Source: Choanephora cucurbitarum (taxonomy: Eukaryota > Mucoromycota > Mucoromycetes > Mucorales > Choanephoraceae). From it: a stretch of 64,000 nt of DNA. Within the stretch, counting starts at the first letter, position 1. Every line of letters starts with the position of its first letter. The position numbers were made by a program, and so were the translations under genes. The DNA lies in the NCBI GenBank assembly GCA_025331435.1, contig JAIWNI010000002.1:310001-374000 (forward strand), given 5' to 3'. The notes under the pieces were generated by a model that searched no databases, had not been told where the DNA came from, and worked only from the letters and a program-made list of their open reading frames with translations. Positions 1 through 64,000 of this stretch are shown piece by piece.

Positions 1-1697
1 TGTGCTTCGAATAATATCCACATGGCCTTTCTTCTTGTCCTTCTTCTTCTTTTTGCTCGCTTTCATACGTGAGAAATGAATGTCTATATTGAGAGGTAAT
101 TGAATCAATGGGCGGTGGAACGATCTCAGTTCTTGTTTTGAAAGCTTTGTCTTGTAAAGAGCAGGATGAAGTTTGAGGGCGGGTAAGGCATGCTGTACCA
201 CTAATTGACCAAATGTCTGTCGAACACGGATTAGGCGACCTGCTAGGTGAGATTCATAGTGTTTATCATTTGACAGATTGAATCGGTTGAGAGGCAGCTT
301 GTTGTGAGGCTCAGTTTCAGTATGGAATATCTGAATCTTTGGTAAAGGACGAGGAAGGGGTTTACGACCCTTTTTGACATGTTTTGGTTGAGGCAAGAGC
401 TCCTTTGTAGCTTCGACTTCTTCAACATCAAATAGCATGTTAGGATCATTGAGATCTAGTTCAATCTTCATACTGCTGCTGTCTGGCTTTTCGTTGTTCC
501 AGATAATAGCGTCTATCCAATCACCTTCTTCCAAAGCCATATTTAAGTGTTTAATTGCATTTTCTTTCTCTTCCTGTCCAATTGATGCTAAGCCTTGAAC
601 ATGTATCATTCTAAGATCGTAGGTTAGAGCAACATCATTGCTTGTGGTAGATAGTACTTTACTCCATTGCTTCATCTTCATCCTCGTCATCGTCATCATC
701 ATCACCCCAAACAATCTCATTTTCCCAATCCTCTAACATAACAGAGTGGTACAGTTTATCATCTTCAATCGCTTTGGGTAGTTCAGCTGTTCTCTGCTCT
801 ATCCTTTCCTCTTCCTCTTCTTCCTCCTCTTCTTCTTCAATGTCGCTTGTATGCTCTAAAGTGCGTTGCTGTGATTCAATGCGCCTTTTTTTCGTATTCT
901 GTTTAGCCTGTTCAATTCGAAATCGGTCTAATTTGCTTGTTCTCAAAAAGGCTGTACGGTCATCTCTTTCCATTTCGTATTCATAACCATCCCCATAAAT
1001 AACTGGCAACAACAGATTAAGAAAGGTACAGAATAATTGTTTCTGCAAGGCTTACTTACTTCGTTTCTGAGCAGACAAACGAGGAGGTCGCTTGATTTTA
1101 GTCATGAATAGTTCGGAAAACTTTAAAATCTTGTTTTTTTCGAATCCTGGAAAAATATGTTGTACATCCATTGTTGTTGATTGAGAAGTAGTTGAAGGCT
1201 TTGCGACAGATACTTCGGGTAAATCCAATTCCATAGGCTCTTGTTTGATGTCTTCTTGTTCCTCTTCGTCAGAATCATAGTTGTCGGTTACTAGAGCTAA
1301 ACGCGACCGAGGCAAATTCTTTTGAACCATGCCCATGCCGCGTCGATAATATTTCTCTTGTTCGTCAGGTATAGCTTCATCAAAATCAGAATAGTCGACA
1401 GCATCTTTGGAATGAGCAGTTGGTATATTGGGAATACGAAGTTGGGTAGGTTCGTCGTCGTCATCGTCATCGCTCTCATTAGATTGGCGTGATACGTTTT
1501 CCAAACCAAACGTGTCGCCACTGAAGATCTTTGACATCACATTGGCATCGACACTAGATAAAGTTTCTCTCAAGTCCTAATCAATAAGTAATGCATATCG
1601 TTTCACATCAAAATATTCCCTTCTTTACCTCATCAAGGTCACTTTCAAGACGTCCTTGCTCGTCTACATTACCAAAGAAATAACCTGCTAACGACAT
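1..1697 (-). CDS. TAF1: TFIID subunit TAF1, 5' part (cut by the left edge)
   Basis: Largest TFIID subunit; scaffolds TBP and promoter binding in the nucleus. Read as four exons: 1697-1629, 1576-1060, 1002-663 and 610 to the left edge, with introns 1577-1628, 1003-1059 and 611-662, all GT..AG, the last with a CTAAC branch point. The protein starts MSLAGYFFGNVDEQG, like the SLTGFLFGN start of animal TAF1. KDAVDYSDFDEAIPDE and FPGFEKNKILKFSELF follow, then an acidic run and WENEIVWGDDDD, all in TAF1 order. The reading frame is still open at base 1, just after HFSRMK where the conserved central (DUF3591-type) domain should begin, so that domain, any bromodomain and the C-terminus lie outside. The apparent stop at 659-661 lies inside the third intron. 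The family match is firm; borders are inferred from splice signals. Confidence 0.92.
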
Positions 1698-3470
1698 ACT
1701 TTTTTTCTTGAAAAATAATAAAAGTAGAAAAAAAGAAAGAAATATTTACACAGCAAAAAAAAAGTACGCCAAATTGTAAGCCAATCAAATTCTATCTCTA
1801 CATCAAAATAAGCATATACTTCCTGGAGTAGTTGCGAAAATCTGACAAAGCATATAATAGATGCTCTCAAAAGCTTGACATAAAACAAGAAAGCTTCTAT
1901 TCATTCATAGACTAGCTTTCATAAGGCCATTCTTCTAAAGCCTTTCAGAACCATTTACGCTTCACAGTTAACTGAAGAGATTCAAGAGGCCAGTATTATT
2001 TGTTTAACCATGTATTATTGCAATGCAAATACAGGTTACAAGGACCAGGCTAATAACTTTAACAATACACAAACAAAACGAAAATTATGCAAAAGAGCAA
2101 GGCAAAATTCTTATCTGGCAAAAACAATCAACGAGTTACATTTAGACTTCAATATAGTATTATATGCTTCTATTGAAAAGAAAATGTCTCCAGTCACTCT
2201 AAGGACACTCTTCATCAAACGACACTTCTTATCAAATGGCAGAGCCTATTTAGAAGCTCATTTAGTATATTTATTCTGGTTTAGTCGCTATGTATTACAG
2301 ATAATGCTTCTTGGGCTACTGCAAATTATTAGTGATGCTAGTAAGGTGACCCGAAACGTCAAGGTTGTGAACACCTTTAGAACAGACAATCTGAGCTATG
2401 CTTGGCGTTGCTTTCCTCTGTAATCATGTATGTCTTGGTCCATTCACTCTCCTTCAAAAAGCGACAAATAATCAAAAAGGAGATTTTAAAGAGACTAACC
2501 ATTTTTTACTCTTCATTAACAAACTGAGTAATCCATGCATTAGACTTCTTCAAATCTACAGCACAAAGAAAAAGGATGTACTTGGCTTCAGAGAGTACAA
2601 TCTCTAACAGTTGATTAGACTATGGTGATAAGCGAGAGTGAAATGGAGCTTGATGAAGCATCTTTTTTCGTAAGCGATTTCGATTGTGTTGGTATAGCAA
2701 ATGTATCAGTATCACACGTCAATATATACAGTGGTTGCTGATTTTGAGTGTGTTCGACTTAACAATATAGCTCAGTTTGGGATAGAAACACTTTAGAATG
2801 AAAATCAATCCAAGCACTAAAACATCTTCCGACTTAGGAGTATGCTCAAAGTGAAAGTAGATTACTCAAAAAGCATCAACACTACTATGTAAAGTGGTTC
2901 GAGCATGGTATAACAGCCCCGTTTTTCCCCTTGGTTATTCTTTGTTCGGCTTGTTCATAGTCCACAAGAAGGTCTGTGTTTTTTTTTCTCTGTTAGTTTG
3001 TCAGAATCAACCGGAGTATGTGAGTTATAAGCATGCAGTTAACTAGATCATTTCATACAACAGATAATTGCGATTATAGTATATGTTCCAACAACTGGCT
3101 ACACTTTATCAATAGCTTTCACAGTCTAGACTCTATTTGTTTTGAAGGTCATTGTTAGTAGAGCTTTTTCATTTTTCTGTAAATAAAATGCAGTGAAGCT
3201 TCTACAAAATTAGAACATTTGTGGTTCTTGCGTCAAATCAATACGGCATTCATCAGTCAAAGTCAAACAGTGTAAGACAAGTGTATTACTTACAGTTTTT
3301 GCTGTCACAAAGGGTATCTAGAAGTTGTTTTTCTTTGCCAATAAAGGGTATTTAAGCGAAAAAAAAAGCATAATGATGTACGTTGGTTCCTTACTCAATT
3401 TTGACATTCAATGAAACTTGGTTACACAAAGGCTGAAATGACGCATAAAAAATCATATGAAAGTTGTTTA
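1698..3470. other. Intergenic, no supported gene
   Basis: About 1.8 kb between the TAF1 start and the DGAT2 stop. An open frame at 2010-2423 (+, 137 codons, starting MYYCNANTGY) and a second at 2398-2607 overlap but match no family I recognise and lack clear splice or promoter context. They could be a chance ORF, a lineage-specific gene or an old mobile-element remnant. Nothing else stands out. Confidence 0.4.
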
Positions 3471-4671
3471 CTAACTAATAATTTGCATATCTTGCTTTCT
3501 ATCTTTGGCATAGACATCCTTGTATTTGCTATAGATGCTTTGTAGCTCTTCAATGTACAATGCTTGTGTGTCTTTTAACTGTTTTTCTGTAGGCTCTGTT
3601 TGGCCTGCTGCTAATTTGGGAACAGAGATAGGTTTGCCCACTTGATAAAAAAAAAAGTGAGTTGTGGCACTACTTTTTGCTTTGTCATGTTTACTTTACC
3701 AACAGTCACTACTGGATGTCGATAAGGTATCAATCCTACATCATCTATGTTTAAAAAAAAAAGATGAGCATCAGCTGTCTTCATTCTCTCCTCTCACATC
3801 TTGATTGTTTACAATTAAATACACCCCGTGCATGAAACAATGGCATTGTAAATCCCAAACTGTGCTGCATTTTTTTCTGAATTTTCCAAAGCCAAGTTCC
3901 TTTGTGATTATCCACTTGCTCATACAAATCATTTTCTCCAAACGAAAAAGTGGGTACTAAATCAGCTCCATGACGTATCGCCATACGAATAAAGCCTAGT
4001 CGCTTTTTTAGTGTAAGGTCAGCTATCCCTGGACGAGCACTCAGTGATTCAGCTGCACCCCCAATCACAATCACGATCGATCGACCAGGACCTGAAGACA
4101 AGATGTGCTCACACGAATGGCGCGAGACAGATGCCAATCCCATCGCCAAGATGATCTCACGGTAAAGTGGAATCTGAAAGTTTGTCGTCAAGGTCAAGAG
4201 TGAAGGTTGGATACCGGGAAACTGGTCAGAAAACCCGGTGGCCTCTGTACCAAAGTTACCAATTGCGCCTAGACTAATAATCCCATGAGGATGATAGCCA
4301 AAAATATAGTTACCCTTGGGGTCCAGATCTGCTTCTTTCACTAGTTGGATAGGGAAATACTGAACAAAATAATGCCAAAAGGGCAAGCGTCGAAACCATT
4401 CAGAACGACGACCTCCGTTCTCGGGTGCTCTATCTTTCCAAATAAATATAAGATAAGCTATATGAAGAGGCCACAAGAAAGGAAGTAACATGGTCCAGCC
4501 AAAGAACATGAGGCAATTGCCTAACAGAAACATCCATATCAAGATGGCAGCTGTTTGAAGTCGACGTTCTAATGGCACTCGTAAGGGAGCCCATCGTATC
4601 TGTACAAGAGGATCACGTTTAGGCCTTTTCTGGCTTTGATCGTGATCAGCCTTGTTTTTTATTTGTGTCAT
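3471..4671 (-). CDS. DGA1: Diacylglycerol O-acyltransferase, DGAT2 family
   Basis: Catalyses the last step of triacylglycerol synthesis (diacylglycerol plus acyl-CoA) at the ER and lipid-droplet surface. Three exons, 4671-3813, 3744-3700 and 3640-3471, give 357 aa, a normal DGAT2 length. Two hydrophobic segments lie at about residues 40-60 and 62-78. The family YFP motif is near residue 105 and the catalytic HPHG tetrad at 127-130 in FGYHPHGIISLG. VIGGAAESLSARPG matches the conserved central block, and splicing restores NYDDVGLIPYRHPVVTVVGK near the end. The start is the first ATG (MTQIKNK); it follows a pyrimidine-rich stretch ending TTTTGGTAG that could be the acceptor of a 5' UTR intron. 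Mucorales are oleaginous and usually hold several DGAT2 paralogues, so which one this is cannot be said. A monoacylglycerol acyltransferase role is possible. Confidence 0.93.
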
Positions 4672-6728
4672 AACTACCAAAAGAAACAAAAGAAAAAAGA
4701 AATGATGCTCTGTTTACTCTGAGAAATGCATAGATGGTCAATGTTGTGTCTTGAAAATTCAAATAGCGTCAGCCAACCATTTTCTTTAATTGATGATGCC
4801 TTTTTCTCTTCTCTGCATGGTCTTTGATTTTTAAATGGTCCTCAATTAAGTAGCTAAGACGAGGTAGTGGAGTAAAAACAAAAGCACTTTGAAACGAAAA
4901 GAAGCTAAAAGCTCCTCGCATTTATTTTGTCTGAAGCAAGTTGATAGTAAACATATGAAGTTCACATTTTAGCTAGAGCTTAATTAATATCTACATTATA
5001 GACAACTATAGTCCATTAACATACTGCATTTCACCAGAAGAGGGTTGGACATAGACGACCTAGTACACTTGAAGTTATCGGCATCATGCGCTCGAAAACA
5101 GCTTTATATAAAAGGAGTAAAGCTGTAACTTTATTCCATTTACACACTGAGATTCGTCAAAACTTGAAATCAAGCATTATTCTAGTAATGTTTCGCATAA
5201 CAAGCGCAAACATGTAGAATGCATTGAACTAAACAACCAAACACACTGCGATGTCTATTGGTTTTACTTAGAAGAACACATTAACACTATTATTAGAAAG
5301 AATATAGGTTTACCCAGCTGAAAGAGTCTTCCTGCACATGTTTTTTATTTATTTCTTCACAAGTTTGTTCAGGTATGAACACGATGTAGAATAGTCTTTG
5401 ATTCAGGAAACACTGAATTAATGGTATCTATCAATGCTCAATTCGTTTCTGTGACAAAATTGTCAGGGAGAAGACTGGAATCAGTTCAATTAGGCCAAGC
5501 AATGATCCTCAATAGTTTCCTGACTCACTGATAAATCAAATAGTTTTTTTTTTCTTATCCAGTATTCAGCGACATGAATGAAGATTAACTAGTTGTGGCG
5601 ATACTCATAGACTACCGTACCTGTAACAATGATATCAAGCAGCACCATTTGATGATTATTTCCCTTTTAAGTCGCCTCGATGACGACATTTTCAGGGAAA
5701 CATATCGATTTTTCCCTTTCATATTCGTGCATAAAAAATCACGTTTACTTCGCCATCGCTGTCAAGCTTTGTGCGTAACTGTTGTCCGGGCTACCCCCAA
5801 GTGAAAAGTGAACTCGAACATCTCAGAAAGCATATCATGACTGAAGCGTTGCTAGATGTTATGCAGATCGTCAATAGCAATGCCATTGTCACCGTTTCTT
5901 GCTACCAATGACTAATAAGAACGCAATTATGCTATATTTAACAAGTAAACAATCGTATAGCAACTCAACTGAATTCCAGGAAGCATAGTCTTAGACAAGT
6001 AAAATGATGCAAGGTGAGGAGAGTTTATGAAATCACAAAGTGCATTCTTTATTTTCGTTCTTTGTCTTGCATCAAATGACAACTATTAGTCATACATTTA
6101 TTTTTCGAACTGCAATATCGTTTACTTTACTTCGACATGCCGCAAGCGAATTCAAATTCCTCAGAAGCAAGTTTTCTAAGCGCAAAATAAGTTGACAAGC
6201 TGTTAGATGTGCCGATAACACTATATTCTTCTACTTTTGTGTTGTTTAAGACTTTTCAGCATCTCTGTTTATAAGTTTCTGTTTCAATGTCTTGTTTCTC
6301 TGATGTTATATCTGCATTGCAAGACAACGTGGCTGTTTTTTTTTACTCTTGATTTTAGTAATGGGGGCATCTAAAGTAACTTCCTAAAGCTTGTGCCTTT
6401 TGCAAAGCTCTTCCAAGTTTTTAAACTTGGCATTAATAAAAGAGGCTTTATCCTATTTCACTTTTATACTGTAAGGATTCAGAGAGGGCAATGATCAGCA
6501 GAAAGATAGCCTGTAGGAAACAACCGAACTCACTGCAAATTCCTTTGAAACTCAACGGTGTCAGATCAGCAAGTATGGTATTAGGCTGAAAAGAATTTTT
6601 GAATAAAATGATCGCATAGGATGTACTACTTGTTATGCCAAAGTCTTTTTTGTACACCAAATTTTGACCGGAGAAAGCATATTTTGTGTCTTTTTTTTTC
6701 TCAATTTGTTTATTCGAGATCTCACACT
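4672..6728. promoter_or_regulatory. Bidirectional intergenic region between DGAT2 and TRM5
   Basis: About 2 kb between two divergent genes, so both promoters lie here. It is AT-rich with many stops in all frames, and I see no convincing gene, tRNA or repeat. The pyrimidine-rich stretch just before the TRM5 ATG (6691-6720) resembles the leaders of other genes in the window. Individual regulatory sites were not identified. Confidence 0.4.
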
Positions 6729-8473
6729 ATGAAAGTCATTAGTCCTCCTCTTCATAGAGGAATGGTAGAGCTCAAGCGATCTGCCTTCAAAAAGCTTGTG
6801 CCTGTTTTGGCCATCAAAGTTCCTTCAAAAAACGTTGGTGTTGTTATGAAATCCTTTTCTACGTAACGCTTGTTCATTGCCTTTGTGGTTATGATAATAA
6901 CTATTTCATCTCTGTGTAGAGATCTGTTCAACTTACCACGATACAGAAATGTGCTGGCTGCACCAGACACCAAAGACAGTAAGATCGTTTTGCTTAGAAG
7001 CGATCTAGACAAGATCGGTAAAGGAACAACTTCAACAAAAGCAAACTGCATTTTAATAAGCCTCTTTTTTTTTCTATTAGAGGATCTAGGTCAAGAGAAA
7101 ATAGATCTTATCAAAAAAGAAAACTTGAGTGTAATTCAACATAAAGTACAACTCGATTATGATTATTGGACTGCAGGTAAAAACAATTTTGACTTATTTT
7201 TGACAACATCATTGTACTTATAAATATCAGAGCAAATTTTACATGCTGTGATGCCAGAAGATTTCACAGATGTTCCTGCTTCTTTTACTCAAGTTGGACA
7301 CATCGGTAAGCTACTCAGTTTATCTGCGTTTATTATTGACTAATGAGTGTGTGTAGCCCATATGAATCTTCGTGAACATTATTATCCTTGGAAACACCTT
7401 ATTGGACAGGTCATTTTGGATGTAAAAACTACAATGGATATATTACAAGCATATGACTGACGACGAGTTATTAGAAAAACAAAAACATTACTACCGTTGT
7501 CAACAAAACCAGTAACATCGATGCTACCTTCAGATTCTTTAAGATGGAATTATTGGCTGGTGAAGATAACATGATAGCTGAAGTGGTAATGTGTGTGGAT
7601 GTGTGTGTGGATGGAATGAAAGCAAAGTTAGTTAATGAAGTAATAGAGAGAAAGTAACTGTCGATTCAAGTTTGACTTCTCGAAAGTTTATTGGAACTCA
7701 AGACTACATACTGAGCATGATCGTCTCATTCAACAGTTTAAGCCAAATGACTATGTCTGTGATGTGTTTGCTGGCGTCGGGCCTTTTGCTTTGCCTGCTG
7801 CCAAACGAGGTGCCATTGTCTATGCAAATGATTTGAACCCCACCTCTTCTTATTGGATGAAAGAAAACATCAAGCTTAACAAGATCACACAGAATATTGA
7901 ACCTTATAATATGGATGGACGTGCCTTTATTCAACAGGCTGTCAAGGATTTACAGGAAACATCAAGCGAATGGAAAACATTTCAACATTTTGTCATGAAC
8001 TTACCTGCTACAGCTATTGAGTTTTTGGACTCCTTTCGAGGCCTTTATGCTGATCAAAAGCACTTGTTCAAGGAAGGTCAATCTCAGTTACCCATCATTC
8101 ACTGTCACTGCTTTACAAAGAGCTCAGATCCTAAACAAGATATATCTGAGGTAAGCTTAGTTGTGTCTGCCCATAAACCTCCGTTACTGATGTCGTGTCT
8201 TAAAGCGTATTGCCCAAGTGATGGGTGCACCACCTGATCTCACCAAGAGTCATTTACATTGGGTACGTAACGTAGCACCCAAGAAAGACATGTACTGTAT
8301 TTCATTCCCTCTATCTCCTGAGGTTGCATTTGAGAGGTAAGAGGAAAAAAATGGTCTCAATGTGACGATCATGGCAAAGCAACTTAACTGTTCATGTTTG
8401 TAGCAATAAGCGTAAATTAGATACTATAGACAAAGAAACAACAAAAGTACCTCGTATAGATGAACAGCAATAA
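6729..8473 (+). CDS. TRM5: tRNA (guanine(37)-N1)-methyltransferase Trm5
   Basis: Transfers methyl from SAM to N1 of G37 next to the anticodon, preventing +1 frameshifting; family members work in the cytosol, nucleus and mitochondria. Nine exons: 6729-6862, 6920-7017, 7081-7176, 7231-7305, 7357-7421, 7475-7585, 7647-8150, 8206-8336 and 8404-8473, giving 427 aa. Introns are 51-67 nt. Diagnostic blocks are AHMNLREHYYPWKHLIGQVI, VVNKTSNIDATFRFFKMELL, CRFKFDFSKVYWNSRL, the SAM motif VCDVFAGVGPFALPAAK and the NLP motif in FVMNLPATAIEFLD. The N-terminus (MKVISPPLHRGM) shows no obvious long mitochondrial presequence. The start is the ATG of the exon bearing the conserved N-terminal block. The 3' end stops 5 nt from the convergent methyltransferase gene, so the transcripts must overlap. 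Confidence 0.95.
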
Positions 8474-8478
8474 AGCGT

Positions 8479-9433
8479 TTATTTCTTTTTCCAGATGGCA
8501 ATCTTCTCTCTTCCAAGACGAGAAGAATGGCCTTTGGCATCTTGAATATAAAGAAGATCAAAGTTATCATCTAAGAGTTCGTGGTATCTAATTCATTGAA
8601 AACAAAGAGGCTAGCATCAGTATCTAAAGAGCGATACCCTTTCTGGCTTCTTACACTGATTCATCTACTGCAAATGGAGGTCCACCTTCATGTCCGTCAA
8701 TAGGATACATAAGCGTGATCAAAACGCCGCCTTTTCTCATGATCTCAGCATATCGTTTTCCCCAAGCAGGTCGCATATGAAGATCCATTGCACACAAAAA
8801 TCTAGAGAGAAGACGAATTTTGATAAATAAGAGAGAAATAATGGAATAAAGATGTCTATCCTTACGTATAGTCATAAGCAAGGTCATAACCTCCATCAGG
8901 AACTGAAAAGTTGTAAAAATCAGCACAGACAAAATCGTAGTTTTGTGCTGCTGCATCAGGGTATTTCTTTTATATGTAAATTAGATTTGCATCTTTCTTC
9001 TCATTACTTCATAGTACATACTTTCTGTAACATATCAGCACAAGTCTGGCTAAAATCCATACCTGTCATATGTCTATCTTTACTTGCTAAAAAAACAACA
9101 TCATAACCTTAAAGTGACAACAATATGTAGAAATTTCATAAGTATATAAAGGTAGTTGATAAACTTATGCTTGTTTGGTTCTCTTTCATTTTTTCATCCT
9201 TACCTGACCCGCATCCAGGAACTAAACCACGTCCGCCTTCAGGAATAAGTGATTTCGTTTCTTCATTCTCAAACAATGCTTTCAGTGCAGGACTGGCCTC
9301 TCCAGAATCCCAACCAGTTTGGCCCTCTTGCCACTTCTTTTCCCAATCTTTGTGTATTTCACAAAAACAATGAGCGCGTTGTAATGCATTCTTTTTTCTA
9401 GAACTTACCAATGTTTTGTTTCAATTCCGTCAT
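8479..9433 (-). CDS. TPMT-superfamily SAM-dependent methyltransferase (thiol/halide methyltransferase-like)
   Basis: Small Rossmann methyltransferase of the thiopurine/thiocyanate methyltransferase superfamily, whose members methylate thiols, bisulfide, thiocyanate or halides. Six exons: 9433-9409, 9347-9204, 9107-9022, 8966-8866, 8801-8655 and 8587-8479, giving 203 aa. Family markers are DWEKKWQEGQTGWDSGEASP, the SAM-binding LVPGCGSGYDVVFLA, a central ICAD-like VCADFYNF, the RPAWGKRYAE block and LITLMYPIDGHEGGPP. It ends LGREKIAIWKKK, as expected for the family. The start is uncertain: I use the first in-frame ATG (MTELKQNI). An upstream ATG at 9667 (MLSFLEGLF) could only join through extra small exons whose frame I could not close. 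The substrate cannot be told from sequence. Confidence 0.85.
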
Positions 9434-9708
9434 CTCTTTTCTCAATGCGTTTCTGTGAAATGATTGTGTGCGGTTATTTAGATATATGTATTTGTCTGAT
9501 TGATGAACAACAGAATGATACTAACCAGATGCTCTCTATTTAAAAGAAAAGAAAGAGAAACACAAAAAAAACAAACGTGAGAAAGTAGAAAGTAAACTCA
9601 GTTTGAGATGTAAATGTATTACCCGGATCTTTTTCTTAAGAAATAGTCCCTCAAGAAAAGAAAGCATTGTTAAAATCGTTAAATGCGGGACAATAACCAC
9701 CAAAAGAA

Positions 9709-10640
9709 GTGAGCGTTTTGAGCCTTAATGTGTCCACCTTGTGTTCGTTCTTCAGAAGAAATAGAATCAGAGGAAGCATCGATCGTCGAAAAAGATATAG
9801 AATACCCAGAAAAATCAACAAGCGTGGAAAGAGGGCTATCATTAGAAAGGCAGAGAATGATCAAGGCAAATATTTGGCCAAAATTGCTGCTCTTATTCTT
9901 GGGAAACTTTGTTATGAACACCATCAGTAGCACTGTGTGTTGTTCAATCTATAAAAGCTTCACTACTGCCAAACAACCATTTTTGACATCATAAAGCCAT
10001 GTAATATCTTTTTGCCAAAACATACCGACATTGGACAGAAGAAGATTACAGAGGAATGCTTCTCGCTGATGATATACTGTTTGAAAAAGGCAAGAACTTA
10101 TAATTGATTTGCACTTGGCTTAAGCCATATAAAAATTAATATAAGGACTTTTGATATCGGGTTTGAAGGTGGTAGAGCTAGTAATGTGGTTCGGAATACT
10201 ATTCATCACGAATACATGTCTAATCTGTTGTTTCTAGATGGAAATATCAAAGAAAATGATGTAATTGTGTTTCTTGCGAATGAGTACTCTTTGCTCAAAT
10301 TTTACGACACTCAAAAAGGCCTTATACTCATGAAAGATGGTGCACCTGCTGCTTGTTTAATTCCAGCTGATATCAAGCGACATTGCTGGGTTGTTGTAGT
10401 TATTCCTTGGTCTATGCATTCCCCAGAATCTAACATAATTAGCAACTTTTGAATGGAACGAAAATGACCGCTAAAGAGAACCATCAACTGCTTGAGCGCT
10501 TTTCTTTGGCTGAGGAGCATAGAGTATGCCTTCGGAACACAGGGAATGTATAAGCTCACCAAGAATAAGACATCCTGATTCAGCCATTGCCTCGAAGACC
10601 TCAAGAGGCTTTCAAAATAAAGGAGGGGCAGCTCGCTATT
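9709..10640 (+). pseudogene. Decayed Tc1/mariner-type transposase
   Basis: A relic readable across several frames in transposase order. First an HTH-region block around 9770-9890 (RKINKRGKRAIIRKAEN, LAKIAALI). After a frame change comes AKQPFLTS, then around 9985-10100 a block with one stop containing TYRHWTEEDYRGMLLADD, resembling the RHWT-EDW and SDES part of Tc1 enzymes. At 10186-10452 come FLANEYSLLKFYDTQ and MKDGAPAACL, the DGAPA block before the second catalytic region, then VIPWSMHSPESN, a corrupted PWPPYSPDLN. LIQPLPRRPQEAFKIKEGQ near 10570-10630 matches the C-terminal PRR..VIKAKGG signature. At least three frame changes and several stops make it inactive. I did not find terminal inverted repeats. 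The antisense frame at 10311-10769 is a shadow. Confidence 0.8.
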
Positions 10641-13600
10641 AAGTTGGAGTTTTTGCCCAACTTTCTCATTTTGATTTAAACCAACAAGTAGTATAGCTAC
10701 ACAAGACACATACACAAAAAGCGTATGAAATATTACTAAACCAGCTCTCTTGATGAAGTTACTTGGCACGATGTATGTATGGAAGAGATAGGGATGTCAA
10801 ACGATGCAGTATAATTCAGCTTTATTAAAGTGCGTAGTGGAGCCAAAGAAAGAGAAAGAGCTATAAAAAATCAAGCTTGCAAGTGATGGAGTAGTCAGTG
10901 CAAGCAAAATAGGTATTTGTAAGAGAGAACTTTTCAGGAACAAGTGTTAGGTAAAGGACTCGTTCAGACAACCAGTAGGATGGTATGAAAACACAATGCA
11001 CGCTGCTTATTAAGGCTGCACTTAAAGGTAGTTTAGACTTCAATAGTGAGTAAATAGTGTTATAGAACAGACAAGTTGAATGATTTTGATTGTATCCTAG
11101 AAGAGAATGTTGGAAAGTAATTCAATTAAATGTCTCTAATCCTGATTATTCTTGTGGAAAGAAACACAATGAAGTACTCTTTATATGAATTGAGCGAAGC
11201 GAATGATAGAATGGTGTGGAAGAATGCAACGGATACTATTGATTAGAGTAGAGAACCCTTTGAAATAAGAATTCATTTTGCTTAAGTTTTTCGAATAAAG
11301 CCAACGATTTTTACTAGACATTATGAATATAGGAAAACATCTTGTTTATATGTACTCTACCTTAAATGGTCTTCTATAGGGGTTTGTCTTTACTTTCTTG
11401 GACAAGCAACTGTTACTTGAGCTTGTCAGTATGGCACTAATCGCTAAAGCTGGAACCAGGTAGTAAACATGTGTTGCCCCCCCTATATACTTGAGATTGT
11501 TTCAAGCTATTCATACTATTTATGATTTCACCAAAGTTGTCAATCTATTTGTCCAAACAACAGCGGATCAGTCTTTTTATTTTCAATAACGGTGCTTTTC
11601 CTTCCCTTTGCATAGCCTGATACCCTTTCTATTCTTCATTATCTTGATTAGATTCTTTCTCGCAACTAGTACTCTAAGAAAATTATAAGTTTATTACTAC
11701 GATACGCTTTCTTTTGCATCTCAAAGACGAACTTGTCTTGTTCCTCTTCTATTTGAGTAAACCAAAATATAAAGTTATACTTTTAATTAAATGGTACATT
11801 AGTTCTGCAGAACTTTTTATATTTTGTCAGATGTTTTTTAAGAAAGAGAAGGCAGCAACGTTACACAATGTTCAAGCCAGCTGAACAAATCACGGCATCC
11901 CTCCCGGTTTAACCGTAAAAATCATGACTGGTCGCTATACAATACAACAGCGCTTGGTCTTCTCTTTTCTTTTGCGACTTGAGGTGTAGATATGTTTCAT
12001 TGACCTAGCTAGTATTATATACATTATAAAAATATCCTTGTATTTTAAGAAAGAACCTTTTTTTTAATAGATGCCTAGGTCAAGTAATTTTAGTCATTCC
12101 ATAACCATTCGTAAACCAGAAGTTCTGCCTGATTTTGTCGCTCTTTTTCTTTGTTTAGAAGATGTGCTATTTGAGGTGATTGAAAAATGGTTTATTGTGA
12201 AAGAATCAAAAAATATCAAGTTAACCTATACTTCAAACAAATTACTGAAGCAGTGAGCAGGCGTCATGTAGCCATACTTCTTCTTTTCCTACATCGAAGA
12301 AAAAGGAGGAAAAGTTAGAATAAGTTGTTATATCGGATAACACACACGCAATTGAATGTTGTTTGAATCAGCTAAAAGGATACACTGACACTGGAGCACG
12401 GTATAAATTCTAAATCTGATTGTTTGAAGCAAAAAAAACAAACAAATGAGCCGAAGAAGAGAATTAGTGTTTATATCAACAAACCCGATCAACTGTCTTT
12501 GTTTCCAAACTAAATTCATGCAAAGAAATCCGGATCACTTCTAATTTCGTATTCTATTCACATTAAAGCTCCGTGTACCCTCCATAAAAGAACAGCTCCT
12601 AAAAGAGAGAATTGGGGAGAAGAGATTCTTTCTTTTTTGTAAATTCTCTTAAGCTGTCTCCTCAACGATTTCTAAAATAACCAATATTGAATTACATCAA
12701 TGTTCTTCATTTCATCTATTTGTTTCTTTTTCTCAAAGCAACGTAGTACAAGTAACATTTGTAAAGTGAAAGCTTAAGCAAAATAAGAAAGTAAAAAGAT
12801 TGCTATGCTTGTTTCCATTGAACTTGTTTATTAACGAAGAAGATCCGTGCCATGAGTCATGGTTACCAAAAAGAGATTTTTTCAGTGTATTATCGTCATC
12901 ATTGATATATTTAGAGTACCAAACAAAACAGCAGAGAGGTAGATGAAAGGCGCACAAAATATTTGTCCTCTAGTTACATAAAAAATTATCGGAAAGGATC
13001 AAATAAACTATGCGTTTGAATCGCACCATTTCAATTAATTAAATTTAAGCATGCATCTAACTATTTTCTCGATGGAAAAAGAAAACGAGTGAAATCTGTC
13101 AAGATTGTCTATTATATTTTCAAAAAACTACGTGTAGAGAGAGAAGAAAATAGACCGAGAAGAATTCAACCCGAGTTGCTTCAGCTATTTAATTTTATCG
13201 AATAAACTGTTTTATGTTTGAAGACAAAAATCGCAGGTCTTTCTTTTTTTTCTTTCCTTTTCAAAGATTTATATTCATTGACTCGGATAGAACGAAAAGA
13301 GAAGCAAGAGCTTACTGGTTGATCCGATTTTACTTCTTCAAATAAAGACAAGTCAGAAAACATGCTTTAATAAGTAACCTTGCTTTTGAGAATCATGATA
13401 AACCGCCGATTGCTCTTGATTAGCAAGCCGCGCCGTATGTCCGAAGGTAGAAAAAAAAGGCTGAATTAAGATACCGAAATTTGAATCTTAACCTTGAAGT
13501 AAAGACATACAGCATATAATAGTCAAAGCTTTGTCTTTCTTTCTTTTCTTGGCCTATGAACGTTTTCTGTTAGATTATAGAAAAAGAAATGGCAAAATAA

Positions 13601-13998
13601 TGAACAAGCAACAGTAGTTTAATAATTCTTTGGTACACGATGGATAGTGGAACGATAACCAAAACAAAAAATATACGATTAAAAAACAACCTTTAAACGT
13701 TTCCGTTAACCTCCTTTGGTTTTTTCGTATTCCCTACTTCCACGTTGTTCCTCCCCTTAAATAAATATTCGAAAATTAGAATAAAAACCCTTTTTTTTAT
13801 TCGCTTATTCGTGATTCATTTTCTCTTTTTTTTTGTTTTTTCCTCTCTCTCTTTTCACCTTTAATACTTTCCTTTATTCATTCCTTTTTTTAATAGCTAT
13901 TAACTCGCTATTCTATTCTTCCCCTCTCTCTTTTTTTTCCTCCTCATTTTCTCTATTCTCTCTCTCCCTTTTTTAAAATCTATTTTTGAGAATTACCC
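10641..13998. other. Intergenic; promoter side of the Zn2Cys6 gene
   Basis: About 3.4 kb of AT-rich sequence without a gene I can support. A 61-codon frame at 12071-12256 (+, MPRSSNFSHSI) follows a T-rich stretch ending AATAG but matches nothing known. From about 13740 to 13990 the sequence becomes strongly pyrimidine-rich (runs of CTTTT and CTCTC) directly before the ATG at 13999, a typical fungal transcription-start leader for the downstream regulator. Confidence 0.4.
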
Positions 13999-14877
13999 AT
14001 GCTTTACAATAATGACAACATTGCTGCTACTGTAGCAGAAACAACAAATGTACAAATGCCTGTAGATAAAACAAGACGTAAGCGTCTCAAGGTCGTGAGT
14101 GCTTGTAGTGAGTGCCGCCGAAAGAAGACAAAGTGTAATGGAGAAAAGCCCTGTGCCGGTTGCATCAAAACCAACGTCGATTGCAAGTATGCCAATTCCG
14201 CAGCCAAAACCAAACAACAAAAGCAACAGACACAACGACCTCAATTGCAAACACAGGTACATCAACCAAAGCCTCAACCACAGCCGCAACCACAACGTTC
14301 TTTGGCCTCTCATGATACCATATTGCAAGTGCAGCCTCAAACGTCTTGTTCTAGTGAACAACAACAAAATGAGAAAACGACAGCTATGATTCAAGCCATT
14401 GAGCAACGTTTAAGTGTGATTGAAGACATTCTGCAAGTCTTTTTGGCCAACAGTAATCTCAACAAGCAAAACTCCGTTCCACAACATTATCACTATCAGC
14501 ATTCCGCTGCCGGTCCGTACCACGGTGATTATTATCTCACTAATAAGCGTAAATATTCAGATTACTATTCGCAAGACGATAGTCTAAAGCTACCACCACC
14601 ACATAACTATCAACCTACATTATCTGAATCATCATCCACCTCAACCACTTCTTCTGTTTGTTCTACTGGCTCTTCACCAAAGATCAGTGCGATACAGACA
14701 CTGCTAAACAATGACTCAAAGAGCAATGAGGATTATTCTACTACCAAAAGACCATCTGCATTCTTCAGACCTACCCCCTCCAACCATACTATAGCTAGCG
14801 GCGCTGGATCACCACCTGTTATAGTTCACCATCGAGACTATTACAGTACTCATGGTCCTGTCACAGGATCGGTCTGA
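13999..14877 (+). CDS. Zn(II)2Cys6 binuclear-cluster transcription factor
   Basis: A nuclear DNA-binding regulator, 292 aa, single exon. The Zn2Cys6 cluster has cysteines at residues 36, 39, 46, 52, 55 and 62, spaced C-x2-C-x6-C-x5-C-x2-C-x6-C, preceded by a basic TRRKRLK stretch that can serve as nuclear signal and DNA contact. Downstream is a Gln/Pro-rich low-complexity region (about 72-125), then a short predicted coiled-coil segment (MIQAIEQRLSVIEDILQVFL, about 132-151) that may dimerise, and a Ser/Thr-rich tail. There is no fungal-specific middle homology domain, so the protein is short for the class. The ATG follows a long pyrimidine-rich leader. Target genes cannot be inferred from the neighbours. 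Confidence 0.9.
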   Translation: MLYNNDNIAATVAETTNVQMPVDKTRRKRLKVVSACSECRRKKTKCNGEKPCAGCIKTNVDCKYANSAAKTKQQKQQTQRPQLQTQVHQPKPQPQPQPQRSLASHDTILQVQPQTSCSSEQQQNEKTTAMIQAIEQRLSVIEDILQVFLANSNLNKQNSVPQHYHYQHSAAGPYHGDYYLTNKRKYSDYYSQDDSLKLPPPHNYQPTLSESSSTSTTSSVCSTGSSPKISAIQTLLNNDSKSNEDYSTTKRPSAFFRPTPSNHTIASGAGSPPVIVHHRDYYSTHGPVTGSV

Positions 14878-17800
14878 TGTATTTAATTACATATGCAACT
14901 TATAAAATAATAATAAAAACAAAGAAAAAAAAGCTATAACTATTGCTCTTGATGTGATCACATGTGGTATCCCCTCTCTCTCTCTCTCTGTCGAATTAAG
15001 ATATAATGCTGCACGTTAAGCATGAGCCAATTGTATTTTTTAGACTAGTTGTCAGGTGAACTTGTACATGTCAATCATGAAGGCATAAGCCGAAAATCAT
15101 TGTGCTCATTTAAATTGAATATTGTTTGCAACACATTTTTTTTATTTGTGTATGCCTTGTACTTGTTCCATATGAATAATATTGTTATTGCTATACTACA
15201 AAAGAAATAGATTTGCTTCCGTTCCCAACTTAAGATGCATTTTTTTTTTTCAAAAAAGAGACTCTCAAAAGAAGTCTGCAACGGTCTTGAAATATTGAGT
15301 AGAGGGCCTGAATTTGGTAACTAGATACATGTTCCCGAAAAAAGCAAGTGCTTTACGTGCTTCTCGAGATTTAACAAGCCGGTCAAGGGAATGAACATGA
15401 AGATTTGTTTCTTTGAAAGTAAACTAATCAAATGATAATTTATCAAATACTAGTTAGGATGAGCTTTGGCTGCCTTTTTCTATATTAGAGAAAGAAGAAA
15501 CAGACAAACAGACGTTGATATTTGACGGCAGTCTAATTTGAATCTGCATGTCGTATAAAGTTGGCTCTTCGAAAGCTTCAGAAAATATAGTGACAAAATA
15601 AAGGAAAATACCGATAAAAGTGGCATGATTCAAAAACTGGATCAAGCAAAGTTGATAACTCTATTTCATCCAGAAATGATCGCGAACTCACGCTAGTTTG
15701 AAGGAGGCTTTTAGATGCTTTAGTAGCACGAGCAAAATCAACTATCAGTCTTTACCTATTTTTTTCTGTTTGTATACCAGCAGGCATGTAAATTTCTCAT
15801 TAGAGTCATCGCCGATGATTTGCAATGTGATTTCGCTTAGGACTTTCCTTTTTGAAGGGCTTCGTGTAAGAATTAAGAATCATAACAAACAAGAAAGGAA
15901 AATATCTGCTGAATGATGAACATTTAAAACAACTGGGAACAATTTGAAATAAGCTACTTGAGTGTTGATGGAATTTTTCGGATATTGGTTGGAACAACCG
16001 CTCTTCTTGTAGGTCTCTGAAGAATAAGCTTGCACTATCCTACTTCAAATCAGTGAGCATTGTTGTACATTAATACTGCTCATTTGATTAGGTCTTACTC
16101 AAAATAAACTTACAACAACTTTAAAGATAATGAGTGGACGCCATAACAAACAATCTTTAGAGCTAAGTCATTTTATGGCAAATACTCTCAAATTCAAACA
16201 ATATCTTGAGTTGGTTACATGATCTCTAATCTTTGTATATCTGTTGATGCGCTTGAAGCTTGTTGTGTCGAATGAAGAGCAGAACGTCTTTCATCTGAGC
16301 TATATGTAAATCAATCAAGGATTCACCTGTGCTTCCTAAAGGCTTCTTTGCATGTTTTTTTGTAACACTGGATCAAAAAAGATAAAATTATCTAGCTCTT
16401 GCACCACATCACCTGATGTTTGTATAAAGACATTTGAGGTAAAGAGCTGAAAGGAATTAACCCACCTTAAATTAGCTAAATTAACAAACCCAACAGAACT
16501 TTTCTCAATACAACACTAGCGACCCAAAGAGTAATTGTAGACTAAGTAGTTAGTTGAGAACAGTACTAACAATACTGAGCGCTGGTTTTATTCGTCGCGG
16601 CTATGTTCATAGTGACTAATTTTGATTTGAAATTAGAGGCTAAGCAAATCATACATTATCTTGATTTGTGCTAATTGCACCAAGCATTCATTTTTCTTTT
16701 TCCGTAACAGCATGCAGTTTATTGTTTACTCAAAGAACGCAAAGTAGATCCAGACGTTAATTTCATGTTATATTTTTGATCCTATTACAGAAATTATAGT
16801 CATTTTGGTAAGATTCGCCTTTATTAAACACAAAAATCAAAACCACTGTTCATGTGTGGCTCGCAAACATCCTGGGTTCTTTGCAGGCTATACTCAAAGA
16901 CTAGCTTTCAAGTTTGATTACATTTACGCTTATAGGAAATGTAAAATACTATCTTCTTTCTTCTTTTTTCGTATATTTGAAAAATGATTCCTCTTTAGAA
17001 AGACAGAATCGCTTTGTTTTTGTTCTTTATTAAAAGCAGAAGATAATACGCCAAAGAATATCATGAGATCAATTATAATTTATACCTCACTATAAACAAT
17101 GCAGCAGTAAAGGTACAAGTTTATCCTAAATTCTTTTAGCTTAGAAACTCAGTTTGATCTATTTTGTTATCATTCTTTTAGGCAGACCATTTGCTGATTC
17201 TTCTCTTTGAGAAAATCGTATAACACTAAACATCGTAAGCTAAGTAATTGATAGGTAGCGTCATCTATTTTTCCATTGCTTCAGGGAGAGACTACAGCAT
17301 ATGATTTTGTACCGCCAAAAATAAAAAGAAACAAATTGTCGTACAGTTTGATTGTCACACAATTTATTTTAATTTAGTTCGAGTAAAGGAATCTTGAGCC
17401 CGAAAGGTAAAGTTTTTTTACATAGTAAACAAGAGTAGATTACATAGACTTAGGACCTGTATAAGCTAGTTCAATTGACAGATTGGCTGTGTATTAGGAG
17501 AGTGATCTTGATGTTTGAGAATGTCCAACAAGCCAACATTTTCGTTTCTCTCTGAAAAGGGTGATACAGTCATTGTTTCTTTGCTTATATCTGCGTTTGT
17601 CAGCTATACTTGTTATAGATCAGCACAACGATTTGCACTCGCTTGGTCTTGAGAAATTCCGAGACAATAATCACAACTGAAATCAAAAATTTCTTTTCTT
17701 GTGTAAAGATGGAAACGATCAATTGATTTACCTACAGTCAAAATCAGGCAAGCGTTTAATTCATTCACTATATTTGACTTATATGCGTGGAATATTAACG

Positions 17801-18079
17801 AAATCTAAGATCCTCCCTGATTCTTTCTTGGTTCAGTTCGAATCTAAGAAAAAATAGAGATAGCAAAAAAAAAGAAACCTTTTGATATACTCAAGTAATA
17901 TGTTTTCTGTAGAAAAACAATAGAGGAAGAAAGTTTATTTCTTCCTTGGTATACCAAAATAGTGCACTATGAACAAAAATGGAAAACCTAAGTTTAAACA
18001 TTGGAATTGTTACGCAAGGACCAGATACGCAAATTGAATTTGAAATAGTATGAGTAAATATAAATAAGTTTGCTCTCTT

Positions 18080-18103
18080 TTCTCTCTCTCTCTCTCTCTC
18101 TCT
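18080..18103 (+). repeat. (TC)n microsatellite upstream of CYRI
   Basis: About 12 uninterrupted TC units, roughly 310 nt before the CYRI start codon. Confidence 0.9.
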
Positions 18104-18281
18104 TATTCTTAAAATATATATTTCAATACTGTTCAAATCTTAAAGATTTAACGTATCCCCATACTCTCATTTACATCTAAAAAAAAACTTCTTTCACTAG
18201 AATATCCAAAAAAAAATTACTCGAGAAATTTCGAGACTCCATACAATCATTTAAACTAGACACTCATTTTCTTTTTCTTTT

Positions 18282-18285
<4 letters not shown>

Positions 18286-18313
<28 letters not shown>
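18286..18313 (+). repeat. (CT)n microsatellite upstream of CYRI
   Basis: About 14 uninterrupted CT units following a CTTTTT-rich stretch, roughly 100 nt before the start codon. The position fits a pyrimidine-rich leader or core promoter. Confidence 0.9.
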
Positions 18314-18317
<4 letters not shown>

Positions 18318-18408
18318 GCAATTTATAAAGGTAGTTTGATCCTCACTTGACTTCACTCTAAGATATGAAAAAATAACCCTTGTTTCTGACTCTAGTAAAT
18401 AATCTAAT

Positions 18409-19717
18409 ATGGGTCAATTAATCTCTGGCTTGAATCTCCGTTCAGGTGATACGCTTGTACCTGAGCTAGGTTTTGACATTGAAAGTGAGTAAAGAAACTA
18501 TAAACCAAAAGCGCATATTAACTGATGATTTTTTCCAGATGCTACACCTTCCAGTCAAGAGCTTCAGCTGTACAACAAATTCTATTCTGCTTTAATAAAA
18601 CCTGGTCCTACTTTGTTGAGCCTGCTCGAAAGTTATGTACCTGCTTCTGAATTGATCAGAGATGCCATTATGAAGCCAACTCCTGAAAATGAAGCAAAGG
18701 CTTGGGATGCTGTCTCTCCAACAGTAGATGTATTACGAGATGTATTTGATTATTCAATTGATCTCGGTATGATATTCCACAAAGAACTTGGTGATGCCTA
18801 ATCGATTAACATCTTTTCCATTTTTGTATAAATTTGCTTAGCACAATATCTGCCAAAATTGCTCAGCGTTCTCTGTGAAGGTGATGTTAACAAAAACTTG
18901 GAAAAGAACCAAGGCCTTGCCAAGTTATTTGCTGAATTGCTTGACTTTGTTTTTGAGTTTGATAGCCTAAAGGTAATTTTCAAAAAAAAAAACTAGTTTT
19001 CTAGAAGTTGTTTTTTTTTCTTAAATAGAAGTTGGCCTAATCATTTCTTTTCTATAGATGCGTAGTCCAACTTTGCAAAACGATTTTTCATACTATAGGC
19101 GTATGTTACAAAGAGGACGTTATAGCGATACACGCAGTAACCAAAGCGTGTCTGATCTTCGAAGCGAAATGATAGAAGATGAGCAAGCTAACAACATTTC
19201 ATTATTTATTGCGTATCCTACGCCCATGCTCAAATGTGTAATTGATACAATCACCGACTTTGTTAACCAACAACAATTACAAAAGAGTGTAGGAGGCTGC
19301 TTGGCTGCTCTATGGTCTAACTGTTACACTAATGTTAGCAAAAAGAAGTAAGTTGTCCTTTTTTACAATAAGGAAAGTTACTCAACAATTCCATAGAAAT
19401 CAAAATGCATTTACCTCAGCATTTTGCATGAAGGTGATGGTAGTCTCTATTGTCCTCTATGACCACATTGATCCAAATGGTGCTTTCTACAAGCACTCCC
19501 CTATCAATGTAAGTCATCAGTCTATATGGATTATCTTAATCTAACACTGTTTGAATAGATTAAACACTCTGTAAAAATAATTCAAACAAACAACAACTTG
19601 AATGCTTCAAAGGAATTAAACGCAAACAGTCTATTATCAGCATTGCGTTATAATTCTAAGCATTTGAATGATGATACCACGCCAAAAAACCTTAGAAACT
19701 TAGTCTTGGCCACTTGA
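18409..19717 (+). CDS. CYRI (FAM49) family Rac1-binding regulator
   Basis: CYFIP-related Rac interactor: in animals and Dictyostelium it binds active Rac and restrains Scar/WAVE-driven actin assembly at the plasma membrane. Six exons: 18409-18484, 18539-18766, 18842-18972, 19058-19347, 19397-19508 and 19559-19717, giving 331 aa, close to the usual ~323. It begins MGQL, so the N-terminal glycine can be myristoylated as in animal CYRI. Conserved blocks are FDIENATPSSQE, EAKAWDAVSPTVDVL, LAKLFAELLDFVFEFD, QNDFSYYRRMLQRGR with the Arg-Arg pair implicated in Rac binding, VMVVSIVLYDHIDPNGAFYK and LLSALRYNSKHLNDDTT. All introns are 49-85 nt with canonical ends. The actin role in fungi is inferred from the family. 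Confidence 0.93.
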
Positions 19718-20672
19718 CAACTTTTTCCATTTTTTAATTCTACTCTATTGATAATGTAAATTTTGTTTGTACAAAAATAGTAATAAATCATGAATACATA
19801 CCCTTTCTCTTTCTTTATCATGACTAAGCCTTCAAGACACAAACTTAGTGTTTATCAGTTATGTAATCAAAATAACTATGTTTACGCCAATCATGAGGTA
19901 CAATAAGGCTTAAAACACACACACTAATGTATCATGTAAAGAATTGATTCATCCGCATCTAAATATATCCAGCAAAATATCAACTTCCTTTCCGTAATCC
20001 AACTTCTTGCATGTTCAAAATAAATTGTATCAAATGGGTTAAAGTGTTATATGACATTTGTTTGCACATGTCAACAACCTCTTCTCAGTATCAGTTACAG
20101 TATCTTTTCCTTCCTCCTCATGTTGCCTCATTAATTTTTTGATGTCCCGAAAGGGGCAAAATCTCAAGAACATCGGTCATGTCCGTCTCTCTTCCCTTTG
20201 TTTTGGCTAAAGACTTCTATTTAGCCAATAGGACGTTGATATCCGCATCTTCCGTCTGAGGGAAGGCTGGCTTACTACTTTCGGATGATGGAGTGCGAAA
20301 TTTTGACAGGTTAATTTAATTGCAATTGAATTAACTATTGCATTTTGTGAACACATGCGGATTTGAGACTTCCTAAGTTATACTTTCTTCAGTTTGTTGT
20401 ATGCTGCAAACTGTCTTCTGAAGGAACGATCATCACCTCTAAAGGGTGCTTCTTGTACTTATGATTTTCTTATTTTTTATCCCTCAAATAAATTTGATAT
20501 ATAGAAACGAACAAAAAAAAAACTAGCATTCCGAGACTTCATTCTCGTTGTCAAGTTTAGCTTCCTTCCATTGCTTGATATATTGAAGTACAGGTCTTTA
20601 ATTCAGTCGTCTGTATGTTTTCTTTTACTCCGCTGTTAAACTCTATTTTGCTTCTATTATGGTATGTTAAAC
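19718..20672. other. Intergenic between two convergent genes
   Basis: About 950 nt between the CYRI and PPR stop codons, holding both 3' UTRs. AT-rich; no gene, RNA or repeat seen. Confidence 0.4.
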
Positions 20673-22709
20673 TTAAAGAAGGGAAGGCGTCTTTCTCTTT
20701 GCTAAGCGTTCTTCCCTTTTCTTCTCTAATGCAGCTAAACGGTCAAAATCTAACTTGCGTTGATCTCGTATGCTCTTTAGTGAATCCATTAGACCAAGCT
20801 GCTCACAGTTTTCCAAGACTATCTCATACGTCTGGCTGTCCGGTAAAATGCTATTCAGACGCATGTCATGCCAAATATTCATTGATTCCGAGATTTTGCC
20901 TGCATCTTGCAGAGCGTTCATGATTCCGTTGTAAACAGTGATAGGCAGTTGAGCGCGCTTTAGCTTGGCATCATCATAAACACGCATGGCTGAACGTAGT
21001 TGACCTGCTGTGATGAGACTGTTGATGATGATGGAGTAAGTAACAAAATCGGGACGTATACTCTCATCTTCATGGCGTCTCATATAGCGGTATGTTCTTA
21101 ATATTTCCTTTACGGTGGGTGAAACGTATTCGCTTGATTCGTCTAAATTTTCCCACAAAACTTCGTCTGACCAGCTGCTTTGTGCTTGCTCAACCGGACG
21201 AGCAGGCTCCACTTGTTTGGACATGATAGAGAGATAGAGATTGAAAGTACGAGTCTCAGGTGCAATGCCTAATGAAGTCATTTTTGACCATATGAGTCTA
21301 GCTCTATTCAAATCTGGTGCAAATGCTTCTGGTCTACTGGCCAATACACCCAATATGGCGTTGAATGTGTGCTGATTAGGCTTGACCTTGTAAAAATGCA
21401 TATCTTCTAGGAGTGATAAAGCACGGTCGAAATGATGCGACCAGGTACATGCAGTTATCAAAGAAGTATATACTACAGCATCAAATCCGACGTTACTTTT
21501 TTTCATTTCATTGTAGAGATCAAACACAACATCTGTTGGAGTCTTTGGATCCTTAGATAAAACATCAATCACAATACTATAAGTATATCGATCCATGAGA
21601 GCACCTTCTCTTTTCATGAAATCAAACACATTGAGTGCTTCAGCAAATTTGTTTTGCTTTACATAAGCTGCCAGACAGGTGTTATAATCTCGAGTAGTAA
21701 CTTCTGTATTGGTGCGCTTCATTTCTTCAAGACTCTCCATAGGATCCCAGCTCATAGCAAGATAAATAGAAGTGTTTAAATAGATACCTGAAACTCTAGC
21801 TTGTTTAAACAACTTCTCTGCTTTAATCTTTGTCTGCGATGTTTGCATCAAAAGAGGTATCAAGACACCATATGATCTTACAGTAGGCTCAATACCCTTT
21901 TTCATCATATACTGAAACATTCTATAGGCTGAGTCGGGCTGTTGAGAATCTCTGTAAACTTTAAACATGTTCACATAGCTTTCTTCATCTGAATCCAATC
22001 CTCGTTTTGACATTTCAGCAAAATAGAATCCACAACTGCCATAATCATTAAGTCTTCTAAACTCGTTGATCAATCGAATATACGTTGTTTGGTTGTCATT
22101 TGGAAATAAGTTCAGCTCTCCTAACTGCTTGATAAACTGATGAAGTTCTCCCTTTGTACCATGTCTTCCAATGCCATTGATGATGGTTAAGATAGAGGTA
22201 GTGCTTGGCTTTGTTTGTGACTGCGATAATCCTTTAAAGACGAATCTAGCAGACTTCAAATCACCTAGAGCTATATAATAATTCATCAAAATATTGCATC
22301 CAACAACAAACACCTGGTCAAAGCCTTCTTGATCCAGACGCAAATGTACTTGAGTCAATATGTGTTGTGTTCGAGTAATTCTAGAGGCCAAGCTAGATGT
22401 CTTGTCTTTGAGTACAACTCGACTGATATCCATAAAGTCTTTCGCTGTCAGTGTGGGATCGTTGGACTCTATGCGCTGAACATAATTCTCCCAAAGTGCT
22501 TTCTTTTCTTGCGGAGTGTCTCCTACAGTCGATTCTTTGTAGAGATCAAGGGCTGGTTGATTGCTGATCTCTGGATCTGCAGCTGAAGAGAAGGTTCGAC
22601 AAATCGGTTGCGAAATCGCACGGCTGCTGTTGAGAAGACAGAAGCTAGCTTTGGGTTTACTAGCAGCTTTTGATGCATAGAGAAGGAGGGCTCTTGTGGT
22701 TCTAAACAT
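20673..22709 (-). CDS. Mitochondrial pentatricopeptide-repeat (PPR) protein
   Basis: An RNA-binding helical-repeat protein, 678 aa, single exon. The start is the ATG of MFRTTRALLLYASKAASKPK, a Ser/Ala/Arg-rich presequence without acids, typical of mitochondrial import. PPR units follow through most of the chain, for example ARFVFKGLSQSQTKPSTTSI, AYRMFQYMMKKGIEPTVRSY, ALNVFDFMKREGALMDRYTY, ALSLLEDMHFYKVKPNQHTF, AMRVYDDAKLKRAQLPITVY and SMNIWHDMRLNSILPDSQTY. The C-terminus is a charged helix (ALEKKREERLAKRK). Likely roles are processing, stability or translation of a mitochondrial transcript; the target cannot be read from the sequence. It is divergent from MRE11 with a 684-nt shared upstream region. 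Confidence 0.9.
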   Translation of the reverse strand: MFRTTRALLLYASKAASKPKASFCLLNSSRAISQPICRTFSSAADPEISNQPALDLYKESTVGDTPQEKKALWENYVQRIESNDPTLTAKDFMDISRVVLKDKTSSLASRITRTQHILTQVHLRLDQEGFDQVFVVGCNILMNYYIALGDLKSARFVFKGLSQSQTKPSTTSILTIINGIGRHGTKGELHQFIKQLGELNLFPNDNQTTYIRLINEFRRLNDYGSCGFYFAEMSKRGLDSDEESYVNMFKVYRDSQQPDSAYRMFQYMMKKGIEPTVRSYGVLIPLLMQTSQTKIKAEKLFKQARVSGIYLNTSIYLAMSWDPMESLEEMKRTNTEVTTRDYNTCLAAYVKQNKFAEALNVFDFMKREGALMDRYTYSIVIDVLSKDPKTPTDVVFDLYNEMKKSNVGFDAVVYTSLITACTWSHHFDRALSLLEDMHFYKVKPNQHTFNAILGVLASRPEAFAPDLNRARLIWSKMTSLGIAPETRTFNLYLSIMSKQVEPARPVEQAQSSWSDEVLWENLDESSEYVSPTVKEILRTYRYMRRHEDESIRPDFVTYSIIINSLITAGQLRSAMRVYDDAKLKRAQLPITVYNGIMNALQDAGKISESMNIWHDMRLNSILPDSQTYEIVLENCEQLGLMDSLKSIRDQRKLDFDRLAALEKKREERLAKRKTPSLL

Positions 22710-23393
22710 GGTGAGCAAATGGGCGAAAGGAAGTAGAAGAACGGGGTTACCTGGCTTGATTTGACGAGGTCACAAAAATAACATACTTTTTTCTAGACCC
22801 GACATATCATTAACTTATCAAGATATGCATAAAAACCTCTCGTCTTGTTCCCCTGCTTCTTTTCGTTATATTTATCTCTTTATCTGTTTCTAGTGACTCA
22901 TGGCATCAGATTCATTCACACATGCCAATATTCGGGTGCTTTGTGTTTCGGTTTTGAAACAACCAACTTTTGTTTAAGTTTTTTGAAGGACTCAATTACC
23001 AACTTCATCTTAAAAATCTTGGGTGAAGGCAGTACATATAAGACAATGAAAAGCCTTCTACTTGCTAGCATCTTCCGATTGTTCTAATAGAAAAAATTGT
23101 TGCTTCGCATAAGTATACTTTCATATTATTGCGAGAACGTAGATATGGCAAGCTATCCTAAAGCATTGTCAATCTGAAGTGGCCACTCGGAAGCGATTCT
23201 GCTATTCTTGTAGAATAATAAGCAGATTTTCCACTAAAAAAAGCAGTTTGCTCCTTGATGGAGTCCTGCAACACCATATCAATGCAATTTGAGTACCGAC
23301 GCGTCTTTATTCGCGTAGTTTGGTTTTCGTGTCATAAACTTTTTTTTGTTAGACTTTCCTTGCTACACTCGTTTACATTTACAGAGAAAATAG
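22710..23393. promoter_or_regulatory. Shared upstream region of the PPR gene and MRE11
   Basis: 684 nt between divergent start codons, so it must carry both promoters. No gene-like frame is convincing. A T-rich stretch (23338-23349) and pyrimidine-rich sequence precede the MRE11 ATG. Confidence 0.5.
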
Positions 23394-25529
23394 ATGACAC
23401 AACAAGATAACGACAGTGCTTTTAAGATACTGATAGCTACAGACAACCACTTGGGTTATTTAGAACGAGATCCTATTCGAGGACAAGACTCATTCGAAAC
23501 TTTTGAAGAGATCTTGCAGATTGCAGAGGCAGAGAAAGTTGACTTTATTCTTTTGGGTGGCGACCTTTTTCATCACAATAGACCCTCTCGATCCTGTCTA
23601 TACCGAACAATGAAGATGATTCGAAGACATTGTTTTGGTGAGCGTGAAAGCAAAGTGTGGATAGCAAGTGATCAGTCTATAAATTTTGCGGATGAATTCA
23701 GTACTGCTAATTATCTGGATGAGAATCTGAATATCAGTATTCCTGTCTTTTCTATTCATGGCAATCATGACGATCCCTCAGGTGTAGATAATCTATGCGC
23801 TCTGAATCTATTGTCTGTCTCAGGCATGGTGAATTACTTTGGTGCAAGTCAAAGCATTGAAGATGTGGTTGTCCATCCCATTTTAATGCAAAAAGGACAG
23901 TCTAAACTTGCTCTTTATGGTCTAGGTAACATTCGGGAAGAGCGTCTTCATCGCCAATGGCGTGGTGGACATGTGAAATTTATGCGGCCCCAAGAGGATG
24001 GCACAGGTGATGGTTGGAAGGACTGCTTTAATTTGTTTGTGTTTCATCAGAATCGAGCCCGCCATGGACCAACATCACATATACCTGAAGAATTCCTTGA
24101 TGGGTTCATTGACCTTGTCTTTTGGGGCCATGAACATGAGTGCCGTATTCACCCTGAAGAGTTCCAGTACTTTGCAGTCACTCAGCCAGGTTCTTCTGTC
24201 GCCACTAGTCTGAGTCAAGGAGAAGCTGAGCCAAAACATGTTGGCTTACTTACAATAGAAGGGGATGAATATCATTTAGAGAAGATTCGGTTGAAAACCA
24301 TTCGCCCCTTTCAGTTCACAACCATCACTCTTTCTCGTGTAGAGGGTCTGGCACCTTCCGATACAAAGGGGATCCAACATTATCTAGAAGGTGTAGTCGA
24401 ATCTTTGATCGAAAAGGCTAAATTAGAATGGAAAGAGCAGCAACAGCAGAGTCGTTATCGTTTGCACCCACATTTAGAGGATGAACCAAACATGGAAATG
24501 CCGATGCCACTTATCCGTATACGTGTTGACTATTCCGGTGGTTATGAAACGTTTAATCCACAGCAATTTGGACAAAAGTTTATTGATCGTGTCGCTAACC
24601 CAAAAGATATCCTTAAATTTCAGCGTGCTCGACCCGAAACACAAGTACGTCTCAAGCCTTCTGAGATAATGAATGATCTAGCTACAGCCATACCTGAGCG
24701 CCTTGACACCCTTAAGGTGGAAGATTTGGTTAGCGAGCTCTTGTCACGGGATCTCTCTATCTTGCCAGAGAATGGGTTAGAAGAGGCTGTCAAGTCACTT
24801 GTAGAAAAAAGTGACAAGGAAGCTATTCGCTCTTTTGTTAGCAATTCAGTGGCACAAACACGCGAAAGTATGACGGCTTCATATGAGCATCTCACAGTAG
24901 ACTATATTGTACAAAAGTCGACCGAGGCTAAACAGAGCCAAATCCAGCCCAGCCGGCGTAATATTGCTGCAGTACCACCTGTAGAAGAGATGAGGGGTAG
25001 TACAGAAATTAGCAGTAATACTGTTTCAATAGTTAGTCAACCTGTCCTTTCAGAGGATGATAATGATGATATGCAAGACATGATCCTATCTTCCTCCAAC
25101 CCTCCACCTTCCCAATCATCTCGGCAAAGAAGTTCAACGCCCAGTAGAGGGAGTAGAGGCCGGGGTCGGGGCAGAGCCAGAGGCCATAGTGTGGCTAATT
25201 CAAGGGCAAGAAACGACAACAATGGCCATGACGACAGTAACGATGATATGGATGAAGATCTAAGTAACATTTCATCATCACTGCCTCCCTCAAGAACAAG
25301 GCGAGTGGCAACCGAAGCACCTTCTTATGTCATTCTAAGTGAAGACGATCAAGACGAAGACGACTATCACGAAGTTCAACTGAATCAAAAGCGAGCTAAA
25401 AGAGCAGCTCCTTCACCCTCTCCTCCACCGCTTATGTCTGTACAATCTTCTATAGCTCCATTGTCTCAGTCAACTCAAAAGAAGAGAAGAACCTTACCTG
25501 CTGCATCATTATCGCAAAAAAAGCGCTAA
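23394..25529 (+). CDS. MRE11: Double-strand-break repair nuclease MRE11
   Basis: Mn-dependent nuclease of the MRN/MRX complex (with RAD50 and NBS1/XRS2); starts resection of DNA ends, acts in meiosis and at telomeres. 711 aa, intron-free. Phosphodiesterase motifs are in place: ATDNHLGY (Asp17, His19), LGGDLFHHNRPS (Asp57), HGNHDDPSG (Asn124, His125) and WGHEHECRI, followed by TQPGSSVATSLS. The capping domain follows to about residue 420. The C-terminal third is disordered and acidic/Ser-rich, with an RG-rich stretch (GSRGRGRGRARGH, about 583-595) like the GAR motif of animal MRE11 that is arginine-methylated, and ends in a basic KKRRTLPAASLSQKKR tail. The start is the first ATG after a pyrimidine-rich leader. 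Confidence 0.96.
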   Translation: MTQQDNDSAFKILIATDNHLGYLERDPIRGQDSFETFEEILQIAEAEKVDFILLGGDLFHHNRPSRSCLYRTMKMIRRHCFGERESKVWIASDQSINFADEFSTANYLDENLNISIPVFSIHGNHDDPSGVDNLCALNLLSVSGMVNYFGASQSIEDVVVHPILMQKGQSKLALYGLGNIREERLHRQWRGGHVKFMRPQEDGTGDGWKDCFNLFVFHQNRARHGPTSHIPEEFLDGFIDLVFWGHEHECRIHPEEFQYFAVTQPGSSVATSLSQGEAEPKHVGLLTIEGDEYHLEKIRLKTIRPFQFTTITLSRVEGLAPSDTKGIQHYLEGVVESLIEKAKLEWKEQQQQSRYRLHPHLEDEPNMEMPMPLIRIRVDYSGGYETFNPQQFGQKFIDRVANPKDILKFQRARPETQVRLKPSEIMNDLATAIPERLDTLKVEDLVSELLSRDLSILPENGLEEAVKSLVEKSDKEAIRSFVSNSVAQTRESMTASYEHLTVDYIVQKSTEAKQSQIQPSRRNIAAVPPVEEMRGSTEISSNTVSIVSQPVLSEDDNDDMQDMILSSSNPPPSQSSRQRSSTPSRGSRGRGRGRARGHSVANSRARNDNNGHDDSNDDMDEDLSNISSSLPPSRTRRVATEAPSYVILSEDDQDEDDYHEVQLNQKRAKRAAPSPSPPPLMSVQSSIAPLSQSTQKKRRTLPAASLSQKKR

Positions 25530-25865
25530 TAAACCTTAATTTTTATTCATGTATGACAGAATTTCTATTGTATTTTTTTTTCGTTATGATATCGCTAACA
25601 TGCCTTTTATGAGAAACCCGTTACCAAAAAAAAAAAAACGAGAAAAAGTTTTAGAAAAGGATAAACGTTATTCGTTTGCTGTAACCAAAAAGAAAAAAGA
25701 TGACCAAAGCTATCTTCTTATGTGAGGATCAAAAAGATAGAAAAAAAAATGCAATTTAGACCATTTTTGGAAATAAGAGAAAATGATTACGCATAGAAAA
25801 GTCCAAGTTGGTATCGACTCAATGAAAAGGTTATAAAAAAAATAAGAGCACTCATCTTCTGCTTT
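25530..25865. other. MRE11 3' flank
   Basis: 336 nt of A/T-rich sequence with poly-A runs (for example near 25627-25638); presumably the MRE11 3' UTR. Nothing else seen. Confidence 0.4.
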
Positions 25866-26640
25866 TTATGTGCGGGATAGAGCATATGCATTGATGGATA
25901 ACCAATGCAAAGGTAGACAAGGAGCAGATCGTTTCAAAGTAGTACAGCCTAACACAATGGCAGTTTCGATTTTTGAGTCAGTCTCAAGGGCAACATTCTC
26001 TAAGCATATCAAGTGCACAAGTATTATATGGGGAAGGGAAGTTTGATCCAGATTCTCAAAGAGCTTTGTCTTGGCAACATTGATGATCCTGTAGATCTTG
26101 GGTGAGGCGAGGTTCATTATATACGTATGCACATTGTTGCCTTTACAAACCTTTGGATCAGCAACTCCGCTTGAAACTAAATTGTTAAGAGTGAGTTTCA
26201 TCTGTTTACCGAACTTCATCAAGTCAGGTTCGATATAAGAATTCTGATCAGGGCGTTTGAATTCGGCAATTAGCACAATGCATTTCACACGACTAGAAAG
26301 ATTGTGAACTAAGAAATTTGGCTTCCATGTTTTGGAATTGCCACTTTTAAGTTGATTATTGGTCCATTTTATATTTAGCAAAGGGTTAGAAGAAAAAGCA
26401 GATACCCTCTGTGATATCGAAACGGAGAAGCTTTGCATTCTGCAAATCAGTTCTGTCAACAGTTGTTCGCGCTTGACCCAACGAATGTGACCCAGCTCGA
26501 TGACTACCTACACGATGTAGCATATGTATGTCCTGTATGCCCAAATGAAAGAAGTGGTCCCATCTTTTATCACTCCCTATCAGACATGTTTCATGCCTGA
26601 GCGATTCATAGCCACTAACTGTCTGCTAGCTAATACAACA
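25866..26640 (-). pseudogene. Broken copy of an unidentified repeat-family protein with an E-x-K motif
   Basis: Read right to left. An upstream block in one frame (about 26630-26400) contains SDKRWDHFFHLGIQDIHMLH and GSHRAGSHSLGQARTTVDRT, then runs into a stop. A second frame (about 26459-25866) continues with KSGNSKTWKPNFLVHNL, KCIVLIAEFKRPDQNS, FGKQMKLTLNNLVSSGVADP and ALETDSKIETAIVLGC. From memory these blocks resemble one family of uncharacterised proteins found many times in Mucorales genomes, joined here by a frameshift. The hydrophobic strand ending in AEFKRP looks like the (D/E)-x-K half of a PD-(D/E)XK nuclease core, but that is a guess from a short motif. The copy is not intact: there is no clear start, and a frame change is needed near 26400-26460. 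Confidence 0.5.
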
Positions 26641-27341
26641 ATGGAGCATGTTCCACGGATAACCTTTTTCTCTGTCCTTCTTTAAGCAAGCTTGAAGTAT
26701 TATCTGTCGCTATCTGAACCATGGCGTCAACCGTTTCTGCGCTACAATTGCTACTGCCAGTAACTCAGGGAGGGAGGACTGGACCTTTTGGATTTTTTGA
26801 CTCAACAAGGCAGGCCTTATGTTTGTTGAGTAAAAGGGTCCTTTTGATAATTCTTTCATTTATCGCTATTTATCTTCCCGATTACATCGTTTCTTCGTCT
26901 ACACTTCTTGGCTCGTTCTATTCTGTTTGCTTCCTCGGCTGCCAAAATCTCGTAGCCATTCTGTGCATGTCTTGTCTTTCTTCTTGCCCCTTCAAAGCAT
27001 TGGTGCATAGGTCCTCATTCTGGAAGGATCGATTACATATTTCCTCAACAAATAATTCAACAGAAAAAGAAAGCAGATGACAACAACAACGAAAGATAGT
27101 TATGAGGATAGTTGTCTTCTATAGAGTAGTCAGACGGATCATTGATGAACGTTGAGAGAATAAATGTCAATGCTTGGGTTGTATGCATATCCAACAGATT
27201 TTCTGACTTCTCAGCATTATCAAGAATTTTGGCCAAATGCTTCTTTTAGGGTAAAAAGTTTCTAGAGAAGCGATGACTCAAGGGCACTGTGAACGGCAGG
27301 AGTGAAGTATTTGCTGATAGACAAGGTGAGATTTCTATCGA

Positions 27342-27364
27342 AGAGAGAGAGAGAGAGAGAGAGA
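27342..27364 (+). repeat. (GA)n microsatellite
   Basis: About 11 GA units in otherwise non-repetitive intergenic DNA. Confidence 0.85.
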
Positions 27365-28119
27365 AATATCATCCAGCACAAGAAGACGTACGTTAGATAA
27401 TTAGACATAATTCATCATACAAATCATTTGGATCATCCTATTTCTTACGTTGAGGCCTAAATCAAACATACAATAATCATTCAGCATTCACTCGGAATTG
27501 TTAGCGGGATCTTCTTCTTTACACTATCAAGTTATGATCGGTGGCTCGTAATTTAATATTTGCCTCTAGAAACATCTGAATGCTCTGTATTACAATGTAG
27601 TTTGTTGCTTTAGGCTCTTTTTTTTTAAAAAATAATAATAACAACCCAGACTTGCTTTTTACCATTGACATATGAAGATTATTATATTGGCTTTGCCAAG
27701 ACAAAGCATGTTTACCCTCTGCCTGGTAGGATACGCTTCCTCAAAGCAGGTTGCACATACTTGGAACTGCAAAAGAACGGGTTTCAGATTTATATAAAAA
27801 GACAGAAAAGGCAATACCTTTAATAAATACGAAAAGGTGTTGAACCGACCTGAAAGGTCAAAGAAAAGCTGCTAACCAAGGATAGGTATGTATATATACC
27901 TTCTGCTATCTCCTGGCCTCAATCTAGTCAAGTAAGAGAGAAGCTGTTTAAAGAGAAGGACTCTGTCTTTTAGAATAGTGAACGCTTTTAATAACATCTA
28001 CTTAGGATACATTTGTTGCCTCTATCAATACTCAGACTCTATGCTTCTCAAACAAAGAATCTCTATAAGGATTGCATGTTTGTGCAAATGATTTTCTAAT
28101 GATGTGCAACCTCTGCTCT

Positions 28120-28220
28120 TCGAGTGTGCAATCTGACTCAACGCGCAATTTAAAAAATCTCTATAGGCAATGAATTTCTCTCAGTGTACAAATCTATTTC
28201 CAGAAATGGTGTAAATGATG
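28120..28220 (+). repeat. Dispersed repeat, copy 1 (partner at 43120-43220)
   Basis: Contains GTGTGCAAT, then CGCAATTT, then AATCTATTTCC, GAAA and GGTGT in the same order and similar spacing as 43126-43210. Similarity is imperfect but extends over roughly 90 nt. No coding potential seen; probably a fragment of an unidentified mobile element. Confidence 0.5.
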
Positions 28221-28442
28221 ATTATTTTGTTTTGTTGTTTTTCAAGAAAAAAAAAAGGGAGATGTATAAATTTGTATGTTACAGATTTCAATGAAATAAA
28301 GAAAGGAGAGAAGAAGAGATGATAGCACTGCTAAAAAAGGAAAATTAGGTGAAAGGGGGAAGGGGGTGAAAGGAAAAAAGGGTTGATTATATACAAAGTA
28401 ATAATGTAATGCATATGCAAAAGAAAAAAAAAGCATGATTTT

Positions 28443-29387
28443 TTAAGCTGATGAAACAGGTAAGATCTTACGAATAAACTTCTTTGTGCTTGATAGAATA
28501 GATGATGATTTTTTAGGCTTTTCCGATAATGTTGAAGCCGAAATGCTATTATTGAAAGGTTTGACAAACTTATTTTTAAGTTTAAATTTGAGCCCGTTGG
28601 TCTTGTTCTTGGGTGCCTTCGTGGCTTTTTCTTGTTCAACCATCATCGGCAACGGCGGTAAAGGCTTCTCACTTTCGGGTTGCACAACTGTTGTATCTTC
28701 TCCTTCTGATTGTTGTTGCTCTGATGAAGCTTCTTGCTGCTGTTGTGGTTTCTCTTGAGGTAGGGCCTGCTTTTCTTCTTGTTGAGATACACTAGTGATG
28801 ATAGCAGCAGAAGGTGAAACTCTGGCTGTGTTTGAGAAAGGACTAAAGTTGTTCTTGCGTTTAGGCATTTCAATAGTATCCAAGTTATCAATTTGGACAC
28901 GCCCATAATCGACTGCTTCATTAAACCAGCTAAGACCAGGAGGAGAATGGGACTGTTGATTGAAAGGGCTTGAAGGCAATGAATGGTTTTGATGACTGGC
29001 AACATTTGATTGACTGTTAGTCTGAATGTCATTCTGAACAAGGGTGAATCCACCCTTCAAGATGTCATGTAATTCCATTCGCTCCAAGTTGTGTAAATGC
29101 TGAGATAGCTGTGAAAGAAAATCTTTTTCTTCGAAGGTAGGCATATTAAGCTTAGGTGGACCGTAATTATAATCGTCATTATCATCATGGTCATTAACAG
29201 GAATATATTGTTTAAAACTCAAGAGATTTTCTGCCTCTGTGTATGGTTTGTCTTGGAGGGTCTGAATGAACTCGTCAAGAGCCCAGTCTCGAGATTCTGG
29301 TACCTTGTGAGATAAGGGTGATGACAGTTTGGCTAATCCTGTATCCGAAGGGAAATGAAAGTCACTAGAGTCTGAATCAAAATCCAT
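28443..29387 (-). CDS. Uncharacterised intrinsically disordered protein, 314 aa
   Basis: Not recognised. Single exon with ATG at 29387 (MDFDSDSSDFHF). The N-terminal half is acidic/Ser-rich with short structured-looking pieces (WALDEFIQTLQDKPYTEAEN and FLSQLSQHLHNLERMELHDI), the only candidates for a fold. The middle is Gln/Pro-rich (QEKPQQQQEASSEQQQSEG) with a PPLPPLP-like proline run (EKPLPPLPMM) that could bind an SH3 domain. The C-terminus is strongly basic (NGLKFKLKNKFVKPF, STKKFIRKIL), suggesting membrane or nucleic-acid contact. A (TA)n/TG-rich sequence lies just upstream (29409-29484). Coding use of the frame and its length support a real gene; function is unknown. Confidence 0.7.
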   Translation of the reverse strand: MDFDSDSSDFHFPSDTGLAKLSSPLSHKVPESRDWALDEFIQTLQDKPYTEAENLLSFKQYIPVNDHDDNDDYNYGPPKLNMPTFEEKDFLSQLSQHLHNLERMELHDILKGGFTLVQNDIQTNSQSNVASHQNHSLPSSPFNQQSHSPPGLSWFNEAVDYGRVQIDNLDTIEMPKRKNNFSPFSNTARVSPSAAIITSVSQQEEKQALPQEKPQQQQEASSEQQQSEGEDTTVVQPESEKPLPPLPMMVEQEKATKAPKNKTNGLKFKLKNKFVKPFNNSISASTLSEKPKKSSSILSSTKKFIRKILPVSSA

Positions 29388-29882
29388 TGTGATGGTGTGT
29401 ATATGTGTCTGTTGGTATATATATGTATATATATGTCTAAAGTGAGTAAAGAGAGGCCAGCAAGAGAGATATATATATATATAACAAGAAGAAGAAAAGA
29501 CGCGAAAAATAAAGAGAAAGAAGAGCGAAAGAAAAAGTTTTTTTTTGGTGTTTATAAATGTGCTTTATATTTTCATGGGTTAAAGTGAAGAGGAGGGGGG
29601 TCTTGGTAGTAATAAGATAAATAAATTACAAAAAATAAAACAAAACCTTGTTATGTGCTACGTGCTATGTTTGTTATACAAGCAGCAATAGCGGAATGAA
29701 AGGTTCCGAAGACCATAATTAGATTTTGTTTTCATTTTTTCCAAAATAGAATGAGAGGGGCCCCATTTCCATTTTTGATATTACTTTATTCTCCCTTCTC
29801 GCCCCAGGTATACAACACGGTGATGACGATAACCCTCTTTTTCTCTATCTCCCTAAAAGGCATAGGCATAGATGATGAAGGA
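29388..29882. other. Intergenic with AT microsatellites
   Basis: Upstream region of the disordered-protein gene. It carries TATATATG repeats (29417-29435) and a (AT)n tract (about 29470-29483) that could include its TATA region. No other gene seen. Confidence 0.5.
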
Positions 29883-30350
29883 TTATTTATTGAGAAACAT
29901 AGTAATGAACGGGTACAAGAATAACAGCAGAATGATGGCGAGAATGAAACAAATAGTAAAGAGATTACAAAGTCCTCTGGCCGAAAGCTTTGTCTGACTC
30001 GATTTCTTTTTTGATAAGCTTTTTTCCTGTCCGAGCTGATCCAAGTTCGATATACTTTTGTAATGATCGTCAATCCAAATAAACGAATAGGAAGCGTCTT
30101 TTGTTATAATTTGTGGCTGCACATCTAGTGAAAGCGTCGACATGGATATTTGGCGTGTAGTTGTAATTGATGCATGCTTTCTCAGAACTTTCTCATCAGG
30201 CGATTCTTTTTTGTTCTGCGTCAAGTAAACTTGCTTTGGTTGCATAAGCGCTTTACCTCTATAAGAATTGGAAACGGAACAATGCCTGGTGTCCGAGCTT
30301 ATTTCATCATTATGATTATTGTTGTCTTTTTCATTTAATGATTGTGCCAT
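29883..30350 (-). CDS. Small C-terminally anchored membrane protein, 155 aa
   Basis: Not firmly recognised. Single exon; ATG at 30350 (MAQSLNEKDNNNH). About 125 hydrophilic residues are followed by one strong membrane segment (LCNLFTICFILAIILLLFLY, about 127-146) and only nine further residues, so it should be a type II or tail-anchored protein with its bulk in the cytosol. The juxtamembrane SARGLCNLFTICFI and terminal LYPFI loosely recall the N-terminal anchor of KRE6/SKN1-type beta-1,6-glucan proteins (RGWLN..T...YP), but no glycosidase domain follows: stops appear directly downstream and no donor site rescues the frame. It could be a truncated paralogue or an unrelated anchor. Confidence 0.6.
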   Translation of the reverse strand: MAQSLNEKDNNNHNDEISSDTRHCSVSNSYRGKALMQPKQVYLTQNKKESPDEKVLRKHASITTTRQISMSTLSLDVQPQIITKDASYSFIWIDDHYKSISNLDQLGQEKSLSKKKSSQTKLSARGLCNLFTICFILAIILLLFLYPFITMFLNK

Positions 30351-31178
30351 TTACTTTCTTTACTGTCTAAATCATATATTTATATACGAAGTAGAACAAG
30401 AGATAGAAGAAAGAAAGAAAGGACTAATGAAAAAAAGGAAGGCATTTCTCTTCTATCTTAAGGTACGTTATGAGATTACATATCTTACTATAGGTGTAAA
30501 TATTACTTTTACTAATATCCTGACAGAAATGTAGAATCCCCTTGAAAGCAGTAGTTATCGGTATGTGAACCTCCGAACTGTTTCCATTTGTACTTAAAAG
30601 GACAAACAATTGTTTTTGGGCTGTGCTAGTTGAACGTTGTTTAAAGGAAAATTCCAGAGGATGGAAAAATAAAAAAAATCATTTTGTTTATAAGGCGCAA
30701 TAGATGAATTGAGGTGTTTACAGAAAAAGACCCTTATAAAGAACAGTGTTTTCTTTTAGAAAAACGGAGACTTGTTATATCACTTCTTTTGTTGTTTGAC
30801 ATCAAAAATGTTTTGTTGCCTGAATATGCATTTCCCACTTTCACAAAAAAACATGATTGGTTCCTTACTTTAGAGAAAAGTAAGATATGATATACTCCAG
30901 GGTTAAAGAACTACCTTTGATGTCTATGACCCTAATGAGAGTGTCGTAAGAATCGAGCTTTGTGTTTCATTGTAGGTGAGCAACAAGCAGGAGCCATTTG
31001 AGAGATAGTTTTATGTGCTCAGACTCCTACCATCTTTTCGTTTTACGCTTATTTCTAAACTTCAATATTTTTTTTTTGTTGCTGTATTGCTTTGATCGCT
31101 TGTTTTCTTTTTTCTTCTTGCTAAACACAAGCTTGCATTACGCTCCTTTTCGTCTTCCAACAAGAGAAAGCCAAGATC
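30351..31178. promoter_or_regulatory. Shared upstream region of the membrane-protein gene and MED17
   Basis: 828 nt between divergent starts. A T/C-rich leader (31060-31140) precedes the MED17 ATG. No gene seen. Confidence 0.45.
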
Positions 31179-34135
31179 ATGACTGAACAACCTCCAGCCA
31201 AAAAGATAAAGATTTCATTAGAGCCTTTCATCGATAATCATGTAGCTGACATTACTAATCTTGGTCAAGAAATCCTAAAAACGTAAAACACAAACACAAG
31301 CAAGTGAACCTTTGTATTGAAATATACTATTAAATAGAGAAGTGAGTTTACCAGAGAAGTTGATGCACTCAGTGGATCGCATTTGGTTTGAACGCGGTGA
31401 ATGGAAGGACATTACAGAGGCATCTCTTAAGAAAGCCATTGAAGACCAACAAGACAATAAGCAAGAGGATCAAGACGAAAACAAACAAGACGCACCTAGC
31501 TTACCCCACTCAATACCATCTACAGCTCAACCACCACCACCAGGATTTGATATCATCAAATTAAGAGAATCTGTCATCAATAAGCTATTGTAAATGGCTT
31601 CTAAATAGTTTGTAACAGTTTCATGCAAAACTGACTTTTTTTTTTAGTCACGCAAAAAGTGAGATTGATGTTGCATTGGATGTGATCAATATTTTAGCTG
31701 CAAGCAATCGTGCATCAGCAACAACAAAAGACTTGGTATTACCTGCAGGATCATTGACAGCTACTTATGTCACAAAACCTAAGCAAACAATGAAAGCACA
31801 ACTTGAATCAACACAACTTAATTTAGGCTTGAAGAGAACAGTAAGAGCTTTCACTTCGTTTCTTTTTATTTTATTTTCTTTAACGCTTTCTTTTATCTTG
31901 TTAGAAACAAAAACAGGCAGCTGATTTCTTAAAGAACAGTGCAGCCACATTAAAGGGTTTAGTAGAAAAGGAGCAAGTGTTTTGGAATGAGGCATTGGAT
32001 CTTCGACGCAACAATTGGCAGATGTTTCCTAGCAATCAGCTTGGTAATGTGAACACTGGATCTTCTTTTTTTGTTCAGTATGGGTTTTCAGAAGGTAAAA
32101 AGAAAAAGAGAACAATGGACATCCTGAAACATAGAAGCACTTAATTCTTTTTTTAATATTTAGTTGGTTCTGATTTCAATGAAGCTTCTATGGGTGAATT
32201 AAAGAGAGGAGGTGATACAGCAGATAACAATGCCTTGCAGCTGTCATTGCCACATGCTAATTCACGTCAAGTGGCTGTCAGTATCAGTCAAAGTCAAATG
32301 GGTCAGTTGAAAATTGGTCGAAATAGATTTTCTGAAGGAATTTTAGGCATGATAGAAAGTGATGAAACAGAAAAAAAAGGTATAGGAAAAAAAAAGGATG
32401 TGTTTGCATTCTTTATATACATGGACTCATTCATACATTATTTTCAGATACCACCTGTTCACCACTGTTCAGCAATAACACAATTCATAGTGAAGTTCAA
32501 GCGCAATTAGGGGATGCTCATGCCACTGTATTTGATGCAGAATTGTTTTCAGATATCTTAGCAGAAGCGCAAGCATTAAGCAGCAATGTGAGGTTTCCTG
32601 ATGATGAAATTGTCATCAACATTGACGGGCACATTGATCTCTCCATTCGCAAAGAGCCTGTTGAAAACAGACTTGCATCGTTTGACAGCTCAGTGAGCCC
32701 ACAAAGCGTCATCATCAGTCGCTCTATCAATCTTGCCTTTCGTCTCCTATTGCTTCAGCATCAGCGTTATAATGCATGGAAACAAAAGGCCAAATATCTA
32801 TCAACTAATCCCAAGATCCACCCTATGTTAGCTCAACATGATGCTTCTCTCTTGATATCTTCCGCTGCTGCTCAGGCTGCTGCTGCTCAAGCTGCCCAGA
32901 TCTCTCAGACAAGTACCAATCCTTCTTCGCAATCCATCATAGCGAGCAGTCCAGTCAATTCAACCACTGGATCAGTTGCCAATGGCATCCAATCACCTAA
33001 AGTAGGACAACCCTCTACCACAAACAATGTCAATCCAGCTATCAGTACAACCACACCAAATGTAGTCAATGCAACGGTGGGACCCTCAACCACAGTGGGA
33101 TCAGGCAATGTGACAGGGGCAGTCGGAAGCAGCACATCCGTTGCGAATGTTGCCTCAGCAGCCATGCGCGCACAGACAAGGTCTCCCAATCAGATCACAC
33201 CCCGTGCTCTCCCCCAACATATTCCTGTTCTCTTGCCCATTCTATCACTAACACGATTTTGGGTTCAGTTTGATCGTGTACGTCAGGTTATTCATCACCT
33301 CATAAGCCCATTGTGTGCTTCTATAGCAATTGCCGCTCATTTCAAATGTGAACTAATGTCTATGCCATCATCGTCATTACCTAAAAAGCATCTCTATGAT
33401 GCTTATCCTGGTTATACCGAAGTAGCCCTGAGCCTTAGTATCAGTCTATTTAAAGGGTAAGCTAATTGAGCAAAGGAACAGAAGATTTAGACTTTATTGA
33501 TCAATTTTTGCTGATACTTTTCTTTGTCAGGCCCTCTTTAAAATTTGGCTTGAATCAGTCGGGCTCTATTTCCGTATGCCTTCCACAAACAACGGTTGTA
33601 CTTCAGAACGTATCCGAGTTTGAGAGTTTTCTGTCACGCGAGATCAAAGTCATTTGTTTGCAAACGGTGTGCAGCATTGCTAATGATATCATGGGCAGAC
33701 ATGCCCATTATATGAAAGCAGTAGGTACAACCAACAAACAACGATTTTTATGGCAAGTGGACAAGGTAGATGAAGCCATTCATGGCTCTATTTGGTCGAG
33801 CCAAGGCGCCGATCATGTTTGGAGAAATATGTAAGTTCGTAGCATTTAAGTCTGTGCTTTTTTTTTTCTTGAATGCATGTGTGTCACCTCATCTGATCGA
33901 AATCCTTTTTCTTTTCTTTGTATTACCTTACATATATAGTACTGTTTCCATGAAGCACTTGGGTACTTCATATTCTGTTCAATTCCAGTTAGACCGTACT
34001 CATCTATTAGAAGAAAAGACATATACCGTTGAATTGGGCAAACACACTTCTAATGAACTAGCTATGGGATTTAGAGAAAAAGTATTTGCATTAGTAAAGC
34101 TTATTATTGATGATGCGATCATGACATTATCCTAA
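31179..34135 (+). CDS. MED17: Mediator head-module subunit MED17 (Srb4)
   Basis: Scaffold of the Mediator head, linking RNA polymerase II/TFIIH to activators. Eight exons: 31179-31282, 31338-31589, 31648-31840, 31905-32094, 32164-32379, 32448-33456, 33531-33830 and 33940-34135, giving 819 aa. Family blocks are MTEQPPAKKIKISLEPF, LPEKLMHSVDRIWFERGEW, the helical AADFLKNSAATLKGLVEKEQ with FWNEALDLRRNNWQMFP, a GSDF/GEL segment, and LPILSLTRFWVQFDRVRQVI near the C-terminal region. Between about residues 457 and 565 an Ala, Ser, Thr, Asn and Val-rich low-complexity insertion interrupts the conserved part. It is in frame and codes throughout, so it is probably a loop. Introns are 55-109 nt. The start is the first ATG after a pyrimidine-rich leader. 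Confidence 0.92.
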
Positions 34136-34233
34136 TAAATTCATCATTTCCCCGCCTCAATTCTATTGTTCTCTCTTGGTATCACATAAGATAAATTATT
34201 CTTTTATTCTAACTAACTCTAGCCAAATAGCAT

Positions 34234-36303
34234 TTAAACTGACTTCACCATTTGATTGTTCAAAACAAGTGTGTTTTTACCATCAAAGAATGAAGTAAGG
34301 TCCCGAATACAGCTAGATCCTGAGAGAGAAGAGATAGTTGAATGATTCGCGAACTTGTTATCTACAAGTAGAGGGGCAACACCTGTCATACCACTTATAA
34401 GCATATTGATAGCCACGTCTAGACAATCAGGATGTTGGTCTACGTAATGATGAACTTGACGGGGTAATAAACAGCTGTACGCATACAGAAAATCGGATTT
34501 CATCAACATCATATTGCTGGATATCATACTGTACTGATGGTTACGGCCAATGGAATCGATAGTTTCATGTGAGTAGGGTTGGTAGCCTACAATCGAATCT
34601 TTGTTTTTATTCCATACATCAAAGGCGAATTCTAATTCTTGAACTGAATGAACCATCTTTTTGTATTCCCAAAAAAAACAGCCAATTTAGAAAGTGTACT
34701 CTTTCTCTCTTTCTTTGTCCTTTTAAATACTTACATTGCCATCCGCTAGGAGAACAGCCACTGTTTTGATGCCTTGTATCGGATTAAACTTGTTGTTTGA
34801 AGATGGATATGGAGTAGATGGTATAATGTTTACAGGCTTACGAATATGTAGCTTACGAAGATATGCTTTGTCAAGTGCGATTTGATTTTCACGAATGAAT
34901 ATCTGATTCACAACTTTGGATGAAGCATAGAAACGCAAAACTGCTTCTAACGACAATGTATCTGTTACTGAAGAAAGATCAAGGATAACCGTCAACTGCT
35001 TTGTGTTGGGATATCGTCTGCCGTAATTTGACTGCAATTGTAATTCACAGACATAGTTTACTCTCTCTTGATTTCCAGCTTCTTCCTTTAGCAAACCAGC
35101 TTTAGCCAACTCTACATTTTTGTGTCGCAATGCCTTTGCCCATAAACCAAACAGGTAGCCATCATAGTTCTCTCTCCATTCAGGATGATGTAAGAAATGA
35201 AAATTCCAAGGCTTTGTCTCACTTGTGAAATGCAGTACTTTTACTTTGTCCTGGATGATAAATGATCTAGCCAACGTAGAAAAGTGCTTACGCAAGTGTA
35301 AACCAATAGAGAACAACAACACTCAAAATATTATTAAAGAGCACTTACTGTAAATTTGACCATGAGATTGTAGTTACCCGGTAAGGTGTGTGCTGTTTGA
35401 TTGAAGTAATAATTCAAGAAACCTTGGTCACCTCGATTGTAACTCGGTGCGTTCAAATAAGTAGCCATAATATCTTTGTAGGTTTCCTCGTTTGGTTCAG
35501 CTACAAACACGCCTGTATTGAGTACACCTCCAATATCAACGGCAGCTGAAAACTGTGGATAATCAAACAGTTCATCCAGGGGCTACATAATTAAAAGTTA
35601 GTTTATCCCAAAGGAAAAGCGGGAGAAAACTTACTTGGACTACCATTGTATCAGCATCTAGAAAGACTATCTATATCATATTATACAGTTTAGCATTATT
35701 TTTTTTGTATTTCTTTCAGCGAATTCTTTCTTTTTGTACCTTTTGATATTGTGTCAAACTCCATAGATTCAGCTTAGAGTATCGACATGCTTTATTGAAC
35801 CCCTTCTTTCTGGCAGCAGCAGAAACCCAGGGATATTTTATCTACAGAACAGGAGTTGTTACACACAGACAATCTTATAAATCCCAGAAAAAAAATCTCT
35901 ACTTGATTGACATTGATGATTTCAGCACCCAAATGTATCAGTCGATCTCGGGATGGTTGACTGACTTCGTTTAATACAAGCACAACTATATCATGTTGTG
36001 TGTCTGTCTGCTTTAATGAATAGACAAGTACTTGTGCCGCTTCAGCCTACATATGTAGTCTTTATAAGTGAATGACATAATATCATCCTCTTTTTGTGTT
36101 ACCATCACATCATCGCAAAGAAATGTCACGTATGCGTTCTTTTTGTTGGGTTGAATGCTATTATCCGATAACACCTTTGTTTGTAAGTTGAAGTAGGTAT
36201 TTCTGTTTAAGAAGTAAGATGATATCCATATATAAAATAATAGAATGGCTATCGAGAGCCCAGATAACAATTTCCAATTTCCTTTACTCATGTTGTATAT
36301 CAT
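34234..36303 (-). CDS. Two-domain glycosyltransferase: glycogenin-like GT8 fused to exostosin-like GT64
   Basis: Seven exons (36303-36103, 36046-35903, 35841-35740, 35670-35635, 35582-35349, 35286-34735, 34656-34234) give 563 aa; every intron is phase 0. An N-terminal signal anchor (LSGLSIAILLFYIWISSYFL, about 13-32) predicts a Golgi type II protein. The GT8 domain has AYVTFLCDDVM, the DXD in IVFLDADTMVVQ, GGVLNTGVFVAEP, NRGDQGFLNYYF and LHFTSETKPWNF. The second domain, from about residue 330, matches EXT/EXTL GT64: LTVILDLSSV, then VAVLLADGNMVHSVQELEFA and FDVWNKNKDSIVGYQPYSH, then YSMISSNMMLMKSDFLYAY, VDQHPDCLDVAINMLISGMT. Where EXT proteins have DxD this has DGN, and NCED is DCLD, so the GT64 half may have altered metal binding. 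Acceptor and donor sugars are unknown. 99 nt separate its stop from the MED17 stop (convergent). Confidence 0.88.
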
Positions 36304-37160
36304 TTTCTATAAGGCTTAAATGAGATGCAATGGACTAGATTTACGAAAGAAAAAGAGAGAAAAAGTTGTTTTGAGGAGATCAAAGAAGGCAAAAATAAGT
36401 GAAAGGGTTTATGCTTTTTTAAAGAATCAATGTCAGCCCTTTTGAGTGATACACATATTACTTTTCCAAGCAACTGTGGCGTATATCCCCTTGATGTATG
36501 TATCGGGAAAACACAATACCAAGAAGAGAGAGACTACAGCTATAGTTTAATCCCTCATTAAAAGAAACTACAGCATTTATTGAAGCAAGGAGTTAAACTC
36601 CAAAGGAGAAAAAAAAAGACCTTTCTTTCTCTTTTTTAAATATGGTACACATATAGGCCAAATATAAAGGGAGAAGCGAACCTAAAAGTTCATCATATAA
36701 CTGAATGTATTCACCAACATCAAACTTGACAATATTGAGTGAAAAAGAAAAAAGAGCTTCGAAAAGCAATATTCTGATCTCATTTATGCTAGGAACATGC
36801 CTTTTTTTCTAGGAACACATTATTAAAATAAACAATATGCACGTTTTGATGGTAGGTATGTATACGTATTTTTTAAGCCTGAAAAGAGAAATAATGAAAA
36901 CCAACTGGGATAGAAGTACAAGCAAATGAAAACACAAGTCGGACTGTGTCATTAAGTTTTCTATGTATTCAGTTTAGTCTTCATTTTTCTTCCACTAAAT
37001 GGCTTGACATCCATATATAGACTTTAATATAATGCAGTCAATGCTCAGTTGTCATTTATAAACCTATTTTTTTCTGTAAATCCAGATCTCACTAGCTGCA
37101 TTTAAATAAAAAGGACCCTTATTATCCAACCATTGGTCTACTCAGAATATTAAGATTTAT
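36304..37160. other. Intergenic; upstream of the GT8-GT64 gene, downstream of ORC6
   Basis: 857 nt holding the glycosyltransferase promoter and the ORC6 3' UTR. AT-rich, no gene or repeat recognised. Confidence 0.4.
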
Positions 37161-38180
37161 TTATGCCAAAGATGAATTGAGCTGCTGAATAAGTCTAGAT
37201 TTCCATTCTATGTAATCTAGATACCGCTTTGATTTCTTGTAATCTTGATGGTTAATCATCGAGACAATACCTGACTTGGGTCGTATCCGTGTCTTTTCTG
37301 ATGTTTCAATAGCTGCACTCTGGACAGTACGCTTTCGTTTCCGACTCTCTGGTTTATCCGTTGCTTCTGACTTCTTTGTGGCTTCTACTTTCTTTGTTGT
37401 TTTTGGTTTGACTGTAGTTGTCTGCGATGGCGTTGTTTGTTCCTTAGGCGCACTTCTCCGACTAGCTCGACTAGGCTTAGAAGATGTATTCTTTAGTTCT
37501 GTTATCTTTTCTTCAGAAGTAGATTGGATTATTTTGATACACTTGTTTAGTTCCGCTAGGCTACATCCACAAAGAGCATGTAGACGATCCTTTGGTAACA
37601 CTTCCTATTGTACAACTCAGTATACTATATCTTCTATCAAATCAATGAACCTACCCCAAATGCTTTAGCGCAACAGTAAGTGACAGCACCTTTCCAACAG
37701 GGGAGCTCTAGTTCCTTTTCGGCATTTGCTCTTTTGATTCCTTTCAATTCCTCAAGATAATCAGCAGTAAAGCTATCCCATAAATCCCTTACAGAATTTA
37801 GCATGGTTGACGAGCCCAAGGCAATACTCAATGTATCAAGGGTGATAGAAGGTTGAATATTCAGGTGTTTGCGTATGTTACTCAAAACTGAATCATAATT
37901 TGCAGAAGTACAGCCTGCAAGTTGAGAAGCTAGCCTGACACTCCAATCATGATAGCCTAAACTAGAATGAAAAGCATAAGTATAGAGAACGGTTGCTTCA
38001 GAAATAATACCTTTCATAAGCTAACTGGATAGCTATCACTGCCTTTAAGTTAGGTCCCTTATCAAATAATTTGACGGGCAAACTATTGAGTTGTCCAAAG
38101 AACTGGTTTGCTTTTCCTTTTACTTTGTCTGGTTCTTCTAGGTTGAGACGTTCGAGACAATGAGCGATGAGATCTGGCAT
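37161..38180 (-). CDS. ORC6: Origin recognition complex subunit 6
   Basis: Component of the six-subunit complex that marks replication origins and loads MCM. Three exons (38180-38011, 37961-37655, 37604-37161), 306 aa, within the family range. The N-terminal half is the TFIIB-like cyclin-fold pair: IAHCLERLNLEEPDKV, NLKAVIAIQLAYES then LGYHDWSVRLASQLAGCTSA, and LDTLSIALGSSTMLNSV, with CWKGAVTYCCAKAFGEVLPK at the end of the second fold. A basic Ser/Thr/Lys-rich linker follows, with several S/T-P sites fit for CDK control. The C-terminal SMINHQDYKKSKRYLDYIEW resembles the short helix that binds ORC3. Introns are 49-50 nt. The start codon lies only about 50 nt from a GC-rich block that may belong to a repeat. 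Confidence 0.9.
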
Positions 38181-39070
38181 AGTTTAGTTTCAAACAAAGT
38201 AAAAAATTTAAAGCAGCAGTTTAGTTACAGTGTGGCGCGTTCAGAGTCAAAGGCATCTAGACGCTCTTTCGGACACGCTTTTCTAAGTTCACTCCGCCCT
38301 TTGGAGTGCCTGGCGGGGTTGCTGTGTCTGTGGGTCCACTCCGCCGGTAATAAGTAATACGATTGGACAATGCCAGCCAATAAAAGTTGTTATTACCAGC
38401 GATCATTTAAGTTTTTGCGTAATGTCTTTTGACGAGTGAGCTCATAAAGAACATTACAGCTATAAACAAAAGGAAGTTTGTTTCTGTTTGGGAAGGGAGA
38501 TTACAATAAGTATCGAGATTATACTTAGTTGTTAGCGTTCGTATATATAAATTAAGCATTTGATACCATTTTTTTTCAAGAGCTTAGCTTTCTCTAATGA
38601 AAGAATACTGTCCACCTTGGAAGGCTTCTTGTTATTGTCTCCTTAGCAATGAATTTGATATTTTTTTAGTGAATAACATTTACTCCATATACAAAACGAT
38701 CTAACGCGTACAGCTCGATACTAAACAAGTAGTCTAATATATTTAAAATAAAAATATACTATATTCATATCAAAGAGGTCTTTCCATATGTGTTGGCCAT
38801 CTTTAGAAGGGATCAATAAACTGCATTGACATCCGTAACAGAGATATAGCAAGGAGTAATTCTTCTCTTCCAGCTTTTTTCCTATCTATCTTTCTCTTAC
38901 CGTATTATGCACAAAAATTACATCATATTGTTCAATCAGCCTCTCTCTCAAATAACAGCTCATTGCTCTTTCCTATTGTCAGCCGTTTCGAGAGATTAAA
39001 GCTGTCTTTGAGGGCCAGCATGATGAGTCTGATTGAATAGATGTGTAATTTATCTTTTTTTTTTTTAAGA
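38181..39070. other. ORC6 upstream region and left flank of the Fanzor relic
   Basis: Contains the GC-rich palindromic block at 38230-38350 described separately. The rest (38360-39070) is AT-rich without a supported gene, ending in a poly-T run (39057-39068) before AAG, which may be an intron acceptor for the Fanzor frame. Confidence 0.4.
38230..38350 (+). repeat. GC-rich palindromic block, probable mobile-element fragment
   Basis: A stretch far richer in G+C than its surroundings. CACTCC at 38290-38295 and GGAGTG at 38303-38308 form a 6-bp stem with a 7-nt loop, and GGCGG (38312-38316) can pair with CCGCC (38341-38345), giving a second, wider stem. One frame is open through it (ending CLWVHSAGNK). 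Base composition and the stems suggest a dispersed repeat or small non-coding element inserted in front of ORC6; no second copy was found in this window. Confidence 0.45.
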
Positions 39071-41533
39071 ACGAGCTGAAGGCAGTAAAAGATTGGTAAT
39101 TTCCGCTGAAGGTCAATCTGCGAAGCCTCTCCCTAAGCCTCTGAAGATCAAATCTAGCAAAGGCAAAGAACCAATGAGATCTCCGTTAGAAGAATCAGCC
39201 ATGGCCAAACAAGTATCTGAAGAAGCTGCTTTACCACCATCTCCTGATGATTATTCCAGTGTTGAAGAAGTAGATATGATTGAAGAAGAAGAAGCTTTAA
39301 AGAATGGTAGCCAAGATGCTAGTAGAAGGCGTATATTTGAAATGAAGGGTCTGATAAAAAGCTTGTTATTTGCTGACGACCATCTCACTCGTGAACCCTT
39401 GATGGATAAACGTGCTGATCTTGCAGAGCATGAGATTGATGTATGCTTACTTATTGTCACAAGGCTCAAACCATATATTCCATCAAAAACAAACTATGAA
39501 TCTATTGGTCATCAGCTTCCGTTTATCATCCTTGCAAACGATCTTCTCCGCTGTACCGGTTATGCTAGATTTAATCGCAACATGTGTCCTATGCCCTCTG
39601 CCGGCCTAAAAGCTTTCCGAATGAATGCAGAATCCCTCTACTCTTTGTATTGTAACCACGGTCAACAAAAACTAAGATTCTTTAAATATGATGGTACACC
39701 GCTTCAACGTGCAATTGATATCTACAATCATAAGGATGCCGTGTTTAATTCATTCTTTGATATGGCAAGCATTCAAGCAGCATGCAAAAGAAACAAGCTA
39801 ATATTCGCACATAACATCACTATTCTGCCCGGCTTACAACATGTAAGGTTGTTAGGTACAAAGACGAACAAGCCCAAGGAGACAACAGCTTCTTTAAAAA
39901 AAAAGCAGCCTTCCACTATCAATATCCCAGAATCAACTTGGCAGGAAATCCTGTTGCAGTCCGAAAAAGACAAGAATAATATCAAGGATGAAATTGCTGC
40001 CTTGGAAAAAGAAGTAAATGATTTGTCTAAAAACATGAAGCAGACCTATAAGAGATACAATGATGGTAACTTTGGTATTCAAATCAAAGTAGCTAAGCGT
40101 TATTGGAAAAATCCCTTCTCCCAACCTTCTGCAACTCAAGCTCTACCAACCGAACCATCTAGACCATCCACTCCTCCCGAAGAAGCTGAAGCCGGTCTTT
40201 GTGGCTGTTTGCCAGAAATCTTTAACATCATTCGCAACGCAATCAACAAACTCAGGGGTGAATCTGGCCAGCAGGAACTGCCAGTGGCTATACCTATCGA
40301 GCTACAGAAGAAAGCCTTAGATGATATTCAAAAGGAAATATCTCAGCTCATCAATTTGCTAAAAGAAAAAAGATACAAGAGTTATTTAGCTGTTGAAGAA
40401 TGCAAGCGCGAGTTGTCTGATCAAAGATTTAGCCTGTATACTCGACGTAGAGCTCTTGCCATGCCTAAAAAAGACAAGGGAAAACAAAAGGCTGAAAAGA
40501 CTTTGAAACGTATCCAAAAAACTGATGTTAACAAACGAGGTGCTATATTCAAGTCTGAAGATGCAAAACTCGATCTAGATCCTCTACAAGTCTCCCAAGA
40601 TTTCGTTTTCTCTGGCATTGTAAAAATGTCAGAATCAGTACCTGTTTCGCTGCTTTGATGGAACAAACTGAACCTGAATTCCAACCATTGCCTGAAGCAA
40701 AGACAGTCTCGGCTGAAGATGTTGATTTTGCAAGTAGAAATTTCCATTAAAGACATGAGTTGACGTTGATGAAGAGAAACAGTCAGCAAGTTGCTGAAGC
40801 AGAAACAGCATTGTCACGCCAAAATTTCACTACTGTCAAGAATGAAGAAGATGTTTGGAGTGGGCACAGGTGCTTGCAAGATAACAAGAATGTAGTGAGA
40901 AGCTTTTACTATAATACCAAGATGAAGAAGGGTGATATGAGAAGAGAAATGTTTATGAAGAAGTCAAAAGATCGTATTTGTGCTCGAGAACATCTTTGGT
41001 TGAACCCTAAGGTAGAAGCAATCAAAGATCGAAAAGGCAAGCAGAAGGCAGGACTTCGGCCACCCCAAAAGCAGTTGATCATGATGATTGGTGATAGAGG
41101 TGTGGGTGTTGGCTCCAAAATCAAACAACACTTACACTATGGTGGTATTTGGAAACAGGATAACCATGCCCGTTATACAACAGTCAGCATCATCAACGAA
41201 AACAACACGTCGCAAACCTGTGTGTATTGCTTCCAAAAACTTCAACATCCAAAGCAGCTGATACCAGTGAAAGGCAAAATAGTATATAGAAACATGAAGG
41301 GCGCATTCCACTGCTTGAACCTTGAATGCCCATCTGTTAGGAATGGTCATGGGGTAAGTGGCCATGACAAACTGTCTGCCTTTGCTATTGCTATTTCCAG
41401 AATTACAACTTTGCTGTTCCAACAAACTCTTCCCGCATTTTCAAGAATCATCAGTCACTCCAACACTGAATTTAATCACAAAACAGCATCCTTTTGTACA
41501 AGAAGCGGTGTATTGGCTGCGCGCGAAGCGTGA
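39071..41533 (+). pseudogene. Degenerate Fanzor-type (eukaryotic TnpB-like) RNA-guided nuclease
   Basis: Two long frames form one broken protein. The first (39071-40658) has an acidic disordered start, a helical domain (SLLFADDHLTREPLMDKRAD, LQHVRLLGTKTNK), coiled coil and basic KKDKGKQKAEKTLKRIQK, and ends QDFVFSGIVKMSESVPVSLL. The frame then shifts near 40640 and meets a TAA at 40748-40750. The second part (40751-41533) has RICAREHLWLNPKVE, MMIGDRGVGVGSKIKQHLHY, INENNTSQTCVYCFQKLQHP with the first CxxC pair, FHCLNLECPSV with the second Cys pair, and GHDKLSAFAIAIS, the place of the last RuvC Asp. From memory related Mucorales proteins have a TD-G sequence after FSG, supplying the first RuvC Asp; here it is missing. 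No ATG is found at the very start; the first in-frame ATG lies at KEPMRSPLEE. One frameshift, one stop and the missing Asp make activity unlikely. Confidence 0.72.
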
Positions 41534-42032
41534 TTAGCAAGCGGTAAGTATTACATAAACTTTATCTGACTTACAGTACTAAATCTTCTCTCTCTCTCTC
41601 CCAGACATGACAGTCTTGCCGAGTGCCTTTTACACTTTTTTCTGAAATAGATTATGCTAGAGATACATAGAGTGAATTGCGTTTGAAAATAGAATTTTTA
41701 ATCTTGACAAGAGAACAAGAAAAAAGAAACCATTTGTTGACTGTAATTGCGCATAATTTGTTACTCGTAACTCGCGACCCTCAACTCTATTCTAGTTTCA
41801 ATCTTACGAGCATGTAGTTTTAATTGTTATCATCATTGCTTATCCCGAGGATTTATGTTACCGAATGATGTGATGCTATCTCTTCAGTCTAGTTCTTTGG
41901 GTTGAACCTTATTGGCTTCAGTTAGATTCTTTTATTTAATAAGGATTTAGATCTTTTACTTTACTTCTGATGCTATATCTGTTATGACTTATTTGGTCTT
42001 TTATGCAACCTTATTGTCATTGTTGAGAATAA
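41534..42032. other. Spacer between the Fanzor relic and the LINE fragment
   Basis: About 500 nt with a short (TC)n tract near 41587-41603. No gene. If the Fanzor was once active, its guide-RNA-bearing 3' end would lie here, but no defined structure or end repeat was recognised. Confidence 0.35.
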
Positions 42033-42788
42033 ATGTGCTCAGATCACAACAACACTGTTGCTTGTGCCCTTCTTTCTGTAGTGCAGAATCGCTGTCGTCT
42101 GCACCCTCCCAGCCCTGAAGTACCATCCGCTGCTTTGCTTCCTCCCAGTACGGACTATCTGCCTGGCCTGCCAGATTGGACGATTGATGTGGGTCGTGAG
42201 GGCCCTATTCCAGTGTTTGATGTCTCTTTGGGCAAACTGCGTCGCTGGTGGGGCCTTAATAACCAGATCGTCCCTGCTCGAGTGCTCGCCCCCCTCCGAC
42301 TTCCCAGGTCTGATTGGCAGGTGTTTTGGCGTTTACCTCTTGTGCCGACGGCATTTACTCCTTGGTGGTGGCTGCTATAGGACTATGTGGCGAACGCTTC
42401 CAAGCTTCACTCATGGGGCATTCCGAGGGTTGCCTCCCCTCTGTGCCAGTTTTGTTGCTTCTCGCCTGAAACCTTACTTCACTTCTTTGCCGACTGTCCT
42501 ACCAAATTGGTTTATTGGACTCGAGTGCTTCAACTCGCTCACCTGGATGAACAGTTTCCCTTGGTACTTTCCGTTTTGACAGCCTTAGTCAGCTTTAAAA
42601 CCGTCGCTGGAGAGCGCCTTCTAAACTCTACATTGGTTCTTTGGGTACAGCTTTGTCGACGCTATGGAAGTACCACTACAGGTGCATATTCGACCGGCTG
42701 GACTGGTGAACGGACGCCGCCTTTCAAAGCTTTTTGCATAGCCATAGTACTATGGCTAGCTAGTTTCATTGGTTTAAGATTTAATTAA
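42033..42788 (+). pseudogene. 5'-truncated LINE fragment (C-terminus of reverse-transcriptase ORF)
   Basis: Only the tail of a non-LTR retrotransposon protein remains. The frame is open from 42033 to 42788 except for one TAG at 42378-42380. Recognisable parts are VFWRLPLVPTAFTPWWWLL, then DYVANASKLHSWGIP and the zf-RVT zinc knuckle PLCQFCCFSPETLLHFFADC (C-x2-C ... H-x4-C). A Trp/Leu-rich end follows (LVLWVQLCRRYG), then AATAAAAG 11 nt or so after the stop, as expected for a LINE 3' end. A TAA directly before 42033 and the absence of polymerase motifs show 5' truncation. This stretch is more GC-rich than its surroundings. Confidence 0.75.
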
Positions 42789-43119
42789 TATAATAAAAGT
42801 CTACACTTTGAAATGTTGGGAAATGTAAAGTATACACTTTCTACGAAGACTAAAAATGTAGTATATACCCACCCCTTTTTTGGTCTCATCTTTTTTTTTC
42901 GCGATATCATTCATTGGTTTAGATTTCTTCCCTCCCCTCAAAAAAAAATTGAATTAGTTACATCTAGTGCTTAGCATGAAAAATAGAGGGGAAAAGGATT
43001 TTATTATTTTCTTATCATTATTCAAGAAAAATAAAGCGTGGCTCAAAGAGCATGTATCACATTAGAAGTCGGATTCGAGTCAACAAAGACTGCTCAAGGA
43101 ACGACAAGCAATCCATTCT

Positions 43120-43220
43120 AAAGAAGTGTGCAATGTCAAGCGTGCAATTTGAATTTTTTATTAGCGTAATCTAATTTTTTTTGAGTGCAATCTATTTCCG
43201 GAAAAGGTGTTGAATTTGTC
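43120..43220 (+). repeat. Dispersed repeat, copy 2 (partner at 28120-28220)
   Basis: AGTGTGCAAT, GTGCAATTT, GAGTGCAATCTATTTCCGG, GAAAAGGTGT occur in the same order as in copy 1. No coding capacity seen. Confidence 0.5.
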
Positions 43221-44221
43221 TATTTGAAATCTATTTACTTTTTGGCTTTTTATGTGACAGCTTTAAACTTTATTTAGTGATCGGTTTTTCATACAAATAG
43301 TACTTCTGGTGTACATACTTAAAGGGTTTGTGATAGTTAGTTTCTACAACAATTAATTAGTGCTTTTAAGCAGAAATAAAAAGAGGGAAATAATGGGATT
43401 CTAACTAATCTGCCTTTTGATAGTGTCTGTCAATATTTGATGATTTTTTATCTTTTATGTTTTAGATAATTTAGACCCAGTCGACTCAGTGTAAATAACT
43501 TTAATTAAGGCAATTATTGTTTGATTATATTGAACATAAGAGAACAATATAATAAGTGTCATTGATTCGCTTTTATCTTGATCATTATATCATTAAGTCA
43601 GCGAAAGTATTGTTTAGGCTCCCCTCCTTTGACAATCAAATTATTACTTATGATAGCTTTCTTTTTCTTTTTTTAGAGCATGGCTTGGCAGACATGATGG
43701 ATCATGCTAATGATGTAGTGCAGAGTTAAGGGAAGAAAAAACATTCTAAACACATCTGCTGTTTCTTGCTTCTCCAACTCGCTAATATCCAATCTAATCA
43801 ATGAACTCAAAAGCTGTTTTGGAAATTAACTCAAGGCATATCAAGGCAACGAACGTAGGTCAAGGCATTTATAAAAGATAAGCATATCAGATGAGGAAAG
43901 AGGGAAAGCAGTTTGCTCTATCTTCTGATTTGATCTACTAATTAGAAAGAAGAGAAGGATGAAATCAAAAGGGGCTGATCCAATTTCGGCCTTTAGAGTG
44001 CTTATGTATTCAACCTGAAAAAAACACAACAAACAACAAATATAAGATCGAAAAGGAATTGCAAAAGACTCTATGATCTTGAGATATGGTATAGGGGAAA
44101 ATGCATTGGAGACCCAATAAACTGTGAACTTTGAGATGGCGACATTATAAGCTTTGTAAATGAGTTTGTCCAAATAAGGTAGTCAATCTACGTAAGTAAT
44201 AAGGGCCTCTTTTTCCTTTCC

Positions 44222-44232
44222 GTATAAATAGA
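44222..44232 (+). promoter_or_regulatory. TATA box of the 44292 gene
   Basis: GTATAAATAGA lies about 70 nt before the ATG, followed by a T/C-rich leader (44248-44283). Position and sequence fit a core promoter. Confidence 0.65.
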
Positions 44233-44291
44233 CTCTATCTCTATATTTTAAGGTTATCTTTCTTTCCCCTTTCTTTCACTTTATCGATCAA

Positions 44292-44762
44292 ATGGAAGTC
44301 AAATCACATACCTCAGTCTTATACCCCATTTTCCATGACAACTATCACTCAGGAACCAAATCTCAAAAGGAGATAGACATTGACACTTCTATCTATCAAC
44401 TACTCTCACTCTACCTCAACAAAGAAGAAGGGCCTGGTCTAGTAAAAAAGAAGAAATCCGACCATACAAAATCATATCATTGGAAAAAGACGGGCCGTCT
44501 ATTGAAATCTCAGAAATCTTGGCTAGGAGAAGAGAGGCAAAAGAGCGAGCAAGAATTGATACTAGAGAGGAACACTTTACAGAACTCGTCCATACAAAGT
44601 TGCAGTGATGAGACATTGCACACCAAAAAACCTCGGTCAAAGTCAGTTTCCTTTAACAATAAGGTCACTGTTATTGTTTCTCAAGAAAAAATTACTTCAA
44701 AAAGTCTCAACATGGAAACGCAAGAAGAAGAGTTTGTTGACGCTTTGGAGTATTTGGAATGA
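44292..44762 (+). CDS. Small uncharacterised protein with a PP1-docking-like motif, 156 aa
   Basis: Not recognised as a family. Single exon, ATG at 44292 (MEVKSHTSVLYPIFHD), preceded by a good TATA box and pyrimidine-rich leader, which supports a real gene. The chain is hydrophilic: an N-terminal IYQLLSLYLNKEE segment, a Lys-rich middle (KKKKSDHTKSYHWKKTGRLL), then PRSKSVSFNNKVTVIVSQ near residues 113-130 and an acidic end (ETQEEEFVDALEYLE). KSVSF preceded by basic residues matches the [RK]-x(0,1)-[VI]-x-F consensus by which regulators bind protein phosphatase 1, and the SVSFNNKVTVI arrangement resembles fungal PP1-linked low-complexity proteins. Short linear motifs occur by chance, so the role is only a suggestion. 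Confidence 0.65.
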   Translation: MEVKSHTSVLYPIFHDNYHSGTKSQKEIDIDTSIYQLLSLYLNKEEGPGLVKKKKSDHTKSYHWKKTGRLLKSQKSWLGEERQKSEQELILERNTLQNSSIQSCSDETLHTKKPRSKSVSFNNKVTVIVSQEKITSKSLNMETQEEEFVDALEYLE

Positions 44763-47322
44763 AGTCATTACAAAACAAACAAAGAACATCTGCAACTTTT
44801 TTTGTAAATAACTTTCACTTTCGCGCCTATACATACACACACAACTGCATTTGAACATACGTTAATGAAGGCTTGTATTTATTTTCGTTTATGTGCATCA
44901 TTCTACCTTGTCTATATCCCACCCCTTTCTCGTCAGCTTTTTCCTTTTTTTTTTTGCATGATATCTCTTTTTGCTTAGCGGAGATGAGCCGCATTTTTTT
45001 GTCATACCAGTTAAGCCTATGCTTAGTCAAATATTAGACTATAAATAAACTACAAGAAAAAATAGAACAGCACCATGTCTTTTTACTACTTCTAAACGAG
45101 TAATATGAAACATTTGATTTTAAGTCCAAATTCATCTTATTTAAGTACAATTGACATCAAATTACATCCTCTACTTCTTTATTGTTCAAGTGCGCTACAA
45201 AGTATTTTTTTCGGTAACACATGTTTCAGAATAGATTGCATAACATTAAGGAATCAATTGCACAACTGTGCAATATCAGAGAGTGACGCTTAATTCCATC
45301 ATAATTGCAATTCTGAATCATAGTAGCAGATAGATTCAATACATTTATGTCTGAAGCTAGCATTGCTGCACATACTAATTATTCTCAAAATTAAAACAAC
45401 TTCTCTTTCCACACTTCTTCAAAAACCTAAATCATTTGCCCAAGAAATTGAGCCTAGGAGAATATGATGAAAGAGTTCACATAACTATTTCTTCAATTGG
45501 TAGTCTGCTTCTTCTTTTCTTTCTTTAGTATGATTTGAGATATATTGTAAGAGAACATGCTATAGTATGTAAGGCAATGTTACTTTGAACTATTCATGCC
45601 GGTTAGGTTGATACCCGAGATAGTTACAAGTGATGTAGTAATCGAGAAGAATTCTTGCTGAATTAAGTTTCATGTTGATGAGTACTTTTGACTAAAAGAG
45701 TTACAGCTACTTCCTTTGATAGCAAACCTCAGCTTAACTCTCGAGAAAGAATCAACTCATGTTATTACCTGTCAAAATCTTGGAAAGAAAGTCTCGAATA
45801 AAGTCATGCTCTAACGGATGAAACAAAAACAACAAGAACTTCTTTTCAGTATAAGGTTTATATCTAACCTATACCGAGTGTGAATTTGATTTATTTTCAT
45901 TTGAGTTAAGACAGTCTGTGAATAAGCTATAGCTAGTGGTATGAAACATGCATCAGCTTGATCCGTAAGAAGATTCTTCAACCTCTGGTCATGTACTCTG
46001 ATGCTATTTTTCAGACAGGAGTTCTTCTTTAGCAATCACGATCTCATATATTATTGAGAAGATAGCATAGCTAAGCTTTTCTTGGTTGCACCTTCTATTG
46101 GCCTCAGTTCTTGTAGTATCATAGTAGCCACTCAAGAGTGCTTGATTTAAGAGCATGCTCAATATAAGTGTTTACACTTCAAGAATAGGAACATGATGAA
46201 CTAAAGCGACTATTGGAAGCTCCAGAAAGATGAAGTATTGAGCAAAACAACTGACTAACCATAAATTTATCTTGAGCATGGCAGTTTTGGCACAAATCTC
46301 CTAAGAAAAAGAAAAAGGGTGCTAGTAACTAATATATACGTCACTCAAGAAGAATGCTTTAGTCGAAACATTCGGCGCTATACAAATGATGTAGCTGGCA
46401 TGAGGCTCAGGAAGATAAATAGAAGCAGTAAAAAAAACCTTTCGATATCCCTTCTAATGTGATACAAATTATTCACACAACACACCATAAATAAGATAAA
46501 ACGCCATTCAACATTTTATTAAACGTATACATTTGAAATATAGAGTTTGTAACTTACGACAGTTTCATGACTTTGCAGAAAGAACGTGGCTCTTCTTGGA
46601 TTATCATCTGATGAGCAATTGTCGTTGATCATATCAAGAAAGAAAAACATGGTCAAAAATAGAAAGTAAGAAAGTTATTGACTTTACAGTATAACCTATA
46701 CAATCAAATTGTCGACAATGTGATTGTATGTCCTCCAACTGTACGTTTATTCTTGAACCATCTAAAATAAACTAGTGACATTTATGCGAAGAAAAACGGG
46801 CAAAACTAAACATAAATGTAGAAGGAGCAGGATTATCAGTTGAAGTTCTTTTACCTCTCTGTTGTTGTCAAGCAGATATGTAGCGTATTTGATGGCATGG
46901 ATTCGATCTCCTTATAGAAAGAATTTCGATTGCTTGGTTTGTTAATTTTAGAGAGTAGAAAAAGCCTGTTGTTGAATTGACTTACTAGAAGAAAAAGAGA
47001 AAAACCAACTTCATTGTGTTTACTTTTAGCGAGTTTACTATCACACAATATTCATTTGGTCAGGTAATGTATCAACAAGTTACTGATATTGAGATTAAGC
47101 CGTACAACGTTAGCGTTTGTTTTTGTATCACTATGAGGAACAGAAAAGGGAAGAAATAAAATGTCTTGACTCTATCTTCAAAAGCCAAAGGGACAAATGC
47201 TCTGATAATGTGTTGTGATCGTTTCATTGACAAGATATACTATGTATTCGCTTAATGCATATACAAGAGGTAAAAGAAAACAATTTATTCAAAAGAATAT
47301 TTACAAATATATATATACACTG
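44763..47322. other. Intergenic, 2.6 kb, no supported gene
   Basis: AT-rich; frames are all under 75 codons and none resembles a protein family. A near-palindrome TTGCACAACTGTGCAA lies near 45260. No tRNA or other RNA gene recognised. Confidence 0.4.
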
Positions 47323-47925
47323 TTAGATATCTGAGCATAAGCTATTCAAGTCATCATCTACATCACTAAATTCATTCACCCTTATCTCGTATGACTGATG
47401 GTGTGATTGATTTGGGGCCTCTCGTTTTTCCATCCATTGGCGTAACATCTTTTTGGCAACGCATCGACCCCTTAACTTATCTGTAGTCGTCCTTAATTTA
47501 TGATTATCTTCCCGTAATTCATACATTTGTCTTTCAAGCAAAGCATTGCGCTCAGATAGCTGTTGGATCATGATGCGCATCTCGTGTTGCTGCATATTCT
47601 TCTTTTGGCGGTACTTTGCAGACGCAGCTTTGTTTCGTTGTCTTCTTTCTTGTAAATTCAATTCATCTTCTCTGAGAAAATGAGGCATAGGGAGGGAAGA
47701 GTAATCTAGAGAGTGAGGCGAAGAGGGCGGTGAATCGATGTAGGTTGCTTCTTCTGAGGAAGGTTGTGACATGTATGGACTGTTGTCAGTACCAGGGTAA
47801 GAATAGCTATGAGTCATGCGATGGCATGAATACAGTTTGCTTGGATTGTCTAGTCGCGCTCTTTTAGAGGAATATGTATTGTCACAAGTAATAGATGAAA
47901 TTGACATTTGTTCCCTTTGGTTCAT
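47323..47925 (-). CDS. bZIP transcription factor (ATF4/Met4/Cys3-like basic region)
   Basis: Nuclear DNA-binding regulator, 200 aa, single exon, ATG at 47925 (MNQREQMSISS). The basic region ERRQRNKAASAKYRQKKN (about 92-109) has the invariant Asn-x7-Arg in NKAASAKYR. A leucine zipper follows at seven-residue spacing through MIQQLSERNALLERQMYELR and EDNHKLRTTTDKLRG. NxAASAxxRxKK is the variant typical of the Met4/Cys3/ATF4 group, which controls sulphur or amino-acid metabolism in other fungi; assignment within the group is tentative. The N-terminal part is Ser/Pro/Tyr-rich (IDSPPSSPHSLDYSSLP) and probably an activation and phosphorylation region. The acidic C-terminus ends DVDDDLNSLCSDI. Promoter elements were not resolved. 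Confidence 0.9.
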   Translation of the reverse strand: MNQREQMSISSITCDNTYSSKRARLDNPSKLYSCHRMTHSYSYPGTDNSPYMSQPSSEEATYIDSPPSSPHSLDYSSLPMPHFLREDELNLQERRQRNKAASAKYRQKKNMQQHEMRIMIQQLSERNALLERQMYELREDNHKLRTTTDKLRGRCVAKKMLRQWMEKREAPNQSHHQSYEIRVNEFSDVDDDLNSLCSDI

Positions 47926-48164
47926 TGTCCTTATTTTGGTGTGTTTGAAAAAAGAAACTGATAGAATAAATCAGTTATTTTATACTCAATAGTTCATGTT
48001 TATTGTTTGTGAGTAGTGTTCTGAAAATGGTCATATTGAAGCGCACAAATACTTTATACTTTTTTGTAAATTACAGATTGTTTGTTTTGATGTCATACAG
48101 ATGAATGAATGGTACAAGATGGTGTTTAAAGTTTAAAAAAAAGGGCCGTGATTTTTATTTATAA

Positions 48165-49925
48165 CTATGTTTCCAATTGAAAGATACCATTTAAAGTATT
48201 ATTGTTGTTGGTTGGTTTCAAATCTAAAATACGAGCCATCACATTAAAGAGCTCCACATTCCAAAAGGGAGACACAATCTTTCCACCTTTGGGAAGATTG
48301 GGTCCTCGAGCTACAAATATAGCTCTTGATTCTGGTGAAAGATTATCGTAGCCGTGTACTCCTTTTGGTTGATAAGCAACACCACGGTTTGGATCATACT
48401 TCTTGTGAGTGACAAAATTCCAACCAGGATCAGGAAGAACAAGCAGAGGAGCAATGCGAATGTTGTTCTTGAAATGGAATCGCTCAGGGAAATCTTGGCG
48501 TTTATAAACTTCAAAATGAGGCGTTTCAAATGACTTCTGTAGTCTCTTGAAAGCTTGGTATAAGATCTCTACGCCTGTGGCTTCATCTACATCAGGGCGT
48601 ATGCGAATACCCAATGTAGGCTCACCCTCAATACGCCAGATCAAACTCAGTTCTTCTGGTGTCAGGACATCATCATAGTATATCAAGCGGGATTTGTCCG
48701 ACTCAGACATGCCATGATCACTGACAATCATCACATTAACAATGTCGGTCAAATTTCTTTCATCTAGCCCGTTTAAAAGCCGAGCAATACTCTGATCTGC
48801 TAATTTCAATTGCTTCATTGTCTAATAAAAAACATTCAAGATAATGCAATTGAAACACACACTTTTGTATTATTTTACCTCGTTTGCATAAGGACCATAA
48901 GCATGACCTGCTTGATCGATTTGAGGGACATATAAACCAATGAATTGAGGCCTATCTTCCAAAGGCAGATCAAACCAATCAAACACCTGATCGACTTTCT
49001 CATCGAAGGTGACATAGTCACTGTAAGGGACAGAGTAAGTAGGCCTCATCTTGTTGAATTCAGTGCTACAGCCAGGCCACATTATTACACCCGATTTCTG
49101 GCCCTGCCTAACAGCAGTAATCCAAATCTAAAAAGTTAAGGTTAGTATAATTTTTCTCTGAATCCAAAATGAAACACATGATATCTACTCTCTTCTCTCT
49201 CTCGCTTCTTTCACGCATAAATACTTTACCGGTTCACCACCCCACCATTTTTCATCCCAACTATGTTCAGGACTTTTATAATAAAAGCTATCGTTATAAG
49301 AAGCGTCATAGAAATAATTGCCTACTACTCCATGTGCTTCAGGGTATAGACCAGTGACTAAAGACCAGTGGTTGGGGAATGTAATTGGCTTTTTAAATGC
49401 AATAGAGTGAGAGGAAGGTTTTTGAGGAAAAAAGGCATTTAAACGATATTTACCGGAAATGAAGGTGTCATATATTCCGCTCTAATCCCTTCCTCAGCTT
49501 AATTTTTTGTTGGAATGAGATTATGAGTTATTAACAATTCAATAACACCTCTTTCTCTTTCTCTCACCTAACTGAGTCAATGTAGGTGTAACATGAAGGT
49601 CAAGATCATGATTTACTACACCATCTAGAGACACAAAAATAACCGTAGGAGCAAAGGTATGTGTTCCATTGTTATACAGAGTCTTTTGTTCTTTTGTTGT
49701 GAGGCCATATACAATAGCGCCACTAAACAGTATAGATACAATCACAACAAAACCTATAATAGGCATTCTATATCGAAAGTATTTTGGCTAAAGAAAAGGT
49801 GATTTAATATGCTTATCTAAACCTATATATTAAGTTCTAACCTCTTCAAGATCAGATGGTCCGATCGACTGGTATTGTGTATGGTTTGTTGTCGGCAGAA
49901 CCCTACTTGACTCGTTAGACGTCAT
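48165..49925 (-). CDS. Ectonucleotide pyrophosphatase/phosphodiesterase (NPP family), membrane-anchored
   Basis: Alkaline-phosphatase-superfamily enzyme that hydrolyses nucleotide pyrophosphate or phosphodiester bonds on the vacuolar-lumen or outer-membrane side. Six exons (49925-49842, 49787-49568, 49496-49453, 49388-49230, 49127-48879, 48821-48165) give 470 aa. One signal-anchor segment (MPIIGFVVIVSILFSGAIVY, about 36-55) places the catalytic domain outside the cytosol. Two-zinc site residues are visible: Asp in IFVSLDGVVNHD, the nucleophile Thr in ITFPNHWSLVTGLYPEAHG, Asp and His in YVPQIDQAGHAYGP, the VSDHGM pair, and His in PKGVHGYDN. Splicing is needed to join MTPSFP to PITFPNH. Length and order match yeast Npp1/Npp2-type enzymes. 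It is the middle of a same-strand trio, but spacing shows no operon. Confidence 0.93.
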
Positions 49926-50201
49926 GCAAAAAAAGGAAGAATATAAAGCTTGGAAATAAAAAGTATTAAAAAGAAAAAAAAAGAGAGAGTAATTATTTGT
50001 ACTGATAAGCTCTTCGTACTCTTTGATAATAATTTCTATGTTCTCGCTTTGTTATTGGCGCGAGTCTATTTTCTTGTCTCACTCTGTCAAATAAAGCAAA
50101 GCATAACAAAAGAACAAAAAAAGAGAGATATTGATACCCTCTGATTTAACAATGAAATATTTATTCAGGTTTCCCCTTATTAAAAAATACAAGTAGACAA
50201 A

Positions 50202-52034
50202 CTATGTTGTGTCGATAAAGGCTCGGAGACCACAACCTGTATCATCCATTAATATGAAATGAATTTCTTTACATTGCACAGTGACAGTCATCTGAGCTGG
50301 ATTATCAACAGCATCTTGGAACTGGTCTTGAGTAGCAGGTAAGCTTCTAGGACTATCAATCGTAAAGTACTTGGTTGCTCTCTCATCAGAAACCTTAAAG
50401 AAAAACTTAGATATACCTTGAAACCAAATACCCTCTATACCTAACAAATGCAGTATGGCGCCCGACAGATCAAACATCAGGTTAGTGTTCTTCTTTCTCA
50501 CCAGACCGCTAGATGCTTCAATCAACCGTGGATATGCGATGCCTAGCATTCTGAGTTTAGGGAATTGCTCTATTATTCGCTGCAATGCAATAGGCGCAAA
50601 CGCACATCTTCTGAGTGTCAACATCTGTAGTGGGCTCTGGAGGTCGCTTTCAATCTCTTGCTCCAATAAATTCGTAGCGGTTAATTGCAATATTTTAAGT
50701 TTAGGACATAGAATACATATCTGTTTAAGATAGCATTTAGGTGCAGTCTCCGGCTTGACATCTTCATTCCTTACTCTCAAAGGAGCAAGCGATTCTGGCC
50801 CCATTGAGAAGATAGTCAAGTCGGTCACTATTTGACTTATTCTCTTAGCTTTTTCACTGAATTGGCTAATGAATTTGGATTCAAATGCAGCTGACATTTG
50901 AACATGAGAGTTGTGCCTTCTGCCGGACTTAGAGTATACCATATGGAGCTCCTTCAAAGTAATAGCAGATCCTAGCTGATAATCTGCTCGAAACTGTACT
51001 TCAAAAGTCCCTTGTGTTAACGATTTTTGTAGACCTATAAGTAGGCTATCTAAATTCTTGAAATTGGTGTCGCGAATATTAAAATTCTCAAGCTTGGATA
51101 GAAAGGTAATAGCTTTTTGAACAGAAGCTTCTGAAAGAGATGGTTGTATCTCCTCATACTGAGAGATGTATTCGCATTTTTCTGTACAGCTGATTTGAAG
51201 CTCTTTCAAACTAGGATATTTGTGGACAATGTAATCAAAAATGGCTCCAGATCCAAGTGCAGTACTGACATTCAGTACTTGTATCTTGGTATTTGGCTTG
51301 TTGTGAAGCACATCATGATCGAATTGAACTGATATTTGATCGGGGGAAAAAAGCCGAAGACTGAGCTTTTTTAAGCTTGGCAGTTGGTTGATTATCTTGT
51401 CCAGTTCATTTAATCCACTTGATTCATAGCGCTGATAAATCAGTTTCTCTACGTTTTCGAATAAACTTAGTCTGCTGACCATTTTATCATATCTTTCCTT
51501 ATGGTTTCCTAGTTTTGGCACAAAATAGTCGCATAACATGATGTCATTCACTTTATCATGCATGGTTGTGATGGCCTCAAAATAGTATGCGACTTCATGA
51601 TCGTTTTGTGGATAAGGAAGTTCGATTAAATTTTTCCAGTGGCCCATCTTCCATTGTTCCATCAACATTTCCCAAAAGAAAATCGATGTCACTTCCATTC
51701 GAATGCAACGCAATCTAGGTGTGTATTTAGCCAGCTTCGAGATTACTTCAGCCATATAATAGTCATCTTCATCTGAAAGGCCGTCTATATAATTATCTTC
51801 ATATATATACAGTATACTGATTTTACAAACAAGCTGTCCAATATCAGACGGTGATTCAGATAGCGCGTCAATAAGTAAATCCATCTGTTCGCTTGAGTAT
51901 ACTTCTATGTCTTTATAGATAGCTCTTTGAGCAACCTTCTTCCAGAAAGAGCAAACTAGTTGACATTGTGTCTGGTCACACACTTTGAGATAGCCAAATA
52001 TTTGTTCTAATATTTCTTGCGGTAAATTGGTCAT
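50202..52034 (-). CDS. F-box protein with leucine-rich-repeat-like region, 610 aa
   Basis: Likely substrate receptor of an SCF ubiquitin ligase. Single exon; ATG at 52034. The F-box is at the N-terminus (MTNLPQEILEQIFGYLKVCD, CQLVCSFWKKVAQRAIYKDI, about residues 1-45), which binds Skp1. The remainder consists of irregular LRR-like units, for example LPSLKKLSLRLFSPDQ, YPSLKELQISCTEKCE, LSKLENFNIRDTNFKNLDSL, CPKLKILQLTATNLLEQE and FPKLRMLGIAYPRLIEA, which should form the substrate-binding surface. Such F-box/LRR proteins are numerous and fast evolving in Mucorales, so no orthologue or substrate can be named. It is divergent from the SZT2 homologue with about 0.9 kb between starts. Confidence 0.88.
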   Translation of the reverse strand: MTNLPQEILEQIFGYLKVCDQTQCQLVCSFWKKVAQRAIYKDIEVYSSEQMDLLIDALSESPSDIGQLVCKISILYIYEDNYIDGLSDEDDYYMAEVISKLAKYTPRLRCIRMEVTSIFFWEMLMEQWKMGHWKNLIELPYPQNDHEVAYYFEAITTMHDKVNDIMLCDYFVPKLGNHKERYDKMVSRLSLFENVEKLIYQRYESSGLNELDKIINQLPSLKKLSLRLFSPDQISVQFDHDVLHNKPNTKIQVLNVSTALGSGAIFDYIVHKYPSLKELQISCTEKCEYISQYEEIQPSLSEASVQKAITFLSKLENFNIRDTNFKNLDSLLIGLQKSLTQGTFEVQFRADYQLGSAITLKELHMVYSKSGRRHNSHVQMSAAFESKFISQFSEKAKRISQIVTDLTIFSMGPESLAPLRVRNEDVKPETAPKCYLKQICILCPKLKILQLTATNLLEQEIESDLQSPLQMLTLRRCAFAPIALQRIIEQFPKLRMLGIAYPRLIEASSGLVRKKNTNLMFDLSGAILHLLGIEGIWFQGISKFFFKVSDERATKYFTIDSPRSLPATQDQFQDAVDNPAQMTVTVQCKEIHFILMDDTGCGLRAFIDTT

Positions 52035-52909
52035 CTATTTCTTGATTTCAATATTCGAAAGGAAAAGAGAAGAAAAAATCAAGTTGGATGCATCGGCTTT
52101 TTCTATTCTTCGCGTTCTTCAGTTCTAGTCAAAGCCTAATTGGGCAAAAAAGAAAACTTGGTCTTTTCCCTCAATCATGCTTTTGAAAACTCTCAATACC
52201 ATAATACAAGAAAAGTATTGGTGCTGCTTTTTTTCTTATAGATACGGATAACATGCATTTGTTGGATACTCTTGCATCTTTCAAGAAACAAAAGTCATAG
52301 AAACAAATGAGATAGAATGGTTTCATTGACTTCCTCCCTTTTCCTGGCTCTTACTACAAGCCAGAAAGAGCTGTAATTGAACTTGAATTTCGAATCAATA
52401 TAATCTTCTTCTACTATCAAGTGCAGCTTTCATTTATCTGTTGGTTTTCTTCACATCATACAGCAGGCTGTCAAGGCTTCTTCGCTTTAAGTGTTACGAG
52501 CTGCCAAAAAGCAAGTTGATGTTCTAATGGCAAAGCGTTAGTTCAATGCAGATTCTTTTTCTTTAGTACAACACATTTCGAAGTTCGCTCAAAGCCTGAT
52601 GGATAAAAGCTGAAGCATGCAAATCAACAGTGGCTGTGATATTCATCTAAGCAATCAGTTATGCTCACACTTTAAGATTTACGTTTCAAGCGACGTTCTT
52701 GTAGCACCCAAAAACTCTTTGTGATACTGAAGGAAACAGGTCAGTATAAAAAGCTTTTCTTGCCCTTTTTTTTTCAGTTTACAGCAATTAAAAGCGAGTC
52801 ATTTTTTTCTTTTTTTTTTTCTTTGAAGAAAGACAGCGACCAGCAGGTCGAATACTGGTTGAGATTTCAGTCTACTAACACACATTCAAAGTCATTTCCA
52901 AACGATCTC
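52035..52909. promoter_or_regulatory. Shared upstream region of the F-box gene and SZT2
   Basis: 875 nt. From about 52770 to 52825 it is strongly T/C-rich, as in leaders of other genes here. The SZT2 frame is open upstream of its ATG to about 52721 but lacks an earlier ATG. No other gene seen. Confidence 0.45.
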
Positions 52910-55900
52910 ATGACTCATTCAGAAAACAAACTCATCACCGATACAAAAGTAATAGAACTTTCTTGCAAAGAGAAACAATTAAGGCCTAACTTTTCTGTCT
53001 TTTTTTTTCTCTCTTCCTTCTTATTCATATCAGAAAATTGTTGAAGCTCGAACAGCTGTCTTGCTGGCCAACCGTCACAGTAATGCTTCACAGAATATGT
53101 GGTTCCTGGGGCATATGTTCCGACCTCTTCAAATTGGCAAATACGATGTAAGCTGCATTACTGTTTCCAAAAAAATCTGAGACATATCCAATAACGCCAT
53201 ATTAGGAGTTTCAATTACTGCATCTATCGAGCAACATCAAGCCTGTTTGGGAAAGGAAAAAAAAAGAATCTTTACATCAAACCGAATCACACATCAAAGC
53301 TGGATCTTCTGTCTCAGCAAACAATTCGACGAATACACTTCATTCAGCACTTGCTACAAAAAATGCGGACCACGCCTACATCTTAACTGGACGCACTCGC
53401 ATCTTAAATATAGCAAAAGATCATTGTTTGGTGTTTATGATCGACATGAGTTCTAGTTTAGCTACAATTGGAACAGATGATGGAAGTATCTTGATTGAGA
53501 ACATATTTGTTGCGTAAGTAGATTGACATCAAATTGAGCCAGAGCTACTTACCAAAACAAAACAAAAATAGGATTGAAAACATTCTTCAAGGACTCATTA
53601 TGCCATATGCTTTGTCTCCTTCTGATACATCCAAACCTATCATAGTAAGTATGGATGGTTTTAAATCATACATTGAAGCAGTTCATTTACTCTTATGTTT
53701 GGTAGATAGATCATACAATAAGAATCACTGTGATCACAGAATGCTCTCAATTTGGATCAAACATGAATGTTATTCCCATTTTAGCAGAATATCCTACCAT
53801 GCGCGTCTTAATGCAAAACGCTCAAGTATCAGCAAACAATATACATATTGTATTGAAACAATTAAGAGAGGGAATAGATGCATTTGAAAAAGACTTGTGT
53901 ATCTCGAGAAAAAAGTTAATCATGAAACGACTCAAGATGGGATATGAGCTGGATGTTAGAGACAACCATTCTCAATCGATCACAGATAGCACAGAAACCA
54001 GGTTTAGTTCTGCTGATACTAGCTCAACTTCAACCAATTCGACAAGAAACACATATCCTCGCAAAGCTTCTATAGCCAGCGCATTGACATCAAAGCCGTC
54101 AATCCATCATCAACATAAAAACCATAAAAATAGTACAAATCTATCAAAGCAATCGCAAAGAAAAAATACCTTGTATAACTCCAAAAAGACGGCTGTTCCT
54201 ACTACAGCAAACGCAAATGCTACTCAAAGCCGACCACATATTCATCACAAATCATCGTCATCTGTATCAAGTGCTAGTAAGCCTCAAGACAGTACCGGAA
54301 CCAGTCATTCAAAAGATACGTGGGGCGTAGGGAAGACTGGTAGTACGCTCTCTTATATATTGAGAGCCGCCTTGTTTGCGCTTGAACTATTGCCTGAAGA
54401 TGCTCAGCCCTCAGTTATTTTGATGACTGATGGTGTAGTAAAATCGAATATTCAGGATGAGGCTATAGTCCAAGAAATGGTCGCAAAGAATATTGCATGC
54501 AACATTGTTCAATTAGGGAAGGATATGAGCTTTTTCCCTGGCCTAAACTTTGGATTCGTACCGGACAATGAAATATTAGAATTCGTAGCAAGTGCTACTA
54601 ATGGTACATTTACTTTCTCAGAATATTGCACACCTGTAGTAGACGAATATGATGGTATCAATATAACATTGCCCAACATGTATCATCATCAATATCTGTT
54701 TAAGGAAACTATCCTTGATTCAAAGTCTTTGCGTAATGCAAAAAGCAAAGACAACAGAGCCAAAACACTCAACAAACCTCAAGATAGTTCCGCATCTAGA
54801 ATTGAAAGAATTTCTACGAGACTGAATGGCACTGATTTGTCTACCATCAATACAGGTTTATTGATGCCTCAATTTGACCGAAAAGTGTTTCCGTGGGATC
54901 CAGTAGCCAAACCGATTGTTGAAGAATCAGGACGGCTCAAATTCAAGGAGTACTTTTTGCCTTCTGAATGTTGGCATTTTATTCATGCAAGACTGCGACA
55001 AGGATTTGTACTTTATTCTATATCATTCACAGATGAGCCAAGACCTAGTAGCTCAAAATCGTCAAGCGCAATTAGCAGACAGCTGTCTTCTGAAGTACAG
55101 CCTACAATCCAAAAGAGACAAACTGTTTCTATTCTACTCGTTCTTCGGTGGCAGCCTAACATTTCAGTTCACTACTCCATAAAGTCCGTATGGACCTCAT
55201 CGCTCCATGCCTACCTCAATTCTGTTTCATCCGTGTATGACAATATACCTGAAGAGCCTTATCTTATTAGTGACGAGTCAATGTTCAGCCATATACGAGC
55301 TCCTAAAGTAGATATTATTGTAAAATCATCCTCGACATTTTCACATATGCTGCACAATTGGGATTCTTTCCAAAGAAGGAACCAAATGATGGCTGTACAA
55401 GGCGGAAACATGACTATCGATTTGGCTGGTGCGCCCGGACTGATCAAAGTGGGAAAAATGAAGCGTTTGCTCGAAAGGATAGCAGAATCAGACACCATGC
55501 TTAAGCAGCTGGTTCAGTTTAATTTCTCGGAAAAAAACAACATTTCGATACCACCCAATCAATTCGCTTCCGCCAACATGACTGAATGGGCCTCCCAACT
55601 AAGCTATGTTCAAAAGTTTAGTGCTCATTGGGCGAAGCTTGCAAGATCTGATCTTCATGCTTTCAATATGTGTTGGTATGATGAGTACACGTTCAATTTA
55701 GTATTGGAAACAGAGCAATATGCGTCTACCTTTGACGAGTTACAACAGTTCAACACAGACGAGCCAAGTGAGATACAAACAGATTTCAATTATATTTCTA
55801 CAAAGCTTGAGAAATGGGCAACATTTATAAGTGAAGATCAGCAAGTGTTTATTAAAATACTCAATTTAGACAAAGTTTCTAAAACAGTGAGCAGTCTGGA

Positions 55901-58900
55901 TAGCAACAGGAGAACAAGCCCAGGTTATCCTAATAGCGGATCTCCTAAGCGCCACATCGTTCCTCAGTTTTGCGAAGTGCGGGTAGTAAAAGAAACAGAA
56001 AGATTGTACCAGATACGTATCATGTTTTTTGACACCAATGCCCAATTATGCAAAGACATCACTCAAGAATTGCGCTCATTACTCGATACACAATCGCAAT
56101 ACCAAAAAACTCTGTCGAATCTTGAAGTCAGAGATCCAAGCAGTGACACATATATCAATTCGATTGAAAATGATAGTGAGAAGTATACCGAGAGCTCTAT
56201 AAGCATCAAGGTTTCAAAAAGACCTGTATCAACACTGCTTATTCGCGATAGTATGCACTTTTTACCAGCACTCGATAATGAAAATCGACTTTCTAAACCT
56301 GTTACAACAAACAATAAGCCTTCATGGTATACCAGTCCAAAAACATCTTTGACTGGAGAGTTCATCGTAAAAAACTACCTCAATCGATGCACATGGCATT
56401 GGGACAGTCAGGATTTGTATCAAGATAAACATCCTTATACCACATTTCTTACGCCCTTGGTTGACTTGGCTTTTGGTCTTATAATGTCATTACGAGCTAG
56501 CCAGGTAAATAATTATTTTTGTCCATGTTAAGAATATCTTTTTACTTTTATACTTTTATAGGGTTGGACTCTATTATCATCTAGCAAATCGTTTGGACAT
56601 TTTTATAAGGAAGTCACCTCTAGCTATGATAACAATTTTGTTTATTCCTGTCAATATTTTATATGGAAAGACGCTCTCAAGAAACGTGTATCTACTGAGC
56701 TTTGGTGTGAGCCAATCGTGTCAAGCGATGCAGCTCTCAGACTACACAAAGACTTACAGATCAATATATTCAACAAGGATAGGCAAATATTTTCGCAGCT
56801 GATTACGTTTGATGTGATACATAGCTTTGCATCAAAAATTTCTCCATCAATAAGTGATGCGCTGGCAGCGCACATGCAAACAGAAGATGAAATGCGAGGT
56901 TCAGTCAAATGGATGCAACGAACATCTACGTTTAGCGTCCCCTCCGTATTAAGGAAAAGCAAGCTATTGTTTGCTGAGTTTCCCTGCCCAGAATATCATC
57001 AACATTATCATCCAAAAACGCATCCAGACAACTTTCAAGAATTCAACTCTGCAACCAACTTTAACAGCCAAGAACAGAAGGAGCAAATTTTTATAGGTAC
57101 AGACATTTCATCCAATGCGTTGCCCCTAATGAGGGGAAGACGCAACAACATGACGTCTTCCACAAATTCAACGACAGGAACCCGTTCTAGAACTATTTCA
57201 AAGTTTAGTCCAATTGGATCTCCAATGCCTTCATCTCTAAGAACTCCTCCCGTGTGGCAATCAAAGAAGAATACTGAATGTATCTGTGCTCGTCCTGACA
57301 AATTATTTGCAGCAGAAAAAGATAACATATTAAGACTTCGGTCTGTCTTTAGAGATGTTGCGCTTCTCCATTATTACTTCGAGCAATCTCTCATAAGCGT
57401 GACTGATCGAACCATTTCATTAAACAAATCATCAAATGATGATTTTTGGTCTGAGCTTATGAACAAGTTGTTTAATTCCAACGAATTGAATATCAATAAT
57501 TGTACACTGTATGCTGCGCAAAACTTCCGGGACTTGAGATGCTTCATCAAAGTTTTTGATCCATCCATGTTTATAGTAATACTGATGCCTCGCTTGGATG
57601 CTATAGTAAAAGGTTTGCTCAAATTAGAACGCAACGCAAGAGCAGAAAACGAGGCTCTCTCTTTTGAAAGCATAGGTTTAAACATGTTTGAATGCAGAAG
57701 ACAGATCAGTCATAGTCAGCAAGACTGCACAGTAAATATAACCTTAATGGACCCTCTTATCTACAAAGAATGGTATGAAAGTTTGAGCAACACGTCTAGG
57801 CCAAAATTAGCCTGCGGTCTCAATTCTCCTAGCTCTCCCTTGTCCGATAGAGCGCTTCGTATGATACAAGACATAACCCATATATATTCAAGAAGCTTTG
57901 TAAAATCAATATTCACTTGTTTGCTTCATGGTCGTGCGGTCAGTTCAGAAGACTTTACAAAAGTTTTGGAGATATGTGACGAAACTAATATTGATATAAA
58001 CTTGACTGAATATCTCAATGTTCAAACGCTTCTAATACACCAATCTCGCACAAACAAAGAAGAATTGATGCAAGCAAACCAGCGATTTATTTCTGTACTA
58101 GGACATTACTTTGAACCTGTTGTGATTTCTAACAGCAAATGGAACAATGTATACTGCTACCGTCCTCCGTTTGCAAAAACTGGTCAAAAGCTAGGGTTAT
58201 CGCTCTCATCAGGCGAAAAACCAAACAATCTTACTGACGTAGTTGTGTATGCTCAAAACCCATTATTTGTTCGTCTAGAGCTTAGTTTAAAGAAGCCCCA
58301 TATATCTGGTATAGGGTTTGAGTGTGTCACGCTTCCTGTGAAAAGCTTACCTACTTCATATGGCGGACAAACAGAGGATGGTGCATCTTTTGACTTTGAG
58401 CCTGAATCTATTGGCACTACCTTCTCACCCGTCGATTCTGCAGATGGAACAAGCGCTACATTGCATCTAGTTTGTATGAGTCTGCCTCAATCAGAGTACG
58501 ATCTTCCTGACACGATGGTAACACATCAAGCAGCATGTCCTGTAGAAAATATAGTTCATCGGCAGACGTAAGTAGTAAAGAAAATATATATAAGGCTGTA
58601 TGCTAACTGTTTTTCTAAAGAACGTTTCTTGATATAGACAAATCACATCGTGCTAAACTTTCTTCTCTAAGTCAAGACAAACAAGATGCACTGGTAGAGA
58701 CCGAAGCAAGGCTAAACTGGCTATTTGCTGAAGAAATAATGCATGGCTTGCTCCGCTCGGGCCCCATTACTCAAAATGTTGTCAGATATGTTGAAACACA
58801 ATTGAGAAAGAAGAATCCGTTTGTTGATTTTCCAACAAACACATCCATCCCTCTGGCTTTTGTAAAAAACCAGAAGGAAAGCCGTCGAATGTTTCTTGAA

Positions 58901-61900
58901 GAGCTTGAAAAGTTTAGTAATACACATTACCGACTAATTCGTACAGGAAATTGTTTTTATGCACATGACAATGGTACACTAAAAATCTAGAGTATCACAG
59001 CAACAATGACCTACTTTCAAACGATGACACCAAGAGCGATTGTAACTCTCTTTTGATGGTGAAGGTCTCAACATCACTACCAAACCAGATGCTGATGAAG
59101 CTCTCACAAAGTTGTATGAAAGCGAAGAGCAAGAGGATGACGAATTTTGTCAAGGCCTTGGTATAAGTATACTAGAATCGGAACTTTCTGGGGACATTAA
59201 TAATCATGATGAGAAAGAGGGTGTCAATGAATCGCAACTTTACTGGTTGCTGCTTATTCCTCAAGCACAAAATGTTCAGATGTATTTTTACTCCAAGATG
59301 CAACAGTTTGTAGATCGCTCTGAAATTATCCGTATTACTAAATCGATGGTGAACGATGTGATAAATAAAACAAACAAGCTCTCGCTCTTGCAATCACTAA
59401 ACGACACTCGATTATGCAGGTAAACATAGGCAAGAAAAACTACACTACTGATTACGTGCTCACTTCAAATTGTGTTATGTAGTAAATATCTCCTACCATC
59501 TGTAGATGAAGATGAGTCACTTTATTCCTCTTGCGAAGAATCAAGCGAAGAGGAGAACTTTTCATATGATTCCGTCGCCAGCAACAACAACCTTGTTGAG
59601 ATGCTGTCTACATCAGGTGAAGAAAATGTCCTGAATCCTCCAAAGAAATTTGCTCCTGGCCAATTTAGCTGTGATGTAGTTTATATAAAGCGATTTCCAC
59701 TTCATTGGAGAATATCACCAAATGCAGCTTATAATAAGCTAATGACAGACACGCTTCCGCCATTCCTTGTCAGGAATAAGCCTGGCATGTTTGTCTGCTC
59801 GCATGGAAATTCTGTCCTTTATTTCTTTTTATACGAAGCAAATGCTAACTTGCAACAAAACGCTAATACTCTCTCTGAGCAAAACGGCCAGTCCCACATA
59901 AGCAACTTAAACAACCACGATGAAAATCCAGTTCCCGTCAACCCAGAGTCTCCCTACGGCTCATCTGTCATCAATAGCAATGTTCATGACAACGACGTAC
60001 TGGGAACGTCTCAAAATACAAGAGCACGCTATTCATCACATACTTACAGCAAGCCTTCGCCGCAAGGTAGTATGGCAAGTCAGCAAATTAGCCCCAGCCA
60101 TAGCCCTAGTGTAAATGAAATAAGTGCTTCTGCCTCTTCTCCCATCAGTGGAAGAAGACATAATTCAAGGCACTATGAAATTAGGGAATTAGTATTAGAA
60201 GTACATGGTGTAAAAGTAGATTACTATATTGTTGATGGTCTTGTTGACATGATTGATTCCCGCATAACATCAGAAATCACATTGAAAGAAGTTCAACAGT
60301 TCTTGATGCGCAATCCTGGCTCTCGCCTTTCACGCGCAGACATCAACTTTATTATGCCAGTCGAAAAAGAACCCTCTTTCCGCCACAAACTAAAGATTCC
60401 ATCGCTTATAAACAATACTGCACACTTTTTAAAGATATTGAAGAAGAACATACTTTCCGAGGCATCAATACATCCATTACATTCAAGCTATGCACCTTTG
60501 TTTGTCAAGCGTCATCATGAGATGAGATATAGTCGCCTAGATGAATCAGACTATAAACAGAACTTTCTATGAAAACGGACAGCGACTACCATTTGAGGAC
60601 TGGGCTCTTACAGATTTACTGTTTTACTATAATTATTTGAGCCGAGCACCCGGGACATACATGCCTTTTGAACAAAGAATAGGAGAAGGTGTGGCGGGTA
60701 TCTGCTTGTCAGTATTGGATGACAGCGACATTGCCTACAGCAAAATAACATCTAGTTATCCTGTACTTGGAACTAACTGTCAAAGCAGTCAAATTGATTT
60801 TATAGCTATTCAACAGTGCTTAACTTCTGACTTTGAAGACACAAAAGTTGACAGCAAGCTTGTATTGGCAATCGATATTTGGTCATATTGTAAGATAGAG
60901 TTGGCATATATCTATCATCATGTGCAAAAAGCATTGAAGCAAAGTGTATGCGATTATATAATTGAAAGTACTATATCCAACAGCGCGCATTTTTCTAGAC
61001 ATCAACAAGAGCTAGGAGGTTTTGATTTTCTAGCCAAGACCATCCTCTATACACTAGATATAGCCACCGAATGGCAAAGTTCGACAGCAAAAAAGATATC
61101 TCATGGTATTCAATTGGCTCCATGGTACTTTGAAAACATTTTGGCACAACTTAGGACAGAGCTTGGTAGAGATTCATCCATCATTAGAATCCTATCATTG
61201 CCAAAGCTGAAATAACTACAAAAGTGTTCATGGACGAAGCCCAAGAGCAAATCCCCAACTATGTCTTGGAGTTCGATTATACAGGAAGCGTAGGTCTCTT
61301 CCAAGAAAATAATGACGATATTTCTATGAGTCAAACATTTTCATTACCAAAAAGTCTAAGCAAACGCATTGCCCAAAATAAGACTACCAGGAAAAAATCA
61401 GCTCATGTTCAAAGTCAATTGTACAATGAAAAAACGAAGAAGGCTGCCAAAAATGAACAATATCTCATTTTTGGAGGAATTCCCGAACTCCATGGCAAAT
61501 TTGCAGCTCCTACATTACAAAATGTTCGAAGAGGCAGCATTGATATCTCTGAAGCTCCTAATTTGAATTTGAGAACATATAATCGTAACTTTGTTTATTA
61601 TGGTAGCGGTGGCAATATAAATCCTATTGGAGAAGAAGACATACATCCTGCATATTATGCCAGCGACTCACAGAAAAGGGAAGACAATGCTAGCCTTCAC
61701 AGCAGACAAGAGTCGCTTGCTTCAAGTGTATCTAAAGCGTTCCAACTACATGCTGAAACAAAAAGTTCATAGTCCAGAACAAAAGGATGTTCCACATCAG
61801 TATAGCTTCATTGTGTTAGTACTGGACTCTTCAAGACTCTCAGTCTATACATACAATTGCTCTGAACAGCTTGTTGACCACGTTTACAATTCAACATACA

Positions 61901-64000
61901 AAATTATCTTTCAGCAAGAAACAAGACACATGGGACTTAATAACATATTACATCAAAAGTTGGGTCTTTTCTGTCACACATCCGGGATGTCAGAAATATT
62001 GTCTCGTCCTTACCAAGAACTAGAACTTACCTCGCCATTTCTACCTATTGTTAACAGTAATGCTTCCTTGGCTCAACACAACATCATCTCGCAAGTTCAA
62101 AGTACAATCAACAACACAATAGATCTTTAGCGTCTCCTAACTTAGCTAATACAATCGGACGACTTGCCCATAACGACTCTACTTCTTCCATCCCTATAGT
62201 TAACAATATGGAGCGTCGCGGCAGCAATAACACTACTAGCAACAGCAGTAAACAAATAGGATCTATAGCTGACTTCGAGTCTTTGCAGCGTCTTATCAGA
62301 GGCACATCTGAACAAAAAAGCCGCTCTTCAGTCATGCGCAATTATCGAAGTAGCATGGAAAAATCACTGTCTCAAGCATTGCCTGATAGTTTTGAAAATT
62401 CTAAACTGTACACCATGACAAGAACCATTAGCGATCCTGCCTTCATGACTTCTTACTCAATGAATGCAGACAGAGTCCTAGAAATGCATGCTCAGAATCG
62501 ATTGACTACAAAGGAATTGGTTACCACACAGATCATCTCATAAACCATGGAAAGCCTTATTTAGATTCATTCTTAATCCAATCAAGGCCGTTAGCGGCAC
62601 ATGAAAAAGCTTTCAAAGTTTATACCAAATGGGCTGGACATTATAAAGAAGTTGACGAAATGATGACTGTTGACGAGCTCAAACAGATACTAAAAGCATC
62701 TCGACTGCTGCATTTTTGTCGTACCCCGTTAATATTTTCTGAAACTCCACTTGAGCACCTCGATTTGGATACCAAGAAACTGTCAGTTAATACTAAGGGA
62801 AGCCCAAACCAAGAGATTTTGAGATGGTATGAACAGCTAGCTCAAATCTTCACAAAAGAATATGCTTCCTACTTGGAAAGCATAGGGATGCACATGATTG
62901 TATATGGTCCTTCAAACAACCAAGAGGACGAAGCTAATGCGTACTTATCTCGCTTCATGGTAACCGATAACTGCTTTGTAAACTCACCCGTAGTATATCT
63001 TTTACAAGTGTTTGAAGGTGGATCAATTATGTGCGAAGTTAGACTGACTGGAGTATTTGTTTCTGTTACACTTTATACTCTTCATCGACGATATGGTGGA
63101 CTAAAGGATTCTTCTCATTTTCGTCATCAACAAGATGGTATCGAAAGGGAAAGTTTTCAGAGTTTTATGGCCGAATGTGATCGATTCAAGCAGCGAATTC
63201 ATGTAAATTCATTTATCTTTGATTCCAATTGCGTCAAATTCAGCGAAGTCTGGATAGTATAGAGTCGTTTCCCTCAAGCCTCAATCTCTTGAATATCATC
63301 AAAAACACTATTCACATGTACTATCGACCTCCCACCTATTCTCACAACTGTATGGTCAGTGGCACCTATAGTTTCCCGTTAATGGAAGAGCCTATACAGG
63401 GTTTGATTTCTTGGATGATAAACAATGGTAAAGCATTTGATATGAAGATTTTGAAAGCAAATCAAACCCCTGTCGCGCTATTTGTCTCTTCTAATGATCT
63501 CTCATTCAACGACTACGGTTTAACCGACAAAGGATCCCCTTTTACCTATACGCTAATTATCTTCCCAAAAACACAGACGACCAGCGCCAAAGAAAACAAT
63601 GAAATCATCTCAAATCTAGCGATGAATTCTATGCGAAATAGAGAACAAACTGACGAAGACACAAATGATTGCTCATCGAGTCTACATTTACAATACTTTA
63701 TCCTTGTAACATACAATACTAAAGACTACCATAGCTCAGGTAATCAAGATTGAGGATGTAAGCATAAATTGCTGGTTGAAACTCAAATATTGTTCTTTAG
63801 ATAAAACTTCAGTACTGGTGCAACATTCAGAAAGCAATTTGATTTTGTCTGCAGAGTTAAAACTTAATTTGACAATGAAAAAGGTAATCCTAAACGATTA
63901 ACATCTGCACCATACTCTGTCTGGTACTTATTTTTCATTTAGGTGTTAGATTTATATCAGCGAGAAGTTGACTGGAATAAGTTGTATGAGGCTGCTCGTC
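52910..64000 (+). CDS. SZT2: SZT2-like protein (KICSTOR-type GATOR1 scaffold), cut by the right edge
   Basis: In animals SZT2 links GATOR1 to lysosomes and lets amino-acid loss silence TORC1. Exons: 52910-52948, 53034-53147, 53206-53513, 53572-53644, 53706-56504, 56562-58567, 58621-59419, 59483-63739, 63801-63883 and 63943 onward; about 3,500 residues are encoded before the edge, near the size of human SZT2 (~3,400). Matching blocks: ASQNMWFLGHMFRPLQI, a vWA-like CLVFMIDMSSSLATIGTDDG, LRAALFALELLPEDAQPS then VILMTDGVVKS, KNIACNIVQLGKD, FGFVPDNEILEFVASATNG, LLQSLNDTRLCS, and NKPGMFVCSHGNSVLYFFLY. Low-complexity inserts (residues ~230-380) are fungus-specific. The first ~5.9 kb is clean; from 58980 on, eight one-base frame changes occur (near 58985, 59053, 60565, 61204, 61762, 62120, 62530, 63225), each segment otherwise open and still SZT2-like. 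Either this copy is decaying or the assembly has indel errors. The start is the first ATG. Confidence 0.85.

Follow-up and report, generated by a model that had tools for sequence, protein, structure and literature searches.

Choanephora cucurbitarum carries two SZT2 paralogues, and the one described here, SZT2a, lies on the + strand at the end of the window, by which we mean the whole stretch of 64,000 nucleotides under study (C112:310001-374000, in a genome of 33.4 Mb and 357 contigs). Taken as a whole, the explanation that we consider best is quite probable: SZT2a is a real relative and orthologue of animal SZT2 and would act as the scaffold of KICSTOR in this fungus. That an SZT2 homologue from a Mucorales-type fungus is encoded here had been proposed in an earlier note, from the DNA letters. 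Both parts of that proposal stand, the second in that the best database match of SZT2a is P0001 (EDC96DRAFT_531823), a Choanephora cucurbitarum record marked 'partial'. The same note overlooked eight changes of frame within the gene, as well as the second paralogue.

Gene models take SZT2a to a point 392 bases beyond the end of the window (Table 1). The extent first suggested, 52910 to 64000, agrees at its start with the ATG of the second gene model, whereas at its other end the gene runs on to 64392. The 13-codon exon that holds this ATG is the least certain part of the gene. Read exon by exon, the product comprises about 3,600 residues. Much of the first half is taken up by two very long exons (53706-56504 and 56562-58567), and farther on the residues LLQSLNDTRLC, followed by S, span the 59419/59483 splice. 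Upstream of SZT2a, on the minus strand, an F-box protein gene occupies window 50202-52034 in a single frame.

Table 1. Parts of the SZT2a gene, in window positions
Feature	Position	Strand	Basis
SZT2a gene	52910..64000, on to 64392	+	gene models, PDB search, homologues
putative first exon with ATG (uncertain)	52910..52948	+	second gene model; first model begins 53115
exon	53034..53147	+	flanked by GT..AG introns (85 and 58 nt)
exon with DxSxS block of the vWA-like domain, IDMSSSLATIGTDDG	53206..53513	+	gene model, PDB search
DMSSS (DxSxS pattern)	53443..53457	+	sequence position; conservation in alignment
exon	53572..53644	+	gene model
large exon: remaining vWA-like domain, low-complexity insert, following domains; contains ALELLPEDAQPS...VILMTDGVV and GFVPDNEILEFVASATNG	53706..56504	+	phmmer to human SZT2
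TDG of the vWA-like domain	54426..54434	+	computed from exon phase; conservation in alignment
large exon of the middle region, matching human SZT2 residues 830-1687 in structure	56562..58567	+	
exon, two internal frame changes	58621..59419	+	gene models, contig comparison
exon, six internal frame changes; conserved PGQFSCDVVY, HQKLGLF and HVNSF blocks	59483..63739	+	
exon	63801..63883	+	gene model
last exon, start (end at 64392, C112:374392)	63943..64000	+	

When the genome was searched with a Rhizopus stolonifer SZT2 (P0005), three contigs matched: C112, which holds the window, a duplicate on C76, and C135. The gene on C135, SZT2b (C135:150474-158837, minus strand), was modelled with seven exons, no frame jumps and 3,257 residues. 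A likely additional 5' exon with DLSSSLAT lies at about C135:160192. SZT2b is 28% identical to SZT2a over nearly the whole length, and it matches human SZT2 in collinear blocks (E 5.8e-25).

In its window copy SZT2a changes frame eight times, with no recognisable intron, between about 58.9 and 63.3 kb, within about 4.4 kb. A frame-jump-tolerant scan of 81.5 kb recorded 5 jumps in SZT2a; among the remaining 27 models scanned, 26 were free of jumps and one had a single jump, right at the sequence edge. Do these changes belong to the gene or to its record? Contig C76 duplicates window 45206-79274 (the latter position lying past the window end); the alignment has 34,087 columns, is 99.76% identical, and contains 10 mismatches besides 56 indel events totalling 71 bases. 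Of the 56 indels, 44 fall at a homopolymer run of at least three bases, a count made without a shuffled control. At all eight joints C76 is open in one frame, which 6 or 7 of the seven relatives taken from other species span; the window at the same joints is spanned by 0 or 1 of 7. Two further sites are reversed, the window being spanned by 6 or 7 of 7 and C76 having no open frame, and neither copy of SZT2a is open throughout. Because C76 keeps frame at all eight joints, the frame changes are probably consensus or assembly error in an uncollapsed duplicate region, although this is not proof. Unusual introns were considered and rejected: forced introns would delete residues that are kept in the other contig's record, and sequences of other species run across the sites within a single C76 frame. 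The database record P0001 itself appears to derive from the copy on C76; some short stretches read through in the window are missing from it.

Alternatively, the two contigs could represent genuine haplotypes or nuclear types, each bearing a differently broken allele. This would accommodate the 4.4 kb retroelement that is present in C76 and missing from the window at 45206, the 10 substitutions, and the frame changes that each copy has and the other lacks; we nevertheless think it improbable, as the excess of indels over substitutions and their position at runs (with the same caveat of no shuffled control) are unlike allelic divergence. The retroelement may still distinguish two nuclear types, in which case the small indels would be superimposed error. 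The insert itself (C76 about 326-4729, no counterpart at window 45206) carries a reverse transcriptase, an RNase H, a Dam-like methylase and split inverted repeats, together with a tyrosine-recombinase (phage integrase) match below the cut-off, and we take it to be a DIRS-type retroelement. Fragments related to it lie at window 42843-43120.

Less likely again is that the window copy is a decaying pseudogene, the work being done by the intact SZT2b on C135. The crowding of the frame changes, the concentration of scan jumps in this one gene and the jump-free model of SZT2b all speak for decay, but the second contig is in frame at every joint, and 56 small indels against only 10 mismatches in 34 kb is the pattern of consensus error. 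Similarity to other species also runs on through the affected part, as in Sporodiniella P0002, which aligns to SZT2a over 126-3636 at 44.6%, and 12 further Mucorales assemblies retain an SZT2a orthologue alongside SZT2b.

How firmly is this gene tied to animal SZT2? The blocks whose order had been likened to that of animal SZT2 do occur in that order on the + strand. In a PDB search the whole protein matched human SZT2 at E 5.1e-23 in eight collinear blocks (human residues 78-3127). Only one of the eight blocks passes 0.01 alone, and collinearity therefore bears much of the weight in this single-sequence match. The frame of exon 53706-56504, searched alone with phmmer, matched human SZT2 in PDB at a best E of 1e-8 over frame residues 216-333 only. 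When a nine-relative profile was used instead, E for the whole protein fell to 1.7e-89, in ten collinear blocks (human 97-3375) of which six pass the threshold alone. Extended synaptotagmin-2 structures (three entries, E 2.4e-5) were taken as chance matches; the match crosses an acidic low-complexity stretch, at profile positions 1580-1700 of the SZT2 alignment.

The middle of SZT2a is poorly conserved in sequence. A first structure model, from 8 sequences, had a pLDDT of 48.5 and no fold match at E <= 0.001. Human SZT2 was the sole significant fold match of the predicted structure of this region, which by this computation shares the human SZT2 fold. In the N-terminal vWA-like domain, DxSxS and TDG are both present in all three animals and in the window gene. 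DxSxS is found in 17 of 22 rows of the Mucorales clade A defined below (four gapped, one with N) and in 23 of the 28 Mucorales rows of clade B (five gapped); TDG is found in 21 of 22 and 26 of 28 (two SDG), respectively. The DxSxS motif, DMSSS in this gene, is presumably a metal site. Human SZT2, the KICSTOR protein of PDB entries 9v0j, 9o5a, 9o5e and others, is like SZT2a in length, block order, the DxSxS...TDG of its vWA-like domain and the fold of its middle; it differs in that sequence identity is low, the fungal side has low-complexity inserts and Mucorales have two paralogues. That the gene encodes a different giant vWA-containing protein sharing just short motifs with SZT2 can be dismissed almost entirely: Pfam, it is true, gave no family above cut-off for five window frames and nine relatives, but SZT2 is the best match in sequence, profile and fold searches, with alignment over most of the length, and the profile's database relatives include fungal and animal records named SZT2.

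Homologue searches returned 9 proteins for SZT2a, 27 for SZT2b and 125 for the nine-row profile (best 120 of 125). Among the named records in the matches listed there were none from Dikarya, which, in a word-limited search with a few nameless rows, is not proof of absence. Our main tree comprises 77 chosen rows and is rooted on three animals. SZT2a falls in one tree with animal and fungal records named SZT2, within a clade A of 22 Mucorales rows (SH-aLRT 100); clade B holds 28 Mucorales and 5 Umbelopsis rows (SH-aLRT 100), and A and B together form a joint clade with the same support. Outside it lie chytrids, Basidiobolus, Mortierella and kin, Glomeromycotina, Calcarisporiella and Jimgerdemannia (Endogonales), the last placed there with support 100. 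Another Umbelopsis pair falls between A and B, its placement unsettled. Records named KICSTOR complex protein SZT2 or SZT2-like (P0062, P0073, P0074, P0075, P0077 and P0084, from Mortierellomycotina, a chytrid and Rhizophagus) are full-length fungal SZT2, and the four that are in the tree (P0062, P0073, P0075, P0084) fall outside the Mucorales and Umbelopsis A and B clades. Both A and B occur in 13 Mucorales assemblies: Choanephora, Sporodiniella, Fennellomyces, Rhizopus delemar, R. stolonifer CU098 (record name), Thamnidium, Benjaminiella, Pilobolus, Circinella, Phascolomyces, Phycomyces nitens, Spinellus and Radiomyces. Umbelopsis isabellina likewise has two SZT2 copies.

Two smaller trees support the same A and B, and long branches were flagged in all three. 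In AU tests on a 34-row tree, with groups picked after the tree was seen, placing three Umbelopsis-type rows outside A plus B was rejected (p 0.0027), as was joining them to A (p 0.0034). The trees place the SZT2a/SZT2b split before the parting of Umbelopsis and Mucorales and after that of Endogonales. Over 226 ancestral columns, A rows keep 3871 of 4791 cells and B rows 3856 of 4639; the window gene keeps 173 of 226 and the C135 gene 177 of 215. A and B have fixed different residues at only eight columns; the majority state of the outgroup is that of A at four of these and that of B at one. In these alignments both paralogues are still conserved, and to a similar degree.

Two database records in these clades deserve mention. 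The SZT2 pair of CU098 (P0010 and P0049), named Rhizopus stolonifer, groups with Choanephora and not with Rhizopus (support 100), and the label of this genome may be wrong. P0036 of Mucor velutinosus, 3,562 residues and in the SZT2b clade, bears the database name 'glycerophosphoinositol permease'.

Does the scaffold have partners in the same genome? KPTN (C79:217851-218267) is 44% identical over human 270-396 (E 2.1e-22), with kaptin as its best PDB match (E 7.6e-24). ITFG2 (C212:287339-289258) lies above the Pfam cut-off, its best PDB match being ITFG2 at E 1.1e-9. KICS2 (C313:94785-95265) has two stretches above the Pfam cut-off, and the exon preceding them has KICSTOR subunit 2 as its best PDB match, at only E 0.49. 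Each of the three was found at one genomic place, these counts being lower bounds. GATOR1 is represented by IML1/DEPDC5 (E 2.5e-117), NPR2 (NPRL2; E 1.0e-35) and NPR3 (NPRL3; E 8.1e-42), and Sestrin is also present. The CASTOR1 N-terminal family had no match in the genome; the positive controls were silent too, so this is no evidence of absence. GATOR1 is common to Choanephora cucurbitarum and yeast, where it is known as SEACIT; the whole of KICSTOR, in contrast, is reported missing from yeasts in the text available from PMC8534245. The earlier note had offered two options, an ancestral KICSTOR-like control of TORC1 or an SZT2 that works without the other KICSTOR subunits. Because KPTN, ITFG2, KICS2 and GATOR1 are all in the same genome, the second is not favoured and the first holds.

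In animals, KICSTOR is described, in the available portions of PMC8534245 and PMC11836306, as bringing GATOR1 to the lysosome, where the Rag GTPase is inactivated and TORC1 switched off, with SZT2 making the contact to GATOR1. The complete parts list and preserved architecture lead us to infer the same vacuolar role for the fungal proteins. SZT2 would hold KPTN-ITFG2 and KICS2 together and dock GATOR1 at the vacuole; upon amino-acid starvation, GATOR1 would then inactivate the Rag GTPase and TORC1 activity would fall. On this reading KICSTOR is older than the animal-fungal split, and its scaffold was duplicated in the ancestor of Umbelopsis and Mucorales, giving SZT2a and SZT2b. That there are two scaffolds, and that each small subunit turned up at a single place, points to a mixed dimer or else to a pair of alternative complexes. 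More speculatively, and at rather long odds, KICSTOR of Mucorales might be built on the two old paralogues as an obligate SZT2a-SZT2b heterodimer, or use them as alternative scaffolds for different membranes or nutrients. These ideas are raised because one solved human KICSTOR-GATOR1 supercomplex is dimeric, according to the title of PDB 9o5e.

That SZT2 and KICSTOR occur in Mucoromycota is already known: in 2025, KICSTOR, SZT2 included, was reported from these early-diverging fungi (Sci Rep, PMC11836306), with more than two SZT2 copies in all Mucoromycota members. The portions of that paper available to us do not date the SZT2 duplication and are silent on telling paralogues from split models or duplicate contigs; the accessible text of the literature searched holds no dating or description of A/B paralogues beyond its copy-number sentence. 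What we add is the history of A and B, the evidence from the fold, and the explanation by a duplicate contig. These additions refine the statement of more than two copies, setting old paralogues apart from a duplicate contig in the Choanephora cucurbitarum assembly. Fold, tree and the whole subunit set together provide independent support for a KICSTOR older than the animal-fungal split. Yeasts, reported to be without KICSTOR, would be poor models for the KICSTOR branch of TORC1 control, and with the A/B duplication dated, genetically tractable moulds offer a natural test of the scaffold role of SZT2.
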